A DNA stretch of 64,000 bases, from positions 40,066-104,065 of the forward strand of contig NZ_JAHLPN010000011.1 of the NCBI RefSeq assembly GCF_018917935.1, in the 5' to 3' direction. This document shows, one piece after another, positions 1-64,000 of this stretch; positions within the stretch are counted from its first letter, which is position 1; every line of letters starts with the position of its first letter. This DNA is from Kineothrix sp. MSJ-39. Lineage in GTDB: Bacteria > Bacillota > Clostridia > Lachnospirales > Lachnospiraceae. Position numbers and translations under genes: made by a program. A model generated the notes under the pieces. That model was given only the letters and a program-made list of their open reading frames with translations, had not been told where the DNA came from and ran no database searches.

Positions 1-651
1 CCTTACGGAGAGAAAACAGCAAGAAACGGAAAATGGCAGCAGGGTCCGGGAATGGATCTGTTTCAAACGGTCAGAAAGCAGTTTGGCGATCTGCCGATTA
101 TTGCAGAAGATCTCGGTTTTCTGACAGACAGTGTGAGAAGGATGCTTGCGGAAAGCGGATATCCGGGCATGAAGGTGCTGCAATTTGCTTTTGACTCCAG
201 GGAGGAAAGCGATTATCTGCCGCATAATTACGAGAGAAACTGTGTGGTATATACAGGCACACATGATAACAACACCGTGATGGGCTGGTATGAGGAACTG
301 ACACCGGAGGATAAAAAGCTGGCGGTTGATTATCTGCATAACGGATATACACCGAAAAAGGAAATCTACTGGGATTACATTGCGCTTGCCATGCGCAGCG
401 TGGCAGATACGTGTATCATTCCGGTGCAGGATTATCTGGGACTCGGAAAAGAAGCGCGGATCAATACACCATCCACACTTGGCGGGAACTGGGTGTACAG
501 ATTACCGAAAAAGACATTTGATGAGGCAAGGATAAAGAAAATCAGACGACTGACGGAGATCTGTGCACGGCTGCCAAAGGAGCAGAAGGCAGAGACAGAA
601 GACAAAGAAGTGAAAGAAACAAAAACAACAAAGGATACATTAGAAAGATAA
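1..651 (+). CDS. malQ: 4-alpha-glucanotransferase, C-terminal part
   Basis: Amylomaltase (GH77) transfers alpha-1,4-glucan segments between maltodextrins in the cytosol. The reading frame is open at the left edge, so the N-terminal half lies outside the window; 216 codons are seen. The stretch IAEDLGFLT and the later YTGTHDNNT match the GH77 acid/base and third catalytic aspartate regions, and the WVYRLP segment near the end is typical. The last ~30 residues are a Lys/Glu/Thr-rich tail that looks non-catalytic. glgP follows after 74 bp with no terminator between, so the two probably form a glycogen/maltodextrin operon. Confidence 0.93.
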   Translation, partial: PYGEKTARNGKWQQGPGMDLFQTVRKQFGDLPIIAEDLGFLTDSVRRMLAESGYPGMKVLQFAFDSREESDYLPHNYERNCVVYTGTHDNNTVMGWYEELTPEDKKLAVDYLHNGYTPKKEIYWDYIALAMRSVADTCIIPVQDYLGLGKEARINTPSTLGGNWVYRLPKKTFDEARIKKIRRLTEICARLPKEQKAETEDKEVKETKTTKDTLER

Positions 652-725
652 CACAGCAGAAATAACAGGGAAAGAATAACACTGCAGAGGTAATCTGCAA
701 AATAACAGAAAAAGAGGAGGCACGC

Positions 726-2975
726 ATGGATTTAAAGACAACTATCGAAAACCGCCTGGGCACAACGATCGCCGGAGCGGATGACAAGGCACTTTACTAC
801 GCTCTGCTCGGACTGACAAAAGAGCTTTGCAGCAAAAAGAAGCCAAATGAAGGAGACAGAAAGGTTTATTATATATCAGCAGAATTTCTGATCGGAAAAC
901 TGTTATCCAACAATCTGATCAATCTTGGCGTCTATGAGGAAGTGAAGACGCTGCTTGCCGAAAACGGCAAGTCACTTGCACAGATCGAGGAAATCGAGCC
1001 GGAACCGTCACTTGGAAACGGCGGACTGGGCAGACTGGCAGCCTGCTTTATCGATTCCATTGCCACACTTGGGCTGAATGGAGAAGGCATCGGACTGAAT
1101 TATCATTATGGACTGTTCCAGCAGAAATTTGTGGATCACAAGCAGCGCGAAGAAAAGAATCCGTGGATCGAAAAGGAAAGCTGGCTCACAAAGACAGACC
1201 TGCATTTTCCGGTACAGTTTAAGGACTTTACAGTAGAATCCACATTATATGACATTGATGTACCTGGATATGACAGTGGTGTCAACAAACTGCATTTATT
1301 TGATATCGATACAGTAGATGAATCACTTGTCAAAGACGGTATTTCCTTTGATAAGAGCGATGTGAAAAAGAACCTGACGCTTTTCTTATACCCGGACGAC
1401 AGTGATAAGGCAGGTCAGCTTCTGCGTATTTACCAGCAGTATTTTATGGTAAGCAGCGGTGCACAGCTCATCTTAAAGGAACTGGCAGACAAAGGGTATG
1501 ATGTCAGATCTTTAAGTGATCATGTGGTGATCCAGATCAATGACACCCATCCTTCCATGGTTATCCCGGAACTGATCCGTTTATTGCAGGAGAAGGGGGT
1601 AGACTTTGAAGAGGCTGCACAGATCGTAGCCAAAACCTGTGCTTACACCAATCATACGATCCTCGCGGAAGCACTGGAAAAATGGCCGGTTTCTTATCTG
1701 GAGGAAGTGGTTCCGCAGCTGATGCCGATCATCCGCAAACTGGATGAAATGGCAAAAGCAAAATATCAGGATGAGCGTGTAGCGATCATTGACAAAGAAA
1801 ACAGAGTTCATATGGCACATATGGATATGCATTACGGCTTCTCCGTAAACGGTGTTGCTGCGCTGCATACAGAGATTCTGAAGAATTCTGAACTCAAGCC
1901 GTTTTATGATATTTATCCTGAAAAGTTTAACAACAAGACAAACGGTATTACATTCCGCCGCTGGCTGCTGCACTGCAATCCGGAACTGGCTGCCTATATC
2001 ACGGAGCTGATCGGTGACGGCTGGAAGAAGGATGCGACAGAACTTGAAAAGCTGCTGGATTTTCAGGCGGATGAAAAGGTACTTGCCCGCTTTATAGAGA
2101 TCAAGAACGGAAAGAAAGCAGATCTGAAAAATTACCTGAAAGAAACACAGAACATTGATATCCCGGCAGATTCCGTATTTGATATCCAGATCAAGAGACT
2201 GCATGAGTATAAGAGACAGCAGATGAATGCGCTGTATATCATTCATAAATATAAGGAGATCAAGGCGGGCAAAAAGCCGAAAACACCTGTGACCATGATC
2301 TTTGGCGCAAAGGCAGCACCTGCCTATATCCTGGCAAAGGACATCATCCATCTGATCCTCTGCCTGCAGGAGCTGATCGACAACGATCCTGAGGTAAGCC
2401 CGTATCTGAAGGTTGTCATGGTAGAGAACTACAATGTGACAAAGGCAGAGCACCTGATCCCTGCCTGTGATATTTCCGAGCAGATCTCCCTGGCAAGTAA
2501 GGAAGCAAGCGGAACAGGCAACATGAAATTCATGTTAAACGGCGCTGTGACACTTGGTACGATGGACGGTGCAAACGTGGAGATCCATGATCTGGTCGGC
2601 GAGGACAATATTTACATCTTCGGTAAGTCCAGTGAAGAAGTCATCCGTCTGTATGATACAGCAGGCTATCATCCACAGGACTACTATGCAGATCCTGAGA
2701 TCGCAGAGCTGGTAGATTTCATTGTCAGCAAGGAGCTGATCCGGATCGGCGATCCTGAAAATCTGGGCCGTTTATACAAAGAGCTTTGCAACAAAGACTG
2801 GTTTATGACACTTCTTGATATCAAAGACTATATTGCAAAGAAAGAACAGATGCTTACAGACTACGAAGACCGCATGGCATGGGCAAAGAAGATGCTCATC
2901 AATACGGCAAAAGCAGGATTCTTCTCATCCGACAGAACGATCGCGGAATACAATCGCGATATCTGGAAGCTGTAG
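726..2975 (+). CDS. glgP: Glycogen/maltodextrin phosphorylase
   Basis: GT35 enzyme that releases glucose-1-phosphate from alpha-1,4-glucans using PLP, in the cytosol. N-terminal hallmark [17 protein letters not shown] is near residue 100, the [10 protein letters not shown] segment near residue 270, and the PLP-lysine motif [15 protein letters not shown] near residue 600. At 749 residues it is somewhat shorter than the ~800+ residue E. coli and animal forms. AGGAGG sits just before the ATG. It lies in a likely operon behind malQ, so MalQ products feed GlgP. A strong terminator follows. Confidence 0.96.
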
Positions 2976-3031
2976 AAAGTTGTGCATGGCTGCGGCGGGC
3001 TGCTAAGCAGCGTTACCGCAATACGTGGCTG

Positions 3032-3071
3032 AAAGAAACGACACTTCTTGGGTGTCGTTTCTTTCTTTTTC
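3032..3071 (+). terminator. Intrinsic terminator of malQ-glgP
   Basis: A 13-bp perfect stem (AAAGAAACGACAC with GTGTCGTTTCTTT) with a short loop, followed by CTTTTT, begins 57 bp after the glgP stop. Confidence 0.9.
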
Positions 3072-3444
3072 CGGGGTAATTTGTCATGTGTGGGGAAATT
3101 TCGCCCAAAAGAGGGAAAATAGTAGTATAAGGATGAATTTGCTGAATGCTGAAAAGAATATTTCGCCTCAAAATGCAAGACGCGGCGAAAATGTATGAAG
3201 TTTTCAGTAGATGTCGCTGCGAACAAGCTTTCTTGTGAATTTTGAAAGGAAAAACAGTGTATCTAGGACGAGATGCACAAAAAATGTATGAAATTTTCAT
3301 AAAAAAGTACGAAAGAAGTTTCTGTTCATTAGTAGAAATCTCTAAAATGTTATGGTATACTGTATTTTGAATAGTGTAAAACTTCCACAGGCAGATTTCT
3401 TTGTGAGACAGTTAATACAAATACTGGAAATAGGGGCGAATGAC
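3072..3444 (+). promoter_or_regulatory. Non-coding region with possible operator and promoter of the SHOCT gene
   Basis: About 370 bp without a credible gene. It holds a 7-1-7 palindrome TATGAAA-T-TTTCATA at about 3287-3301 and a weaker copy (TATGAAG-T-TTTCAGT) about 92 bp upstream, spaced like a paired operator. A -10-like TATACT lies at 3356-3361; no good -35 is seen at 17 bp. The -10 overlaps an in-frame ATG at 3352, which argues that translation of the next gene starts downstream at 3445. Regulator unknown. Confidence 0.4.
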
Positions 3445-4950
3445 ATGCAGGAAAATGTAGGAATGGAAGCTGCAAGAAAAGCAGCAGAAGAAGCAGCAAG
3501 AAAGGCGGCTGCAGCAGCAATTAAAAATACACCGGAGCAGGCTGCACCAAAGAAAGAACAGGCTGCGGGTGATGATAACAGCATTAAATCAGCAGAGGAC
3601 GCGATCAGACAGACTGCCGGACTGAATGCAAAGAAAGCAGCGATCGAGTCCGCTTTCAGAATTGCGGATGAGGCAGCAAGAAAGGCAGCACATGATGTAA
3701 CAGAAAGTACTTCTTCCGAGAAAGATCCGACAAGAAGAGCGTTGGAAGAAGAGACAATCCGTAAAGCAGCCAGTGAGCACACAAGAAAGATCGCAGAGGA
3801 AACAGCCCGAAAGCTTTCCGAAGAGAATATCAAGAAAGCACAGGAGTTTGCAAAGCAATCTGATGAGCGTGTAAAGAAGCTGAAAGAAGAAGTTGCCAAA
3901 AAGACAGAGGCAGAAGGCAAGCAGGCTGTAGAAGCAACTGTCAAAGCTGCTGATCTGAAAGCAAAGCAGACGGTAACAGAGAAGGTACAGCAGGCAGAAG
4001 CAGATGCCAAGAAGATGGTAGATGAAGCACTGCGTAAAGCACAGGAAGAAGCCAAGAAAATGGTGGAAGCTGCAAAGGCAAAGGCAGAAGAAGAAGCGCA
4101 GAAGCAGGTTGCTGATACACGCAAGAAGGCAGAAGAGCAGGCAGCAGCTGCAGTAGAAGCAGCAGTGACAAAGGCAGGCACAGATGCAAGAGCAAAAGAA
4201 GTGGAAGCAGCTAAGGCTGAGGATGCCAAGAATGTACGTGCAGTAGAAGAGTATGTTCAGAAAGAAGCATCTGCTGCAGCTTTGAAGTTTGCCAAGGATG
4301 CTATTGTAAAGATGGAAGAAGAGAAGATCCGTCGTGCAGAGGAAGAAAAGGCAAGACTGGCAGCAGAAGAGAAAGCACGTAAAGAAGCAGAAGAGCGCGC
4401 AAAGAGAGAAGCAGAAGAAGCAGAAAAGCGTAGAATAGAAGAAGAAAAACGCCGCAAGGAACAGGAAGCAAGAGAAAAGGCAGAAGCTGCTGAGAAGGCA
4501 AGAAAAGCAGCAGAAGCACTTCAGTTCCGCAAATATGAAGAAGAAGCAAAGAGACAACAGCAGGCAGCAGCTGCAAAGGCAGCAGCACAGGGTCAGGCTC
4601 CTGCACAGGAACCTGCTAAAACAGTAGATGCAGCCGCAGCCGCAGCAGTAGCAGCCATGAAACAGGGACAGCCGCAGGCACAGCCAAAACCGGCTCCTGC
4701 ACCTGCTCCGGCTCCTGCCGAGAAACCACAGCAGACCGCATCTGCAGCCGCAGCTGCAGCCGCTGCTGCAGCAGCATCACAGGCAGCAGCCAAGAGTGCA
4801 TCTACATCTGATGGCGCAGGAAAGACAATGTCATTGGATGAATTCCAGAAGGCAGCCATGAAGCTGAAGATCTTACTGGACAACGGTATTATTTCTCAGG
4901 CAGAGTTCGATGAAGAGAAAAAGCGTCTCGTAGATTCCATGCAGCTTTAA
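3445..4950 (+). CDS. Ala/Lys/Glu-rich coiled-coil protein with C-terminal SHOCT domain
   Basis: Function unknown. The protein (501 residues) is almost entirely heptad-like A/K/E-rich sequence, predicted as a long alpha-helical coiled coil resembling the TolA middle region, then a Pro/Ala/Gln linker (APAPAPAP near residue 415), a poly-alanine run, and a C-terminal ~40-residue SHOCT module ending LLDNGIISQAEFDEEKKRLV. SHOCT domains are thought to mediate oligomerisation. No signal peptide or membrane segment is seen, so it is probably cytosolic. An in-frame ATG at 3352 is rejected because it overlaps the likely -10 box; the ATG at 3445 follows ATAGGGGCG. Low complexity makes homology calls unreliable outside the SHOCT end. 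Confidence 0.85.
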   Translation: MQENVGMEAARKAAEEAARKAAAAAIKNTPEQAAPKKEQAAGDDNSIKSAEDAIRQTAGLNAKKAAIESAFRIADEAARKAAHDVTESTSSEKDPTRRALEEETIRKAASEHTRKIAEETARKLSEENIKKAQEFAKQSDERVKKLKEEVAKKTEAEGKQAVEATVKAADLKAKQTVTEKVQQAEADAKKMVDEALRKAQEEAKKMVEAAKAKAEEEAQKQVADTRKKAEEQAAAAVEAAVTKAGTDARAKEVEAAKAEDAKNVRAVEEYVQKEASAAALKFAKDAIVKMEEEKIRRAEEEKARLAAEEKARKEAEERAKREAEEAEKRRIEEEKRRKEQEAREKAEAAEKARKAAEALQFRKYEEEAKRQQQAAAAKAAAQGQAPAQEPAKTVDAAAAAAVAAMKQGQPQAQPKPAPAPAPAPAEKPQQTASAAAAAAAAAAASQAAAKSASTSDGAGKTMSLDEFQKAAMKLKILLDNGIISQAEFDEEKKRLVDSMQL

Positions 4951-4985
4951 AAGGTAAAATAGGAAATAGAAATAAGAAGTGTTTG

Positions 4986-5017
4986 AGAGCACCTGTCGAT
5001 AGACAGGTGCTCTTTTT
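4986..5017 (+). terminator. Intrinsic terminator, GATA loop
   Basis: Perfect 12-bp stem (AGAGCACCTGTC with GACAGGTGCTCT) closed by GATA and followed by TTTT. The 90-bp repeated element starts at the next base, so terminator and element may be one unit. Confidence 0.92.
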
Positions 5018-5107
5018 GTTATGGAGACGAGGAAAATGCACGCATTTATGCGATGCATTTGGCGACCGCTAATCAGAGCGAGATTCGAAGAGTGTATCTC
5101 GTCTCTG
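5018..5107 (+). repeat. 90-bp structured intergenic element, copy 1
   Basis: Begins GTTATGG and ends GTCTCTG. The same 90-base layout, with few differences, is found at 14447-14536. Visible structure: nested stems AAATGCA/TGCATTT and CGCAT/ATGCG around a TT loop, then a second stem CGAGAT/ATCTCG. In the other copy the second stem reads CGAAAC/GTTTCG, two compensatory pair changes. No coding capacity is conserved. It lies between a terminator and the PadR promoter. Could be a structured RNA, a palindromic intergenic repeat, or a non-autonomous mobile element. Confidence 0.75.
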
Positions 5108-5169
5108 TGTATGAGAAAGAGTACTTTGTCAGCGTGATCCGTAATTTTTACTAAATATATAATATAGTG

Positions 5170-5219
5170 TTGACAAATAATATTATATGACGTATAGTAT
5201 TACAAAAGATATAATACTA
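5170..5219 (+). promoter_or_regulatory. PadR promoter with overlapping operator
   Basis: TTGACA (5170-5175), 17-bp spacer and TATAGT (5193-5198) form a near-consensus sigma-A promoter. An inverted repeat with perfect 8-bp arms, TAGTATTA (5195-5202) and TAATACTA (5212-5219), spacer 9 bp, overlaps the -10 box and the start of transcription. This fits autorepression by the PadR-type regulator encoded immediately downstream. Confidence 0.8.
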
Positions 5220-5239
5220 CATGGAAAGGAGTAATGCAT

Positions 5240-5566
5240 ATGGTATTCAATACAGGAGCAGCGCTTTTAGATGCGATCGTGCTTGCTGTTGTAGATAAAG
5301 AAGAGATCGGTACCTATGGCTACCGGATCACACAGGATGTCCGTCAGGTACTCGAGATATCAGAATCCACGTTGTATCCGGTTCTGAGGCGGTTGCAGAA
5401 AAGCGGATTTCTGGAAGTTTATGACAGAGAATGTGCAGGCAGGAACCGACGGTATTATAAGACGACAGCGATCGGTAAGGCGCAGCTTTCCGAGTACAGG
5501 AAAGAATGGCTGGGATATGCCGAAAAAATAACTTCGATTTTTGAGGGAGGCAAGAAGGATGAATAA
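5240..5566 (+). CDS. PadR family transcriptional regulator
   Basis: Winged-helix repressor of 108 residues; the segment ISESTLYPVLRRLQKSGFLEVY is the recognition helix and wing region typical of PadR. The ATG at 5240 is preferred over the one at 5234 because AAGGAG (5226-5231) lies 8 bp before it but only 2 bp before the other. It heads a tightly packed four-gene set (PadR, DUF1700, DUF4097, PspC) and overlaps the next gene by 8 bp. Its promoter carries a palindrome, so autoregulation of the whole set is likely. In related Firmicutes such sets respond to envelope stress or antimicrobials; the inducer here is not known. Confidence 0.9.
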   Translation: MVFNTGAALLDAIVLAVVDKEEIGTYGYRITQDVRQVLEISESTLYPVLRRLQKSGFLEVYDRECAGRNRRYYKTTAIGKAQLSEYRKEWLGYAEKITSIFEGGKKDE

Positions 5567-6185
5567 AGATCAATATTTACGAAAATTAGAATACTTGCTA
5601 TCGGATCTGCCGGAAGACGAACGCCGGGAAGCGATGGAGTATTATGTGGAATATTTTGAAGAGGCAGGACCGGAGCGGGAAGCTGAAGTGATCCGCGAAC
5701 TGGGAACGCCTGAGACGGTAGCAGAGACGATCCATAAAGAGCTGGCTGACAAAGGCATTGTACCTTATCAGGCGGAGAAGAAACAGAAAAAGGAAAGAAA
5801 CGGCTGGCAGATCGCATTTATCGTTCTGGTATGTGTGCTTGTATCACCGATAGTGATTCCGATCGGTATTGCACTGCTGGCAGTTGTGATCGCGGTTCTG
5901 GCATGTATTGTTGCATTGATCGTAAGCGTGGTTGTAGCGGTTGTCAGTATCGTAGCAGCTTTCTTTGTAGCAGCGATCCTTTTGTTTGTAGTGGGAATAT
6001 CCAATATGGGACTTCCGCTTGTCGGACTGATGATGATCGGCATCTCCTTCCTGTGCGCGGGACTGTTCCTGCTTTGCGGCTGGGGACTGATCAAGCTCTG
6101 TGCGGTCGTTGTACCGGCAGTGATCAAAGGCTGCATTCATCTGATCGGTATGCTATTTCGCGAAAAGGAGGCGCATAAAGCATGA
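5559..6185 (+). CDS. DUF1700 (HAAS) family membrane protein
   Basis: The first ~65 residues form the helical HAAS/DUF1700 domain (MNKDQYLRKLEYLL, DERREAMEYYVEYFEEAG, ELGTPETVAETI), which usually accompanies PadR regulators. A hydrophobic region from about residue 80 to 195 provides several membrane spans, very rich in Val/Ile/Ala. The start at 5559 overlaps the PadR stop and has GGGAGG 8 bp upstream. It ends in an ATGA overlap with the next gene, indicating translational coupling. The exact biochemical role of HAAS proteins is unknown; a membrane partner of the PadR circuit is a reasonable inference. Confidence 0.88.
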   Translation: MNKDQYLRKLEYLLSDLPEDERREAMEYYVEYFEEAGPEREAEVIRELGTPETVAETIHKELADKGIVPYQAEKKQKKERNGWQIAFIVLVCVLVSPIVIPIGIALLAVVIAVLACIVALIVSVVVAVVSIVAAFFVAAILLFVVGISNMGLPLVGLMMIGISFLCAGLFLLCGWGLIKLCAVVVPAVIKGCIHLIGMLFREKEAHKA

Positions 6186-7117
6186 AAAAATCAACAAAAA
6201 TTGTATTGATCACCGCAGCGGTTTTAGCCGCAGTGGGAATCTTCCTGATACTGATCAGTGTTGCGCTTGGCGGTAACAAACAGTACAGGGAATATGTCAG
6301 GGAAAACGGAGAGGTATCGGTTGTGCTGTTTCCACACAGCTTAAAACTCCGCCTAAGTGCAGGAAACGGAGGACTCAATGTCAGCATGGTAGATGATGAG
6401 GACTGGAATGATATGGACGAGGATGAAGATGATGCTGAAGAAGCGTCAGATAATGAATCCGACGATGCTTCCGATGACGATTCGGATGAAGCCACAGATG
6501 ATGCATGGGATGACACAGAAGAATCGGGAAAAACAATGATAGCTTCCGAAAGCGATCAGATCGAAAAAATCGATCTGGCACTTGATGCAGGAGAGTTTAC
6601 GATTAAGCCAAGCGGGGACAATTCCTTTTATGCAAGTTATGCCGGCGAAAGCAGATTACAGTTTAAAAAACAGAATGGCATGCTCAGTATCCAGACAAAA
6701 ACAAAGACGATAACCTTGTTTGGTGTACATGACACAAATGCAGGCAGTGCAACGATCTATCTGCCGGATCAGGCGTACAAAAAGATTGCAGTTTCCATCG
6801 GAGCCGGAACTGCCGTATCAGAAATGACGCTGCAGGCTGAAAAGGTGGAACTGGAAGTAGGCATGGGAACACTTGAAACTGCAGTGGATGCCTCCCAAAA
6901 ACTGACAGTGGATGTTGGTATGGGAGAAGCAGACCTTACGGTAAATGGCAGTGAAGAGGACTATGATACAGATATATCTGTCGGAGCCGGTGATGTAAAG
7001 TGCGGTTCCCATGACTTCAGTGGCCTATCACAGGAATATACCAAAGACAAGGGAACAGGTAAAAAGCTGGAGATCGATTGTGGCATGGGAAGTGTCAATG
7101 TGGATTTCCTCAGATAA
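6182..7117 (+). CDS. DUF4097-type beta-repeat protein with membrane anchor
   Basis: 311 residues. An N-terminal hydrophobic segment (about 8-30) acts as anchor or uncleaved signal. Residues about 75-115 are a striking Asp/Glu/Ser-rich acidic stretch. From about 125 to the end lies a repetitive beta-strand region with Gly-rich repeats (VGMGTLE, VGMGEAD, VGAGDVK, CGMGSVN), as in the DUF4097 putative adhesin fold. The start overlaps the upstream gene by 4 bp. The beta-helix-like domain probably sits outside the membrane. The acidic insert is unusual and might bind cations. Function unknown; co-expression with PspC and PadR suggests an envelope role. Confidence 0.87.
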   Translation: MKKSTKIVLITAAVLAAVGIFLILISVALGGNKQYREYVRENGEVSVVLFPHSLKLRLSAGNGGLNVSMVDDEDWNDMDEDEDDAEEASDNESDDASDDDSDEATDDAWDDTEESGKTMIASESDQIEKIDLALDAGEFTIKPSGDNSFYASYAGESRLQFKKQNGMLSIQTKTKTITLFGVHDTNAGSATIYLPDQAYKKIAVSIGAGTAVSEMTLQAEKVELEVGMGTLETAVDASQKLTVDVGMGEADLTVNGSEEDYDTDISVGAGDVKCGSHDFSGLSQEYTKDKGTGKKLEIDCGMGSVNVDFLR

Positions 7118-7141
7118 ATAGAAGAAAAGGAGTGTATCAAG

Positions 7142-7342
7142 ATGAACGATAATAATATGAAGAAACTGACAAGATCAAGAGAACACAGAATGATCTGTGG
7201 GGTATGCGGCGGACTTGGCGAGTATTTCGGTGTGGATCCGACGATCATTCGTCTGCTGTTTGCCATATTCGGCTGCACAGGAACCGGGCTGCTTGTTTAT
7301 TTTATTGCAGCGGCGATTATTCCAAACGCGGATGAAATTTAA
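7142..7342 (+). CDS. PspC domain protein
   Basis: 66 residues matching a stand-alone PspC domain: a basic N-terminal LTRSREHRMICGVCGGLGEYFGVDPTIIRLLF motif split over residues 6-37, then one hydrophobic span (about 35-60). PspC proteins are small inner-membrane proteins linked to membrane-stress responses. AAGGAG lies 8-9 bp before the ATG and the gene follows 24 bp after the DUF4097 gene, so it closes the PadR-led operon. No clear terminator is seen after it. Confidence 0.9.
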   Translation: MNDNNMKKLTRSREHRMICGVCGGLGEYFGVDPTIIRLLFAIFGCTGTGLLVYFIAAAIIPNADEI

Positions 7343-7437
7343 GCATTGCAGTTTACTGGCCGCGAATTATAGATGTATCTTTTTCTGGTTCATGTTAAAA
7401 TATCCGAATAATCGGAAATGTGAGAGGGATATTATAC

Positions 7438-8313
7438 ATGAATATATATGAAAAAATCTTTGCCAGACTTGAAGAATTGCATATGAGCCAGCTTGAATTG
7501 TCACGTAGAACAGGCATTGCTACCAGTACAATTAGTGACTGGAGAAAGAAGCAGATTAATCCACAGGCTGATAAACTGGTAGCGATATGTAAAGCACTTG
7601 ATATGTCACTTGTGGATTTGCTTTGCGATGATGAAAATGATGCTGAACGAATGGCAATGGATAGATTCATTGATGAAAAATACATTCTTGAGTTATTTAA
7701 AACATCAGATTATGAAAGCAAAAAAAGAATGGTCAGCTATTTTGATCTGGTAAGGATATGCAGAGAGATTAATGATGATTTAAAGAAAACAAAGAGAGAA
7801 GTCTCGGTTATTCAGGATGTTGATGGAAATAATATTGTAGTAATTCATGATATTAGATTTAAGGGAAAAAGGTCTATTAACTGGAAAGAAGTCAGGGAAT
7901 ATTTAAAAGAATTTGTTGGAGAATTTTATACAATTACGGCTACAGGGGATGCAATTTACATTGGGGCAGATCTGCCGAATGAATATAGCGGTTCCCAGTA
8001 TACGCATAGTATAAAAGGAGCCAATGCTAAGGCAAAAGCAAATGCAGCACAAGGAATTCCTGAATTAATAGAGATTGCTGTCGGAAAACATTTTCGTGAA
8101 AATAACGCGGATAAACATTGGAGAAATGCAAAATATGGTTGGTATAGATATGATTCAAGATTCGCATTACCGGTTTATGGTAAGGATGGAGAGATAGAAA
8201 GGTATAATGTATTTCATGCATCACTGATTGTCAGACATTCTGAAGATGAAAAATTATACTTATATGATATTCTGGATATAAAAAAAGAAACGAGCACCCC
8301 GATTGAGTCATAA
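7438..8313 (+). CDS. XRE-type HTH protein fused to a polyvalent-protein-like C-terminal domain
   Basis: 291 residues. Residues 1-65 are a classical HTH_3 domain (SQLELSRRTGIATSTISDWR). A helical middle part (70-130) follows. Residues about 135-290 (AKANAAQGIPELIEIA, AKYGWYRYDSRFALPVY, YNVFHASLIVRHS, LYLYDILDIKKET) resemble a module I associate with large polyvalent proteins of phages and conjugative elements (LPD/MuF-associated type); this is recognition from memory and moderate only. ATG 7438 is chosen because GAGAGGG lies about 8-12 bp upstream. The gene is AT-rich with ATT/ATA codons, unlike its flanks, suggesting transfer. It could be a repressor, an antitoxin-toxin fusion, or a phage remnant. 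Confidence 0.8.
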   Translation: MNIYEKIFARLEELHMSQLELSRRTGIATSTISDWRKKQINPQADKLVAICKALDMSLVDLLCDDENDAERMAMDRFIDEKYILELFKTSDYESKKRMVSYFDLVRICREINDDLKKTKREVSVIQDVDGNNIVVIHDIRFKGKRSINWKEVREYLKEFVGEFYTITATGDAIYIGADLPNEYSGSQYTHSIKGANAKAKANAAQGIPELIEIAVGKHFRENNADKHWRNAKYGWYRYDSRFALPVYGKDGEIERYNVFHASLIVRHSEDEKLYLYDILDIKKETSTPIES

Positions 8314-8339
8314 GACTGTACACGACAAAAACCCATTTC

Positions 8340-8369
8340 TTCTATATGATAGTACTATAATATATAGAA
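8340..8369. promoter_or_regulatory. AT-rich palindrome behind the XRE gene
   Basis: Arms TTCTATAT and ATATAGAA enclose an inner palindrome ATAGTACTAT. It could be an operator or a weak hairpin; nothing ties it to a particular regulator. Confidence 0.3.
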
Positions 8370-8430
8370 AATGTCAATTCGGATATTTGATGAGACCGTG
8401 TTTTGAGATCCGCCTGCCTGTGCGGCAATC

Positions 8431-8459
8431 TTGACAAATAAAAGCTGCAATACTATTAT
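8431..8459 (+). promoter_or_regulatory. Promoter of valS
   Basis: TTGACA (8431-8436), 17-bp spacer, TATTAT (8454-8459). The expected transcript starts near 8466, about 90 nt before the valS ATG, and runs through a terminator-like hairpin. Confidence 0.8.
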
Positions 8460-8486
8460 ATAAATACGTATGCAGTAGCATAAAAT

Positions 8487-8521
8487 GCCCTTTACTGACA
8501 GACGCGGTAGAGGGCTTTTTA
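8487..8521 (+). terminator. Terminator-like hairpin in the valS leader
   Basis: Stem GCCCTTTAC with GTAGAGGGC (9 pairs, one G-U), 11-nt loop, then TTTTT. It lies between the valS promoter and its ribosome site. No T-box sequence (AGGTGGAACCGCG type) is visible, so any attenuation would work by another mechanism. Confidence 0.7.
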
Positions 8522-8558
8522 TATGACAGGAAATTTGTACAGCAAAAGGAGACAGATC

Positions 8559-11213
8559 ATGAGTAAAGAGTTAGCGAAAACCTATGATCCCCACGGAATG
8601 GAAGACCGAATCTACCAGAAGTGGTTGGATAAAAAATATTTTCATGCGGAGGTAGACCACAGTAAAACACCTTTTACCATCGTCATTCCACCGCCAAATA
8701 TCACAGGACAGCTCCACATGGGACATGCACTCGACAATACCATGCAGGATATTCTGATCCGTTTCAAGAGAATGCAGGGATATAATGCATTATGGCAGCC
8801 CGGTACAGATCATGCCTCCATTGCAACAGAGGTTAAGATCATTGAAAAGCTGAAAGAAGAGGGCATCGATAAAGAAGATCTCGGACGTGAAGGCTTCCTT
8901 GCACGTGCCTGGGACTGGAAGAAGGAATACGGCGGACGTATCATTGAACAGCTGAAGAAAATGGGTTCTTCCTGTGACTGGGACAGAGAAAGATTTACCA
9001 TGGATGAAGGCTGTAATAAAGCAGTTACGGAAGTATTCTGTAAGATGCATGAAAAAGGCTGGATCTACAAGGGTTCCCGTATCGTAAACTGGTGTCCGGT
9101 CTGCAATACTTCTATTTCCGATGCGGAAGTACAGTATGAAGAACAGCAGGGACATTTCTGGCATATCAAATATCCGCTCGTAGATGAGAACGGACAGCCG
9201 AGTAAGACAGAGTTCCTTGAGTTTGCAACGACAAGACCGGAGACAATGCTCGGTGATACAGCAGTTGCTGTCAATCCGGCTGATGAAAGATACACGTATC
9301 TGCATGGCAGACAGGTTTGGCTTCCAATCGTGAACAAGCCGATCCCGGTTGTAGAAGACAGCTATGTTGATATGGAATTCGGAACAGGTGTTGTAAAGAT
9401 CACACCTGCACATGACCCGAACGACTTTGAAGTCGGTAAGCGTCACAACCTGCCTGAGATCAATATCTTAAACGATGATGCCACGATCAACAAAAACGGT
9501 GGTATTTACGAAGGCATGGATCGCTATGAAGCAAGAGAAGCGATCGTAAAAGAACTGGATAAAGAAGGCTTACTTGTCCGCATTGAGGACTACAGCCACA
9601 ATGTTGGTACGCATGACCGTTGTAAGACAACGGTAGAGCCAATGATCAAAAAGCAGTGGTTCGTTAAGATGGACGAGCTGATCAAACCGGCAGTGAAAGC
9701 TGTCAAAGAGGGCGAGATCAAGCTGGTTCCGGAACGTATGGAAAAGACATACTTTAACTGGACAGACAATATCAGAGACTGGTGTATTTCCAGACAGCTC
9801 TGGTGGGGACACAGAATCCCGGCTTATTATTGTGATGACTGCGGTGAAACAGTTGTTGCCAAAGAAATGCCGAAGATCTGCCCGAAATGCGGTGGCAGCC
9901 ATTTCACACAGGATCCGGATACACTCGATACCTGGTTCTCATCCGCGCTTTGGCCGTTCTCTACACTGGGCTGGCCGGAGCAGACAGAGGATCTGAAATA
10001 CTTCTATCCGACTGACGTGCTTGTAACCGGATATGATATCATCTTCTTCTGGGTTATCCGTATGATCTTCTCCGGTTATGAGCAGATGGGTGAAAAGCCG
10101 TTCAAGACAGTATTGTTCCATGGTCTGGTACGTGATTCACAGGGTAGAAAGATGAGTAAATCTCTGGGTAATGGTATCGATCCGCTGGAGATCATCGATA
10201 AATACGGTGCAGATGCACTTCGTCTGACACTCATCACCGGTAATGCACCGGGTAACGATATGCGTTTCTACATTGAGCGTGTAGAAGCAAGCAGAAATTT
10301 TGCCAATAAGGTATGGAATGCTTCCCGTTTCATTATGATGAATATGGAAGGCAAGGAGATTACAGAGCAGCCTGCCCTTGAGCCGGTTGATAAGTGGATC
10401 TTATCCAAGCTCAACAGTCTGATCAAAGAAGTGACAGACAATATGGAAAACTTCGAGCTTGGTATTGCCGTTCAGAAGGTATATGACTTCATCTGGGATG
10501 AATTCTGTGACTGGTATATCGAAATGGTAAAACCGCGTCTGTACAATTCAGACAATGCGGACAGCCAGAATGCAGCACTCTGGACACTCAAGCATGTTCT
10601 GATCGACGCACTGAAGCTGTTGCATCCATACATGCCGTTTATCACAGAAGAGATCTTCTGTACACTGCAGAGCGAAGAGGAATCCATCATGATCTCTGCA
10701 TGGCCTGTATATAAAGAAGAATATGCATTTGCAAAGGAAGAAAAAGAGATCGAGACAATGAAGGAAGCTGTCCGTGGCATCCGTAATGTCAGAACATCCA
10801 TGAATGTAGCACCTTCCCGCAAGGCATCCGTATATGTTGTTTCAGAAAATGCAGATATCAGAGCGATTTTCGAGAATGGTAAGCTGTTCTTTGCACCGCT
10901 TGCTTATGCATCAGAAGTTCTGATTCAGGCAGACAAGACAGGCATCGCTGATGATGCGGTCAGCGTTGTGATCGACGGTGCAACACTGTACATTCCGTTT
11001 GCAGAGCTTGTTGATATCAAGCAGGAGATCGAACGACTGGAAAAAGAAGAAAAGAGACTTGGCGGCGAGATCGCCAGAGCAAACGGTATGCTGAACAACG
11101 AGAAGTTCACGAGTAAAGCACCTGCACAGAAGGTAGAAGAAGAACGTGAAAAACTGACGAAGTATACACAGATGCTGGAAAAAGTACAGGAGCGTCTGGC
11201 ACAGTTAAAATAA
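8559..11213 (+). CDS. valS: Valyl-tRNA synthetase
   Basis: Class I aminoacyl-tRNA synthetase charging tRNA-Val; 884 residues, normal for bacterial ValRS. Visible in order: HIGH-type motif [13 protein letters not shown] near residue 45, the CP1 editing domain ([16 protein letters not shown], then [16 protein letters not shown]), a zinc-ribbon-like CDDCGE/CPKCG insert near residue 430, the KMSKS motif ([11 protein letters not shown]) near residue 532, and a C-terminal coiled coil. ATG 8559 has AAAGGAG upstream; an in-frame ATG at 8523 lies too close to the leader terminator. folC follows after ~80 bp, as in many Firmicutes (valS-folC). Confidence 0.97.
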
Positions 11214-11236
11214 AAGAACACAGCAATAAATCACAC

Positions 11237-11275
11237 AGCCATCAGTTGTACAAAAGTATGACTGATGGCTCTTGT
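11237..11275 (+). terminator. Hairpin between valS and folC
   Basis: Perfect 10-bp stem AGCCATCAGT / ACTGATGGCT, 14-nt loop, but only CTTGT after it, so termination may be weak and allow folC read-through. Confidence 0.5.
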
Positions 11276-11296
11276 CGTGCATCGAAGGAAATTCAA

Positions 11297-12628
11297 ATGA
11301 ATCAACCATACACCGAAGCAGAACAATATATCAATGAGATCCAGAAATTTGCAAAAAAGAATACTTTATCCCACACCCGTATGTATCTGCAGGCACTGGG
11401 CATAGACGAAGAAACCTTTGCCGGACGCATCGTCCATGTGGCGGGGACAAACGGAAAAGGCTCTGTCTGTAATTATCTGACGAACCTTCTTCTGGCGGAA
11501 GGGTTTCATGTGGGTACCTTTATCTCACCACATCTTGTCCATATGCGGGAGCGGATCCGCCTGGACAACCGGATGATCTCAGAGGCAGAGTTTGTCACGG
11601 CTTACGAAGCCGTCAGACAGGTGATCGATGCACATACCGGACAGGAAGCCTGGTATCATCCGACTTTCTTTGAATTCCTGTTTCTAATGGCGATGTATGT
11701 TTATAAAGAAAAAATGCCGGATTATCTGGTGCTGGAAACAGGGCTTGGCGGCAGACTGGATGCAACGAATGTTTTTAGTAAGCCTGCGCTAACTATAATT
11801 ACAGAGATCGGTCTGGATCACTGTCAGTATCTGGGTGATACCAAAGAAAAGATCGCGGCGGAAAAGGCAGGCATTATACAAGAAGACGTTCCTCTGGTCT
11901 ATGTCAGACGGGATCCGGAGACTGAAAAGGTACTGCTGGATACGGCAAAAGAGAAGAAAGCAGAGGCATTTGCGGTCGATAAAAGTCTTTTTATGGAAAC
12001 AAATATAACCGATAAAGGCATTGATTTTTCCTATAAATCTAGGTATTATAATACTATTAGTTTCCATTTATCCACACATGCCATCTATCAGATGGAAAAT
12101 GCATCAGCTTCGCTTCTGGCACTGGAGCATTTATTACCAAAAGAAAAGGTGCAGCCTTCTGTCATGCAGCAGGCGGTCGCAGAGAGCATCTGGGAAGGAC
12201 GAATGGAAGAGATCGCTGACCGGGTGTATTTGGACGGTGCACACAATGCGGACGGCATAGAAGCGTTCCTTGACAGTGTGCGTCATCTGCCGGTAAAGGG
12301 AGAACGGATCCTTGTTTTTTCCGTTGTCAACGATAAGGCTTATACAGAGATGATCCATGAGCTGGTCAGTGCAAGATTATTTACGACATATATGATCGCC
12401 GGTATCCACGATAAAAGAGGTGTGGACGATCGGCAGCTTCGAGATATATTTACAAAGTACAGCGCAGAGCAGGTATATGACTTTGCGGATGCATCAGCGG
12501 CTTTTTCAGCAGCGCTTTTACGAAAAAGGCCGGAGGATGCGGTGTTTATTGTAGGCTCCTTGTATCTGGCAGGGGAGATCAAAGCCTGTCTGGAGGAAGC
12601 CGAAGGAGGAAAAAATGATCAACTTTGA
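11297..12628 (+). CDS. folC: Folylpolyglutamate synthase / dihydrofolate synthase
   Basis: Mur-ligase-family enzyme adding glutamate to folates, ATP-dependent, cytosolic; 443 residues. The P-loop VAGTNGKGSVCNYL is near residue 55, followed by TFISPHLVHMRERI, and the central HCQYLGDTKEKIAAEKAGI and DGAHNADG motifs are present. The ATG at 11297 follows GAAGGAAATT; the upstream in-frame ATG at 11246 falls in the hairpin after valS and encodes a non-homologous lead. The 3-prime end overlaps a small gene by 14 bp. Confidence 0.95.
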   Translation: MNQPYTEAEQYINEIQKFAKKNTLSHTRMYLQALGIDEETFAGRIVHVAGTNGKGSVCNYLTNLLLAEGFHVGTFISPHLVHMRERIRLDNRMISEAEFVTAYEAVRQVIDAHTGQEAWYHPTFFEFLFLMAMYVYKEKMPDYLVLETGLGGRLDATNVFSKPALTIITEIGLDHCQYLGDTKEKIAAEKAGIIQEDVPLVYVRRDPETEKVLLDTAKEKKAEAFAVDKSLFMETNITDKGIDFSYKSRYYNTISFHLSTHAIYQMENASASLLALEHLLPKEKVQPSVMQQAVAESIWEGRMEEIADRVYLDGAHNADGIEAFLDSVRHLPVKGERILVFSVVNDKAYTEMIHELVSARLFTTYMIAGIHDKRGVDDRQLRDIFTKYSAEQVYDFADASAAFSAALLRKRPEDAVFIVGSLYLAGEIKACLEEAEGGKNDQL

Positions 12629-12758
12629 AGAAGAATTAAAGAAGTTTCATCCGAGTCTGGAGATCGAGGATGCAGCAGATGCGATATATAACCAGGATCT
12701 GACGGACATGGCAGATGTTCTCGTAGGTATGCTGAAGGAAGCAAAGGAAGAAGAATAG
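12615..12758 (+). CDS. Small acidic protein of unknown function, 47 aa
   Basis: An ATG with a very good ribosome site (AAGGAGG, 5-6 bp spacing) inside the end of folC opens a 47-codon frame: MINFEEELKKFHPSLEIEDA at the start, then DLTDMADVLVGMLKEAKEEE. It is acidic, helical, with no membrane segment, and stops 15 bp before the next gene. The start and ribosome site argue for a genuine gene; I do not know its function. Overlap with folC implies translational coupling. Confidence 0.72.
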   Translation: MINFEEELKKFHPSLEIEDAADAIYNQDLTDMADVLVGMLKEAKEEE

Positions 12759-12773
12759 GATAAGGGTGAAACC

Positions 12774-14381
12774 ATGAAATGTTTTAATTGTGGCTGTGAA
12801 TTGTCTGAGAAAGACTTTTGTACGGGCTGTGGTGCTGATGTCGGACTGTATAAAAAAATCATGCATATTTCCAACCGGTATTATAATGACGGACTGGAAA
12901 AGGCAAATGTCAGAGATCTTTCCGGTGCGATCGTCAGCCTGAGACAGAGTTTAAAATTTAACAAAAATAATATAGAAGCCAGAAATCTGTTAGGACTTGT
13001 TTATTTTGAGATGGGTGAAGTAGTTGCTGCGCTCAGTGAATGGGTCATCAGCAAAAATCTGCGTGCCAAGAAAAATCTGGCAGATGATTATATCGATGCG
13101 ATCCAGAGCAATCCGACGCGTCTTGATACGATCAACCAGACCGTCAAGAAATACAATCTGGCACTGCGCTACTGTCAGCAGGACAGCAAAGATCTGGCGA
13201 TCATCCAGTTGAAAAAGGTTCTTTCTTTAAATCCGCGCCTGGTGCAGGGACACCAGCTTCTGGCACTTCTTTATATGGATGCGGAGGAATGGGAAAAGGC
13301 AAGAAAAGAGCTTGTAAAGTGCAGTAAGATCGATGCAAATAACACGACAACGCTGACCTACTTAAAAGAAGTCAACAGAATGCTTGGTATCGGGGAAGAA
13401 GCTGCAGGAAGCTCTGCGAAAAAGAAAAAAGCGGTAGCGGAAGAGGCAATTACCTACCAGAGCGGCAATGAGACGATCATTCAGCCGTTAAATGTCAAAG
13501 AACCGAGAGGAACTGCCTCTATTTTGAATATTGTGATCGGTGTACTGATCGGTATTGCAGCATCGTATTTCCTGATTTTGCCTGCGCGTGTGCAGGTTGT
13601 GCGCAACCAGATGAAAGATGAGCTGAAGGTAGTCAGTGAGAATGCAGATGTCAAATCCGCACGGATCTCAGAGCTGGAGCAGACAGTATCTGATCTGCAG
13701 CAGGAAAAAAAGGATCTGCAGGATGCAGTGGATGGGTATACCGGTGTCAACGGAGAAAGCCACAAGGTAGAAAGCCTGTTGCAGACTGCGACCGATTATC
13801 TGAATAATCCGCAGGATTATGAGGCGATAGCAGATACCCTTTATAATGTAGATACCGATTATGTGCAGAATTCTGCGACAGATGCTTATAAGCAGCTCTA
13901 TAACAAATTGATGGAGCTTGTAGGCAGTCAGGTGGCGGATCAGATGTACAAGGATGGCAGTGCGGCGATCAACCAGAGTGATTATACGACAGCAATTTCC
14001 ACGCTGCAGAAGGCATGGTACTTTACCCAGAATATGGAAACGCCGGATCCGGAAGTATTATATGAGCTGGCGCAGGCATATCAGATGGCGGGTGAGACCG
14101 ATAAGGCGAAGGAAGCCTATAATCAGATCCTGCAGGAGTATGCAGAGTCGCAGACGGCGGGTAAGGCGTCAGAGCGTCTGACAGAGCTTGGAGATGGCAG
14201 CGATAATCAGAATGTGGCAGATACAAATACAACAACTGATCAGCAGGCGGATCAGCAGGCAGCGGATACACAGACCGCGGACCAGCAGCCGGTTGATGGA
14301 CAGGCAGATCAGCAGGCAGCGGATACACAGACCGCGGACCAGCAGCCGGTTGATGGACAGGCAGATCAGCAGACACAGTAG
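12774..14381 (+). CDS. Zinc-ribbon, TPR and membrane-anchored repeat protein
   Basis: 535 residues. An N-terminal zinc ribbon (MKCFNCGCELSEKDFCTGCG, two CxxC pairs) is followed by tetratricopeptide repeats (about 35-205), one membrane span near residues 245-265 (IVIGVLIGIAASYFLI), a coiled coil (275-325), further TPR-like repeats (about 345-475) and a Gln/Asp/Ala-rich tail. The tail is built by two exact 19-residue repeats from a 57-bp DNA duplication. Topology suggests a cytosolic zinc-ribbon/TPR half and an external TPR half. Probably a scaffold; substrate unknown. It may be co-transcribed with folC and the small gene. Confidence 0.85.
   Translation: MKCFNCGCELSEKDFCTGCGADVGLYKKIMHISNRYYNDGLEKANVRDLSGAIVSLRQSLKFNKNNIEARNLLGLVYFEMGEVVAALSEWVISKNLRAKKNLADDYIDAIQSNPTRLDTINQTVKKYNLALRYCQQDSKDLAIIQLKKVLSLNPRLVQGHQLLALLYMDAEEWEKARKELVKCSKIDANNTTTLTYLKEVNRMLGIGEEAAGSSAKKKKAVAEEAITYQSGNETIIQPLNVKEPRGTASILNIVIGVLIGIAASYFLILPARVQVVRNQMKDELKVVSENADVKSARISELEQTVSDLQQEKKDLQDAVDGYTGVNGESHKVESLLQTATDYLNNPQDYEAIADTLYNVDTDYVQNSATDAYKQLYNKLMELVGSQVADQMYKDGSAAINQSDYTTAISTLQKAWYFTQNMETPDPEVLYELAQAYQMAGETDKAKEAYNQILQEYAESQTAGKASERLTELGDGSDNQNVADTNTTTDQQADQQAADTQTADQQPVDGQADQQAADTQTADQQPVDGQADQQTQ
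14247..14360 (+). repeat. Two 57-bp tandem repeats inside the TPR protein gene
   Basis: Units at 14247-14303 and 14304-14360 are identical except for one base (GCG versus GCA at the first codon) and encode ADQQAADTQTADQQPVDGQ twice. A third partial unit follows to the stop. Near identity implies recent slippage or recombination, so copy number probably varies between strains. Confidence 0.9.
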
Positions 14382-14414
14382 CGGCAGCGAAAACTGAATC
14401 AGATATTTTACGAA

Positions 14415-14446
14415 AGAGAACATGGAAATTCCAGGTTCTCTTTTTT
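14415..14446 (+). terminator. Intrinsic terminator of the folC-TPR unit
   Basis: Stem AGAGAAC/GTTCTCT plus TGG/CCA around AAATT, followed by TTTTTT. The second 90-bp element starts at the next base. Confidence 0.88.
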
Positions 14447-14536
14447 GTTATGGCGACGAGGAAAATGCATGCATTTATGCGGTGCATTTGACGACCGCTA
14501 ATCAGAGCGAAACTCGCGAAGCGTGTTTCGTCTCTG
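14447..14536 (+). repeat. 90-bp structured intergenic element, copy 2
   Basis: Same length and layout as 5018-5107, starting GTTATGG directly behind a terminator T-run. First stem AAATGCA/TGCATTT with inner TGCAT/ATGCG; second stem CGAAAC/GTTTCG, here with an extra inner CGC/GCG stem around GAA. It ends 29 bp before the spoIIAA ATG, so it may lie in the 5-prime untranslated region of the sporulation operon or contain its promoter. Confidence 0.75.
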
Positions 14537-14565
14537 TTGCATAAAAAGTAGAAAGGATGGGAAAA

Positions 14566-14886
14566 ATGGAAGAAACGGGAATTTTTGAGATCAGGGAGAA
14601 TTGTCTTCTGGTGCACATGCCTGAGGAGGTGGATCATCATACGACAAAGTCGATCCGGCGTCTGGCAGATCATTATCTGCTCGATAACAGGGTGCAGCAG
14701 ATCGTATTTGATTTTGCGGACACGATGTTTATGGACAGCTCCGGGATCGGACTGTTATCAGGCAGAAATGCCAAAATAACCTGCTTTGGCGGCAGAACGA
14801 TCGTGATCAATGCTAATACCAGGATCCGGAAATTATTGCAGATCGCCGGTCTGCAGGATCAGGTATGTATCATGGATGAAATATAA
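14566..14886 (+). CDS. spoIIAA: Anti-sigma F factor antagonist SpoIIAA
   Basis: STAS-domain protein that, when dephosphorylated, binds SpoIIAB and frees sigma F in the forespore. 106 residues. The phospho-site motif MDSSGIGLLSGR is present with Ser58/Ser59 at the expected place. ATG 14566 is chosen because AAAGG is well spaced; the ATG at 14557 lies inside that ribosome site. First gene of spoIIAA-spoIIAB-sigF. In Bacillus the operon is sigma-H/Spo0A controlled; I could not identify a convincing sigma-H promoter here. Confidence 0.93.
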   Translation: MEETGIFEIRENCLLVHMPEEVDHHTTKSIRRLADHYLLDNRVQQIVFDFADTMFMDSSGIGLLSGRNAKITCFGGRTIVINANTRIRKLLQIAGLQDQVCIMDEI

Positions 14887-14899
14887 AGGAGTGAAAATG

Positions 14900-15331
14900 A
14901 TGAAAAATGAAATGAAACTGAGTATGGATGCCATATCGGAAAATGAAGCACTCGGCAGGATCTGTATTGCGACGTTCCTGACAAGACTCCATCCGACACT
15001 GGAGGAACTGGAGGATGTAAAAACAGCCGTGTCGGAGGCGATCACCAATGCGATCATACATGGAACGCCTGCGGATGGAAAAGTTTACATAACATGCAGA
15101 TGCGAAAAAGATATTTTTCATGTGGAGATCGAAGATCACGGCGTTGGGATCGCGGATATCCAGAAGGCGATGGAACCTCTGTATACAACAAAGCCGGAGC
15201 AGGAACGATCCGGTATGGGATTTGCCTTTATGGAAGCTTTTATGGATGAACTGAAGGTCTGGTCGCAGCCCGGAAAAGGCACGACGATCATCATGGAAAA
15301 GGCAATAGGTTTTGCCCGGCTGGAGGACTAG
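14900..15331 (+). CDS. spoIIAB: Anti-sigma F factor SpoIIAB (serine kinase)
   Basis: GHKL-fold ATPase that binds sigma F and phosphorylates SpoIIAA; 143 residues. The N-box VSEAITNAIIHG, the G1 box VEIEDHGVGI and the G2 box RSGMGFAFME are visible. The start at 14900 gives MKNEM, matching the Bacillus protein start, and AGGAG lies 8 bp upstream; an adjacent ATG at 14897 is less well spaced. sigF begins 3 bp after the stop. Confidence 0.95.
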   Translation: MKNEMKLSMDAISENEALGRICIATFLTRLHPTLEELEDVKTAVSEAITNAIIHGTPADGKVYITCRCEKDIFHVEIEDHGVGIADIQKAMEPLYTTKPEQERSGMGFAFMEAFMDELKVWSQPGKGTTIIMEKAIGFARLED

Positions 15332-15334
15332 CCT

Positions 15335-16051
15335 ATGGACTGGCTGACGCTCATACAGCAGGCAAGGCAGGGGGACAAACAGAGCAGAGATACGATCATA
15401 GAGGAAAATATGGGGCTTGTGCACCATATTGTAAAGCGTTTTTTAAACAGGGGATATGATGCGGAAGAATTGTTCCAGATCGGCTGTATCGGGCTGATGA
15501 AGGCGGTAGATCATTTTGATACCGGATATGATGTGAAATTTTCAACTTATGCCGTGCCCATGATCATGGGGGAGATCAAGCGTTTTTTGCGGGATAATGG
15601 CATGATCAAGGTTTCCAGAAGCCTGAAGGAAAACGGCTGGCGGATCAGACAGACGAGGTCAATGCTGGAGGCAAAGCTCGGAAGAGAACCGACTGTGGAT
15701 GAGATTGCCAGACAGACAGAATTGTCTGTGGAAGAGATCGTACAGGCAATGGAGGCAGAAATCGAGGTGGAATCGTTGTCGCGGACTGTCTATCAGGGAG
15801 ATGGCAATGAGATATGTCTGTATGAAAAGCTGGCAGATGAAAGGGATGATATGCAGCAGCTCGTCAATCATGTGTTTTTGCAGGATTTGTTGCAAAAACT
15901 GTCTGAGGAGGAGCAGGATCTGATCCGGTACCGTTATTATGATAATCTGACGCAGGTAGAAACAGCAAAAAGAATGGGGATCAGTCAGGTACAGGTAAGC
16001 AGGATGGAGAAGAAAACACTGGGCAGGCTCCGGAGCAGGGCAAGCCTGTAA
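15335..16051 (+). CDS. sigF: RNA polymerase sigma-F factor
   Basis: Forespore-specific sigma factor, 238 residues (Bacillus about 255). Region 2 (NMGLVHHIVKRF, YDAEELFQIGCIGLMKAV, KFSTYAVPMIMGEIKRFLRD), region 3 (LGREPTVDEIARQTELSVEE) and region 4 (LTQVETAKRMGISQVQVSRM) are all recognisable. GGAGG lies 9 bp before the ATG inside the end of spoIIAB. Activity is expected to be held by SpoIIAB until asymmetric septation. Confidence 0.96.
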   Translation: MDWLTLIQQARQGDKQSRDTIIEENMGLVHHIVKRFLNRGYDAEELFQIGCIGLMKAVDHFDTGYDVKFSTYAVPMIMGEIKRFLRDNGMIKVSRSLKENGWRIRQTRSMLEAKLGREPTVDEIARQTELSVEEIVQAMEAEIEVESLSRTVYQGDGNEICLYEKLADERDDMQQLVNHVFLQDLLQKLSEEEQDLIRYRYYDNLTQVETAKRMGISQVQVSRMEKKTLGRLRSRASL

Positions 16052-16154
16052 AAGCGGAGAATAAGACGGAAAGTTATAGAAATTATCCGAAAAATAGCTT
16101 ACACTAGAAAGTACCAATGTGTCTGAAGAAAAAATACGGAAACGGGGGAAACTT

Positions 16155-17516
16155 ATGAAGAAGAGAAAGAAGCAAAACGGCAGGTTACTGGCACCGATCC
16201 TGGCACTGATCATATTGCTGGCAGCATGCAGCTCGCAGGGCAGCGATACAAAACAGGCAGATACGTCACAGCCGGCTGCGCAGACAGAACAGGCGGCTGT
16301 GACAGAACAGTCACAATCCAGTGCACAGGATGGACAGCTTGCAGGAGATGCACTTATGCAGCCTTCCGGGGATGCAGAAGAAGAAAAAACAGATGCAGCC
16401 GATCAGGGGCAGGAGCCTCTGGAGGTGCACTACATAGACGTCGGACAGGGAAATGCGATTCTGCTCAAGAGCGGCAGACATGCCATGCTTGTTGATGCGG
16501 GCAACAGTAATCAGGGTACGAAGGTACAGCTTTATCTGACAAAACAGGGTGTGGAAAATCTGGATTATCTTGTACTGACGCATCCGGATGCGGATCATAT
16601 CGGCGGTGCACCGGTCATTATCACAAAATATGATATCGGACAGATTTTCCTTTCCAATTATGAGAAGGACAATCAGACAATACAAAAGGTCAATGATGCC
16701 ATGCAGTATAAAAATCTGACAGCAGCGGATTATAAGGTTGGAGATACATTTGCACTTGGAAATGCTTCTTTTACGATCCTTGGACCTGTAAAAGAATATG
16801 CGGATTCCAATAATGCATCCGTTGCACTTATGGTACAAAACGGAAATAACAGATTTTTATTTACGGGAGATTGTGAGTCAGAAGCAGAAGCGGATATGGT
16901 GGCGTCTCAGGCAGACCTGCAGGCAGACGTCTATCTGGCAGGCCATCATGGTAGTGACACGGCATCATCACAGATACTTATGGATGCAGTCAGCCCGACT
17001 TATGCAGTGATCAGCTGCGGCGAAGGAAACAGCTACGGACATCCGCATGCGGAAGTATTGAACCGGTTCCGCAGCATGGGCATTCAGGTATTCCGGACAG
17101 ACGAGCAGGGATCTGTGGTAGCTAAGAGCGATGGAACCGAGATCACATGGAACTGTGCACCTTCCGAGACATGGCAGGCAGGAGAACGGACTAAAAATGC
17201 GCAGACCGGTGCAGAAGAGGCTGAAATACAGCCAGCAAATGAGACAACCATGCAGGAGACAGATACTGCAGCTGTGCAGGATACGCCTGCAACGCAGCAA
17301 TCAGATGCAGTAACACTTCCAGCACAGGAACAGAAACCGGTTGTGGTAGAAGAAACACCGCAGGCTGGCAATTATATTGGTAACCGCAATAACGGCAAGC
17401 TGCATAAGGCTTCCTGCAGTTATCTGCCGGATCCACAGAATCAGGTTCCGTTCGCAACAAGAGAAGAAGCGGTGGCAGCAGGCTATGATGATCCGTGTAA
17501 GCGTTGTAATCCGTAA
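16155..17516 (+). CDS. ComEC-like metallo-hydrolase lipoprotein with Ada-like zinc tail
   Basis: 453 residues. A lipoprotein signal with lipobox LLAAC (Cys near 27) is followed by a low-complexity Gln/Ala/Asp linker, then a metallo-beta-lactamase fold (HYIDVGQGNAILL, VDAGN, TGDCE, AGHHGSD, SYGHPH) containing the metal motif THPDADHIGG near residue 150. The fold matches the ComEC hydrolase domain, here outside the cell and membrane-tethered. After a second linker the last ~45 residues (GKLHKASCSYLP, CKRC) form an Ada-type zinc site. Likely an external nuclease or phosphodiesterase. ATG 16155 follows GGGGGAAA and gives a proper signal peptide, unlike the ATG at 16119. Confidence 0.88.
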   Translation: MKKRKKQNGRLLAPILALIILLAACSSQGSDTKQADTSQPAAQTEQAAVTEQSQSSAQDGQLAGDALMQPSGDAEEEKTDAADQGQEPLEVHYIDVGQGNAILLKSGRHAMLVDAGNSNQGTKVQLYLTKQGVENLDYLVLTHPDADHIGGAPVIITKYDIGQIFLSNYEKDNQTIQKVNDAMQYKNLTAADYKVGDTFALGNASFTILGPVKEYADSNNASVALMVQNGNNRFLFTGDCESEAEADMVASQADLQADVYLAGHHGSDTASSQILMDAVSPTYAVISCGEGNSYGHPHAEVLNRFRSMGIQVFRTDEQGSVVAKSDGTEITWNCAPSETWQAGERTKNAQTGAEEAEIQPANETTMQETDTAAVQDTPATQQSDAVTLPAQEQKPVVVEETPQAGNYIGNRNNGKLHKASCSYLPDPQNQVPFATREEAVAAGYDDPCKRCNP

Positions 17517-17548
17517 GCATATGGTACGGAAGAAAAGAGGAATATACG

Positions 17549-18442
17549 ATGGAACTGAGACATATTCGGTATTTTAAGGCTGTTGCGGAAGAAAAAAATT
17601 TTACCCGGGCCGCGGAAAAACTGGCGATCGCCCAGCCGCCGCTCTCGAGACAGATTCAGGATCTTGAGGCAGAGCTTGGCACACAGCTTTTTATCCGCTC
17701 GCCGCATAAAGTAACACTGACAGAAGAAGGAGAACTTTTTTTGCAGTACGCCTCCCAGATACTGGATCTCGTTACCCGTTCGGAGGAAGAGGTTCGGGAG
17801 AGAAAGGAAAGTCTGCAGGGTACATTATACATTGCTTCTGTAGAAGGCTGCGGTCCAAGGCTGTTTGCGGAATGGATCGCTGCATTCGGGCAGCAGCATC
17901 CGCACGTGCAGTATAATCTCTGGAACGGTAATACGGACGATGTGAATAACCGTGTCATGAAGGGACTTTGTGAGATCGCCATGATCACAGCCCCTTATAA
18001 TACAGAAGAGTTTCAGGTACTGCCGGTTTATCAGGAACCATGGGTGGCAATGATTCCTAAAGGGCATCCTTTGTATACACCGGAAAATGATCCGGTAAAG
18101 CCGGATGATCTTCTGCCGTATCCGCTTCTGATCCCTTCCAGAGAATCCAGAAAAAGCGAGATCGACAAATGGTTTTCGCAGACCGGACAGACACCGGTTA
18201 TCCGTGGCAGGATCGCACATATGATGAATGCCTATGAGCTGAGCCTGCATGATGTCGGAATTTCCATTTATCCGGCATCGATCTCCGCACTGGCAAAGAA
18301 TAAGGAAGTCTGTATCCGTAAAATAGAGCATCCGGACGCTTATGCGTCTTATGCACTCATCTGGAAAAAGGATCATACTCTTTCCCATGTGGCACAGGAG
18401 TTCCTTTCTTATATCCGGGAAGATACTGAAAATGCAGATTAA
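17549..18442 (+). CDS. LysR family transcriptional regulator
   Basis: 297 residues, normal LTTR length. The N-terminal winged HTH (MELRHIRYFKAVAEEKNFTR, AEKLAIAQPPLSRQIQDLE) is followed by a substrate-binding domain (from about residue 90). AGAGGA precedes the ATG. No divergent neighbour shows an obvious target; it follows the metallo-hydrolase gene by 32 bp and may share its transcript. Effector unknown. Confidence 0.92.
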   Translation: MELRHIRYFKAVAEEKNFTRAAEKLAIAQPPLSRQIQDLEAELGTQLFIRSPHKVTLTEEGELFLQYASQILDLVTRSEEEVRERKESLQGTLYIASVEGCGPRLFAEWIAAFGQQHPHVQYNLWNGNTDDVNNRVMKGLCEIAMITAPYNTEEFQVLPVYQEPWVAMIPKGHPLYTPENDPVKPDDLLPYPLLIPSRESRKSEIDKWFSQTGQTPVIRGRIAHMMNAYELSLHDVGISIYPASISALAKNKEVCIRKIEHPDAYASYALIWKKDHTLSHVAQEFLSYIREDTENAD

Positions 18443-18714
18443 ACTTATTATACCCAAAAGGTATTATGATACGTTTACAATATGTATTTCACATTATAGA
18501 ACCTATATGGTACATTATAATCATCAAAAGGAAGTCAGGCCGGACCTCTAAAGTAACTGATCAATTTTAAAACGTAGAAAGGTTATGGTGAGTGTTATGA
18601 AAAAAATTATGGGCAAGATCAATGAGTTCTTTGGTGAATATTATAAGAGCTTTGGTGAAAGAATCTGATCGAAGAGGCGTAAAATGAATCAGAGTGATAA
18701 TCAGACAGAGTCGT
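18443..18714 (+). other. Short transcript region with possible 23-aa peptide
   Basis: Non-coding by normal criteria. A -10-like TATAAT lies at 18516-18521 without a good -35. Downstream a frame at 18598-18669 (MKKIMGKINEFFGEYYKSFG plus ERI) has AAAGG about 15 bp upstream, so initiation is doubtful. A strong terminator closes the stretch. It may be a small RNA or peptide gene, or the 3-prime tail of the LysR transcript. Confidence 0.35.
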
Positions 18715-18756
18715 AAGACTGGCAGTGTATCGATTACATTGCCAGTCTTATTTTTT
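18715..18756 (+). terminator. Strong intrinsic terminator
   Basis: Stem AAGACTGGCAGTG with CATTGCCAGTCTT (12 pairs, one mismatch), 9-nt loop, then ATTTTTT. Confidence 0.9.
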
Positions 18757-18878
18757 GAAAAACTCTTTTTTGAAAAAATAGGGACTTGCATACAACAGAT
18801 GGATATGCTATGATATCCCTCGACGGCATACAGTTGTGCGCCGTACAAAAACATTCGGGAGAATGGAGCGTGAAAGAA

Positions 18879-19322
18879 ATGGAACAGTCTACCGGCTATT
18901 TTGTGGTAAAGCAGAAAGCATTACCGGAAGTATTGTTAAAGGTTGTGGAAGCAAAGAAGCTGATAGAGTCCGAACGTGCTGTTTCCGTGCAGGAAGCAAC
19001 GGAGCGGGTGGGGATCAGCCGCAGTTCTTTTTATAAGTACAAGGACGATATTTTTCCTTTTCATGATACAGCGGCTGGCAAGACGATCACGCTGACCTTC
19101 CAAATGGATGATGAACCGGGCTTGTTATCGGATGTGCTCAAGATCATAGCCACATTCGGAGCAAATATATTAACCATCCATCAGAGTATTCCGATCAACG
19201 GAGTTGCCTCCCTGACGATCAGTGTACAGGTATTGCCGACAACGGCGGATGTATCCCTGATGGTCGATGAGATGGAAAAACAAAAAGGCGTACATTACGT
19301 GAAAATCATAGCTAAGGAGTAA
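18879..19322 (+). CDS. ACT domain protein (PheB/UPF0735 type)
   Basis: 147 residues: an N-terminal HTH-like part (SVQEATERVGISRSSFYKYK) and a C-terminal ACT domain (TLTFQMDDEPGLLSDVLKII, TIHQSIPINGVASLTI). The ACT domain probably binds an amino acid. The gene lies 5 bp before homoserine dehydrogenase, matching the Firmicutes arrangement in which this protein precedes hom; a role in sensing or regulating aspartate-family amino acid synthesis is inferred. Start at 18879 is supported by GGAG about 10 bp upstream; an in-frame ATG at 18786 has no ribosome site. Confidence 0.88.
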   Translation: MEQSTGYFVVKQKALPEVLLKVVEAKKLIESERAVSVQEATERVGISRSSFYKYKDDIFPFHDTAAGKTITLTFQMDDEPGLLSDVLKIIATFGANILTIHQSIPINGVASLTISVQVLPTTADVSLMVDEMEKQKGVHYVKIIAKE

Positions 19323-19327
19323 AGAAA

Positions 19328-20533
19328 ATGGTAAAAGTAGCAGTATTAGGATATGGTACAGTAGGAAGCGGTATCGTTGAGGTAATCAAAACAAACCAGG
19401 ATATGGTCGATAAGAAAGCCGGAGATGAGATTGATGTAAAATATATCTTGGATCTGCGTGATTTCCTGGGAGATCCTTATGAGAATCTGGTTGTACATGA
19501 TGTCGAAGTCATCTTAAACGATCCGGAGGTGCTTGTGATCGCGGAAGCAATGGGCGGCGTGGAACCGGCCTATACCTTCACAAAGAGAGCACTCAGCGCA
19601 GGTAAGAGCGTATGTACTTCTAATAAAGAGCTTGTTGCAAAGCATGGTGCGGAACTGCTTGAGTTAGCACGTGCTAATAAATGTAACTATATGTTTGAAG
19701 CAAGTGTCGGCGGCGGTATTCCGATCATCCGTCCATTAAATGCTTCTCTGACACCGGAGCGTGTGGACGGTATCACAGGTATTTTAAACGGTACAACAAA
19801 CTACATCCTGACCAAGATGGAAAAGGAAGGATCAGATTTTGATACAGTACTGAAGGAAGCACAGGAAAAAGGCTATGCGGAGCGTAATCCGGAAGCAGAT
19901 GTGGAAGGCTATGATGCATGTCGTAAGATTGCGATTCTTTCTTCTTTGATCTATGGTAAAAACGTAAATTTTGAGCATATTTATACAGAGGGTATTACAA
20001 AGATCACGACAAATGATTTCGCTTATGCAAAGAAAGCCGGTTATACGATCAAGCTGCTTGCCATGAGCAAAGAGGTAGACGGCAAATATTTTGCCATGGT
20101 AACACCTTGCATGATTAATGCCCAGAACCCACTTTATTTTGTAAATGATGTATTTAACGGTATTCTGGTACACGGCAATACACTGGGGAATACAATGTAT
20201 TATGGAGCAGGTGCAGGTAAACTTCCGACAGCAAGTGCGGTTGTATCCGATATCATTGACTGCGTGAAACATCTTGGAAAGACAGTATTCTGCTTCTGGG
20301 ATAAAGAAGAACTGACATTGTCCAGCATGGATGATTCTGTAAAACGTTTCTTTGTCCGTGTGAAAGATGCTGATTTTGCAAAGGCAAAAGAAGTATTTGG
20401 TGATGTGGAAGAGATTGATGCACAGATCGCAGGCGAAAAGGGCTTCTTTACAAATGCGATGAGCGAGAAAGCATTTAAAGAAAAGAGTGCACAGGTCGGT
20501 GAGATCATCAGCCGGATCCGTGTTGAGGAGTAA
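19328..20533 (+). CDS. hom: Homoserine dehydrogenase
   Basis: NAD(P)H-dependent reduction of aspartate-4-semialdehyde to homoserine, the branch to threonine and methionine. 401 residues. The nucleotide-binding GYGTVGSGIVE is at residues 8-18, the substrate region VGGGIPIIRPL near 138 and GILNGTTNYIL near 158. The C-terminal ~60 residues form an ACT-like regulatory end (KRFFVRVKDAD). AAGGAG precedes the ATG. Likely operon with the ACT protein and the aspartokinase. Confidence 0.96.
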   Translation: MVKVAVLGYGTVGSGIVEVIKTNQDMVDKKAGDEIDVKYILDLRDFLGDPYENLVVHDVEVILNDPEVLVIAEAMGGVEPAYTFTKRALSAGKSVCTSNKELVAKHGAELLELARANKCNYMFEASVGGGIPIIRPLNASLTPERVDGITGILNGTTNYILTKMEKEGSDFDTVLKEAQEKGYAERNPEADVEGYDACRKIAILSSLIYGKNVNFEHIYTEGITKITTNDFAYAKKAGYTIKLLAMSKEVDGKYFAMVTPCMINAQNPLYFVNDVFNGILVHGNTLGNTMYYGAGAGKLPTASAVVSDIIDCVKHLGKTVFCFWDKEELTLSSMDDSVKRFFVRVKDADFAKAKEVFGDVEEIDAQIAGEKGFFTNAMSEKAFKEKSAQVGEIISRIRVEE

Positions 20534-20608
20534 GCACGGATTACATATGGAATCGCACATGACAGCGCGTGTGATCCTAAGTGAAAATAAATACCGAGGA
20601 GTAGGAAA

Positions 20609-21928
20609 ATGAAAAAAGTAGTAAAATTTGGTGGTAGTTCATTAGCAAGCGCAGAGCAGTTTGAAAAGGTGGGAAAGATTATCCGCGCAGACAAGGCAAG
20701 ATGTTATGTAGTACCGTCTGCACCGGGTAAGAGAAACAGCAAGGATACAAAAGTAACGGATATGCTGTACAATACCTATGCACTGGCAGAAAGTGACGAC
20801 GCATTTGATAAAGAACTGGATGCGATCAAAGCAAGATATCAGGAGATCATCGACGGATTGAAATTAAAACTTTCCCTGGATAAGGAATTCGAAGTGATCC
20901 GCGAGAACTTTAAAAAGAAAGCGGGCAGTGATTATGCAGCAAGCCGCGGTGAGTTCTTAAACGGTATCATTATGGCAAATTATCTGGGTTATGAATTCAT
21001 CGATGCAGCAGAAGTAATCTTCTTTGATGAAGATGGCAATTTTATGCCGGATCATACAAATGAGGTGCTTTCCGCACGTCTTGCCGATACACCAAAGGCT
21101 GTTGTACCGGGCTTCTACGGTGCGAAGCTGGATGGCAGTGTAAAGACTTTCTCCAGAGGCGGCTCTGATATCACAGGTTCTATCGTGGCAAAGGCTGCAC
21201 ACGTGGATGTATATGAAAACTGGACAGATGTTTCAGGCTTTTTGATCGCTGATCCACGTATCATCGATAATCCCAAAGGAATTGATACAATTACCTATCG
21301 CGAACTGCGAGAGCTTTCTTACATGGGTGCTACAGTACTGCATGAAGATGCGATCTTCCCGGTTCGTAAGGAAGGCATTCCGATCAATATCCGTAATACA
21401 AATGCACCGAAGGACAACGGTACATGGATCGTAGAAAGCACTTGTCAGAAGCCGAAATACGTGATCACAGGTATTGCGGGTAAGAAGGGCTTCTGTTCCA
21501 TCAATATTGAAAAGGATCTCATGAATTCCGAGATCGGTTTTGGCAGAAAGGTTCTGCAGGCATTTGAAGAAAATGAGATTTCTTTTGAACATGTACCATC
21601 CGGTATCGATACAATGACGGTATTTGTACACCAGTCAGAATTCATGGAAAAAGAACAGCGTGTATTGGCAGCGATCCACAAGCTGGCACATCCGGATTCC
21701 ATTGATCTGGAGTCTGATCTGGCACTGATCGCAGTCGTAGGACGTGGTATGAGACAGATGCGTGGTACAGCCGGACGGATCTTCTCCGCACTGGCACATG
21801 CCAATGTCAATGTCAAGATGATTGATCAGGGATCTTCCGAGCTGAATATCATCATTGGTGTGAAGAACGAAGACTTTGATGCAGCGATCCGTGCAATCTA
21901 CAATATCTTTGTTGAGATTCAGTTATAA
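20609..21928 (+). CDS. lysC: Aspartate kinase
   Basis: Phosphorylates aspartate, first step to lysine, threonine and methionine. 439 residues. The N-terminal KFGGSSLA is the kinase ATP/substrate motif; the FSRGGSDITGSIVAKA segment near residue 192 and ENWTDVSGF follow. The C-terminal part carries two ACT domains (GITGIAGK-like at ~288, IAVVGRGMRQM at ~372), the usual site of amino acid feedback. The position behind hom suggests a threonine-branch isozyme; which effector inhibits it cannot be read. GAGGAG lies before the ATG. Confidence 0.95.
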   Translation: MKKVVKFGGSSLASAEQFEKVGKIIRADKARCYVVPSAPGKRNSKDTKVTDMLYNTYALAESDDAFDKELDAIKARYQEIIDGLKLKLSLDKEFEVIRENFKKKAGSDYAASRGEFLNGIIMANYLGYEFIDAAEVIFFDEDGNFMPDHTNEVLSARLADTPKAVVPGFYGAKLDGSVKTFSRGGSDITGSIVAKAAHVDVYENWTDVSGFLIADPRIIDNPKGIDTITYRELRELSYMGATVLHEDAIFPVRKEGIPINIRNTNAPKDNGTWIVESTCQKPKYVITGIAGKKGFCSINIEKDLMNSEIGFGRKVLQAFEENEISFEHVPSGIDTMTVFVHQSEFMEKEQRVLAAIHKLAHPDSIDLESDLALIAVVGRGMRQMRGTAGRIFSALAHANVNVKMIDQGSSELNIIIGVKNEDFDAAIRAIYNIFVEIQL

Positions 21929-21958
21929 ATTCTGATTAAGTAAATACAGATAAAAGAA

Positions 21959-22120
21959 GAAACATCATATAGCAAGCAATCGATAGCGTAGGCGACTGAG
22001 ATTTATCGCTCGTTTACCCGGCGGCGAGATCGAAACGCTCTTTTTCGACCAGAGCCAGGTAAAATACGAGCAAGATAAATCGCAAGGTAGCCAAGCGTGA
22101 TTGCGGCTATATGATGTTTC
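21959..22120. repeat. 162-bp imperfect palindrome
   Basis: Outer arms GAAACATCATATAGC (21959-21973) and its exact complement (22106-22120). Inside, further complementary pairs stack in order: GCAATC/GATTGC, GATTTATC/GATAAATC, GCTCGT/ACGAGC, TTTACC/GGTAAA, and an apical TCGAAA/TTTCGA. The whole could fold into one long, interrupted hairpin. No coding frame is believable and no poly-T follows. It could be a MITE-like element or a structured RNA at the 3-prime end of lysC. Confidence 0.78.
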
Positions 22121-22188
22121 TGTTTATATGAAATGACTATAAAATGCCAAAATAATTTGGCAAAATGGCACAAAAAGAAAGTAGGGGA

Positions 22189-22217
22189 TTGCGCTTTCAT
22201 AAGTGGAATCGTATACT
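22189..22217 (+). promoter_or_regulatory. Promoter of the secreted-protein gene
   Basis: TTGCGC (22189-22194), 17-bp spacer, TATACT (22212-22217); the ATG is about 44 bp downstream of the -10. Confidence 0.55.
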
Positions 22218-22260
22218 AAAAATGTGTATATCACAATAATTATTTGATATGGAGGGACTT

Positions 22261-22833
22261 ATGAAAAGTAAAAAAGGAATCAAGAAACTTTTAATGGCTC
22301 TTGCACTGGTATTATGTGTTGCTGCATTTGTTCCGGCAACTGCAAGCGTACAGGCAGAGGCAAAAACAAAAACAATAAAGGCATACACGAATTATGAAAA
22401 AAACTACAAGAAGTCGCCAGCTGTTAAACTTGGAGTGACTTATAAGGTTTCTTCACAGAAAAAACGTAGTGCAGTAAAATTTACAGCTCCGAAAGCAGGC
22501 ACATATAAGGTTACGATCAGCAATGCAGCTTCTGTTCCCAAGGCAAAAGACGGAGTAGATATTATGTATGGCACCGCCCATATTAATAAACCATCATCTA
22601 CTGGGCGGTATCTGTTTCCTGAAAAGGTAAAAACACAGGGGGGTAAGAGTTATACATTGTATATGACTACCAATTATTGTTATAACAATTTTGGAAAGGG
22701 GAAAAAAGTAGAAACCTATTTATCTCTGGCAAGCAGATATGGTAAGATTAAGCTTAAAAAGGGAGAAACAATATATATAGATTTCTCATGTACAAGCAAA
22801 AAAAATACTTATAATTTGAAAATTACAAAGTAA
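22261..22833 (+). CDS. Secreted protein of unknown function
   Basis: 190 residues with a clear Sec signal (KKLLMALALVLCVAAFVPATA, predicted cleavage after an Ala near 35-38, split here as visible residues about 9-30). The mature part is basic, rich in Lys, Tyr, Ser and Thr, with beta-rich segments such as APKAGTYKVTISNA, resembling carbohydrate-binding or Ig-like folds common in secreted Lachnospiraceae proteins; no catalytic motif is seen. ATG 22261 follows GGAGGG; the ATG at 22249 overlaps that site. It has its own promoter and terminator and sits in AT-rich accessory DNA. Confidence 0.78.
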   Translation: MKSKKGIKKLLMALALVLCVAAFVPATASVQAEAKTKTIKAYTNYEKNYKKSPAVKLGVTYKVSSQKKRSAVKFTAPKAGTYKVTISNAASVPKAKDGVDIMYGTAHINKPSSTGRYLFPEKVKTQGGKSYTLYMTTNYCYNNFGKGKKVETYLSLASRYGKIKLKKGETIYIDFSCTSKKNTYNLKITK

Positions 22834-22855
22834 GATTTCAATCGAAACTACACAG

Positions 22856-22904
22856 GCGGCGTTTCTGACTTCCCAGGCAGGAAGTTAGGAACGCTGCTTT
22901 TTTT
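22856..22904 (+). terminator. Intrinsic terminator of the secreted-protein gene
   Basis: An 18-bp stem with three G-U pairs (arms 22856-22873 and 22880-22897), 6-nt loop, then TTTTTTT. Confidence 0.9.
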
Positions 22905-22911
22905 ATGATGT

Positions 22912-22995
22912 ATGGCAACAAAAAACATTATTTTAGAACTCAGAACCGGAAGAGGAATGTCGCAGGATGAACTGGCTGATAAGCTTATGGTATGA
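22912..22995 (+). pseudogene. Truncated XRE-type HTH gene remnant
   Basis: ATG opens MATKNIILELRTGRGMSQDE then LADKLMV and a stop, i.e. only the first half of an XRE helix-turn-helix. No intact continuation is found. The following ~300 bp to the AAA gene hold only a short TTG-started frame near 23031 (LKRRADLLIDEKYKRQII) with AGAAGGAG upstream, and otherwise nothing I recognise. Reads as a decayed regulator. Confidence 0.6.
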
Positions 22996-23298
22996 AGCTG
23001 AAGAGTCTATAGAAGGAGATGATTATTCTTGAAGAGAAGAGCAGATCTGCTAATAGATGAAAAGTATAAAAGACAGATTATCTAATCTTGATAGTAAAAG
23101 TTATTCAGCAAAAAATAATATATAATTGGTAGTATTTATTTCTCGTATAGACAGCGCAAATCGATAAATTGGTTACCCACTGCATAAAAATGTGCAAATA
23201 CACATAAAATAGTAATGTCTATTGATTAAATAAACGTTGGATGATACAATATCATTACTAAAAAATGTGTCAAGACACAAAAATAAGGAGTAAAACTC

Positions 23299-24552
23299 AT
23301 GGAGATTAAAAGAGATGCATACCTTGAACAGTTAAGGATAAGAAAAGATAATGGGATGATAAAGATTATCACGGGAATCAGGAGATGCGGAAAATCATTC
23401 CTGTTATTTGTATTGTATAAAAAATATTTATTGGAGAGTGGTGTAGATAATGCCCATATCATTGAGATTGCTTTAGATGGCATTGAAAATGAGGAGCTGA
23501 GAGATCCAAAGAAGTGTTACCAGCATATTAAAGATGCAATGAAAGATGACCAGAAGTATTATCTGCTTTTGGACGAAGTACAGTTTATGCCACGATTTGA
23601 GGAAGTGCTGAACAGCCTGCTTCGTATTAGCAATATTGATGTATATGTGACTGGAAGTAACTCTAAGTTTTTATCCAGCGATATTGTAACTGAATTTAGA
23701 GGCAGAGGAGATGAAATAAGAATATATCCGCTGTCCTTCGCAGAGTTTTATGCGGCTTTTGATGGAGATTATGACGATGCTTGGGAGGAATATATGATAT
23801 ATGGTGGTTTACCACAGGTGGTACAGTTTTCTGTGGAACGCCAAAAGGCTGAGTATCTAAAAAACATTTTCACAAATGTTTATATTAAGGATGTTGTAGA
23901 ACGAAACAAGCTTCAAAATGTTGATGAGATTTATACTTTAGTAGATATTCTTGCTTCTGCGATAGGAGCGCCTACTAATCCAACTAAAATATCAAATACT
24001 TTTAAAAGTGAACGTGGTATCAATTACAGCAATAAGACCATATCCAAACATATAGATTATCTTGTGGAGGCATTTTTGATTTCTAAAGCTGACAGATATG
24101 ATATTAAAGGCAGAAAATATGTGGGAGCAAATCTGAAATACTATTTTTCAGATGTGGGACTTAGAAATGCCAGATTGAATTTTAGACAGCAGGAACCTAC
24201 TCATATCATGGAAAATATTGTTTATAATGAGCTGCTTATCAGAGGCTATAATGTGGATGTTGGTATTGTAGAGGTATATGCAAAAAATGATGAAGGAAAA
24301 ACAACTCGAAAGCAGTTTGAAGTTGATTTTGTAGTCAATCAGGGTAGTCAGAGATATTATATTCAGGTGGCCTATAATATGACTTCTGAGGAAAAACAGA
24401 CGCAGGAACTTAATTCATTTAGAAATATTCCGGATTCGTTTAAAAAGATTGTGATAGTAAACGGAACGAAAAAGCCTTGGAGAAATGAGGAAGGTTTTGT
24501 GATCATGGGAATGAAGTATTTTCTGCTTAATGCGGATAGTTTGGAGTTTTAG
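23299..24552 (+). CDS. AAA_14 ATPase with DUF4143 domain
   Basis: 417 residues. Walker A GIRRCGKS at residues 26-33, Walker B YYLLLDEVQ near 95, a sensor VTGSNS near 125, then a C-terminal DUF4143 domain (about 200-370) with nuclease-like fold. Members are common, variable accessory genes in gut anaerobes; the physiological role is not settled. AAGGAG precedes the ATG. AT-rich codon use differs from flanking core genes, suggesting horizontal origin. Confidence 0.9.
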   Translation: MEIKRDAYLEQLRIRKDNGMIKIITGIRRCGKSFLLFVLYKKYLLESGVDNAHIIEIALDGIENEELRDPKKCYQHIKDAMKDDQKYYLLLDEVQFMPRFEEVLNSLLRISNIDVYVTGSNSKFLSSDIVTEFRGRGDEIRIYPLSFAEFYAAFDGDYDDAWEEYMIYGGLPQVVQFSVERQKAEYLKNIFTNVYIKDVVERNKLQNVDEIYTLVDILASAIGAPTNPTKISNTFKSERGINYSNKTISKHIDYLVEAFLISKADRYDIKGRKYVGANLKYYFSDVGLRNARLNFRQQEPTHIMENIVYNELLIRGYNVDVGIVEVYAKNDEGKTTRKQFEVDFVVNQGSQRYYIQVAYNMTSEEKQTQELNSFRNIPDSFKKIVIVNGTKKPWRNEEGFVIMGMKYFLLNADSLEF

Positions 24553-24553
24553 T

Positions 24554-24784
24554 ATGAAAGAGGAGATACAGCTTCAGGACAAAATGAATTGGATTTTTTA
24601 TAATACAACAGCAGATCTGTCGGAAGCACCGGAAGGAATCAGAGAATTCCTAAGTTATATTGAGAATGAAACTGTGGACGGTGACTTTACAAAATTATTG
24701 GATAAAAAAGTAAAAAATGCAAGACTGAATGAGGATTGGAGGTCGATCACGGAGGCTGAGGCAAGGAAGATGCTGCATCTATAA
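24554..24784 (+). pseudogene. Fragment resembling the C-terminus of an Rpn-family protein
   Basis: A 76-codon frame beginning one base after the AAA gene. Its sequence (LSEAPEGIREFLSYIENE, LLDKKVKNARLNEDWRSITE) resembles the C-terminal part of Rpn/PD-(D/E)XK nuclease-family transposase proteins (compare the Rpn gene at 63117), without the nuclease core. It could still be expressed as a small protein coupled to the AAA gene. Ends overlapping the convergent TetR gene by 6 bp. Confidence 0.5.
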
Positions 24785-25306
24785 GATTAGGCTTCTGACC
24801 ATCTGCGCCATGGCGGCAGGTGTTTCCTGCATACCGCCTTCGAGCCATTTTAAAAACACATTATAAAGGGCACCGGAATAAAAATAGATCTTATAGCGCC
24901 CCACATCATTAAACGGCATATCGCCGATCTGTTCTTCTAACTGCCTGTCGAAAATATCCAGATAGATATAGGCAAGCCCTGCTTTATACACGCATAAGAT
25001 AAAATGCTTGTAAGTCTTGAAGTAACGGAAGATCAATAAGATGGAATCATACCCGAAAAAGTCGTCAGATAGTTTGGCGGCTTTTTTTCTATAATTCTGC
25101 CAGATCTCATCTGTTACTTTGATCAGAACTTCTTCCTTGGAAGCAAAATTCCGGTAATAGGAGGCTCTTGCCACGCCGGCAGTCTGCACGATCTCTGTGA
25201 CTGTAATATCTGAAAAATTTTTCGTTTCCATAAGTTTTGTCAAAGCTCTTGCAATCCGCAGCTTCACAAGGCGGTTTGCTTCCAGTCGTTTATCAGATTC
25301 TTTCAT
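24779..25306 (-). CDS. TetR/AcrR family transcriptional regulator
   Basis: 175 residues; the HTH (NFSDITVTEIVQTAGVARAS, YYRNFASKEE) is at about 30-65 and the ligand-binding part follows. It is divergent from the DegV gene, with two palindromes in the 268-bp gap that fit as its operators. The ligand is not predictable; regulation of the DegV fatty-acid-binding protein is a plausible inference. Confidence 0.9.
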   Translation of the reverse strand: MKESDKRLEANRLVKLRIARALTKLMETKNFSDITVTEIVQTAGVARASYYRNFASKEEVLIKVTDEIWQNYRKKAAKLSDDFFGYDSILLIFRYFKTYKHFILCVYKAGLAYIYLDIFDRQLEEQIGDMPFNDVGRYKIYFYSGALYNVFLKWLEGGMQETPAAMAQMVRSLIL

Positions 25307-25372
25307 CTATATCTCCATTCCGCCGCTGGCAGCGGCACAGGTAATACATTTCCCATTATGACATGATATAAA

Positions 25373-25469
25373 ATGAGATAAATTGTCTCATATTCACATC
25401 TTGAATTCCCATTTTTCCATGCTAAAATCATATTTATGCAATATATGTGATACAAAATATCTCACATAT
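25373..25469. promoter_or_regulatory. Two palindromic operators between TetR and DegV genes
   Basis: Site 1 (25373-25391): ATGAGA-7 bp-TCTCAT. Site 2 (25443-25469): ATATGTGA-11 bp-TCACATAT. Both share a TGAGA/TCTCA-like core and lie in the divergent promoter region, consistent with TetR binding. Confidence 0.6.
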
Positions 25470-25574
25470 ATCTGCCTATACTATGACACAGGAAACGGAC
25501 AAAGTCAAGAAAAGAGATGTCATGTAGGACTGTAAGGTATTGAAAAGCGAGAGCATGACAGGAAATGGAGTAAA

Positions 25575-26408
25575 ATGAGAATTATAACAGATACGGGAAC
25601 AGATATACTGGAGGCAGAAGCAAAGAAACTGGGGATCGAACTGGTAGCGATCCATTCCAGCTTTACGGATGCTTCTTTCAGCGAAAACACGGAAACAGAG
25701 TTTCAACGGTTTTATGAAAAGCTGCGTCAGTCGGATATGCTGCCGGTTTCCAGCCAGCCATCGCCGGCTAACTTTCTGGAGCTTTTTGAAGATGCCAGAG
25801 AAAAGCAGGAGGAGGTTGTGGTGATCACGATTTCCTCGAAGCTGTCCGGTACGTATAATGGAGCAGTGCTTGCAAAGGACATGGCGGAATATGACAATAT
25901 TTATGTGGTAGACAGCCTGCAGGCATCTTTGTCGGAAAGGCTGCTTGTGGAATATGCGGTAAAACTCCGTGATGCCGGCATGGGGGCAAAGGAGCTTGTC
26001 CGGACACTGGAGCGGGATAGAGAGCGTGTGATGCTGACAGGTGTTCCGTCTACACTTTTGTATCTCAAAATGGGAGGACGTATTTCACCTGTTGTGGCGG
26101 CAGTCGGTGGTGTGATCGGGATCAAACCGGTGCTCTGGCTGAAGGGCGGTGTGATCGAAAGCCGCAGCAAGGCAAGGGGCATGCGTATGGCGAAGTCAGG
26201 CATGCAGAGCTTCTTAAAGGATTACGAGGTAGATCCGGCAATGCCTGTGATGTTTGCACACAGTGACAATGCTGAAATGGGACAGCAGTTTATGGAGGAG
26301 ACGGAGCAGCAGTTTGGACTGACAGGCTGCAGTCTGCATGAGATCGGGATGGCGATCGGAACACACATCGGGCCGGATGCCCTTATGATGGCATTTATGC
26401 GGAAGTAG
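25575..26408 (+). CDS. DegV family fatty-acid-binding protein
   Basis: 277 residues. N-terminal IITDTGTDI, VSSQPSPANF near residue 60, TISSKLSGTYNGAVLAKD near 95, and the C-terminal HSDNAEMGQQF and GMAIGTHIGPDAL match DegV/FakB proteins, which present bound fatty acids to a FakA kinase for phosphorylation. No fakA lies nearby. Single gene, divergent from a TetR regulator. GAAATGGAG precedes the ATG. Confidence 0.92.
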   Translation: MRIITDTGTDILEAEAKKLGIELVAIHSSFTDASFSENTETEFQRFYEKLRQSDMLPVSSQPSPANFLELFEDAREKQEEVVVITISSKLSGTYNGAVLAKDMAEYDNIYVVDSLQASLSERLLVEYAVKLRDAGMGAKELVRTLERDRERVMLTGVPSTLLYLKMGGRISPVVAAVGGVIGIKPVLWLKGGVIESRSKARGMRMAKSGMQSFLKDYEVDPAMPVMFAHSDNAEMGQQFMEETEQQFGLTGCSLHEIGMAIGTHIGPDALMMAFMRK

Positions 26409-26459
26409 CCAGGTAAAAGTAAAAATAGAGATTGCCGACAGTATATGTATTGTCGGTCA

Positions 26460-26497
26460 GACCCACCTGTATGTTGAAAAACGACAGGTGGGTCTTT
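26460..26497 (+). terminator. Terminator behind the DegV gene
   Basis: Stem GACCCACCTGT / ACAGGTGGGTC (11 bp), 13-nt loop, then TTTGTT. The bases after it copy the start of the 90-bp element. Confidence 0.75.
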
Positions 26498-26518
26498 GTT
26501 ATGGTGACTGAGAAAATA
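26498..26518 (+). repeat. Decayed start of the 90-bp element, copy 3
   Basis: GTTATGG-T-GAC then GAGAAAAT matches the first ~20 bases of the two full copies, again directly after a terminator hairpin; the rest is absent or replaced by the GntR promoter region. Confidence 0.45.
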
Positions 26519-26521
26519 TAA

Positions 26522-26576
26522 TATAAACAGTATATAACAGTTGACAACAGTTATATACTGTTATATACTGTTTATA
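26522..26576 (+). promoter_or_regulatory. GntR promoter within a 19-bp-arm inverted repeat
   Basis: TTGACA (26541-26546), 17-bp spacer, TATACT (26564-26569). Two perfect 19-bp arms (26522-26540 and 26558-26576, core AACAG/CTGTT) flank the -35 and cover the -10. An inner palindrome AACAGT-TATAT-ACTGTT is also present. Strong candidate operator for the GntR regulator encoded 17 bp downstream. Confidence 0.85.
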
Positions 26577-26592
26577 CCGGAGGAAGTATTAT

Positions 26593-26964
26593 ATGCATAT
26601 GATTATCAATAACCAGTCAATGGTACCAATTTACGAACAGATCATGGAGCAGATCAAGAAAGCGATCGCTTCGGGTGAACTATCGGAAGGAAGTATGCTG
26701 CCTTCCGTCAGAGGGCTTGCAGCAGAGCTTAGGATCAGCGCACTGACAGTCAAAAAGGCTTATGACAGGCTGGAAGAAGAGGGACTTACCGTCACCGTGC
26801 ATGGCAAGGGGACCTTTGTTACAGAAACGAATCAGGAGCTTGTGAAAGAACAGCAGCGTATGACGGCAGAGCAGGAACTGCAGAAAGCAGTGGAAAAGGC
26901 ACTGCGCGGTGGTCTGACAAAGCAGGAACTTAGAGATCTGTTTGAAATGATAATGGAGGAGTAA
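26593..26964 (+). CDS. GntR family (YtrA-type) transcriptional regulator
   Basis: 123 residues, the short YtrA subfamily: winged HTH (VPIYEQIMEQIKKAIASGEL, LPSVRGLAAELRISALTVKKAY) plus a short helical dimerisation tail. It lies 1 bp before an ABC ATPase gene and heads a three-gene unit, the standard YtrA layout in which the regulator represses its own ABC exporter. GGAGG lies 9 bp before ATG 26593. Inducers of relatives include cell-wall antibiotics; unknown here. Confidence 0.93.
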   Translation: MHMIINNQSMVPIYEQIMEQIKKAIASGELSEGSMLPSVRGLAAELRISALTVKKAYDRLEEEGLTVTVHGKGTFVTETNQELVKEQQRMTAEQELQKAVEKALRGGLTKQELRDLFEMIMEE

Positions 26965-26965
26965 C

Positions 26966-27814
26966 ATGCTAAAACTTACAAATGTACATAAAAAGTATAA
27001 GGATTTTACCCTGGACTGCAGTATGGACCTGCTGCCGGGCAGGATCACCGGACTGATCGGCAGAAACGGAGCAGGCAAATCAACAACTTTTAAAGTGGCA
27101 CTGGGACTTGTCAGACCGGATGGCGGAGATGCAGAAGTGTTTGGTAAGCCTGTGGAAATGCTGACAGCGCAGGACAAACAGCGGATCGGCGTCGCATTTG
27201 CGGACGCAGGATTCAGCGAATATTTAACGATTACGGATATTGCACCGGTTCTTGCAGCGATGTATCCGTCAGTGACGGAAAAAGCGTTTTTGGAGCAGTG
27301 CAGCCGGATGGAACTGCCGCTTCAGAAAAAGATCAAGGAATTTTCGACAGGTATGCGTGCAAAGTTAAAAGTGCTGATTGCCCTTAACCATGAGGCGGAT
27401 CTGCTGATCCTAGATGAGCCGACAGTCGGACTGGATGTGGTAGCCAGAGAAGAAGTGCTTGCCATGATCAGGGAATATATGGCAGCGCATGAGCAGGCGG
27501 GAATCCTGATCAGTTCCCATATTGCTACGGATCTGGAAAGTCTTTGTGATGATCTGTATCTGATCTGTGACGGAAAGATCGTTCTGCATGAAGATACGGA
27601 TGTGCTTCTTTCCGCATATGCCCTTCTGAAAGTACCGGAGGATAGGTATCAGACACTGGATAAGCAGTACATTTTACGCAGTAAAAAGGAAAGCTACGGT
27701 TATGCGTGTCTGACGGACAAAAAACAGTATTACCGTGAAAACGAACCGGATCTGGTCATGGAAAACGGAAGTATCGATGAACTGATCCTGATGATGAACG
27801 GAGGCAGAGAATGA
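26966..27814 (+). CDS. ABC transporter ATP-binding protein
   Basis: 282 residues. Walker A GLIGRNGAGKST near residue 31, signature FSTGMRAKLKVL near 128 (LSGGQ variant, as in YtrB-like proteins), Walker B LLILDEPTVGLD near 150, and an H-loop SSH. It forms the exporter with the following permease and overlaps it by 4 bp. Confidence 0.94.
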   Translation: MLKLTNVHKKYKDFTLDCSMDLLPGRITGLIGRNGAGKSTTFKVALGLVRPDGGDAEVFGKPVEMLTAQDKQRIGVAFADAGFSEYLTITDIAPVLAAMYPSVTEKAFLEQCSRMELPLQKKIKEFSTGMRAKLKVLIALNHEADLLILDEPTVGLDVVAREEVLAMIREYMAAHEQAGILISSHIATDLESLCDDLYLICDGKIVLHEDTDVLLSAYALLKVPEDRYQTLDKQYILRSKKESYGYACLTDKKQYYRENEPDLVMENGSIDELILMMNGGRE

Positions 27815-28470
27815 AAGGATTATTGATAAAGGATTATAAATTGTTAATGCTGCAGAAAAGGACTTTTCTGCTAATGGTGCTCGTTGCAGTCTGTATGAAT
27901 TTTGCCATGCGGGAAAATGCATTATTTATTATCGGTTATCTCACGTTTTTTGCCGCACTTGTGGCAAATACAACCTTGTCTTATGACGAGTATGGAAACG
28001 GCGTTCTTTTCCTGCTGACACTGCCTGTTACAGGGAAAACGTATGTCAGAAGTAAATATGTGGGAAATCTGTTATTGCTCCTGACTTTCTGGCTTGCAAG
28101 TGCTGTACTGGAAGCAGTTTTGTATACAGTACAGGGCATGCAGTTTTTCACGACAGAGACGATGATAGGCATATGTTCCATTCTCCCATGTTCTCTTATT
28201 TTTGTAGATTTTATGATACCGCTTGTCCTTCGTTTCGGGCAGGAAAAAGGAAAGCTGGTATGGGCAGCGGTCGGTGGTCTGATTTTTGTGATAATAGCAG
28301 CTCTGAAAGCCCTGTCAGAAGCCGGCAGACTGGAAGCGTTGAAACAGCTGTTTGGTAAAATGGCACAGCACGGTGTGATAATGACAGTCTGCATTATTGT
28401 ACTGTCGTTGCTGGGGCTGGCTGTTTCCTATAGCTTTAGTGTAAAGGTCATGGAAAAGAAATCCTTCTAA
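27811..28470 (+). CDS. ABC-2 type permease
   Basis: 219 residues, about six hydrophobic spans (e.g. 20-40, 45-65, 85-110, 120-140, 150-168, 190-210). No ATPase motif. ATGA overlap with the ATPase gene indicates coupling. Substrate unknown; the YtrA-like regulator suggests export or defence at the membrane. Confidence 0.88.
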   Translation: MKGLLIKDYKLLMLQKRTFLLMVLVAVCMNFAMRENALFIIGYLTFFAALVANTTLSYDEYGNGVLFLLTLPVTGKTYVRSKYVGNLLLLLTFWLASAVLEAVLYTVQGMQFFTTETMIGICSILPCSLIFVDFMIPLVLRFGQEKGKLVWAAVGGLIFVIIAALKALSEAGRLEALKQLFGKMAQHGVIMTVCIIVLSLLGLAVSYSFSVKVMEKKSF

Positions 28471-28477
28471 AAAATAG

Positions 28478-28526
28478 TTGACATTTATATCGTAGTGCGA
28501 TATAGTGGTTATATCGAAGTGCGATA
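28478..28526 (+). promoter_or_regulatory. Promoter and paired operators of the second PadR gene
   Basis: TTGACA (28478-28483), 17 bp, TATAGT (28501-28506). Two palindromes TATCG-5 bp-CGATA at 28488-28502 and 28512-28526 (centres 24 bp apart) cover the spacer, -10 and start of transcription, fitting autorepression by PadR. Confidence 0.85.
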
Positions 28527-28561
28527 CATCGCAATGCAAAGTATCGAAGGAAAGGATTACT

Positions 28562-28879
28562 ATGGACGCACATATAAAAAAAGTATATGTTCCGATGACG
28601 GAAACAGGATTTTATATTTTACTGTGTCTGCGCCAGCCAGGCCATGGCTATGGAATCGTGCAGCAGGTGCGGAAGATGACAAACGAGGAACTGGTGCTGG
28701 CTCCCGGGACGATGTATGGCAGTCTTTCCAAGATGGAAAAGGACGGACTGATCCGGTGTATCGCCGAGGAAGAAAAGCGAAAGATCTATCAGATCACAGA
28801 CCTCGGAACAGAGGTCCTGGAACTGGAACTGAAACGGATCGAGCGGTTGTATCAGAATGCGAGGGAGGCATTATCATGA
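28562..28879 (+). CDS. PadR family transcriptional regulator
   Basis: 105 residues. Winged helix with TETGFYILLCLRQPGHGYGI, LAPGTMYGSLSKMEKDGLI and a short C-terminal helix, typical of PadR subfamily 2. AAAGGA precedes ATG 28562. Overlaps the next gene by 4 bp. It has a different operator type from the PadR at 5240. Confidence 0.92.
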   Translation: MDAHIKKVYVPMTETGFYILLCLRQPGHGYGIVQQVRKMTNEELVLAPGTMYGSLSKMEKDGLIRCIAEEEKRKIYQITDLGTEVLELELKRIERLYQNAREALS

Positions 28880-29427
28880 AAGAGAAGAAGACAGAATTCA
28901 AGATTTTTACAATATCACAGTATGAAAAGGAAGCAGCTTATCTGCGCAGAATGCGTCAGAGCGGCTGGAAGATCACAGCGATCAGATTCCCGGGCTTTTA
29001 CACCTTTGAAGCATGTGAGCCGGAGGATGTCGTTTATCAACTGGATTACAACAGAGACAGTGCAGCCAATAAAGAGGAATATGTACAGATGTTTGCAGAC
29101 TGTGGCTGGAACTATTTATTCGATTTTGTAGATTACAGCTATTTCTGCAAGCCTGCAGCAGCGTTTCAGGGGGCTGAGGAGAAAAGTATTTTCTGTGATG
29201 ATGCATCAAGACTGGATATGATGAAGCGGATCGCCCTTGGCAGACTGCTTCCGCTGTTTGTCATATTTACCGCTATTATACTTCCGCAATTCTGGATGCA
29301 CTTTTACACACTGGATACACATCCTGTGATGGGTATTATGTATATTGCATTATTTGTTTTATATTGTGTCATCTTTCTTGTTTATGGGATCCACTATTAT
29401 ACATTTAAGAAAAAGATAGGCAAATAG
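28876..29427 (+). CDS. DUF2812 domain membrane protein
   Basis: 183 residues. The N-terminal soluble DUF2812 part (FKIFTISQYEKEAAYLRRM, GWKI, YQLDYN, FADCGWNYLF) is followed by two membrane spans (about 120-140 and 150-172). DUF2812 genes regularly follow PadR regulators. Start 28876 overlaps the PadR stop (ATGA). Function unknown. Confidence 0.9.
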   Translation: MKEKKTEFKIFTISQYEKEAAYLRRMRQSGWKITAIRFPGFYTFEACEPEDVVYQLDYNRDSAANKEEYVQMFADCGWNYLFDFVDYSYFCKPAAAFQGAEEKSIFCDDASRLDMMKRIALGRLLPLFVIFTAIILPQFWMHFYTLDTHPVMGIMYIALFVLYCVIFLVYGIHYYTFKKKIGK

Positions 29428-29548
29428 GAGTAAAAAGCCTCTGTTCAATGCAGCCGATCAGGCGTATACTTGATATGGATGCAGATTTGTTTCACAAGTG
29501 AAATAAGAAGAAGCCATGCATAATGGCTGAAAACAGGAGGTAAACAAA

Positions 29549-29986
29549 ATGACGATCGAACAATTACAAAAAGATATGATGGCTGCCATGAAGGCACATG
29601 ACAAGGAAAGAAAGGATGCAATCTCTTCTCTGGTTTCCGCAGTCAAGAAAAATGCGATCGATGCAGGCTGCAGAGATGCAATCCCGGAAGATATGGTAAA
29701 CAGCACGATCTTAAAAGAGCTGAAAACCGTACAGGAGCAGATCGATACCTGCCCGAAGGACAGAACAGAACTGATCGCAGAGTACCAGAAGCGTCATGAT
29801 ATCATGCAGGAGTATGCACCGAAGCTTCTTTCCAAAGAAGAAGTACAGAAGATCGTGACAGAGCAGTTTGCAGAAGTACTTGCAACAAAAAATAAAGGTC
29901 AGATCATGAAGACTGTTATGCCGCATCTGAAAGGCAAAGCTGATGGTAAAGTGATCAACGAGGTTATCACGGAATTAACGAAATAA
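29549..29986 (+). CDS. yqeY: GatB/YqeY domain protein
   Basis: 145 residues, full YqeY length: MTIEQLQKDMMAAMKAHDKE, then a C-terminal KGQIMKTVMPHLKGKADGK. Related to the tail domain of GatB amidotransferase; may bind tRNA, role uncertain. AGGAGG precedes the ATG. It has its own ~120-bp upstream gap containing a small AGCCAT/ATGGCT hairpin. Confidence 0.92.
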   Translation: MTIEQLQKDMMAAMKAHDKERKDAISSLVSAVKKNAIDAGCRDAIPEDMVNSTILKELKTVQEQIDTCPKDRTELIAEYQKRHDIMQEYAPKLLSKEEVQKIVTEQFAEVLATKNKGQIMKTVMPHLKGKADGKVINEVITELTK

Positions 29987-29997
29987 GGATACTTACG

Positions 29998-31323
29998 ATG
30001 GATCTTACAAATGGATCGATTACAACAAAAATCATAAAATTTTCCCTGCCACTCATGTTAGGCAATCTGCTGCAGCAGATGTACAATATCGCCGACACAT
30101 GGGTGGTAGGTCGCGTTCTGGGAGCGGATGCGCTGGCAGCAGTCGGATCTTCTTATACACTGATGGTCTTTCTGACTTCTATCCTGCTGGGACTGTGTAT
30201 GGGAAGCGGTGTCGCGATCTCCATGCAATACGGAAAACGTGCGCAGGATAGCATGCGGCGGAGCGTTTTTATGTCCTTTCTGCTGATCCTGAGCATATCT
30301 GTGGTATTGAATGTCCTTGTATATGTGGGAATGGACGGCATTTTGTGGATCCTGCGGATCCCCGCAGAAGTAACAGGACTGATGAAGGATTATCTGCTGC
30401 TCATTTTTGCAGGAATTCTTGCAACTTTTCTGTATAATTATTGTGCGAATGTACTGCGGGCAGTCGGCAATTCCGTTGTACCACTTGTTTTCCTGGGCAT
30501 CTCCTCTGTTTTGAATGTGGGACTGGATCTGTTTTTTGTGATCTGTCTGCAGATGGGCGTGCAGGGAGCGGCTCTGGCAACGGTCATAGCGCAGTATGTT
30601 TCAGGGCTTGGCATTCTGGCATATACGTGCCTGCGGTTTCGCTGGCTCCTGCCGAAGCGGGAGGACTGCCACTGGGAAAAAGAAGGCTTGTTGTCTATCT
30701 GCAACCTGTCTTTTCTGACCTGCCTGCAACAGTCGATCATGAATTTTGGTATTCTGATGGTGCAGGGACTGGTAAACAGTTTCGGAACTGCTATTATGGC
30801 AGCATTTGCCGCAGCAGTGAAGATCGATTCTTTTGCCTACATGCCGGTGCAGGACTTCGGGAATGCATTTTCAACCTTTGTAGCACAAAATTACGGAGCG
30901 GGAAAAGATGACCGGATCCACAAGGGCGTAAAAAGCGCGGTACTGACATCTTCTCTGTTCTGTCTTTTTGTCAGCGGACTCGTCTTTCTGTTTGCGAAGG
31001 AACTGATGCAGATCTTTATCGATGCATCACAGACAGAGATCATCCGGGAAGGTGTCCGGTATTTGCGGATAGAAGGAAGCTGCTATATCGGGATCGGTAT
31101 CTTGTTCCTGCTGTACGGTTACTATCGGGCGATCAATAAACCACTTTTATCCGTGATCCTGACGATCGCTTCTCTCGGAACCCGTGTTCTTCTGGCGTAT
31201 ATTCTTTCTGCGATCCCGCAGATCGGCGTAACAGGCATCTGGGTTTCCGTTCCGATCGGATGGGCACTCGCGGATCTGATCGGCTTTGCAGCTATGCAAA
31301 AATATTCCTTGACCTTACAATAA
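29998..31323 (+). CDS. MATE family efflux transporter 1
   Basis: 441 residues with 12 predicted spans in two MatE halves; N-terminal FSLPLMLGNLLQQMYNIADTW (shown within residues 13-33) and GADALAAVGSSYTL are typical NorM/DinF-type. Cation-coupled multidrug export in the cytoplasmic membrane; substrate unknown. Starts 11 bp after yqeY and lies before a second MATE gene. Confidence 0.93.
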   Translation: MDLTNGSITTKIIKFSLPLMLGNLLQQMYNIADTWVVGRVLGADALAAVGSSYTLMVFLTSILLGLCMGSGVAISMQYGKRAQDSMRRSVFMSFLLILSISVVLNVLVYVGMDGILWILRIPAEVTGLMKDYLLLIFAGILATFLYNYCANVLRAVGNSVVPLVFLGISSVLNVGLDLFFVICLQMGVQGAALATVIAQYVSGLGILAYTCLRFRWLLPKREDCHWEKEGLLSICNLSFLTCLQQSIMNFGILMVQGLVNSFGTAIMAAFAAAVKIDSFAYMPVQDFGNAFSTFVAQNYGAGKDDRIHKGVKSAVLTSSLFCLFVSGLVFLFAKELMQIFIDASQTEIIREGVRYLRIEGSCYIGIGILFLLYGYYRAINKPLLSVILTIASLGTRVLLAYILSAIPQIGVTGIWVSVPIGWALADLIGFAAMQKYSLTLQ

Positions 31324-31333
31324 TTGTAAGGTT
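31310..31333 (+). terminator. Hairpin over the MATE 1 stop codon
   Basis: Arms CCTTACAAT and ATTGTAAGG with minimal loop, followed by TTTAAT. Weak terminator or processing site. Confidence 0.4.
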
Positions 31334-31358
31334 TAATATTCGTGTGGGAGGAATAAAG

Positions 31359-32711
31359 ATGAAAAAAGATCTAACCACAGGAAATGTATTTCAGACAATT
31401 TTATATTTTGCACTGCCATACCTGCTGTCGTATTTTCTGCAGACATTATACGGAATGGCAGATCTGTATATTATCGGACGGTTTAACGGTGTGGCAGCAA
31501 CGACGGCTGTATCGATCGGCAGTCAGGTGATGCATATGCTGACGGTCATCATCGTCGGACTTGCCATGGGAACAACGGTAGCGGTGGGTCGTGCCATTGG
31601 AGCGAAAAAAACGGATGAAGCAGCGCTGGCGATCGGCAATACGGTGACACTGTTTATGATCGTTTCTGTTGTATTTACCCTTGGTTTACTGCTTCTGTTA
31701 AAACCTATCGTTGTGCTGATCAGTACGCCGCAGGAAGCGGTGCAGGGAACGATACAGTATTTGTTTGTCTGCTTTATCGGGATTCCGTTTATTACAGCCT
31801 ATAACATCATCAGCTCAATCTTCCGCGGGCTCGGAGATTCCAAAAGCCCGATGTATTTCGTTGCGGTCGCGTGCGTGGCAAATATCGGACTGGATTATCT
31901 GTTTATCGGTGCCATGTCCATGGGACCTGTCGGAGCGGCACTTGGTACGACATTGGCACAGACATTGAGTGTCGTGATCTCGCTTGCAGCGATTCGCAGA
32001 AAGCAGATCGGTGTTCATCTGACAAAGAAGGATTTCAAGCCGCAGATGTCTGTCATGAAAATGCTGCTTGCTATCGGCGTTCCGGTCGCGCTGCAGGACG
32101 GTTTTATCCAGGTGGCATTTATCGTTATCACGATCATTGCAAACCAGCGTGGCTTAAATCCGGCGGCAGCGGTCGGTATTGTTGAGAAATTTATCAGCGC
32201 GGCATTTATCGTACCGTCTTCGATGCTGGCAACGGTATCGGCACTTGCAGCGCAGAATATTGGTGCGGACAAGCATGACAGGGCAGCAAAGACGTTGTAT
32301 ACGGCAATGCTGATAACAAGCGTATACGGCATTTTGATTGGGCTTGTGACAGAAGCGGCAGCAGAGTATATTCTGGGATTTTTCACAAAGGATGCAGTCG
32401 TGATCGTACTGGGCAGTCAATATCTGCGTGCTTATATCTGGGATGCTTTTCTGGCAGGGTTCCAGTTCTGCTTTACCGGTTATTTCTGTGCTTACGGACT
32501 GTCCTATATTGGGTTTATCCACAATGTGCTTGCGATTGTACTGGTGCGTATTCCCGGGGCATATTTTACCTCAAAGTGGTTCCCTGATACGCTGTTCCCT
32601 ATGGGACTGGCAGCACCGGCGGGGTCGCTTTTATCTACACTCATCTGTATTGTGTTCTTTATCCGGCTGAAGAAAAGGAAGATCATTTATGGAAGAAACG
32701 AAGCTGTTTAA
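31359..32711 (+). CDS. MATE family efflux transporter 2
   Basis: 450 residues, 12 spans; MKKDLTTGNVFQTILYFALP and LQTLYGMADLYIIGRF resemble MATE 1, so the pair may come from an old duplication. GGGAGGA precedes ATG 31359; an in-frame ATG at 31260 lies inside MATE 1. Its end overlaps the MerR gene by 23 bp, suggesting that the regulator controls this transporter. Confidence 0.93.
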   Translation: MKKDLTTGNVFQTILYFALPYLLSYFLQTLYGMADLYIIGRFNGVAATTAVSIGSQVMHMLTVIIVGLAMGTTVAVGRAIGAKKTDEAALAIGNTVTLFMIVSVVFTLGLLLLLKPIVVLISTPQEAVQGTIQYLFVCFIGIPFITAYNIISSIFRGLGDSKSPMYFVAVACVANIGLDYLFIGAMSMGPVGAALGTTLAQTLSVVISLAAIRRKQIGVHLTKKDFKPQMSVMKMLLAIGVPVALQDGFIQVAFIVITIIANQRGLNPAAAVGIVEKFISAAFIVPSSMLATVSALAAQNIGADKHDRAAKTLYTAMLITSVYGILIGLVTEAAAEYILGFFTKDAVVIVLGSQYLRAYIWDAFLAGFQFCFTGYFCAYGLSYIGFIHNVLAIVLVRIPGAYFTSKWFPDTLFPMGLAAPAGSLLSTLICIVFFIRLKKRKIIYGRNEAV

Positions 32712-33528
32712 AATCGGAGAAGTGGCAAAAATGCTGCATGTCAGTATGGGCACCCTGCGCCACTACGAGCAGGCGGGCTTACTGACACCGGAATATGTGG
32801 ACAAGAAAACAGGCTACCGGTATTACGGGGCAAGACAGCTTGAGGTTTTAAACACGATCCGGTATCTGCGTGTGCTGGATATGCCATTGCCTCAGATTGC
32901 AGATTTTCTGCAAAACAGGGACGTGGAGGTCATGCGGGAAAAACTGCTCTGGCAAAAGGAGATGATCCGGGAAAAGAAACGGGAGCTGGAGCTTGCAGAG
33001 CGCAAGATCGATCACCGGCTGGAGCGTTTAAACGAAGCGGTGCAGGCAACGCTGGAAGAGATCACGACAGATCGGATACCGGCGGGCAGACTTGTCTGGA
33101 TCCGGGATAAGCTGCAGCTAAGTTCTTATCTGGATCTGGAATATTCGATCCGCAGACTGGAAGAAAATCAGAAGGAAACGCTCGTCTTTTTGGGAAAAGT
33201 CGGTGTAGGGATCACAAAAGAAAGCCTCGCAAAAGGCAGATTTTCAGATTATGAGCTGGTATTTCTGCTGCTGGATGAGGAAGATGTCTATGAAGGGGAA
33301 ACGGAAACATTCCCCGAAATGGATTGTGTGATGATGCGGTTTCGAGGGAGCCATAAGGAAGCACCGGCTCACTATGAGAAGCTGCTTGCTTATATGAAAG
33401 AGAATAAGCTGGAAGCAACCGGTTTTTCCCGGGAGATCACGCTGATCGATAATGGACTGACGGATGATCCTGAAAAGTTTGTCACTGAGATCAGGATACC
33501 CGTCAGAAATACCGGCAATGCAGGATAG
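32689..33528 (+). CDS. MerR family regulator with GyrI-like effector domain
   Basis: 279 residues. N-terminal MerR HTH (FKIGEVAKMLHVSMGTLRHY, TGYRYYGARQLEVLNTIRYL), a coiled-coil dimer helix (about 90-120) and a C-terminal effector-binding part (from ~125) as in BltR/BmrR-type drug sensors. Overlap with MATE 2 supports control of multidrug export. AAGGAAG precedes the ATG. Confidence 0.92.
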   Translation: MEETKLFKIGEVAKMLHVSMGTLRHYEQAGLLTPEYVDKKTGYRYYGARQLEVLNTIRYLRVLDMPLPQIADFLQNRDVEVMREKLLWQKEMIREKKRELELAERKIDHRLERLNEAVQATLEEITTDRIPAGRLVWIRDKLQLSSYLDLEYSIRRLEENQKETLVFLGKVGVGITKESLAKGRFSDYELVFLLLDEEDVYEGETETFPEMDCVMMRFRGSHKEAPAHYEKLLAYMKENKLEATGFSREITLIDNGLTDDPEKFVTEIRIPVRNTGNAG

Positions 33529-33543
33529 ACCTAAGCTGCTTTT

Positions 33544-34521
33544 TTATCTGATATCATCGGAATGATAATGCAGGTAGCCATTCCACATATATTGCCCCAT
33601 ATAGGTATCATATAGAGCCGCCGGATTTTGTGTATAATGGCAATGGTAATTGTTTTCTAAAAGCATCCAGATGTTTCTGGAATGTTGGGAATACATTGCC
33701 GGGTAGCTTTTGGTCAGATCTCTTTTGATAATATAGGCTGGGTAGTCAAAATATTTCAAAAAGGATTCTTCAGAGATAGGATGTCCTGTTTGCTCATGGA
33801 TATAGGCAAGAAGTTTTCCACGATATTGTCCATATGTGCGCAAAGCATCAGCAGTGCAGTTTATCCCCTTGTCACCAAATGATTCAATCAGTTGTCGAGA
33901 CAGGAAAAAGTACAGCAGAGAATAGATTGTGTTCATGACATATAGCCCATCATCATAATGCCACTCTAGTGTTTTTACATTTTGAAATGGACAGGAGATA
34001 GCATGGGTTGGATTTTCAATCCATTTGGTGATAAAGGAGCATTTTTCATCTCCTTGTACTATAATCTTAGGAAGTGTCATTTCCATGTGAGTGTTATAGC
34101 CCTGCCACATGGCGGGATGAAAATTATCACAGTAGATTTTTCCAATTGGTGAACATTCTTGAAGGGGAATATCATCCAACCATTTCCATATATTACTGAA
34201 ATGACAGGCATAAAATTCTTCTTCTGCAGTGTGTTTATCTAAATGAATATATTTTTGTTTCGTTCTTGGATCACGTGGTAGATCGTAATGACCATAAAAA
34301 TTTTCAACATTTCGTTCAAGCCCATGGCTTTCCTGCTCTATTGCCAGCAGACCACCTCTATAGTGACCGTATTCCTTACATGCATCTGCAATACTTTGTT
34401 TTCCTTCTGTACCAAAGCAGATAACGGCTTGTTTGGTTATAAAGTAAAACATTAGGATGTATAAGTTTTCCATAATACTTACCTGATCGGTATAATTCCA
34501 ATCCATATCTTTTATTTTCAT
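33544..34521 (-). CDS. ATC-hydrolase-like protein, paralogue 2
   Basis: 325 residues; resembles the L-2-amino-thiazoline-4-carboxylate hydrolase family (PF14196 type). The module is repeated twice: CFGTEGKQSIADACKEYGHY-RG near residues 35-58 and ESFGDKGINCTADALRTYGQ-YRG near 210-233. No signal or membrane segment. ATG 34521 is chosen since GGAGA lies upstream; upstream codons extend into the neighbouring gene. Lies 10 bp behind its paralogue on the minus strand. ATC hydrolases open a thiazoline ring; whether this member does is unproven. Catalytic residues are not assigned. Confidence 0.75.
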   Translation of the reverse strand: MKIKDMDWNYTDQVSIMENLYILMFYFITKQAVICFGTEGKQSIADACKEYGHYRGGLLAIEQESHGLERNVENFYGHYDLPRDPRTKQKYIHLDKHTAEEEFYACHFSNIWKWLDDIPLQECSPIGKIYCDNFHPAMWQGYNTHMEMTLPKIIVQGDEKCSFITKWIENPTHAISCPFQNVKTLEWHYDDGLYVMNTIYSLLYFFLSRQLIESFGDKGINCTADALRTYGQYRGKLLAYIHEQTGHPISEESFLKYFDYPAYIIKRDLTKSYPAMYSQHSRNIWMLLENNYHCHYTQNPAALYDTYMGQYMWNGYLHYHSDDIR

Positions 34522-34531
34522 AAAATCTCCT

Positions 34532-35530
34532 TTATTTCTCCTGTGTTTTGAGGAACATAATTTTGTTGAAATGATCTGTTGATGTAGTATTGACCTTAAA
34601 TGGGATACCGTAACCATTTAATAAAGCATTATAGATGGTTTCATAATATATATTTCCTACATTCCAGGCATCATATGTATCAAACATTTCAGCGAGCGGA
34701 TCGCGGATTATATGGAGACATATTGTATCCATAGTTTTTGTTTTTTCCATTTTATATCTAGGATCAAGAAAAATATCACCTTGTTCTAAAAAGTTTGTAA
34801 GTGTAAAAGGAATACTTTCGCGCCGATGCAATTCACGCATACGTTCTCCACGATGAAATCCAAAACGATAGATTGCTTCTTTTAGCGTTTTTTCATCAAG
34901 ATCTTCTAATATTGCTTTCCCCATATGAATTAACATGAGACCGAAGATTGTATGTATAGAAGCAATCAGATTACCTTCAAAATCATCCCATGACTGTAAC
35001 TGATAAGGAGCAAGAGGGTAAGGTTTCTGGTTACATTTTCTACAATAGATATAGAAACGACAACAATCTCCACCATTTGTCAGTGTTTCACAGAGATTGA
35101 CCTGCATGGCCGGATCATATCCACCATAAATACGATGGTGTACTTCCTCACAAAAAATAAAGCCAATCTTATGACCATCTGGTAAACAGCCCCACATATC
35201 AGCATCTGGACAACATGTATAGATCATTTTATCAGATTCCTCAGACAACTCTGTTTTAATTTTTGAAGGATCAAATCTGGGATCATTCATTAAATCATAG
35301 TGTTCAGACATGGAAATGAGATTGGCTGGAAGTCCCAAAGAGTCTGTAATACCGCGCATACGAACGCCTCTTGCCTGTCCATAGTCACGTACCCCGTGCC
35401 GGGCAGCAGCTTCACCTTTTTCACCACATAGGTCAATACAAGTTTTGGTAAGAAAATAAAATAATCCTACCCAATAAAATTGCTGTTTTTCTGCCGGATC
35501 TTTTTCGATATATTGTGTTTCAGAAATCAT
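34532..35530 (-). CDS. ATC-hydrolase-like protein, paralogue 1
   Basis: 332 residues, same two-module plan as its neighbour: CGEKGEAAARHGVRDYGQAR-G near residues 36-56 and EKTLKEAIYRFGFHRGER near 220-240. Contains a Cys-rich middle (CCRFYIYCRKCNQK near 157-170) that could bind metal. AAGGAGG precedes the ATG, with a -10 TATAAT only ~25 bp upstream. First gene of a two-gene minus-strand unit, divergent from the aminotransferase operon. Family assignment to PF14196-like proteins is from motif memory. Confidence 0.77.
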   Translation of the reverse strand: MISETQYIEKDPAEKQQFYWVGLFYFLTKTCIDLCGEKGEAAARHGVRDYGQARGVRMRGITDSLGLPANLISMSEHYDLMNDPRFDPSKIKTELSEESDKMIYTCCPDADMWGCLPDGHKIGFIFCEEVHHRIYGGYDPAMQVNLCETLTNGGDCCRFYIYCRKCNQKPYPLAPYQLQSWDDFEGNLIASIHTIFGLMLIHMGKAILEDLDEKTLKEAIYRFGFHRGERMRELHRRESIPFTLTNFLEQGDIFLDPRYKMEKTKTMDTICLHIIRDPLAEMFDTYDAWNVGNIYYETIYNALLNGYGIPFKVNTTSTDHFNKIMFLKTQEK

Positions 35531-35552
35531 GATATCAACCTCCTTTTTACGT

Positions 35553-35589
35553 ATTATAGGAGCCGGAATGAAAAAATAATTGTAAAAAA
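35553..35589 (-). promoter_or_regulatory. Promoter of the ATC-hydrolase-like pair with TTTTTTACAAT box
   Basis: On the minus strand TATAAT (35558-35553) lacks a consensus -35, but TTTTTTACAAT (35589-35579) ends 20 bp upstream; its TTTACA is 22 bp from the -10. The same box and spacing precede the ABC importer at 41396, so both may be activated by one regulator. Confidence 0.5.
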
Positions 35590-35641
35590 TGAACTAGGAA
35601 TGGCTATAAATTTTATTTATAAGGTTATAATTGAAAAAAAT

Positions 35642-35670
35642 TTGAAGTGAAAAAAAATATGTGATAATAT
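35642..35670 (+). promoter_or_regulatory. Promoter of the aminotransferase operon
   Basis: TTGAAG (35642-35647), 17-bp spacer, TAATAT (35665-35670). Transcript would begin near 35677 and include a leader terminator. Confidence 0.6.
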
Positions 35671-35702
35671 ACGGAAAAATTAAAAAATTTGTCAAGATAA
35701 AG

Positions 35703-35737
35703 GAGTCATTTGCAGGTGTGCAAAGACTCTTTTTTTA
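35703..35737 (+). terminator. Leader terminator before the aminotransferase gene
   Basis: Stem GAGTC+TTTGCA / TGCAAA+GACTC with one bulge and GGTG loop, then eight T. It lies between promoter and start codon, so the operon may be attenuated. Confidence 0.8.
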
Positions 35738-35753
35738 TAGAAGGAGGAAAAAA

Positions 35754-36941
35754 ATGGTTTTTAAAAGAGTAGATCAGATTGCTGCATCTAAAACAATGGA
35801 ATTTACTGCAAGAGTAAAGAATATGATAAGGAATGGCGTGGATGTTATAGACTTTAGTGTAGGTGAGCCGGATTTTCAGACTCCGGATTTTATTAAGAAA
35901 GCAGGAAAAAAAGCTATTGATGAAAATCATACGAAATATACAGCAGTAAATGGAATTGTAGAGTTAAGAAAAGCAATTGCAAGAAAACTTGAAATAGAAA
36001 ACAATGTTTCTTATACAGAAGAACAGATCTGCGTGGGAACAGGTGCAAAGCAGCCGCTTTTTAATGCTGTATTTACAGTTTGCGATGAGGGTAGTGAAGT
36101 AATTATACCAACACCGAGTTGGGTTAGCTATGAAGAAATGGTGAAGCTGGCAGGTGGCATTCCTGTTTTTGTGCCATGCAATGATAAAAATGGATTTGGG
36201 TTGGATATTTCTGAAATTGAAAAAGTGATTACAGAAAGAACTCGCGCGATTATTATTAATTCACCGAACAATCCAACTGGAGCAGTGTATGGAGAAAAGG
36301 AACTTCGGAAATTAGGAGAATTGGCCATAAAACATGATTTTTATATTATTAGCGATGAAGTTTATGAAAAACTTGTATTTGAGGGAAAATTTTGTTCAGT
36401 TGCATCGTTGTCACCGCAAATAAAGGAGCATTGTATTTTGATCAATGGACTCTCAAAATCTTATGCAATGACAGGCTGGAGAATTGGCTATGCAGCAGCC
36501 GCAGAAAAAGTGATAAATGCGATGAAAAAAATACAAAGTCATACAACATCTGCGAGCAATTCAATTACACAGTATGCTGCGCTTGCAGCCTATGAGGAGG
36601 ATCCGGATAAAGTGAAGTATATGGTAGATTCCTACAGAGATAGAAGAAATTATATATTACATAGAATTTCAGAGATGAATTTTGTACAGGCATCAAAAGC
36701 AAGTGGAACTTTTTATGTGTTTTTGAATATTGAAAAATTATTGGGAAGAACATACAGAGGAGAGACAATTATTTCTTCTATGCAGCTTGCGCAGTTATTA
36801 CTGATACATGCACATATAGCTGTAATCGCGGGGGAGGCTTTTCATGCATCTAATTATGTGCGAATCTGTTATGCGGTTTCACAAGAGGACATTGCAAATG
36901 GGATGAATCGTTTGGATAAATTCTTAAAAGAGGTGATATAA
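35754..36941 (+). CDS. Class I/II pyridoxal-phosphate aminotransferase
   Basis: 395 residues, AspC/AspB-like fold type I. Visible: FSVGEPDFQTPDFI near residue 40, NSPNNPTGAVYGEKEL near 170, and the PLP-lysine segment NGLSKSYAMTGWRIGYA near 235. Cytosolic. It probably removes the amino group of the amino acid released by the neighbouring peptidases; amino acid specificity cannot be read. AGAAGGAGG lies upstream. One bp separates it from the 2-hydroxyacid dehydrogenase, a pairing that would turn an amino acid into the keto and then the hydroxy acid. Confidence 0.93.
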   Translation: MVFKRVDQIAASKTMEFTARVKNMIRNGVDVIDFSVGEPDFQTPDFIKKAGKKAIDENHTKYTAVNGIVELRKAIARKLEIENNVSYTEEQICVGTGAKQPLFNAVFTVCDEGSEVIIPTPSWVSYEEMVKLAGGIPVFVPCNDKNGFGLDISEIEKVITERTRAIIINSPNNPTGAVYGEKELRKLGELAIKHDFYIISDEVYEKLVFEGKFCSVASLSPQIKEHCILINGLSKSYAMTGWRIGYAAAAEKVINAMKKIQSHTTSASNSITQYAALAAYEEDPDKVKYMVDSYRDRRNYILHRISEMNFVQASKASGTFYVFLNIEKLLGRTYRGETIISSMQLAQLLLIHAHIAVIAGEAFHASNYVRICYAVSQEDIANGMNRLDKFLKEVI

Positions 36942-36942
36942 A

Positions 36943-37851
36943 ATGAAAAAGGTGTTTTTGAGGGATGAGATTCATTACGAAGCTTTGAAGCAATTAGAGA
37001 AAAATGTACAGATCATAAATGATTGGGACAAGATAGAAGATGTGGATGCAATTCTTGTTCGTAAAATAAAAGTCCCAGATGAAGTCATTTTAAACTCAAA
37101 AAAACTGAAGGTGATTGGATTTCATGGAAGTGGAATGAATGGTATAAATCTAGATCTTGCAAGGCAAAAGGGAGTGGATGTATTTGCAGTTCCGGGGCTT
37201 AATGCACAGTCCGTGGCAGAACTAAATGTTGCTCTTGCATTGGATATTGCACATATGGTTACATGGTCTGCCTGTGATATAAAACAGGGAATTAGCATGC
37301 AGGATGGGCTTCATCGATTCCGAGGACATGAATTAAGTGGGAAAGTTGCCGGTATTATTGGAATGGGAGCAGTCGGAAAAAGAACAGCGCAAATACTGCG
37401 AGATGCTTTTCAGATGCGGGTATACGGATATGCAAGATCTTTCACTGATGAAAAAGCGGAAGAACTTCATATTCAATGTGCAAAATCCATGGATGAATTA
37501 CTGGAGTGTGCAGATTTCATATTCCTGGCCATTCCATACACGACGCAGACTAGAGATATGATTAGTTACAAGGAACTGCTAAAAATGAAGAAAACGGCAT
37601 ACTTAATCAATACAGCAAGAGGCGGAATTGTAAATGAAGAGGATCTGTGCAGAGCATTAAAAGAAGGTCAGATTTCAGGCGCTGGTTTTGATGTATTTAA
37701 GGAGGAACCGGTAAGGGTGGAGAATCCGCTGCATAGATTTCCTAATTTTATATCTACACCACATATTGCAGGAAATAGTGAGGAAGCATTATATCGAGTT
37801 GGAATGGGTGTTGTAGATGGAATTTTGCAAAGGCTGCAAATCCTTTCATAG
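36943..37851 (+). CDS. D-2-hydroxyacid dehydrogenase
   Basis: 302 residues, NAD-dependent 2-hydroxyacid dehydrogenase family (SerA/LdhA-like). Nucleotide motif IIGMGAVGKRTAQIL near 142; active-site segments INTARGGIVNEEDL (Arg near 228), a Glu in FDVFKEEPV near 255 and STPHIAG (His near 275). Length excludes the regulatory ACT tail of SerA. Probably reduces the keto acid made by the upstream aminotransferase. AAGAGGTG upstream overlaps the aminotransferase end. Confidence 0.92.
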   Translation: MKKVFLRDEIHYEALKQLEKNVQIINDWDKIEDVDAILVRKIKVPDEVILNSKKLKVIGFHGSGMNGINLDLARQKGVDVFAVPGLNAQSVAELNVALALDIAHMVTWSACDIKQGISMQDGLHRFRGHELSGKVAGIIGMGAVGKRTAQILRDAFQMRVYGYARSFTDEKAEELHIQCAKSMDELLECADFIFLAIPYTTQTRDMISYKELLKMKKTAYLINTARGGIVNEEDLCRALKEGQISGAGFDVFKEEPVRVENPLHRFPNFISTPHIAGNSEEALYRVGMGVVDGILQRLQILS

Positions 37852-37865
37852 AAGGAGTGGAATTC

Positions 37866-39794
37866 ATGAAGACAATAGATATCAAAACAATAATAGAGTC
37901 AGAGATACCTCAGAAAATATTATGCAGCAAAGAAACGGAGGACATATATCTTCAGTTTCGCGTAACAGAAAATGCGGTGTACAAAAATGTCATAAAGAAA
38001 TGGAATCAACAGGAAGGTATTTTTGTGTATGTGACTGATGGTGAGAATGCAGTACTTTCCCCGTCTGGTCGCTGGCTGGCATTTTCAAGAAGGCAGGAAG
38101 CGGAGAATGCTATATTTCTGCTAAATACAAGGACGGGGGGAATAAAAAGAATAACATCCTGCGTAAGACCAGATGATATGCAGTGGTCGGCAGATGAAAA
38201 AAAACTTTTATTTACATGTGCTTGCTTTCAGAAAAGGCAGCCAGAAGATGTTCCTGTACTGGAAACTGCAAGATGGATGGATCGTTTGAAATTTAAAACC
38301 GATAGACTTGGATATAGTGATGGTACATTTCGGCAAATAGGGTTATACGATCTTGTCAAAAAAGAGCTGGAGATTATTACAGCAGGAAGGATAGATTATA
38401 CCTGCCCGTGTTTTGTGGGAAAGGAAAAAATTGCATATGTAGCTGTACCTAATAAATCGGATAATTCTGATGAGGCTTTTTTATTTATTTACAACATGGT
38501 AAAAAAGGAGGAAAAAAAATATCGTGGACCAGGAGGCCCGATTCATCATCTGCTAGCTGTTCCTGAAAAAAATATGATTTTTGTATTAGCCCATGATAAT
38601 CACTTGTGGGAGGCAACTAATTTCAGCCTGTTTCAGTTTAATATGAAGGATGAGTTATGGGAAGCATTATTAAAAAGAGAGGATTTATATCTGGGCAATT
38701 GTGTAGATAATGATACCGGATATGATAATCAGGAGTATTCTCTTTTATGGGATGCGGAAAAAGAGGAAATCATTTTTCCTATTGTTACAAATTATAAAGT
38801 TAAGCTTGCAAAGTTTTTATTAAAAGAAAAAAAGTTGGAAACGATATATGAAGAACAAGATGTGGTTTTTTTGACAGGAATGTGCAAGGAAGGAATATTA
38901 ATGCTATCTTCTGCAGAAGATTGTCTGGCAAGATTGAATTTATTAATGGAAAACCAAAAGATTTGTATATGGGAGAGTAATCTGAATAGCAGACGGTATA
39001 AGTTTTCTACAAGTGAGTCATTTGAGTATTTGGATGCACAGAATAAAAAAAGAGTGGGGCATTATTTTCATACAGAGAATCCACCAAAAGGTTTGGTGTT
39101 ATTGATCCATGGGGGACCGCATTATTGTTTTGGATATGATTTTTCTTTTGATATTCAATTTCTAACAGAAAATAACTATAATGTGGTGCTGTGTAATCCA
39201 ACAGGAAGTATTGGTTATGGAGAATTACACGCGAAAGGAACTTATCACGATTGGGGAGGTAAGGACTACATAGAGATCATGAACTGTATTAAGACGGCAC
39301 GGGAAAAATTTGCAATGGGAAAATATCCAGTTTCTGTCATGGGAGGAAGCTATGGTGGATTTATGACGAACTGGATTATTGGTCATACGGATTTTTTTTG
39401 CTGCGCAATCTCTGAACGAAGTACTTGTAACCGATATAGTCAGGCTGGAACAAGTGATTGTGCATTTCGTTATGGTATGTTTGAGTTTAATGGGACAGCA
39501 TGGGAGCATCCATTACATTATATGGAACATTCACCAATCAGTTATGTGAAAAATGTTAACACGCCAGTGCTATTGTTACATGGAGACGCAGATATGAATT
39601 GTTCTATTGAACAGAGTGAAGAGTGGTTTTCAGCTTTGCGTATGGAAGGGAAAGAGGCTTATTTAGCTATTTTTCCGAAAGAATTTCATGATTATAAAGC
39701 AATTGGATCACCTGCAAGCCGCAGAGATAGATATCGTCTAATTTTATGGTGGCTTGATAAATACATGATGGAGGGAGGCCGGAAATATGCTTGA
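37866..39794 (+). CDS. S9 family serine peptidase (acylaminoacyl-peptidase-like)
   Basis: 642 residues: an N-terminal beta-propeller (about 30-380) and a C-terminal alpha/beta hydrolase domain. Catalytic Ser in MGGSYGGFMTNW (near 498), Asp in LLLHGDADMN (near 580), His in FPKEFHDYK (near 610); oxyanion loop LIHGGPHY near 415. No signal peptide, so cytosolic cleavage of short or N-acylated peptides is expected. The ATG at 37866 lies 8 bp after GAAGGAG; an earlier GTG overlaps that site. Overlaps the next gene by 8 bp. Confidence 0.93.
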   Translation: MKTIDIKTIIESEIPQKILCSKETEDIYLQFRVTENAVYKNVIKKWNQQEGIFVYVTDGENAVLSPSGRWLAFSRRQEAENAIFLLNTRTGGIKRITSCVRPDDMQWSADEKKLLFTCACFQKRQPEDVPVLETARWMDRLKFKTDRLGYSDGTFRQIGLYDLVKKELEIITAGRIDYTCPCFVGKEKIAYVAVPNKSDNSDEAFLFIYNMVKKEEKKYRGPGGPIHHLLAVPEKNMIFVLAHDNHLWEATNFSLFQFNMKDELWEALLKREDLYLGNCVDNDTGYDNQEYSLLWDAEKEEIIFPIVTNYKVKLAKFLLKEKKLETIYEEQDVVFLTGMCKEGILMLSSAEDCLARLNLLMENQKICIWESNLNSRRYKFSTSESFEYLDAQNKKRVGHYFHTENPPKGLVLLIHGGPHYCFGYDFSFDIQFLTENNYNVVLCNPTGSIGYGELHAKGTYHDWGGKDYIEIMNCIKTAREKFAMGKYPVSVMGGSYGGFMTNWIIGHTDFFCCAISERSTCNRYSQAGTSDCAFRYGMFEFNGTAWEHPLHYMEHSPISYVKNVNTPVLLLHGDADMNCSIEQSEEWFSALRMEGKEAYLAIFPKEFHDYKAIGSPASRRDRYRLILWWLDKYMMEGGRKYA

Positions 39795-40569
39795 AGAGCT
39801 GAGAAAATACCTTGAACCATATCCAGAAGGGTTGGGGGTGGTAATAGAAAAACTGGATTCTGGGGAAAGACTTAATTGGCATGCTGGAGACAGGTTCCCT
39901 TCTGCCAGTTTGATTAAACTTCCTATTATGTATTGTTTTTTGGAACTTGTATCAGAAGGAAAAGAGAACTTGGAAGACATACATGTACTCAGGGAGAATG
40001 ACAAGGTAGGAGAAAGCGTATATGATACGGGTATTCTACGAGATCTACATGAAGGTATTGGGCTTACTTTGGAAGATTGTATGCGACTGATGATTGATAT
40101 CAGTGATGATACAGCAACAAACTTGATTATGAAGCGTATGTCCTTTTCGTATATGAATGAAAATTTTATCCGCTATGGTTTACACGAGACTATGGTGGGA
40201 AGGTATATGATGGAATATGATGGAGTGCAGAAGGGAAGAGATAATTTTACTTCGGCAAAAGATACTAATGTTTTATTAAAACTTCTTTTGGAGGGAACAT
40301 ATTTGTCAGGGAAGTGTAAAGAACTTGCTTTAGATGTATTGATGAAGCAGCGGGAAAATGATGGACTGAATAAATATCTGCCGCAGGAAATTGTCTATGC
40401 ACATAAATGTGGCTGCATAAAACAGTATCAACTGGACCATGAATGTGGCATTTTATATAAAGATGGTAATCCATTTTTGCTATTTAATTTTTGCTCCTGT
40501 AATATTTCTGATTCAAGAAAACTGATGAATCAGTTGGGAAAAGAAATATACAACATGTATTATTCATAG
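39787..40569 (+). CDS. Cytosolic class A beta-lactamase-fold serine hydrolase
   Basis: 260 residues, class A beta-lactamase superfamily. SxxK is in FPSASLIKLP (Ser near 40); the second motif is SDD (ISDDTATN) instead of SDN; the third is KCG (AHKCGC) instead of KTG. There is no signal peptide or anchor, unlike true beta-lactamases or penicillin-binding proteins. It is translationally coupled to the S9 peptidase (8-bp overlap). This suggests hydrolysis of an imported amide, lactam or ester in the cytosol rather than antibiotic resistance. Substrate unknown. Confidence 0.87.
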   Translation: MLEELRKYLEPYPEGLGVVIEKLDSGERLNWHAGDRFPSASLIKLPIMYCFLELVSEGKENLEDIHVLRENDKVGESVYDTGILRDLHEGIGLTLEDCMRLMIDISDDTATNLIMKRMSFSYMNENFIRYGLHETMVGRYMMEYDGVQKGRDNFTSAKDTNVLLKLLLEGTYLSGKCKELALDVLMKQRENDGLNKYLPQEIVYAHKCGCIKQYQLDHECGILYKDGNPFLLFNFCSCNISDSRKLMNQLGKEIYNMYYS

Positions 40570-40624
40570 AAAATCAAAAGGCGACAGATAGTCAAAGAAA
40601 TTAATAACTCGGAGGTGAATCTCT

Positions 40625-41380
40625 ATGAATTATAAAACATTTTGGTTACCGCCTAATGCGGAATATGTAGAATACATAGTCAATGATTCTTTGGTCAATA
40701 AATTTTTTGAAGTAAACAACCCGGATCGTAAGGAAATTGTAATCAATGTACCGGATGGATGTGTAAATATCTGGTTTTTATTTAAACATAATAAGTGTCA
40801 TGCCAGAATTGTGGGGAGTGGGATTGAGGGTGTCCGTTCGATGGTAAGCGATACGGAAAAATGTTTTGGTGTTAAGTTTAATGCAGGGGTTCTTCCTATA
40901 AAATTGATGGATGAAGACAAATGTATTATGAATGAGAATTATGCGCTAAATCAGTATATCAATGTGGAAGAACTGGAGCATTTAATGGAAAAAAGTGAAA
41001 GCCCTGAGGATAGAATGCAGGTTTTTACAGATTACAGTGACCGTTTTGGTACAGTTATGGCAGATCAGATCACACAGATGGTAATTCAGTATATTAATGA
41101 AAAAAATGGAAATGCAGATATTAAGGTAATGGCAGATGAACTTGGCTATTGTCAGCAATATCTGAGTCGGGTGTTTAAAAAAATGGTAGGTATGCCCATG
41201 AAACAGTATGCTCGTATTGTACGAACACAATATGCGTTTTCACAGATCAAAAAGGAACCGACAGCGGAAATCTGCGATGTGTTGGGATATTATGATCAGC
41301 CGCATTTTATAAAAGAATTTAAAAAGTATTCCATGATGACGCCGAATGAGGCATATAATACAGCATATCATTTTGTGTAA
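40625..41380 (+). CDS. AraC family transcriptional regulator
   Basis: 251 residues. N-terminal ~145 residues form a DUF6597-like sensor; the C-terminal double HTH (ADIKVMADELGYCQQYLSRV, then TAEICDVLGYYDQPHFIKEF) is typical AraC. CGGAGGTG lies before the ATG. Central in the island, so the probable activator of both the importer and the catabolic genes. Two promoters in the island lack a good -35 and share TTTTTTACAAT, as expected for activator-dependent promoters. Confidence 0.92.
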   Translation: MNYKTFWLPPNAEYVEYIVNDSLVNKFFEVNNPDRKEIVINVPDGCVNIWFLFKHNKCHARIVGSGIEGVRSMVSDTEKCFGVKFNAGVLPIKLMDEDKCIMNENYALNQYINVEELEHLMEKSESPEDRMQVFTDYSDRFGTVMADQITQMVIQYINEKNGNADIKVMADELGYCQQYLSRVFKKMVGMPMKQYARIVRTQYAFSQIKKEPTAEICDVLGYYDQPHFIKEFKKYSMMTPNEAYNTAYHFV

Positions 41381-41395
41381 GGGAAAATAAGTTAA

Positions 41396-41432
41396 TTTTT
41401 TACAATGCAAACGAAGAAAGATATCATATAAT
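41396..41432 (+). promoter_or_regulatory. Importer promoter with TTTTTTACAAT box
   Basis: TTTTTTACAAT (41396-41406) and TATAAT (41427-41432); TTTACA to -10 is 22 bp, too long for a normal sigma-A spacer. Same arrangement as at 35589-35553 on the other strand. Confidence 0.5.
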
Positions 41433-41445
41433 AAAATCGTTACAA

Positions 41446-41485
41446 GGGTGTAATTGCAAGGAAGCAGTTGCACTCTTTATTTTTT
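41446..41485 (+). terminator. Leader terminator before the importer operon
   Basis: A 12-pair stem with G-U pairs, GGGTGTAATTGC / GCAGTTGCACTC, 6-nt loop, followed by a T-rich tract, between the -10 and the ribosome site. Confidence 0.7.
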
Positions 41486-41504
41486 ATTTTAAGGAGGAAA
41501 TTTT

Positions 41505-42440
41505 ATGAAAAGAAAACTAATGTTAGCAGTATGTATGGCAGTGAGTACTTGCATGATTTTGGCAGGATGTGGAAACAATGCAGCTGATACAGAAACAGCA
41601 GCAGAGGATGTAATTGTTGAAGAAAGTAATACACAGGAAGAAACGGATACGGAAAGCATGGATACAGATAGTGAAGAGTCTGCAACAGATGGAGTGCAGG
41701 TAACACCACCATCTAAGCTGTTGAAGGAAGGAACTTTAACGTATGCCATCAATGCCAATTTCCCACCATATGAATATCTTGACGACGAACAGAACATAAC
41801 CGGTTTTGATGTGGAATATGTACAGGCTATGGCAGATCTGATGGGACTTGATGTTGAGATTGTAGATATGCAATGGGATAACCTGATTACTTCTTTACAG
41901 GCTGGTCGTGTGGATATTGTAAATTCTGCTGTATATATTAATCCGGAAAGAGAAAAAGTAGTTGATTTTGTTCCATACATGTATATAGGTGAGATTATTC
42001 TGGTAAATGGAAATTCTGATTATGACTTTACGGATACGGATGGATTATCTGGTTTGAAGGTTGGTGTAATTACAGGGTCTATTGAAGAGACCTACTGTAA
42101 TACTTTTAACGAAGAATTTGCAGAAAAAGGTATGGATCCAATCGATATCCATTCTTTACCGAGTTTAAATGATTCTTTGGTTTCACTGGCATCCGGTCAG
42201 CTTGATGCAACATTAACATCATCTGCAACAGCTGCCTACATGGAGATGGAACAGCCGGGGACTTATAAGACAGTTGCATCTTTTGCATTGGATGATGTAT
42301 TAGGTATTTGTGTACAGAAAGGTGATACGGAAATGGCAGATGCACTTACCGAGTGCGCCAAGATTTTGTATGACAATGGGACCTATACGGAATTAATGAG
42401 TAAGTATGGTATTTCAGATACTATGAGTTACTGGAAATAG
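41505..42440 (+). CDS. Amino acid ABC transporter substrate-binding lipoprotein
   Basis: 311 residues. Lipoprotein signal with lipobox LAGC (Cys near 23), an acidic Glu/Thr/Ser linker, then a family 3 solute-binding domain (YAINANFPPYEYLDDEQNIT, GFDVEYVQAMADLMGL, GLKVGVITGSIEE). Binds polar amino acids or analogues outside the membrane. First gene of a complete SBP-permease-ATPase set. AAGGAGG precedes the ATG. Confidence 0.94.
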   Translation: MKRKLMLAVCMAVSTCMILAGCGNNAADTETAAEDVIVEESNTQEETDTESMDTDSEESATDGVQVTPPSKLLKEGTLTYAINANFPPYEYLDDEQNITGFDVEYVQAMADLMGLDVEIVDMQWDNLITSLQAGRVDIVNSAVYINPEREKVVDFVPYMYIGEIILVNGNSDYDFTDTDGLSGLKVGVITGSIEETYCNTFNEEFAEKGMDPIDIHSLPSLNDSLVSLASGQLDATLTSSATAAYMEMEQPGTYKTVASFALDDVLGICVQKGDTEMADALTECAKILYDNGTYTELMSKYGISDTMSYWK

Positions 42441-42477
42441 AATCATTATCGAAAAGTGAAATAAAAGGAATGTTACT

Positions 42478-43170
42478 ATGACAATTCAGGGTATATGGGA
42501 AATATTTTCAACAAAAATGCTGATAGAGGGTGCGGTCATGACTTTAAAGTTGACTGCACTGTCAGAAGCATTATCCATTATAATTGGTTTTTTTCTGGCA
42601 CTGATTAAGATCAGTAAATGTAAGCCGCTATCAAAAATAATTGATGTTTATATTTGGATCTTTCGTGGTTTGCCTTTGATTCTTGTTTTGATATTTGTTT
42701 ATAATGTTTTTCCGCAGTGGGGAATAAAATTAAGTGTCTTTCAGGCAGCGGTCTTTTCACTTGTTTTAAATGAAACTGCTTATATGGTAGAAATTATGAG
42801 AAGTGGTCTCATGTCAGTGGATGCAGGACAAAAACGTGCTGCTAAGGTATTGGGATTAAATAATATACAGGTTTTATGGTATATTACACTGCCGCAGGCA
42901 GTACGAGTTTTAATTCCGCCAATTGGAAATAATTTGATTGGTATGCTCAAGACTTCTTCTATGGCATCTGTTATCAGCTGCGGAGATCTGATGAGGAGAG
43001 CTAATCAGATTGCAGCTTCTAATTTCAGATATGCAGAAACCTTGATAGCAGCCGGTATTTATTATCTGTTATTTTCAGCAATATTAGCATGGATTCTTCG
43101 AATTATGGAAAATCATTTTGATATCCAAATTGCAAGAACGAAGAGAAGAAAAAAAGAGGAAGCAAGATGA
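42478..43170 (+). CDS. Amino acid ABC transporter permease
   Basis: 230 residues, HisM/GlnP type with about five spans and the EAA loop near residues 120-140 (QKRAAKVLGLNNIQVLWYIT). Functions as homodimer with the ATPase downstream, which overlaps by 4 bp. Confidence 0.93.
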   Translation: MTIQGIWEIFSTKMLIEGAVMTLKLTALSEALSIIIGFFLALIKISKCKPLSKIIDVYIWIFRGLPLILVLIFVYNVFPQWGIKLSVFQAAVFSLVLNETAYMVEIMRSGLMSVDAGQKRAAKVLGLNNIQVLWYITLPQAVRVLIPPIGNNLIGMLKTSSMASVISCGDLMRRANQIAASNFRYAETLIAAGIYYLLFSAILAWILRIMENHFDIQIARTKRRKKEEAR

Positions 43171-43904
43171 AACCAGTAATAATACAAGCAAAGAATGTAA
43201 AAAAAGTATACGGACATGCAACGATTTTAAAAGATGTATCTATGGATATAAGTCTGGGTGAAAAGATTGTTTTGATAGGTCCTTCCGGATCAGGAAAGTC
43301 TACACTTTTGCGCTGTATGGCAGGGTTAGAAGCTGTGGATTCAGGTTCCGTATCTTATTGCAATACACCAATCATGGACAAAAAACTTTACGAGCAGACA
43401 GACATTGGTGTGATATTCCAGTCTTTTGATCTGTTTAAACATTTGACGGCAAAGGAAAATATAATGCTTGCACCTATGAAGGTAAAACATGTATCTAAAA
43501 GTGATGCAGAAAAAAAGGCAATGGAATTGTTAGAACTTGTGCATTTGTCAGAACGTGCGGATTATTATCCGGACGAACTGTCTGGCGGACAACAGCAGCG
43601 TATTGCCATTGCAAGAGCTCTGGCAATGGAACCAAGGCTGATGTTTTTCGATGAACCTACATCTGCACTTGATCCAGAGATGACAGTGGAGGTTTTGGAT
43701 ATTATCGTCGAGCTGGTAAAAAAAGGAATGACTGTTTTTATTGTAACGCATGAGATGGAATTTGCTCGCAGGGTAGGAGATCGAGTGATCTTTATGGATG
43801 CTGGTGACATTATTGCGGATATGAAACCAGAGGAATTGAATCTTGAAACGGTATCAAACCCCAGAATTCGTCAGTTTTTGAGCCAGCTTAGTCAATATAA
43901 TTAG
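43167..43904 (+). CDS. Amino acid ABC transporter ATP-binding protein
   Basis: 245 residues, GlnQ type. Walker A GPSGSGKSTLLR near 36, Q-loop GVIFQSFDLF near 87, signature LSGGQQQRIAIARAL near 140, Walker B LMFFDEPTSALDPE near 160, H-loop VTHEM near 195. Completes the importer. Confidence 0.96.
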   Translation: MKPVIIQAKNVKKVYGHATILKDVSMDISLGEKIVLIGPSGSGKSTLLRCMAGLEAVDSGSVSYCNTPIMDKKLYEQTDIGVIFQSFDLFKHLTAKENIMLAPMKVKHVSKSDAEKKAMELLELVHLSERADYYPDELSGGQQQRIAIARALAMEPRLMFFDEPTSALDPEMTVEVLDIIVELVKKGMTVFIVTHEMEFARRVGDRVIFMDAGDIIADMKPEELNLETVSNPRIRQFLSQLSQYN

Positions 43905-43976
43905 ATAATCTGTAAAAATGACTGAATCCGACAGCATCAAGAAACAGGAAGGAATAAAATTGGGTTATAAGAAAAG

Positions 43977-44891
43977 ATGATAAATGTATTATTACAGCAG
44001 GTGTTTGTGATGTTTTTTTTGATATTAGTTGGTATATACTGTCGTTATCGAAGAATCGTAACTGACATCGGAAAAAAGACAATTTCAAATCTGGTGCTGT
44101 ATGTGATATTACCATTTAATATTATACATGCATATCTTGTAGATCTTGAATCAGATTTCTGGATTAGTTTTTATCAGATTATTTTAGTGACTATTTTATA
44201 TCAGGTTGCTGCGGGAATCATTTGTATTTGGGGTTACAAGAATGTAGAAAAGGAGAATAGATGTATTTATCAGTATGCGACGATGTGTTCCAATGCTGGC
44301 TTCATTGGAAATGCAGTCGCTGAGGCAGTATATGGACAGCTGGGGCTGATATATGCATCTATTTTTTTGATCCCACAAAGAATTATGATGTGGACAGTAG
44401 GAATCTCTTTTTTTGAAAAACAGAATAGAAAAAATGCACTTTTAAAGATTTTGACACATCCATGCATGATGGCAACGGGATTGGGAATGATTCTTCTTCT
44501 TTTTCAGATTCATTTGCCACAAGTATGTGTAAAAATGATTACAAGCGTCAGTAATTGTTGTAATGCTCTGACAATGATGTACTTGGGAATGGTATTGTAT
44601 GGGATGAATATAAAAAAAGTGATAAAAAAAAGACAGTTGTATTATTCTTTTATCAGACTCGTATTAATACCAGGTGCAGTATTTATTTTGTGTAGACTGT
44701 TGAGTATAGATAGACTTGCAGCACAGGTGTGTGTCATATTAGCAGGTATGCCTGCTGGAAGCACAACAGCAATCTTGGCAACGCAATATCATAAGGATGA
44801 AGAGGAAGCAGTCGGATGTGTGTGTGGCAGTACCTTATTATCTATGTTTACTATTATTTTATGGGGATATCTTTGCTCTATGTTTTTATAG
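43977..44891 (+). CDS. AEC family transporter (auxin efflux carrier type)
   Basis: 304 residues, about ten spans. Pattern VMFFLILVGIYCRYRRIVTD and YATMCSNAGFIGNAVAEAVY (the conserved N-G-x-x-G region) and a late AGMPAGSTTAIL match AEC permeases for malate or related organic acids. It might export the hydroxy acid produced by the dehydrogenase. Its ribosome site is poor; AGGAAGGA lies ~25 bp upstream, followed by a six-codon TTG frame that ends in an ATGA overlap with this start, which may give coupled initiation. Confidence 0.88.
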   Translation: MINVLLQQVFVMFFLILVGIYCRYRRIVTDIGKKTISNLVLYVILPFNIIHAYLVDLESDFWISFYQIILVTILYQVAAGIICIWGYKNVEKENRCIYQYATMCSNAGFIGNAVAEAVYGQLGLIYASIFLIPQRIMMWTVGISFFEKQNRKNALLKILTHPCMMATGLGMILLLFQIHLPQVCVKMITSVSNCCNALTMMYLGMVLYGMNIKKVIKKRQLYYSFIRLVLIPGAVFILCRLLSIDRLAAQVCVILAGMPAGSTTAILATQYHKDEEEAVGCVCGSTLLSMFTIILWGYLCSMFL

Positions 44892-44903
44892 TTGAAAGGA
44901 CAT

Positions 44904-44947
44904 AATAAAAAGCCCCGGACATATCATTTTTGTGAATAAGCCGGGGC
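44904..44947 (-). terminator. Terminator of mscL
   Basis: On the minus strand: GCCCCGG / CCGGGGC stem followed by TTTTTATT. May also stop the plus-strand AEC transcript. Confidence 0.75.
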
Positions 44948-44974
44948 ATTCTGCTGCAACCGGCAAGGCTTTAT

Positions 44975-45421
44975 TTATTTCAGATTGCGTTTCTGCATTT
45001 CAGCTTCATCTAAAATAGAAGTACACTGCGGACAACGACATGCTTCAATGGAAATTTCGGATCTGCACATCGGACAGATTTTTGTTGTCTTGGCTTCTTC
45101 CGGCTTTTTTTCCAGAGCGGCAAGTTTTGCGGAAGCGGTGTTGATCGCTTTGACGATTACAAATACAACAAATGCCATGATCAGGAAGTTGATGATCGCG
45201 GTCAGAAATTTACCGTAGTTTAAGGTAACTTCTCCTAAGATATTCCAGGACAGCTTGTCAAAATTCATGCCGCCGAAGAGTCCTAAGATCGGGGTGATGA
45301 TATCTTCTACCAGAGAAGATACGATGCTGGTAAATGCGCCGCCGATGATGATACCGACTGCCATGTCCATGACATTGCCACGACTGATGAATGCTTTGAA
45401 TTCATTAAAAAATTTTTTCAT
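44975..45421 (-). CDS. mscL: Large-conductance mechanosensitive channel with zinc-ribbon tail
   Basis: 148 residues. N-terminal FFNEFKAFISRGNVMDMAVG and IIGGAFTSIVSSLVEDIITP are hallmark MscL; two spans (about 18-45 and 75-98). Osmotic safety valve. The last ~35 residues carry a zinc ribbon (CPMC...CPQC, ICPMCRSEISIEACRCPQC), which standard MscL proteins lack. GGAG precedes the ATG. Confidence 0.93.
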   Translation of the reverse strand: MKKFFNEFKAFISRGNVMDMAVGIIIGGAFTSIVSSLVEDIITPILGLFGGMNFDKLSWNILGEVTLNYGKFLTAIINFLIMAFVVFVIVKAINTASAKLAALEKKPEEAKTTKICPMCRSEISIEACRCPQCTSILDEAEMQKRNLK

Positions 45422-45480
45422 GATTTATCTCCTTCTGTCATATTTTTCTATATTATAACAGAAAAAGATAAAAAATCCTA

Positions 45481-45750
45481 TTGTGAAAACATTTCCTGCG
45501 TGGTAAAATGCATTTGAAATGGAAAAGCAATGACGGAGAGAGTAGTGCAAAGGACGCATTCAGAGAGAGCAGCAGATGCTGGAAGCTGCTTATGCAGAGC
45601 CTGTATGAAGACCACTCCCGAGCTGTGCGCAGAAGGCAGTCGCCGAAGCGTCACCGTGTAGCTGCGTTATAAGCAAAGAGTAAAAAATAAGGTGGAACCG
45701 TGTGAGAGCACCCTTAGATGCGTGTATGCGTATCAAAGGATGTTTTTTTT
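45481..45750 (+). promoter_or_regulatory. T-box riboswitch leader of thrS
   Basis: Promoter TTGTGA (45481-45486), 17 bp, TAAAAT (45504-45509). The leader carries the T-box sequence AAGGTGGAACCGTG (45689-45702), then a terminator whose 5-prime arm starts CACCC (45709) and 3-prime arm ends GGATG (45742), followed by eight T. A candidate specifier ACC (Thr) is at 45611-45613 in the upstream stem region. Uncharged tRNA-Thr should stabilise the antiterminator and switch on thrS. Confidence 0.9.
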
Positions 45751-45779
45751 ATGGTTCAGGATCAGGAAAGGAAACGAAA

Positions 45780-47537
45780 ATGGTAAACTTTAAAGAAAAC
45801 GAAGAGCTGAAGACACTCAACCATTCCTGCGCCCATGTCATGGCACAGGCGATCAAGCATCTGTATCCGCAGGCTAAATTCTGGGTAGGTCCTGTTGTAG
45901 CAGAAGGCTTCTACTATGATGTGGATCTTGGAGATGATGTCATCCGCGATGAAGATATCGAGAAGATCGAAAAGGAAATGAAAAAGGTCTGCAAATCCGG
46001 TAAGAGAATCGTCCGCAAGGAAATTTCCAAGGAAGAAGCAAAGGAAATGTTCAAGGATGACGAATATAAGCTGGATCTGATTGACGGTTTGGAAGATGGC
46101 AATATCACATGCTATGAGCAGGGTGATTTCACAGATCTCTGCCGTGGACCGCACGTAGAAAATGTAAAGCTTTGCCGTAACTTTAAGCTGATCAGACATT
46201 CCGGTGCTTACTGGAAGGGTGACAGCAAGAACAAAGTGCTGCAGAGAATTTACGGTGTATGTTTCCCGACACCGGAAGAACTGGAAGATCATTTAAGACT
46301 GTTAGAAGAAGCGAAAGAAAGAGATCACAGAAAGATCGGTAAAGACATGAACCTGTTCATGGTAGACGATCTGGTTGGTCGTGGCTTACCGATGTTCTTA
46401 CCAAAGGGCTACACGATCTGGCAGGAGCTTGAAAATTATATCAAAGAAAAAGAAAGAAAGCTTGGTTATCTGCATGTTATGACACCATGCGTCGGAACCG
46501 TCAATCTGTATAAGACATCCGGTCACTGGGATCACTACAAAGAGAATATGTTCCCGGCGATGGAAGTAGAAGGCGAATCTTTCGTACTCCGCCCGATGAA
46601 CTGCCCGCATCATATGATGATCTATGCAAACAGAATGCATTCTTATAAGGATCTGCCGATCCGTATCGGTGAGATCGCACATGACTTCCGTTTTGAAGCA
46701 AGCGGTACGTTAAAGGGTATTGAAAGAGGCAGACATTTCTGCCAGAATGATGCCCATCTGTTTGTAACACCGGAGCAGATCAAAGATGAATTTACAAGAG
46801 TAGTAGATCTGATCTTCAGCACATACAAGGATTTCGGTATCACAGATTACCGCTGTGTACTTTCTCTGCGTGATCCTGAAAATAAAGAGAAATATCACGA
46901 TGATGATGAGATGTGGAATACAGCAGAAAATGCCCTGCGTGATGTTATGAACAGCATTGGTATTGAATATACGGAAGAAATCGGTGAAGCTGCTTTCTAT
47001 GGACCAAAGCTGGATGTTAACGTAAAGCCTGCTGTCGGCAATGAATATACACTTTCTACCTGTCAGCTTGACTTCTGTCTGCCTGCTAAATTTAACCTGA
47101 CTTACATTGATAAGGACGGCGAGAAGAAGACTCCGGTTGTACTGCACAGAGCGATTCTTGGATCTCTTGACAGATTCATGGCATATATCTTAGAGGAAAC
47201 AAAGGGTAACCTGCCAACATGGCTGGCACCTGTACAGGTAAGGATCATGCCTGTTAAGACAGACAATGAAGAACTGATGGCTTATGCAAAATCCGTTCAG
47301 GAGAAGCTGGATGACAAGTACGTGAGAGTAGAGCTGGATGACAGATCCGAAAAGCTGGGCTATCGTATGCGTGAAGGACAGATCGAAAAGGTTCCGTACC
47401 TTTTGGTGATCGGCTTCAACGAAATGGAAAATCAGACAGTTTCCTACAGACTGCACGGACAGGCTGAAACGACAACAATGCCTGTAGATGAGTTTGTAGA
47501 GAAGATTGAAAATGAGATCGAACAGAAGCTGAGATAA
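45780..47537 (+). CDS. thrS: Threonyl-tRNA synthetase lacking the TGS domain
   Basis: Class II synthetase, 585 residues versus ~640 in E. coli because the N-terminal TGS domain is absent: the protein starts almost directly with the editing domain (NHSCAHVMAQAI, HSGAYWKGD). The catalytic core has RPMNCPHHMMIY near 277, FRFEASGTLKGIERGR near 310, and PVVLHRAILGSLDRF near 455; the anticodon domain follows. Start 45780 has AGGAAAGGAAAC upstream. A frame open from 45702 would begin inside the T-box terminator and is rejected. Confidence 0.96.
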   Translation: MVNFKENEELKTLNHSCAHVMAQAIKHLYPQAKFWVGPVVAEGFYYDVDLGDDVIRDEDIEKIEKEMKKVCKSGKRIVRKEISKEEAKEMFKDDEYKLDLIDGLEDGNITCYEQGDFTDLCRGPHVENVKLCRNFKLIRHSGAYWKGDSKNKVLQRIYGVCFPTPEELEDHLRLLEEAKERDHRKIGKDMNLFMVDDLVGRGLPMFLPKGYTIWQELENYIKEKERKLGYLHVMTPCVGTVNLYKTSGHWDHYKENMFPAMEVEGESFVLRPMNCPHHMMIYANRMHSYKDLPIRIGEIAHDFRFEASGTLKGIERGRHFCQNDAHLFVTPEQIKDEFTRVVDLIFSTYKDFGITDYRCVLSLRDPENKEKYHDDDEMWNTAENALRDVMNSIGIEYTEEIGEAAFYGPKLDVNVKPAVGNEYTLSTCQLDFCLPAKFNLTYIDKDGEKKTPVVLHRAILGSLDRFMAYILEETKGNLPTWLAPVQVRIMPVKTDNEELMAYAKSVQEKLDDKYVRVELDDRSEKLGYRMREGQIEKVPYLLVIGFNEMENQTVSYRLHGQAETTTMPVDEFVEKIENEIEQKLR

Positions 47538-47550
47538 TGGCGATATAAAA

Positions 47551-47580
47551 AACTCCTGCAAGTGCTGCAGGAGTTTTTTT
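47551..47580 (+). terminator. Intrinsic terminator of thrS
   Basis: Perfect 10-bp stem AACTCCTGCA / TGCAGGAGTT, 5-nt loop, then TTTTT. Confidence 0.93.
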
Positions 47581-47701
47581 GTGTAATAGGAAACTTCGTT
47601 CCTATTACACAAAACGCTCCGCGGAGATGCGCACCTCGCGGAGTGGAAAATTATGCTACGCATCCGCTCGGGCGCGAAAGTGTGCGGCTGGCGCACACTT
47701 T
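47581..47701. repeat. Cluster of three hairpins between thrS and the chemoreceptor gene
   Basis: Three consecutive perfect inverted repeats: GTGTAATAGGAA/TTCCTATTACAC (47581-47610), CTCCGCG/CGCGGAG (47617-47643) and AAAGTGTGCG/CGCACACTTT (47677-47701). None has a proper poly-T, and they follow an already complete terminator. Purpose unknown; could be a convergent-transcript barrier or a mobile palindromic element. Confidence 0.7.
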
Positions 47702-47716
47702 ATTTCTGGAAATATA

Positions 47717-49438
47717 TTAGTTTTCTGTATCCGGCAGAACAAAATTGCTGATGTTCTGTGCCAGCATATCTGCTGTACTTCGCAGGTTTTCCGTAGAATC
47801 TTCGATGACCTGGAAGCTGTCTGCCATTTCGGTGATTGCAGCGTTTGTCTGAGCTGTTCCGTCGACATTCTGCTGGGCGATCACAGAGAGGGAATCGATA
47901 GCTTCAATGATCTCGCCTCTTGCCTGCTCCAGTTCTTTGGCTTTCTGCTCAATGCTGCGGATCCTTGTGATGGATGCATCCAGCTCATTGATGACACCAT
48001 TTACCGTATGTTCCGTGCTGTCGATATGTTCATTCTGCTGACTGATGATATCCTGTGTCTGCGTCATGGTATCGACAACCTTCTCGGAATTGTCGATCAG
48101 TGTGCTGACGATCTTTTCAATATTGCCGCTTGCTGTATTGGACTGCTCTGCCAGATTCTGGATCTGGGATGCAACAACCGCAAAGCCTCTGCCGGCTTCT
48201 CCGGCTCTTGCCGCTTCAATGCTTGCATTTAAGGAGAGCAGATTCGTCTCGGATGCAATCTCGGAAATAAATTGGGAAGCCTTTCGGATATTTTGTGCAG
48301 ATTCATTTGTCTGGGTTGTCTGCTCGGAAATAACGGAAATCGCTTCTTTTACCTTTTCGCTGATCTCTTTCAGTGCCTCGATCGTCTGTGCAGCCTTATC
48401 ACTGGACAGCTTCATGGAGTCTGTGCTGTCATTCAGTTCATCGGCTTCTTTTCCGGTTTCAATGATGAGATTACCCATGTGCTGTGCGCTCGCGGAAGCA
48501 TCTTTTGCACCGCTTGCCTGTGTGTTGGCACCATCCGTCATATCAGAAACCGTCTGCTGTACTGTATGGATTGATGCATAAGTCTGATGTGAGGTCTGTT
48601 CCAAGGTATCGGAGGAAGCAACTAAGGTATCTGTTGTTTCTTTGATGCCCTGAATGATCTTTAAAAGCTCTGACTGCAGCATCTGTACTGCTTTTGTCAG
48701 ATCGCCGATCTCATCGGAGCGGGAGAGGGCTTTCTGATCGAAGGCAACGGTAAGGTTACCTGCGGACACTTCTTTTACGCAGCTGATACTGCGGTTGAGT
48801 GCCTTAGTCATGGAAGTTGCACAGATCTGTACGATGATCGCACAAAGTACAATGGCGATCAGCACAGTAAACACGATCGTATTTAAAATATTAATGATGC
48901 TGTGGTAAGTCGGCTGTTTTTCAATGCCGGCAAATACCATACCGATCGGAGCGGAAGTATCGTCCTTCTGATAGACCGGTGTGTAATAGCCGTAATAGAT
49001 CGTGCCGTCCATGGAAATATTGTCACTGAAATAACCTTCGCCCTTTTTCAGAACCTTTTCTGCCACAACATCACCCGCAGGGCTTCCAAGGATCCTGTCC
49101 CCGTTTTTGTCAAAGGCGGATGTCATGATACGTTCTGTTCCGTAGAAAAACGTAACATCCATACCGGATTCTTTTTTGATCGTGTCTACCAGCGTTTCAG
49201 ACTGGGAAATATTGTAGCTGCCCTTCCAGATATCGCCGTTTTCAGCCTGCAGATAAGAGCCTGCATTCTGATCGTAAGCCGCCTGTGTGGCAATAGCCGT
49301 TCCTTTCAGGGAATTTTCAACCTGATCGATGATCGACTGCTTTACAATGGTAGAAGCCAGTGCCATGATGATCAGTCCCAGAAGCAGGAGCGGAAGTAAG
49401 GAACAAAGTAAGATTTTTTTACGGATTGTCAGTTTCAT
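47717..49438 (-). CDS. Methyl-accepting chemotaxis protein
   Basis: 573 residues. Membrane span 1 (about 10-30), an extracellular single-Cache-like sensor (about 35-190), span 2 (about 190-212), HAMP domain and a long methyl-accepting helical bundle whose tip reads [20 protein letters not shown] (near 390) followed by [11 protein letters not shown]. Signals to CheA. It lies 12 bp behind the BMP lipoprotein gene on the same strand, so the two are likely co-transcribed and may form a receptor-binding protein pair. Confidence 0.94.
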
Positions 49439-49450
49439 AAATTCCCCTCC

Positions 49451-50665
49451 TTATTCAATGATCACAACATTTTGATAGTACCAGTCGATCCCGCCGGTGA
49501 TCGTGGCATCGTCTAAAGTAGAGCCTTCCTGACCGACTGTTTCTCCGGTATTTGTTGTCATGACGTCGTCAAACACATTGTTCTGTCCGCTTAAGATCGC
49601 AGCAGTTGCTTCATCGACCTTTTCCTGCGTTCCCTCTGCGGCAAAGGATGCCAGATTGGTAATACCGACAAGTCCTTCTGCCATACCACCATAGTAGTTG
49701 CTGCCATCCCAACTGCCATCGATGATACTTTTGACAGCGGAGGTGTAGTAAGCACTCCAGTTCCAGATCACACTTGTCAGACAGGAATCCGGTGTTTCCT
49801 TACTCATATCTGAATTATAGCCGATCCCGTAAACGCCGCGTTCCTGTGCCAGCGTCTGCGGATAAGCCGTATCGCAGTGCTGTGCCATGACATCGCAGCC
49901 CATATCCAGAAGTTGTCTGGAGGCAGCTTCTTCCTTTGCCGGATCGTACCAGCTGTTTGTTACAATGACATTGATCTTTGCATCGGGATTGACGCTGGCA
50001 ACACCGATCGCGAATGCATCGATACCGCCTGTCACTTCGGAATTGGAAGAGTCCTGTGCGGCAACATAACCGATCTGGTTGCTTTTTGTATTCATACCTG
50101 CGACAATACCGCTTAAATAGCGTGCCTGATAAATGCGCCCGAAATAGTTATTGAAGTTTTTACCGTTGGACATGTATCCAGTGCCATGTGAAAAATAGAT
50201 ATCGGGATATTCCTCAGCCATGGCTGCGGTTGTCTCCATGTAACCCCAGCTTGTGGTAAAGATGATATTGCAGCCCTCATCGATACATTCCCTGATAGAA
50301 GCCTCGGTTGCCTGTGTATCACTGTCGTCTACGATCTTGCGTACGATCTGATCGGAAGACAGCCCGAGATTTTCCTGCATGCCCTGGATACCAAGGTCAT
50401 GTGTGTAGGAATAGCCGCTGCCTTCACCGGGATCGGATATGTACAGAACACCGACTTTGATATCCTCCCTGGCAATACCTGTGGTGGCTGTGTTATCTGA
50501 TTCTGAAGCGGCTGTCTCTGTGTCAGCTTTGGCTTCTGCCTTTTCGGTCTGATAGCCTTCATTGGTAGCATAATCATCCGGTACGTTGTTCTGACTGCCA
50601 CAGCCAACGAGCAGTCCGACAAGTGCCAGGATCATGCAGATCTGTTTCCCCTTGCCTTTCACCAT
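49451..50665 (-). CDS. BMP family substrate-binding lipoprotein
   Basis: 404 residues. Lipobox LLVGC (Cys near 22), acidic linker, then a Bmp/PnrA domain (VGVLYISDPGEGSGY, DLGIQGMQENLGL, ARYLSGIVAG, NSDMSKETPDSCLTS). Such proteins bind nucleosides or purines for ABC import, but no permease or ATPase genes are near; instead a chemoreceptor gene follows. A role in sensing is inferred. ATG follows AAAAAGGAG. Confidence 0.92.
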   Translation of the reverse strand: MVKGKGKQICMILALVGLLVGCGSQNNVPDDYATNEGYQTEKAEAKADTETAASESDNTATTGIAREDIKVGVLYISDPGEGSGYSYTHDLGIQGMQENLGLSSDQIVRKIVDDSDTQATEASIRECIDEGCNIIFTTSWGYMETTAAMAEEYPDIYFSHGTGYMSNGKNFNNYFGRIYQARYLSGIVAGMNTKSNQIGYVAAQDSSNSEVTGGIDAFAIGVASVNPDAKINVIVTNSWYDPAKEEAASRQLLDMGCDVMAQHCDTAYPQTLAQERGVYGIGYNSDMSKETPDSCLTSVIWNWSAYYTSAVKSIIDGSWDGSNYYGGMAEGLVGITNLASFAAEGTQEKVDEATAAILSGQNNVFDDVMTTNTGETVGQEGSTLDDATITGGIDWYYQNVVIIE

Positions 50666-50741
50666 ATGTAATTCTCCTTTTTGACAAAATGACTTTACTA
50701 TCTACATTTTAGCACAATGTACATAAAACACAATCAAAAAG

Positions 50742-52400
50742 TTAGTTTGATGATACGATCTGTGCGGCTCTATTCAGGGCATCATCGATATGGGCACAGA
50801 AATTTTCTTTTCCGACTTCTTCGATAAAACCGTCTTTTTCCATTGTCCGCATCGGCTGCTCATTCACATGGGAGAAAACGAGCTGTACGCCGCTTTTCTG
50901 ACAGCGCTCATAAAGCTGCTCCAGAGAACGCATAGCAGTGGCATCCAGTGCCGGAACCCCACGCATACGAATGACCAGACATTTGGTGAAGTCTTTTAAT
51001 GTGATCTCGGCGATACGCTCCGCAACACCGAAGAACATAGGGCCGGAAATTTCATAGACACGTACCTGATGCGGTACTGTTTTGTGATCGATGGAATCCG
51101 GATCTTCTTCTTTTTCGTCATAGTAAACCCAGCCCTTTACTTCGGCTTCTTCGCTCATACGCTTGATGAAAAGCAGGCAGGCTGCGATCATACCGATCTC
51201 GATGGCAACGACCAGATCAAATACGACTGTCAGCACGAAAGTAGCGGTCAGGACGATGATATCGCTTTTCGGTGCTGTTTTACACAGATGGACAAAGGTA
51301 CGCCAGCCACACATATTGTAAGCGACCATAAACAGGATCGCTGCAATGGCAGGCATTGGGATGAGTGCTGCATAAGGCATCAGCACAACAAGTACAAGCA
51401 GAAGGACAACGGAATGTACCATACCGGCAATCGGGGTACGTCCGCCGTTTTTGATGTTGGCAGCCGTTCTGGCAATGGCACCTGTAGCAGGGATACCACC
51501 GAATAAAACGGAACCGATATTGCCGACACCCTGTGCGATCAGCTCCATATTGGAGCGGTGCTTGGAATTGATCATACTGTCAGCGACTACGCAGGACAGA
51601 AGTGATTCAATGGCTGCAAGGATCGCGATCGTAAAGCCGTCCGACATCTCACTCTGGATGATGGCGAGGCTTAAATGCGGGAAACGGAAATGCGGAAGGC
51701 TGGAACTGATCGTATACAGATCACCGATCGTATTTACCTTCATATGCAGACATTTTACCAGTACGATACCGACGATAACGGCGATCAGAGAGCCGGGGAT
51801 CTTTTCGGATACGAGCGGCCAGAGGATCAGGATCGCAAGGCAGATCAGCCCGACGAGCAGTGCCTGCATATTGATCGTATTAAAATAATGGCAGACGGCT
51901 TTTACCTTATCGACTGTCTCGATCGGCTTTACACCTGCCTCATAGGTCAGACCGAAAAAGTCCTTTAACTGTCCGATCACGATCGTAACGGCAATACCGG
52001 CTGTAAAGCCGGTTGTAATGGTAAACGGGATAAAACGGATCAGACTGCCAAGTCGGAAGACACCCATTAAGATCAGCAGAACACCTGCGATCAGGGTAGC
52101 GACCACAAGACCGTCCATTCCGTTTTTTGCGACGATCCCCGCAACGATCGTTGCAAAGGCTGCGGTAGGTCCGGCGATCTGGACACGGCTTCCGCCTAAA
52201 AACGAGATCAGAAAGCCTGCGATAATGGCTGTGTAGATACCTTCCTCCGGTCCGACACCGGAAGCGAGGGCAAGTGCGATAGACAGGGGCAGTGCGATGA
52301 TTGCAACGATGATACCTGCCACAACGTCTTTCAGAAACTGCTCTTTCGTGTAAGTTTTCATCACACTGAAAAGCTTGGGTTTGAGTTTTTCCTTATTCAT
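50742..52400 (-). CDS. SulP family anion transporter with STAS domain
   Basis: 552 residues. About 10-14 spans (residues 20-430) with SulP hallmark VAGIIVAIIALPLSIALALA (near 28) and GGIPATGAIARTAANIKNGG (near 300), then a cytosolic STAS domain (about 440-545, MRGVPALDATAMRSLEQLY). Could move sulfate, bicarbonate or dicarboxylates; substrate not predictable. Leader hairpin upstream may attenuate. Confidence 0.94.
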   Translation of the reverse strand: MNKEKLKPKLFSVMKTYTKEQFLKDVVAGIIVAIIALPLSIALALASGVGPEEGIYTAIIAGFLISFLGGSRVQIAGPTAAFATIVAGIVAKNGMDGLVVATLIAGVLLILMGVFRLGSLIRFIPFTITTGFTAGIAVTIVIGQLKDFFGLTYEAGVKPIETVDKVKAVCHYFNTINMQALLVGLICLAILILWPLVSEKIPGSLIAVIVGIVLVKCLHMKVNTIGDLYTISSSLPHFRFPHLSLAIIQSEMSDGFTIAILAAIESLLSCVVADSMINSKHRSNMELIAQGVGNIGSVLFGGIPATGAIARTAANIKNGGRTPIAGMVHSVVLLLVLVVLMPYAALIPMPAIAAILFMVAYNMCGWRTFVHLCKTAPKSDIIVLTATFVLTVVFDLVVAIEIGMIAACLLFIKRMSEEAEVKGWVYYDEKEEDPDSIDHKTVPHQVRVYEISGPMFFGVAERIAEITLKDFTKCLVIRMRGVPALDATAMRSLEQLYERCQKSGVQLVFSHVNEQPMRTMEKDGFIEEVGKENFCAHIDDALNRAAQIVSSN

Positions 52401-52426
52401 TTTTTCATTCTCCTCATAAGTTCAAA

Positions 52427-52457
52427 AATGCGTTTGCCGAGATGCAGCAAACGCATT
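52427..52457 (-). terminator. Hairpin in the SulP leader
   Basis: Perfect 11-bp stem AATGCGTTTGC / GCAAACGCATT; read on the minus strand it is followed by TTT and lies ~27 bp before the SulP start, so it may act as attenuator. Confidence 0.5.
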
Positions 52458-52657
52458 AAAAATAGCACTTCCCATTATAAATGTAAATGTACAAATAGTA
52501 CAAAATCAGCCGGACTTATAAAACCAGGATGGAAAGGATTGAAAGTGCAGCAAAATCAACGCTGATAAAAATATGTATGGAAATTTCAATATAGAGACAT
52601 AAATAGGACTTTATATAAGTACAATAGAACCATCACAGGCAAACGGAGGGTTATAAA

Positions 52658-53065
52658 ATGAGACATACAAAAGAAAGTAAAATGAAAAACGGAATAGAAA
52701 CGATGATGATCGCAGTGCTTTTTGTGGTAGTGCTTTCGCTCTTGTTTTCCATTCATGTGCAGAGCAGGGAAGCAGATACAGCCCTGACAAACACAGCGTA
52801 TTATCAGGAACAGGAAAAACAATACCGGAAAGACTGCCGCAAGATCCTGGATGCATACGGATGCTATGACAGTGGTATTACAATGACAAGAGTGGTGGAA
52901 GCAGACGGACGTACTTACCAGCTTATGATCCACAATGCGCATTTTGCGGTTATGACGGAAAAAGAGAGAAATGATCTGAAAGAGGCACTTACAGCGGAAT
53001 TTTTTGGTGCACAGATCCCCCAGATCGGACTTCAGATTGAACTGACAGGAATTACCACGGAATAG
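52658..53065 (+). CDS. Single-span membrane protein of unknown function
   Basis: 135 residues: a short basic N-terminus, one membrane span (about 15-35, MMIAVLFVVVLSLLFSIHV), then a small soluble part probably outside, with a Cys pair (CRKILDAYGCY). I do not recognise the family. GGAGGG lies 7 bp before the ATG. It precedes the DUF1653 gene by ~85 bp, with a promoter in between, so it is probably a separate unit. Confidence 0.72.
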   Translation: MRHTKESKMKNGIETMMIAVLFVVVLSLLFSIHVQSREADTALTNTAYYQEQEKQYRKDCRKILDAYGCYDSGITMTRVVEADGRTYQLMIHNAHFAVMTEKERNDLKEALTAEFFGAQIPQIGLQIELTGITTE

Positions 53066-53090
53066 TTTGACCGGGCAGGAGCTAAAATGC

Positions 53091-53119
53091 ATGACAAAAA
53101 GAGGGATGTGCGTTATACT
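53091..53119 (+). promoter_or_regulatory. Promoter of the DUF1653-mutY unit
   Basis: ATGACA (53091-53096), 17-bp spacer, TATACT (53114-53119). The -10 overlaps an in-frame TTG at 53119, excluding it as start of the next gene. Confidence 0.7.
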
Positions 53120-53151
53120 TGATACAGAAAAGTGAACAAGGAGTGAGAACT

Positions 53152-53721
53152 TTGAGAGAAGATCCGAAACCATTTGAAATTTATAAACACTTTAAAGGAG
53201 ATAAGTATCAGGTGCTTATGCTGGCAACAGATTCCGAGACAAAGGAGCGTGCTGTGGTATATCAGGCATTATATGGAGACTATACAGTATATGTCAGACC
53301 GCTTGCCATGTTTATGAGTGAGACGGATCATACAAAATATCCGGATGCAGCGCAAAAGTACCGCTTTGAAAAAGTAGAGAAAAAAGAAGAGGACGGCGTG
53401 ACCGAAACAGAAGAAAGTGCCAGTACTTCCGTTGTTTCAGACAAGGTGCTGACGGAACTTGCAAAGGAAGAAATGAACGAAGAAAATGCAGCCTATAAAG
53501 CGCTGGATCCTTCCGTGCTGGCCTTTCTTGAGTCACATTCCTATGAAGACAGGCTGAATATACTGGCATCTCTGCATGATCGTATTACGGATGATATGAT
53601 CAATACCATGGCAGTGGCCATTGATGTGGAAATCGAGCCTGGCGATCTGGAACAGCGTTATATGGAACTGAAGAACTGTCTGTTAATGAAAGAAAAGTTT
53701 GAACGGGTAAGGCTGCACTGA
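53152..53721 (+). CDS. DUF1653 domain protein, TTG start
   Basis: 189 residues. The first ~70 (FEIYKHFKGDKYQVLMLA, YQALYGDYTVYVRPLAMF) are a DUF1653 domain; the rest is acidic and helical, ending VEIEPGDLEQRYMELKNCL. The TTG at 53152 is 8 bp after AAGGAG and gives a domain-proper start. It overlaps mutY by 1 bp (TGATG). Function of DUF1653 is unknown. Confidence 0.85.
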   Translation: MREDPKPFEIYKHFKGDKYQVLMLATDSETKERAVVYQALYGDYTVYVRPLAMFMSETDHTKYPDAAQKYRFEKVEKKEEDGVTETEESASTSVVSDKVLTELAKEEMNEENAAYKALDPSVLAFLESHSYEDRLNILASLHDRITDDMINTMAVAIDVEIEPGDLEQRYMELKNCLLMKEKFERVRLH

Positions 53722-54815
53722 TGAAGGAATATCAGATTGGAAATGAGATCATTCCACCGCTTCTTGCGTGGTATGACGGAGCAAAGCGGATACTGCCGTG
53801 GCGCGGGACAAAAGATCCTTACAGGATCTGGGTATCCGAGATCATGCTGCAGCAGACAAGAGTAGAAGCGGTAAAGCCGTATTATGACAGATTTATGCAG
53901 GCTCTTCCGACCGTGTGCGATTTGGCTGGAGCAGAAGAATCCTATCTGCTGAAGCTCTGGGAAGGGCTTGGCTATTACAATCGTGTACGGAATATGCAGA
54001 AGGCTGCGCAGATCCTGGTGGAGAAGTTTGATGGGGAAATGCCGGCTGATGCAAAGGAAATCCTTGCACTGCCCGGGATCGGCAGTTATACGATGGGGGC
54101 GATCGCCTCGATCGCATTTCAGATTCCGCTTCCCGCAGTAGACGGAAATGTGCTGCGGATCCTCACCAGATTATACGGCGATGATTCGGATATTCTGGAT
54201 CCACGGTTTAAAAAGAAAATGGAAGAATCGCTTGCATGTATTATGCCAAAGGACAGACCGGGAGATGTGAATCAGGCGATGATGGAGCTTGGGGCGACGG
54301 TCTGCCTGCCAAACGGAATGCCAAAATGTGAAAGCTGCCCGTGGTATGAGCGATGTATCGCCCGAAAAGAGGACAGACTGAGAGAAATTCCGTATAAGGC
54401 ACCGAAGAAGTCGCGAAAAAAAGAAAAAAAGACAGTATTTCTGATCTGTGACGGCGACCGGATCCTGATCCACAAGAGAGGAAAGACGGGGCTTCTGGCA
54501 GGTTTGTATGAATTTCCGAATGTGGAAGGCTGGCTGGCAGATGAGCAGGTCAAGCAGCAGGTACAAAAGCTGGGATATGAGCCGCTGTATCTGGAACGGC
54601 TGCAGGACAGTGTACACATTTTTACTCATAAGGAATGGCATATGCAGGGCTGGCTTATCCGCGTGGCAGCAGCATGGCCGCAGGAGGTGCAGCAGGCAGA
54701 CTATCATCTGATCCTGCCGCAGGAGATAGAAGCCGCCTATCCGATCCCGAGTGCGTTCAGAGCCTATACGAACGGGCTTCATATTGCACTTGGCAATGCA
54801 CATTTTTTGCGATAA
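53721..54815 (+). CDS. mutY: A/G-specific adenine glycosylase
   Basis: Removes A opposite 8-oxoguanine. 364 residues. Catalytic helix-hairpin-helix (LPGIGSYTMGAIASIAF, then VDGNVLRILTRL) near 115-145, iron-sulfur cluster Cys pattern C-x6-C-x2-C-x5-C (CLPNGMPKCESCPWYERC) near 192-209, and a C-terminal NUDIX-like domain (from ~235) that recognises 8-oxoG. N-terminal LPWRGTKDPYRIWVSEIMLQ matches MutY. Coupled to the upstream gene. Confidence 0.96.
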   Translation: MKEYQIGNEIIPPLLAWYDGAKRILPWRGTKDPYRIWVSEIMLQQTRVEAVKPYYDRFMQALPTVCDLAGAEESYLLKLWEGLGYYNRVRNMQKAAQILVEKFDGEMPADAKEILALPGIGSYTMGAIASIAFQIPLPAVDGNVLRILTRLYGDDSDILDPRFKKKMEESLACIMPKDRPGDVNQAMMELGATVCLPNGMPKCESCPWYERCIARKEDRLREIPYKAPKKSRKKEKKTVFLICDGDRILIHKRGKTGLLAGLYEFPNVEGWLADEQVKQQVQKLGYEPLYLERLQDSVHIFTHKEWHMQGWLIRVAAAWPQEVQQADYHLILPQEIEAAYPIPSAFRAYTNGLHIALGNAHFLR

Positions 54816-54844
54816 AATAGACAAAAATACGAAGGGAAAACGGT

Positions 54845-55861
54845 ATGAAACTTTTAACAATAACGGTACCCTGTTACAACTCACAGGATTATCTGGACAG
54901 ATGTATGGAGTCCCTGCTCGTCGGCGGAGAAGATGTGGAGATCCTGATCGTGGATGATGGTTCTACCGACCGGACAGCCGAAATGGCAGATGCCTATGCG
55001 CAGAAATATCCGGCGATCGTCAGAGCGATCCATAAGCCGAACGGTGGACATGGCTCTGCCGTCAACACGGGGATCGCCAATGCAACAGGTCTGTTTTTTA
55101 AGGTTGTGGACAGTGATGACTGGGTAAAAGAAGAATCGTATTATGAGATCCTGCAGGCACTCAGAGAGCTGGTCGTAAGCGGGCAGCAGATCGATATGCT
55201 TCTGGCTAATTATGTATATGAGAAGCAGGGAGAAAAGCGGAAAAAAGTTGTTTCCTTCCGTCATGCACTGCCGAAAAATGAAATTTTTACATGGGATCAG
55301 GTCAGACATTTTAATAAGACACAGTACATTCTGATGCATTCCATCATCTACCGGACGAAGCTGCTGCATGACTGCGGACTGGAGCTTCCGGAGCATACTT
55401 TTTATGTAGATAATATTTTTGCATTTAATCCGCTTCCGTATGTGAAGAAGATTTATTATATTGATACCAATTTTTACAGATATTACATCGGACGGGCAGA
55501 CCAGTCCGTCAATGAAAAGGTTATGATCAGCAGAGTCGATCAGCAGATCAAGGTCAATAAGCTGATGGTGGATTACCTGACGACAACCAAGATCACCAAC
55601 AGAAAAACCTATAATTACATGGTAAAGTATCTGGATATCATCACGACGGTATCTTCCATTATGCTGATCCGGGCACGGACAGAAGAAGCCATTGAGAAAA
55701 AAGAGGAGCTTTGGGCATATATCCATCAAAAAAATCCGAAAGTCTTTCTTCGTCTGCGGTACGGACTTTTGGGAAATACCATGAATCTGCCCGGCAGAAG
55801 CGGAAGAAGAATTTCGGAGTTTTTATACAGGCTTGCGCAAAAGGTAATGAAATTTAACTAA
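54845..55861 (+). CDS. Family 2 glycosyltransferase
   Basis: 338 residues, GT-A fold. LLTITVPCYNSQDYLDRCM, the IVDDGSTDRT motif near 37, KPNGGHGSAVNTGI near 68 and the metal DSDDW near 93. No clear membrane span, unlike polymer synthases, so a cytosolic transfer to a lipid or protein carrier is likely. Ends with an 8-bp convergent overlap with the PAP2 gene. Confidence 0.92.
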   Translation: MKLLTITVPCYNSQDYLDRCMESLLVGGEDVEILIVDDGSTDRTAEMADAYAQKYPAIVRAIHKPNGGHGSAVNTGIANATGLFFKVVDSDDWVKEESYYEILQALRELVVSGQQIDMLLANYVYEKQGEKRKKVVSFRHALPKNEIFTWDQVRHFNKTQYILMHSIIYRTKLLHDCGLELPEHTFYVDNIFAFNPLPYVKKIYYIDTNFYRYYIGRADQSVNEKVMISRVDQQIKVNKLMVDYLTTTKITNRKTYNYMVKYLDIITTVSSIMLIRARTEEAIEKKEELWAYIHQKNPKVFLRLRYGLLGNTMNLPGRSGRRISEFLYRLAQKVMKFN

Positions 55862-56525
55862 GCTCTGAATCTGTATGATATTTAGGAGCCTGTGCTCTTG
55901 CAGGAAGCAGATATACAGGAATATACAGAATAACAAACAGAGCAAAAGCAGTCAGTACATCAAACATGGAATGCTGTTTGATGAAAAGCGTCGACAATAT
56001 AATAGCAGTAGAAAGCAGTATGGAGCCATATCGGATCGGTCGGATGGCTCCGATTTTTTTGTTATGACAGATCGCTGCATTACATGCCATGGAATTGAAA
56101 CAGTGGATGCTCGGGAATACATTGGTCGGTGTATCGGTCGCATACATTGCTTTGACCAGTGATACACAGAAATTGTCATGTGCAAAGGTTGTCGGACGGA
56201 GCTGGAGGCCGTTTGGATAGACATAGGATACGATCAAAAACAAAGTCATACCGACGCCAAGTGTCAGACACAGCTTATAGTAATCCTTCCGCTCCAGAAA
56301 AACGAAGGTAACGACCGTAGCTGCCACATAAAGAAACCAGAGGTAGTACGGGATCACAAAGTATTCGCAGAACGGGATCTTGCGGTCAATGCTCATTTCG
56401 ATGATATGGATCTGCGAGACAGGTTTTTTTTCCAGATAGAAAAAGACGAGCAGATACACCGGTGCATACAAGATCGGAAGCAGTGCGTGTTTATATTGTT
56501 TACAAAATGAAATAATGCGGTTCAT
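55854..56525 (-). CDS. PAP2-superfamily membrane phosphatase
   Basis: 223 residues, about six spans. Phosphatase motifs LRPTTF, PSIHCFNSMA (His near 141) and KQHSMFDV (His near 188) are present in the spacing of PAP2/AUR1-like proteins. It lies 35 bp behind a lipid kinase gene on the same strand, suggesting a lipid phosphate cycle in the membrane. Confidence 0.88.
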   Translation of the reverse strand: MNRIISFCKQYKHALLPILYAPVYLLVFFYLEKKPVSQIHIIEMSIDRKIPFCEYFVIPYYLWFLYVAATVVTFVFLERKDYYKLCLTLGVGMTLFLIVSYVYPNGLQLRPTTFAHDNFCVSLVKAMYATDTPTNVFPSIHCFNSMACNAAICHNKKIGAIRPIRYGSILLSTAIILSTLFIKQHSMFDVLTAFALFVILYIPVYLLPARAQAPKYHTDSELS

Positions 56526-56560
56526 GAAATCTTCCTTTCAAAACAGCCTGAGAAAGCTGC

Positions 56561-57487
56561 TTATTGATAATAGCGTAACCTGCCGTCTGTTGTAGCGGTC
56601 AGTTCTTTATAATGTCCCATGATCTCACCATCCGTATGGATGCAAAGTGGTCTGGAGGTGACGATGCGGATAGATTTTGCACGGTAAGAATGGATTCCGC
56701 GATGCCCGACATGACCACCAAAGACTGCAAGCGGGATCAGCAGAAGAACACGGAACTTGGAAACATTACCGGCAACACAGATGTCAAGCATGCCATCCGT
56801 TGCATCTGCCTTCGGACAGAATTTAAAGCCGCCGCCCTCATAAGGCTGCTGCATTATGGCAGCGAACATAAAGTGGTGAAAGTGCACAGGCGGTTTATCG
56901 TCTAAATACAGATCACAGGAAACCGGTTTTAAAAGCAGCAGCTGCTTTAAGGCAATGCTGACATAGGTCAGTTTGCCGAGGCCAAGCCGGTTCAGTACTT
57001 TTTTGGCGGGAGATCGTAATGCCTCTTCACAGATCGAAGCATCATACCCAATGCCGGAGCTGACGGCAAATTTTCTCTTTTTATGTCCGCAGTGGACAAT
57101 GCCGAGATCTGTTTGGGCTTCTGATTTCTTTCTGATCGTGCGCATGGCATCTTCTGGGATATCACTGATATGGAGTGCTCTTGCAAAGTCATTGCTTGTT
57201 CCGGCGGGCAGATAAGTAACATAGGTATGTTCCGGATCCAGAATGCTGTTGATCACACAGTTTAAAGTACCGTCGCCGCCAAGGACAAGTATTTGATTGG
57301 GAACGGCATTATGCGCATAAAGACACGGATCCGTGATGGAGCGCGTGTAGCGGCAGGTATCCTGCGCTGATTTTGTAAAATGCACAATGTAAGTGAGCTT
57401 TTCCGCTTCCAGTATTTTCTTCAGCTCGCGCCATTTTGTCCTGCCAAGCCCTGTTTTGGCACTCGGATTCACAATGATATGGTACAT
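56561..57487 (-). CDS. Diacylglycerol kinase family lipid kinase
   Basis: 308 residues, DagK/YegS fold. Motif VLGGDGTLNCVINSI near 75, AGTSNDFARAL near 100, and SSGIGYDASICEEAL near 152. Phosphorylates diacylglycerol or a related lipid at the membrane using ATP. First gene of a two-gene minus-strand unit with the PAP2 phosphatase. AGGAGG precedes the ATG. Confidence 0.93.
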   Translation of the reverse strand: MYHIIVNPSAKTGLGRTKWRELKKILEAEKLTYIVHFTKSAQDTCRYTRSITDPCLYAHNAVPNQILVLGGDGTLNCVINSILDPEHTYVTYLPAGTSNDFARALHISDIPEDAMRTIRKKSEAQTDLGIVHCGHKKRKFAVSSGIGYDASICEEALRSPAKKVLNRLGLGKLTYVSIALKQLLLLKPVSCDLYLDDKPPVHFHHFMFAAIMQQPYEGGGFKFCPKADATDGMLDICVAGNVSKFRVLLLIPLAVFGGHVGHRGIHSYRAKSIRIVTSRPLCIHTDGEIMGHYKELTATTDGRLRYYQ

Positions 57488-57708
57488 TCTGTATGCCTCC
57501 TCCTGTGTACATGGCAGAATACCGTTATGTATCTGCTTATATCGTATCAGTCTATCATAAAGTAAAAATACGTTCTAGCCTTATTGAGAAAAAATAAGGG
57601 AAATTTAATGATTTCCGCGGGAAAATACAGGATCCTATGACAGATGCTTCTGGGCAGCTGTCAGATTTTCTTGTGATATTTCATATTTTCATACATGGGA
57701 AAATATGC

Positions 57709-57714
57709 TATACT
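57709..57714 (+). promoter_or_regulatory. Probable -10 box of glyA
   Basis: TATACT 58 bp before the glyA ATG; the -35 position reads TTTTCA at 17 bp, weak. The rest of the 284-bp divergent gap holds a TGACAG/CTGTCA hairpin near 57637-57662 but no recognisable riboswitch. Confidence 0.45.
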
Positions 57715-57771
57715 GACTGCGACAACGCAAAAAGCGAGTTCACATCAGAAAGATAAACAGGAGGAGAGGAC

Positions 57772-59010
57772 ATGTATTCACTAGACGAAGTAAGAAAAGT
57801 AGACCCTGAAATTGCAGAGGCAATCGTAGCAGAACAGAACAGACAGAACGATCATATCGAATTGATCGCCTCAGAAAACTGGGTAAGTAAGGCAGTTATG
57901 GCAGCAATGGGTTCGCCACTGACAAATAAATACGCAGAAGGATATCCGGGCAAGCGTTATTATGGCGGTTGTGAATGTGTTGATGTAGTGGAAAATCTTG
58001 CAAGAGAAAGAGCAAAAGAGCTGTTTGGATGCGATTATGCCAATGTACAGCCACATTCCGGTGCACAGGCAAATATGGCAGTATTCTTTGCCGTTATGCA
58101 GCCGGGTGATACCTTTATGGGTATGAACTTAGATCACGGCGGACATTTGTCACATGGATCACCGGTAAATATGTCCGGTAAATATTTCCACTGTGTACCT
58201 TATGGTGTTAATGATGAAGGCTTTATCGATTATGATAAGGTAAGAGAGATCGCACTGGAATGTAAACCAAAGATGATCGTTGCAGGTGCTTCCGCTTATG
58301 CTCGTAAGATCGACTTTAAGAAATTCCGTGAGATCGCCGATGAAGTCGGTGCTGTACTTATGGTGGATATGGCGCATATTGCAGGTCTGGTCGCAACAGG
58401 TATGCATGAAAGCCCGATCCCATACGCAGACGTTGTAACAACCACAACACACAAGACACTGCGCGGACCACGTGGTGGCATGATCCTCTGCAATCAGGAA
58501 GCAGCAGATAAATATAATTTCAACAAGGCAATTTTCCCTGGTATTCAGGGCGGTCCACTGATGCATGTGATCGCAGCAAAAGCAGTCTGCTTCAAGGAAG
58601 CACTTTCCGATGATTTCAAAGCATACGGAAAAGCTGTCGTTGATAATGCGCAGGCACTTTGCAAAGGTCTGATGGACAGAGATATCAAGATCGTATCCGG
58701 TGGTACAGACAATCATCTGATGCTGATCGACCTGACAAATTACGGTCTGACCGGTAAAGCGATCGAAAAGCTGCTGGATCAGGCACATATCACTGCCAAT
58801 AAGAATACGATCCCGAATGATCCACAGTCTCCGTTTGTCACAAGCGGTATCCGTTTGGGAACACCGGCTGTAACCTCCCGTGGCATGAACACAGAAGATA
58901 TGGATCAGATCGCAGAAGCGATCGCACTTGTGATCAAGGGCGGTGAGGAAAAAGTACCGGAAGCTGCTGCGATCGTAAAGAAATTAACAGAGAAGTATCC
59001 GTTATTATAA
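57772..59010 (+). CDS. glyA: Serine hydroxymethyltransferase
   Basis: PLP enzyme interconverting serine and glycine with tetrahydrofolate. 412 residues. [20 protein letters not shown] near 28, YYGGCECVD near 62, PLP-lysine segment [15 protein letters not shown] near 225, and C-terminal [14 protein letters not shown] near 360. AGGAGAGG precedes the ATG. Single gene with its own terminator. Confidence 0.97.
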
Positions 59011-59041
59011 ATTGCATATGACAGGCATTTTATAAAAGAAT

Positions 59042-59092
59042 AAAAGCTTCCTGCCGGAAATGTTTCCGGGCGGGAAGCTTTCTTTTGCTTTT
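59042..59092 (+). terminator. Intrinsic terminator of glyA
   Basis: Long stem AAGCTTCC+GCCGGAAA / TTTCCGGGC+GGAAGCTT with one mismatch, then TCTTTTGCTTTTT. Confidence 0.85.
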
Positions 59093-59135
59093 TAGTAAAG
59101 AAGTGTGCAAAATGTGCCAAAACACAAAGAAATTC

Positions 59136-59479
59136 TTGCATTCCTGTATGTTCTCCGTTATACTGACCTAGAACAAGCGGTTCTTTTCACTTGTTTTCCA
59201 AAGAAATACATCTTTCAGGATGAATCATGTGGTCTCCAGTCTTCGGAGTCTGAATTCTCGCCGGTTCGGTAATTTTTCAAACACATAAATCATGACAGAA
59301 AAAGGTGCTGAATAAAAAATCCCATCATATCTCATGCATTTCTAAAGGGTGATCAAGGTTTTTCTATACATATCTAGAGGTCTGTTGGCACATCTGAAAA
59401 CATTAGGGGGGAGATAATCATTTCGTATGACACTTTTCAAGTGGACAACAGATTTGTCCTGATTGTATGTAAGTCCTGT
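59136..59479 (+). ncRNA. Candidate structured RNA with strong promoter
   Basis: TTGCAT (59136-59141), 17 bp, TATACT (59159-59164) predicts a start near 59171, yet no plus-strand gene follows. The RNA would open with a GAACAAG/CTTGTTT hairpin, then a 12-position stem with two mismatches, ATGAATCATGTG (59220-59231) with CACATAAATCAT (59282-59293), enclosing hairpins CTCC/GGAG and CCG-GTT-CGG. A GGACAA/TTGTCC hairpin lies near 59443-59459. The 3-prime end is not defined. I compared it mentally with 6S, SRP, tmRNA and RNase P consensus and found no clear match. Confidence 0.5.
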
Positions 59480-60118
59480 TTAGAATCCCAAATTTTCTCC
59501 AACTAAAAAGACTTTGATCCGACCGACATGACCGCTTCTTCTAGTGATCACGATCTGATTGCAGATACAGTCCGGTGAAAGACAGTTTTCGCAGCTGCCC
59601 GTAACGGTGCAGGGTGTTTTTTTGTTAAGGCGCAGCGTATTTGGTGGTGTGGCGATATTTTGTACACGGGAAAGACCTGTACCGATATCTGTAACAACTT
59701 TATTCATGCCTGCAATAATAAATACCTGCTTCGGTCCCTGGATCAGGCAGGCAACACGATTGCCATTGCCATCGATATTGATCAGTTCACCATCTAAAGT
59801 AATTGCGTTTGTGCTCATCAGATAATAATCGGCCAGAACAGATTTTGCAAAGATCTGTCGTGACTCTTCGGGGGATCTGGCAGTTGTGCGGTCGATCATA
59901 GTGTAGCTGCCCGCCTGCTGCAGTGCATCCATAAGCCCGCATTCATTCAGCGTCTGGGATCCACCCCAGGCGATAGAAGATCCGTTCTCAAACATCGGCA
60001 GGATCGTATCAAGAAGTGCCTGACTGTTTTCGCAGTAAAATCCTTCCATATTCCTTTTTTCAAGATTTTTTATTATACTCTTTGCCTTCAGTGCGAAGGC
60101 GTCTGTTACAAATGACAT
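59480..60118 (-). CDS. LUD domain (lactate utilisation-like) protein
   Basis: 212 residues, LutC/DUF162-type fold: SSIAWGGSQTLNECGL, YYLMSTNAITLDGELINIDG and GNRVACLIQGPKQVFIIAGM-NKV are characteristic. A Cys cluster near the C-terminus (CTVTGSCENCLSPDCICN) may hold an iron-sulfur cluster. No lutA/lutB genes are near, so lactate oxidation is not implied. ATG 60118 follows AAAGGAG; upstream in-frame codons would lie before that site. Confidence 0.9.
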   Translation of the reverse strand: MSFVTDAFALKAKSIIKNLEKRNMEGFYCENSQALLDTILPMFENGSSIAWGGSQTLNECGLMDALQQAGSYTMIDRTTARSPEESRQIFAKSVLADYYLMSTNAITLDGELINIDGNGNRVACLIQGPKQVFIIAGMNKVVTDIGTGLSRVQNIATPPNTLRLNKKTPCTVTGSCENCLSPDCICNQIVITRRSGHVGRIKVFLVGENLGF

Positions 60119-60360
60119 AACACTACTCCTTTCTTTTCGGGACAATATTGATGATATTATTTTATCAATTTCTGTGATCGAGTACCAGTACTATCTGTAG
60201 GAATATATGAAAATAAAGCAGAATGCAGATATAAAAAGACAGAAAAACGAAGAAACAGGAATGAGTTTAACAAAAACTACATATCCAGCATAGAAAAGAC
60301 GGTAAAAAATATAAAAAGTAGAAAAAAGTAAAAAAATAATAAGAAAAATGTAAAATTGTG
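60119..60360. other. AT-rich gap upstream of the LUD gene
   Basis: About 240 bp of A-rich plus-strand sequence without a believable gene; it should contain the minus-strand LUD promoter, which I cannot place confidently. Confidence 0.4.
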
Positions 60361-60706
60361 TTGACAAATAAAAGGGCAGACTATATAATAAGATCATACA
60401 AAAGAAATTCACATAGATGCTACAAAATCTATAGAAAGAGAGGTACACTCCACCAGAAACATAAGTAAAGTACAAAAGATAAAATAATTTATCTGATTTG
60501 TACAGGAAAAAAAGAAGTCGTAATCGAGTACAGTAAGAGAAGCAGCAACGGACAAATGACAAAGAGAGATCAACCTGCTGCAGTACAATCAGTACAAAGG
60601 AAAAATGGAAAGAGTTACAACAGAATACGGAGGTAGGTCCAATGGATCAAGCAGTTATTTAGCGGGTATCAGTCGAAAAGGATTGATACCCGCTAAGCTT
60701 TTGTGA
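60361..60706 (+). ncRNA. Orphan transcription unit with consensus promoter and terminator
   Basis: Perfect TTGACA (60361-60366), 17 bp, TATAAT (60384-60389). About 300 nt later a 13-bp stem (TTAGCGGGTATCA / TGATACCCGCTAA, 60659-60696) with GCTTTTG forms a terminator. Between them are only tiny frames: MDQAVI (60642-60662) behind GGAGG, and a 33-codon frame 60605-60706 (MERVTTEYGGRSNGSSSYLA...) whose end runs through the terminator. Best read as a small RNA or a micro-peptide gene. Confidence 0.55.
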
Positions 60707-60757
60707 TAAGATAAATATTACATATATCTTATCAGTTCCGGATGGGAGGTTTGTACA

Positions 60758-62233
60758 GTGGAATTTGAATCTGGCGGATTGAGTCGGGAAGAGATCAGAA
60801 AGAAAAGAAGACAAAAAGAAAGAAAACGTGCATTGCTGGTATTGGGCAGCATTGCAGCGGCAGTCTGTCTGGTGCTAGGCATCGGGATCGCAGTACTTGT
60901 ACATACAATTTCTTCTAACCATGCACAGAAGCAGGAGGCGGCAAAGCAGGCCATGCTGGAACAGCAGGCAGCGGAGAAAGAGACGGCCGCAGCTCTGGCT
61001 GAAGCCAAGAGACAGGAAGAGCTGGAAGCACAGGAGGCGGAAGAAGCAGAAACGGCAGAAGCCGAGCCTACGAATGCACCGGAAGAAACAGATGCTTCAT
61101 CAGATGAAGTGACAGATACTGACACCACGGATGAGACGGCATCTGATCAGACAGATGCGGCAAATCAGGAAGATGCGGAAGCAGTTCTGGAGGAAATGGT
61201 TGCATCGCAGATCGAAGGAATGTCCATAGAGCAGAAGGTGGCAGCCCTTTTCTTCGTGACACCGGAGCAGCTGCTTGGAATTGAAACACCGGTTACAGAG
61301 GTGGGCAGCAGCATCAGTGAGAAACTGAACCAGTATCCGGTCGGTGGTATTGTTCTGAAAGCGGATAATATTGCGAGTGCAGAAGGACTTTCGGAAATGG
61401 TTTCCAATCTGCAGGTATTTACGCAAAACTCTCTGTTTATCGGAATCAGTGATGAGGGCGGAGAGGACAGCCCGTTCATAACGTCCGGTATTTCGGAAAA
61501 TGTGATCGCTTCACAGGAGGAGATCGCAGAATCTTTGGGAAATACAGGTGCATACAGTGCAGGTATTTCTCTGGGCAGCGAGTTAAAGCAGTTTGGATTT
61601 AATGTGGATTTTGCACCACTTGCAGATGTTTCTTTGAAAGAGGGCAGTATTGCAGAGGAAAGAGGTTTTGGAAAAGATGCCGCAACCAATGCAGAGCTTG
61701 CCAGAAATGTTGTGAAGGGTCTGACAGACCAGAGTATATTCGCCGGCGTAAAATATTTCCCGGGATATGGAGATGCAACGCAGGAAGGAAACGGTGGACA
61801 GATTATTTCACAGCGTACAAGGGATGATCTGAAAGCGGAATATGCACCATATCAGGAAGCAATCGATGCAGGGGCTGAATTTTTGATGATATCCCATGTC
61901 AGCCTTCCTAAGATCAGAGGCGATAAGAGACCAGCATCTCTTTCACCGGAGATCATTACGGATATCGTCAGGGAAGAATGGGGCTATGACGGTATTGTCA
62001 TCACGGATTACATGGATAAGTCCTGCATCTATCAGAAATACACTTATGCGGAAGCGGCAGTAGGTGCGATCGAAGCGGGTGCGGACATGATCCTTTCCAC
62101 AAAGAATTTTGCAAAGTCCTATAATGGTATTTTGGATGCAGTTAAGAAGGGGCAGTTGACAGAGGAGCGGATCGACCAGTCTCTGACAAGGATCTACAAA
62201 GTGAAATTTGCTTCCAAGGTAGCGGGATATTAA
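60758..62233 (+). CDS. Membrane-anchored GH3-like (NagZ-type) protein with altered active site
   Basis: 491 residues, GTG start 8 bp after GGGAGG. A basic N-terminus, one span (about 28-50), a Gln/Ala/Glu coiled coil (50-90), an acidic Asp/Thr linker (95-145), then a GH3 N-terminal TIM barrel (about 150-485) facing outward. NagZ-type motifs are changed: KHFPGHG is KYFPGYG (near 330), the following DSH is not seen (GNGGQ instead), and DQEGG reads SDEGGE. The nucleophile region VITDYMDKS (near 408) is kept. It may be inactive or have another specificity, possibly a peptidoglycan-binding role. Confidence 0.85.
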   Translation: MEFESGGLSREEIRKKRRQKERKRALLVLGSIAAAVCLVLGIGIAVLVHTISSNHAQKQEAAKQAMLEQQAAEKETAAALAEAKRQEELEAQEAEEAETAEAEPTNAPEETDASSDEVTDTDTTDETASDQTDAANQEDAEAVLEEMVASQIEGMSIEQKVAALFFVTPEQLLGIETPVTEVGSSISEKLNQYPVGGIVLKADNIASAEGLSEMVSNLQVFTQNSLFIGISDEGGEDSPFITSGISENVIASQEEIAESLGNTGAYSAGISLGSELKQFGFNVDFAPLADVSLKEGSIAEERGFGKDAATNAELARNVVKGLTDQSIFAGVKYFPGYGDATQEGNGGQIISQRTRDDLKAEYAPYQEAIDAGAEFLMISHVSLPKIRGDKRPASLSPEIITDIVREEWGYDGIVITDYMDKSCIYQKYTYAEAAVGAIEAGADMILSTKNFAKSYNGILDAVKKGQLTEERIDQSLTRIYKVKFASKVAGY

Positions 62234-62304
62234 GCCTGCGAAAGCTGCTGCTTTGGATGGATACAGTGCTAAGAAAAAAGTTTGCAAAAAGTTTAGAAAA
62301 ACGG

Positions 62305-62333
62305 TTGACAAAAAATAAGGAATTATGTATTAT
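62305..62333 (+). promoter_or_regulatory. Promoter of tRNA-Gly
   Basis: TTGACA (62305-62310), 17 bp, TATTAT (62328-62333), about 30 bp before the tRNA. Confidence 0.8.
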
Positions 62334-62364
62334 ATATCTTGCCCGCTGAAAAGCAGGGCAACAT

Positions 62365-62437
62365 GCGCGAGTGGCTCAGTTGGTGGAGCGCGACCTTGCC
62401 AAGGTCGAGGCCGCGGGTTCGAGTCCCGTCTCGCGCT
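62365..62437 (+). tRNA. tRNA-Gly, anticodon GCC
   Basis: Complete cloverleaf: acceptor GCGCGAG/CTCGCGC, D-arm with GGCTCAGTTGGTGGAGC, anticodon stem CGACC/GGTCG around TTGCCAA (anticodon GCC), T-arm GCGGG-TTCGAGT-CCCGT. CCA is not encoded. Its last 12 bases start the first unit of the downstream tandem repeat. Confidence 0.96.
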
Positions 62438-62834
62438 CTTATTTTTTACACGAAAAAGGAGCATCCAAGAGGATGCCCCTTTTTTTCGTGTAAGAAGAGC
62501 CCGAAAGGGCTCTTCACAATGGCATGAATTAAAATTCATACCAGGTTCGAGGTCTCAGCCCACGTGAAGTGGGCTTCGGTCCGCGCAAAACCGAGGTCCG
62601 CCGGACCTCGTGCGCCGTCTCGCGCTCTTATTTTTTACACGAAAAAGGAGCATCCAAGAGGATGCCCCTTTTTTTCGTGTAAGAAGAGCCCGAAAGGGCT
62701 CTTCACAATGGCATGAATTAAAATTCATACCAGGTTCGAGGTCTCAGCCCACGTGAAGTGGGCTTCGGTCCGCGCAAAACCGAGGTCCGCCGGACCTCGT
62801 GCGCCGTCTCGCGCTCTTATTTTTTACACGAAAA
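62426..62834 (+). repeat. 189-bp tandem hairpin array rooted in the tRNA-Gly 3-prime end
   Basis: Two seemingly identical 189-bp units (62426-62614, 62615-62803) and the first 31 bp of a third (62804-62834). Each starts CCGTCTCGCGCTC, the T-stem/acceptor end of tRNA-Gly. In unit 1 the hairpins are: terminator with ACACGAAAA/TTTTCGTGT flanks (62448-62491), GAAGAGCCC-gaaa-GGGCTCTTC (62494-62515), ATGAATT/AATTCAT (62521-62542), AGCCCAC/GTGGGCT (62557-62575), CGAGGTCC/GGACCTCG (62592-62610). No open frame of credible protein is present. Confidence 0.92.
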
Positions 62835-62866
62835 GGATATCCCATAAGGATATCCTTTTTTCGTGT
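62826..62866. terminator. Outer terminator of the tRNA-Gly region
   Basis: ACACGAAAAGGATATCC / GGATATCCTTTTTTCGTGT with short loop. Same flanks as the unit terminators but a different core (GGATATCC instead of GGAGCATCC), paired correctly on both sides; functional in both directions. Confidence 0.85.
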
Positions 62867-63116
62867 GCAAGAGCACATGAAATATTAAGTTGTCTCTGTC
62901 TGCTATTTATGTTAAACTGACTGCAAGCAGAAAGTCAAAATCATATTTTATATGGAATGTTCTGTCATTCCATGATCTATTTATCTGAAATATTCTAAGA
63001 AACTTCACTGCTTAAATTCCACAAACAAACGAATAGCAGGGAGGTCTTAGGCTGGAACAAAAGTAGATTCTGATGTGATCAGGTATAGTAAACCTCCCAA
63101 CGAAGAGGAGGTCAAA
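62867..63116. other. Gap before the Rpn-family gene
   Basis: About 250 bp without a gene. Near its end GGGAGGT (63040-63046) and ACCTCCC (63093-63099) could pair across ~46 nt shortly before the ribosome site of the next gene; otherwise nothing recognised. Confidence 0.35.
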
Positions 63117-63899
63117 ATGACAGAAACACTGAAGAACACTCTATATGAAGCCACACAATCGAGAGGAGTTAATTTCGATGAAATTGGTATTACAAATGAT
63201 TTGATGTTTGGCACAGTATACAAGAATCCGGAGTACTGCAAGGAACTTTTGCAGCGTATACTGCAGATCGATATTGTTGAAATTGGAATTGTTGAACCGC
63301 AGAAAACAATAAAAACGACATTGATTGGAAAAGGAATTCGGATTGATATTTATGCGAAAGACAGTCAAGGGAATGTTTATGATATCGAAATGCAGTCAAC
63401 AGAAGAAACAGATTTACACCTGAGGACACGTTATTATCACAGCGAGATGGACAGCTACCAAATCCGCGCAGGGCAGAAATATAAGAATCTGAAGAAATCA
63501 GTTGTGATATTTATTTGTACCTTTGATCCATTTGAGGATAACAGAAGTATTTATACATTTGCAACGATCTGTAAGGAAAATAAAGGAATTGTTTTAGAAG
63601 ATAAGCGATTAACCTATTTTGTAAATATTCATGGAAGCCGGGCTGGAATTAGCAGGAAAACCGTAGATCTTTTGGATTATTTTAAAACTGGTAAACCGAC
63701 AGATATTTATACAAAAAACATTCAAGATCAGGTCGAGATAATAAGAGATGATAATGAATGGAGGGAAAATTATATGACGATTGAGATGAAAATGGATCAG
63801 AAATATGAGGATGGATTGAAGCATGGTAGAATCGAGGGCGAAAAGATTGGCAGAGCAGAAGGCGAAATAGGTAAAGAAAAGGTAAAATATACCCAATAA
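63117..63899 (+). CDS. Rpn family / PD-(D/E)XK nuclease family transposase-like protein
   Basis: 260 residues. ITNDLMFGTVYKNPEYCKEL, then the nuclease core with IRIDIYAKDSQGNVYDIEMQ (D...E-x-Q, near 77-97) and LRTRYYHSEMDSYQIRAGQ match the Rpn/PDDEXK_2 family, related to recombination-promoting nucleases. The C-terminal coiled, repeat-like EGEKIGRAEGEIGKE tail is short, so the gene may be truncated. GAGGAGG precedes ATG 63117. Mobile-type accessory gene next to the tRNA-rooted repeat array. Confidence 0.87.
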   Translation: MTETLKNTLYEATQSRGVNFDEIGITNDLMFGTVYKNPEYCKELLQRILQIDIVEIGIVEPQKTIKTTLIGKGIRIDIYAKDSQGNVYDIEMQSTEETDLHLRTRYYHSEMDSYQIRAGQKYKNLKKSVVIFICTFDPFEDNRSIYTFATICKENKGIVLEDKRLTYFVNIHGSRAGISRKTVDLLDYFKTGKPTDIYTKNIQDQVEIIRDDNEWRENYMTIEMKMDQKYEDGLKHGRIEGEKIGRAEGEIGKEKVKYTQ

Positions 63900-63901
63900 A
63901 G

Positions 63902-63987
63902 TGGACGCAATAAGAAGAAGGGTTCCTTAAAAATGGACATAAGAAAAAGGGATAAAAACCTGGATTATGGACAGTAAAAGAAGGGGA
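63902..63987 (+). repeat. Three imperfect direct repeats at the right edge
   Basis: TGGAC-x-AA-x-AAGAAGGG-like units start at about 63902, 63935 and 63969 (33-34 bp apart). Serial sub-terminal repeats of this kind occur at the ends of some insertion sequences; the window ends before any transposase is seen. Confidence 0.4.
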
Positions 63988-64000
63988 TTTCTTCTGGTAG

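Follow-up and report, generated by a model that had tools for sequence, protein, structure and literature searches.

An AT-rich island of eleven genes couples two-domain ATC_hydrolase-family proteins to an S9 peptidase: a candidate unit for cysteine-like salvage

In the window, that is, the whole 64-kb stretch of DNA from Kineothrix sp. MSJ-39 that was analysed, positions 33544–44891 hold an AT-rich island of eleven genes that combines a doublet of ATC_hydrolase-family proteins with an S9 peptidase, three further enzymes, a regulator, an importer and a carrier. Its gene content, the conservation of its order in one relative, and the co-occurrence of the S9 peptidase with the two-domain ATC protein are established, and the evidence supports inheritance of the island as a single unit that includes its own importer and regulator. 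As for its function, we tentatively favour the catabolism of a small cysteine-like compound, either cyclic (thiazoline- or hydantoin-type) or peptide-bound, as the candidate substrate. A family named after one Pseudomonas enzyme would then gain defined partners and a pathway that can be tested, in bacteria that likely are gut anaerobes. The ATC doublet and S9, which recur together, are a clean handle for locating and assaying such clusters.

Composition and gene content of the island

The earlier note had described a low-GC island of eleven genes with its own AraC regulator, importer and carrier, and this description was confirmed by the open reading frames, by the family searches (Pfam for 10 of the 11 genes, NCBIfam for the ABC ATPase) and by base composition. 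The GC content is 0.365 for the island versus 0.447 for the remainder of the window, individual genes range from 0.343 to 0.395, and the minimum-GC 11.3-kb segment of the 64 kb, located in steps of 100 bases, begins at 33601. All eleven gene calls stood, and the start of ATC2 was corrected from 34617 to about 34521; coordinates are given after start trimming, the start regions of ATC2 and of the aminotransferase having been read individually.

The ATC genes, separated by 10 bases, are on the reverse strand, and all other genes of the island are on the forward strand. The divergent spacer between ATC1 and the aminotransferase gene (35531–35753, 223 bases, defined by spacing) presumably holds both promoters. 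A sigma-70-like site (11/12) is found there at 35695–35666 on the reverse strand, such sites not being enriched in the scanned region over shuffled sequence (44 versus 49.9 ± 8.8). Spacing is tight among the enzyme genes, with gaps of 1 base between aminotransferase and dehydrogenase and of 14 bases between dehydrogenase and S9, and an overlap of 8 bases between S9 and the beta-lactamase-fold gene; permease and ATPase overlap by 4 bases. A terminator-like hairpin with a 14-pair stem and a T run (41444–41477, forward strand) separates the regulator from the importer genes, the scanned region having 9 terminator-like sites against 5.6 ± 2.8 in shuffles.

ATC2 (33544–34521, 325 aa, 39 bits) and ATC1 (34532–35530, 332 aa, 55.5 bits in two stretches) both exceed the gathering cut-off of PF14196, ATC_hydrolase (28.1 bits), and each is about twice as long as that domain. 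A search of about 5.8 billion proteins with ATC1 gave 24 at an E of 1e-5 or lower, and C107, C127, E128, E129, H131, H132, C147, E148 and C157 are invariant in the 24 rows of their alignment (A1). The N half of ATC2, as aligned, retains three of the Cys, with the CEEVHH box reading CDNFHP and the NLCET box absent. From these sequences, ATC1 is likely a ring-opening hydrolase, the ATC-hydrolase activity being a prediction that carries a family name over to a divergent two-domain clade. A profile search of solved structures with an ATC protein gave a sole match, at E 0.61 and unrelated.

The aminotransferase (35754–36941, 395 aa; PF00155, 261 bits) is of the class I, aspartate-type, PLP-dependent kind. 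Its nearest solved relatives, such as 6f35, 1j32 and 1bjw (E 6e-90 to 2e-86), mostly bear the name aspartate aminotransferase, and the Lys of the AKQ motif is conserved in 6/6 aligned rows; it falls below the cut-off of the archaeal-type aspartate aminotransferase model NF041091 (445.6 versus 550 bits). The dehydrogenase (36943–37851, 302 aa) belongs to the D-2-hydroxyacid dehydrogenase family (PF02826, 180 bits; PF00389, 64 bits) and is below the phosphoglycerate dehydrogenase cut-off (TIGR01327, 232.2 versus 454 bits). The closest solved structures are the PGDH entries 1wwk and 9whb and 8wpo, named McyI by its depositors, which we take to be the microcystin-pathway dehydrogenase.

The S9 protein (37866–39794, 642 aa) is of the prolyl-oligopeptidase/acylaminoacyl type and has both the PF00326 domain (152.7 bits versus 22.6) and the residues S495, D576 and H608, which do not vary across the clade alignment (A2, 28 rows) and are assigned by motif as the Ser-Asp-His triad. 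Its sequence places it in a cluster-associated S9 clade. The nearest solved structures are the S9 peptidases 8wt1 and 7ep9 and the acyl-peptide hydrolase 5yzm, and it scored below the NCBIfam cut-offs for Dpp5 (95.1 versus 900 bits) and for the Atxe2 lasso isopeptidase (38.3 versus 400 bits). The beta-lactamase-fold serine hydrolase (39787–40569, 260 aa; PF13354, 164.6 bits) is likewise below the class A beta-lactamase cut-off (NF033103, 79.5 versus 200 bits). Class A motifs are SxxK, SDN-like, KTG-like and an omega-loop Glu; in this protein SxxK, SDD and HK-x-G are invariant in 10 aligned rows (two short matches, P0152 and P0153, left out), the third motif being HKCG in five, HKTG in three and HKGG in two; the loop reads R-x-MM-[ED]-Y, a sequence in which the position of the omega-loop Glu is not assignable. 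By eye this protein has no apparent leader and is therefore likely cytoplasmic, as S9 also is likely to be.

The remaining genes encode an AraC-family regulator (40625–41380, 251 aa; PF12833, 49.9 bits); a polar-amino-acid-type solute-binding lipoprotein (41505–42440; PF00497, 123 bits) with, by eye, a lipobox-like ILAGCG close to its N terminus; an ABC importer permease (42478–43170; PF00528, 95.5 bits); a GlnQ-like ABC ATPase (43167–43904), whose best NCBIfam model, GlnQ, scored 286.8 bits, under the cut-off of 379; and a membrane carrier of the auxin-efflux-carrier (AEC) family (43977–44891; PF03547, 87.8 bits), whose predicted cargo is the acid product or a second substrate.

Conservation and co-occurrence

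A Lachnospiraceae MAG (L029) carries all eleven genes in identical arrangement at 56–90% identity, including ATC2 (71%), the regulator (82%), the permease (90%) and the ATPase (85%). Its island differs by one extra LysR gene, and its AEC gene is cut by the contig end (66% identity over 176 aa). The recurrence of the same arrangement there makes the island more than chance. A full-length S9 relative (39–56% identical) lies, within the stretches of DNA examined, near a two-domain ATC protein in all six other genomes that the genome scan found, and the beta-lactamase-fold protein and the dehydrogenase were each seen in 3/6, counts limited by contig ends. When entries are paired by the length of their longest contig, 7 of the 24 ATC entries have a partner among the 29 S9 entries of the clade, and none has one among the non-clade S9 entries (89 of the 90 listed compared). 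Among 392 genomes of the order, with the first 3 to 5 candidates scored in each, a single genome, the window's own, has the two-domain ATC protein, and it is likewise the only one with a member of the S9 clade. Four more distant ATC relatives had none of these partner genes. The earlier note had asked for conserved neighbourhoods and had read the genes as a single unit; the association that was found (the L029 island, S9 with ATC in 6/6) argues against its refutation, and the L029 arrangement together with the order sample bears out the single co-inherited unit.

Cysteine-like salvage and the genes beside ATC in relatives

In the route that we favour, the compound would enter via the ABC importer, and S9 and the beta-lactamase-fold amidase would cut away an acyl or peptide partner to free the ring or amino acid. 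ATC1, perhaps with ATC2, would then open the ring by hydrolysis, giving an N-carbamoyl amino acid, at a site in the N half of ATC1 formed by three Cys and the Glu/His box. A carbamoylase encoded outside the island, about 60 kb away, would free the amino acid, cysteine or an aspartate analogue, which the aspartate-type aminotransferase would convert to a 2-oxo acid and the dehydrogenase would reduce, probably with NADPH, to a D-2-hydroxy acid, serving as an electron sink. The hydroxy acid would leave by the AEC carrier, and the AraC regulator would sense the compound. The order of these steps, the export and the identity of the substrate are what we infer from the gene set.

The steps recall the Pseudomonas conversion of DL-ATC to L-cysteine by ATC racemase, L-ATC hydrolase and N-/S-carbamyl-L-cysteine amidohydrolase, with L-cysteine desulfhydrase. 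In two relatives (L030 and L036), ATC1 is directly followed by an M20 carbamoylase, and this by an Asp/Glu/hydantoin racemase (PF01177, which we assumed to be the family of the ATC racemase); the carbamoylase also directly follows ATC1 in a third (L031), where a relative of L-cysteine desulfidase (E 1.3e-27, residues 12–425 of 428) is in the same gene run. These neighbours resemble the published route of racemase, hydrolase and carbamyl-cysteine amidohydrolase (PMC10821248), and the cysteine/thiazoline idea gains indirect support from them. The likeness extends to the Pfam family itself. At the level of protein families and gene content, the island differs in that its ATC proteins are two-domain and divergent, in that it adds S9, the beta-lactamase-fold hydrolase, the aminotransferase and the D-2-hydroxyacid dehydrogenase, and in what it lacks: Pfam and NCBIfam searches found no M20-type carbamyl-cysteine amidohydrolase and no racemase among its eleven genes. 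The only PF01177 match of the genome is on another contig, and a search of this genome for a full-length desulfidase relative gave a single match, 32% over 118 residues. A hydantoinase/carbamoylase-family gene is found elsewhere on the island's contig (308.7 bits versus a cut-off of 204). Also counting against this reading, the type of importer varies, being SBP_bac_3 in the window and SBP_bac_8/6 in L030 and L036.

In its adjacent aminotransferase and D-2-hydroxyacid dehydrogenase genes the island also resembles the reductive branch of amino-acid fermentation in clostridia, where a transaminase and a D-2-hydroxyacid dehydrogenase lead to 2-hydroxyacids; unlike that branch it has no dehydratase or CoA-transferase, and it couples the pair to amidase-type and ATC-type enzymes. 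In line with the favoured route, a 40% identical relative of the dehydrogenase (L123) lies near genes read by eye as encoding a lactate permease and subunits of a 2-hydroxyacyl-CoA dehydratase.

A narrower form of this idea, which we consider improbable, is the salvage of cyanide-cysteine adducts in herbivore-gut anaerobes. Here 2-aminothiazoline-/iminothiazolidine-4-carboxylate would occur free and as an N-terminal peptide cap, S9 would be an acyl-peptide hydrolase that releases iminothiazolidine, the two-domain ATC would open the ring, and cysteine would exit in the form of mercaptolactate; microbes would thus complete the minor route by which the host detoxifies cyanide. If the substrate were a thiazoline or such an adduct, this would provide a microbial fate for a compound whose study has centred on its use as a marker of cyanide exposure.

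Alternative readings

The main rival, possible though on the unlikely side, is hydantoin or ureide catabolism, in which ATC would act on a hydantoin-like ring and an aspartate-like product would pass through an aspartate dehydrogenase or aminotransferase to a malate-like hydroxy acid; if true, ureide breakdown would gain a further, new enzyme for ring opening. Since L030 and L036 carry hydantoinases, and these two and L031 aspartate-dehydrogenase-like genes, an aspartate-type or ureide substrate can also be read from the neighbours, so that the cysteine/thiazoline substrate of the earlier note is supported indirectly by the genes beside ATC in relatives, and this rival would explain some of those genes about as well. 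About 60 kb upstream of the island, the window's genome has a locus of its own with a carbamoylase, a hydantoinase and an aspartate-dehydrogenase-like gene; the hydantoinase is 71–75% identical to those of L030 and L036, and this genome shares with all three relatives the carbamoylase (49–53%), the aspartate-dehydrogenase-like protein (55–57%) and a PRK06207-type aminotransferase (62–68%). The hydantoinases of this genome and of L030 pass the allantoinase AllB cut-off (TIGR03178; 379.3 and 369.7 versus 357.85 bits), and the aminotransferase adjoining the former passes that for aspartate aminotransferase type Ic (560.9 versus 435). Against the rival, the islands of the window and of L029 have neither hydantoinase nor carbamoylase, L031 has the desulfidase relative, a scan of its genes after the first five ORFs showed no hydantoinase, and the tie to the locus 60 kb off is circumstantial. 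The likeness to allantoin and ergothioneine-thiohydantoin catabolism (AllB/AllC; ErtD/ErtE) likewise stops at the hydantoinase and M20 pair, as the M20 proteins of the own genome and L030 are below the allantoate deiminase AllC cut-off (TIGR03176; 252 and 229.4 versus 597.75 bits) and both genomes miss those of ErtD (346 and 358.3 versus 650) and ErtE (325.3 and 311.4 versus 520). These catabolic gene sets are not known to include either a two-domain ATC protein or an S9 peptidase as partner.

Ordinary fermentation of peptides and amino acids is a doubtful alternative, in which the S9, beta-lactamase-fold, aminotransferase and dehydrogenase enzymes would handle imported peptides and the ATC proteins would be ligand-binding sensor or chaperone domains. 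The importer for polar amino acids and the breadth of the enzyme classes fit it, and the structure model of ATC1 (pLDDT 89) resembles, by weak matches, Bet3/TRAPP, H-NOX and phenol-sensing V4R domains. PF14196 is described as similar to V4R and HNOB domains, its fold family includes sensors, and the resemblance of the ATC1 halves to that superfamily (the phenol sensors PoxR and MopR; H-NOX; TRAPP Bet3) extends to a conserved Cys cluster. ATC1 differs, however, in its tandem duplication, in a Cys set confined to the N half, and in lying among catabolic enzymes with no attached signalling domain.

That the island instead makes a small hydroxy-acid or cyclic product for export by AEC is very unlikely: the exporter-type carrier and McyI, among the closest solved relatives of the dehydrogenase, would suit it, but an ABC importer is co-inherited, most of the enzymes are hydrolases, and no ligase or synthetase is present in the island or among the scanned cluster genes of relatives. 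A chance assembly of unrelated genes in a foreign low-GC segment is hardly credible, for all that the segment is compositionally distinct and that another species of the genus (G177, 84% complete) has neither ATC doublet nor S9, being disfavoured by the L029 arrangement, the order sample, the pairing of ATC entries with the S9 clade, the recurrence of partners in six genomes and an S9-dehydrogenase fusion-like protein (P0030) on a metagenome contig.

Layout and origin of the island

The eleven genes within 33544-44891 form one unit. ATC2 and ATC1, both of the ATC-hydrolase family (PF14196), are on the minus strand, and the genes for the aminotransferase (AT), D-2-hydroxyacid dehydrogenase (DH), S9 peptidase (S9), beta-lactamase-fold hydrolase (BLA) and AraC regulator are on the plus strand. 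A terminator-like hairpin (41444-41477) separates AraC from the importer genes (SBP, PERM, ATPase) and the carrier gene AEC, which lie 3' of it. The GC content of the island is 0.365, against 0.447 in the remaining window, and the 11.3-kb window of lowest GC begins at 33601. A second dip (0.33-0.37; 22001-25000) surrounds genes that, by eye, encode a secreted-type protein and an AAA-type ATPase.

Read in the same way, the flanks look like ordinary chromosomal genes, one flank having MATE carriers and a MerR regulator and the other MscL and threonyl-tRNA synthetase. Megablast against plasmid records gave no match. Because neither S9 nor the ATC doublet was found in the genome of the one other species of the genus that was compared (84% complete), the island was likely acquired by the window's genome.

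Conservation and co-occurrence

Of about 5.8 billion proteins searched, 24 fell into the two-domain ATC1 clade with E values no higher than 1e-5. A scan of species genomes for ATC relatives gave 34 pattern matches, with a relative encoded at 12 loci; eight of these (L029-L036; seven contigs, L030 and L033 being one, and six genomes by record title) encode proteins 39-72% identical to ATC1. L029 holds all eleven genes arranged as in the window, with identities from 56% (S9) to 90% (PERM), an extra LysR gene inserted between ATC1 and AT, and AEC truncated by the contig end. Within the DNA fetched, an S9 relative (39-56% identical across most of its length) and the importer ATPase were found in all six genomes, AT in five, and DH and BLA in three each; L034, a contig of 5.2 kb, lacks S9, which this genome has on L036. 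At the other four loci (L037-L040), S9, AT, DH and BLA were not seen. One of them, from a Sphingomonadaceae MAG (L040:1650-6926), carries a 1758-aa frame in which 56 residues of ATC1 are matched at 59%.

As a control, longest-contig sizes were compared between protein lists. Seven were common to the 24 ATC entries (7/24) and the 29 S9 entries of the clade (its 28 aligned proteins and the fragment P0028), and none was common to the ATC entries and the 90 listed S9 proteins outside the clade, P0030 being excluded from both sets. P0030 (606 aa, on a 2.6-kb metagenome contig) joins the S9 catalytic part and then DH in a single protein, the gene order of L031; it could be a genuine fusion or the product of misassembly. 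Among 392 genomes of the order, with no more than the first 3 or 5 candidates scored in each, S9 was matched at 1e-60 in 25 and the ATC profile at 1e-10 in seven. Only the window's genome had a clade-level S9 (941.5 bits vs 251.5 for the next) and matched the full two-domain profile, the other six matches spanning about one domain. DH was found in six genomes of this sample at 1e-50; in the five besides the window's genome it was 36-41% identical, and the remaining island enzymes were not found nearby.

Related clusters and a second locus

L030 and L036 carry, in a row, an aminotransferase of the PRK06207 type (AT2), an aspartate-dehydrogenase-like gene (AspDH), ATC1, an M20 carbamoylase, an Asp/Glu/hydantoin racemase and a hydantoinase, while L031 carries AspDH, AT, AT2, ATC1, M20, S9, DH and an L-cysteine-desulfidase relative. 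Their ATC1 relatives are 50-52% identical to ATC1, and M20 lies directly 3' of ATC1 in all three. L031 continues (L108:771-6594) into nitrogenase-like D and K, NifH-like, NifB-like and AnfO-like genes, starting about 17 b after its importer ATPase; a second nitrogenase-like set is present in the same genome (L109). By analogy with methylthio-alkane reductases, carbon-sulfur cleavage by the first set is conceivable.

On the contig that carries the island, some 60 kb upstream, a second locus (C11:245-13751) encodes its own polar-type amino-acid importer, a carbamoylase, a hydantoinase, an aspartate aminotransferase of type Ic, a D-2-hydroxyacid dehydrogenase, an AspDH-like protein and AT2. It also has a cytidylate-kinase-like gene, whose family is present in L036. 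Since four of its genes are clear relatives of the L030, L031 and L036 modules (hydantoinase, 71-75% identical to L030 and L036; AT2, 62-68%, AspDH, 55-57%, and M20, 49-53%, to the counterparts in all three), the set joined in L030 and L036 seems to be divided over two loci in the window's genome. This split fits a shared pathway and, equally, two separate salvage loci. Elsewhere in this genome, a single-domain PF14196 gene adjoins, by eye, an amidohydrolase and a GntR-type regulator (L048:261-2850, contig C22), and two more lie on contigs C8 and C2.

Proposed pathway

As outlined in a review (PMC10821248), the Pseudomonas DL-ATC route leads from a racemase through L-ATC hydrolase to N- or S-carbamyl-cysteine and by an amidohydrolase to cysteine, on which a desulfhydrase follows. 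In gene content, the sets of L030, L031 and L036 resemble this route as described there; together they offer, by analogy, the best clue to the island chemistry, though one drawn from clusters whose ATC1 differs from that of the island at about half of its positions. Tentatively, we favor a pathway in which a cysteine-like compound would be imported, released from an amide or peptide, ring-opened, decarbamoylated, transaminated and finally reduced, the steps past gene identity being those that we infer. The main rival, rather unlikely in our judgment, is the breakdown of hydantoins or ureides, enzymes for which would include the hydantoinases of L030, L036 and the second locus. That the island salvages cyanide-cysteine adducts is a bold and quite improbable reading, prompted by a minor mammalian route, described in a review (PMC9291117), from cyanide and cystine to aminothiazoline or iminothiazolidine carboxylate.

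A gut habitat of the island-related genomes is judged from record titles only, which include a chicken label (L032) and the species name avicola (L035) and give no habitat for L030 and L031. Other titles bear SUG and RUG labels, which we take to denote sheep and rumen genomes.
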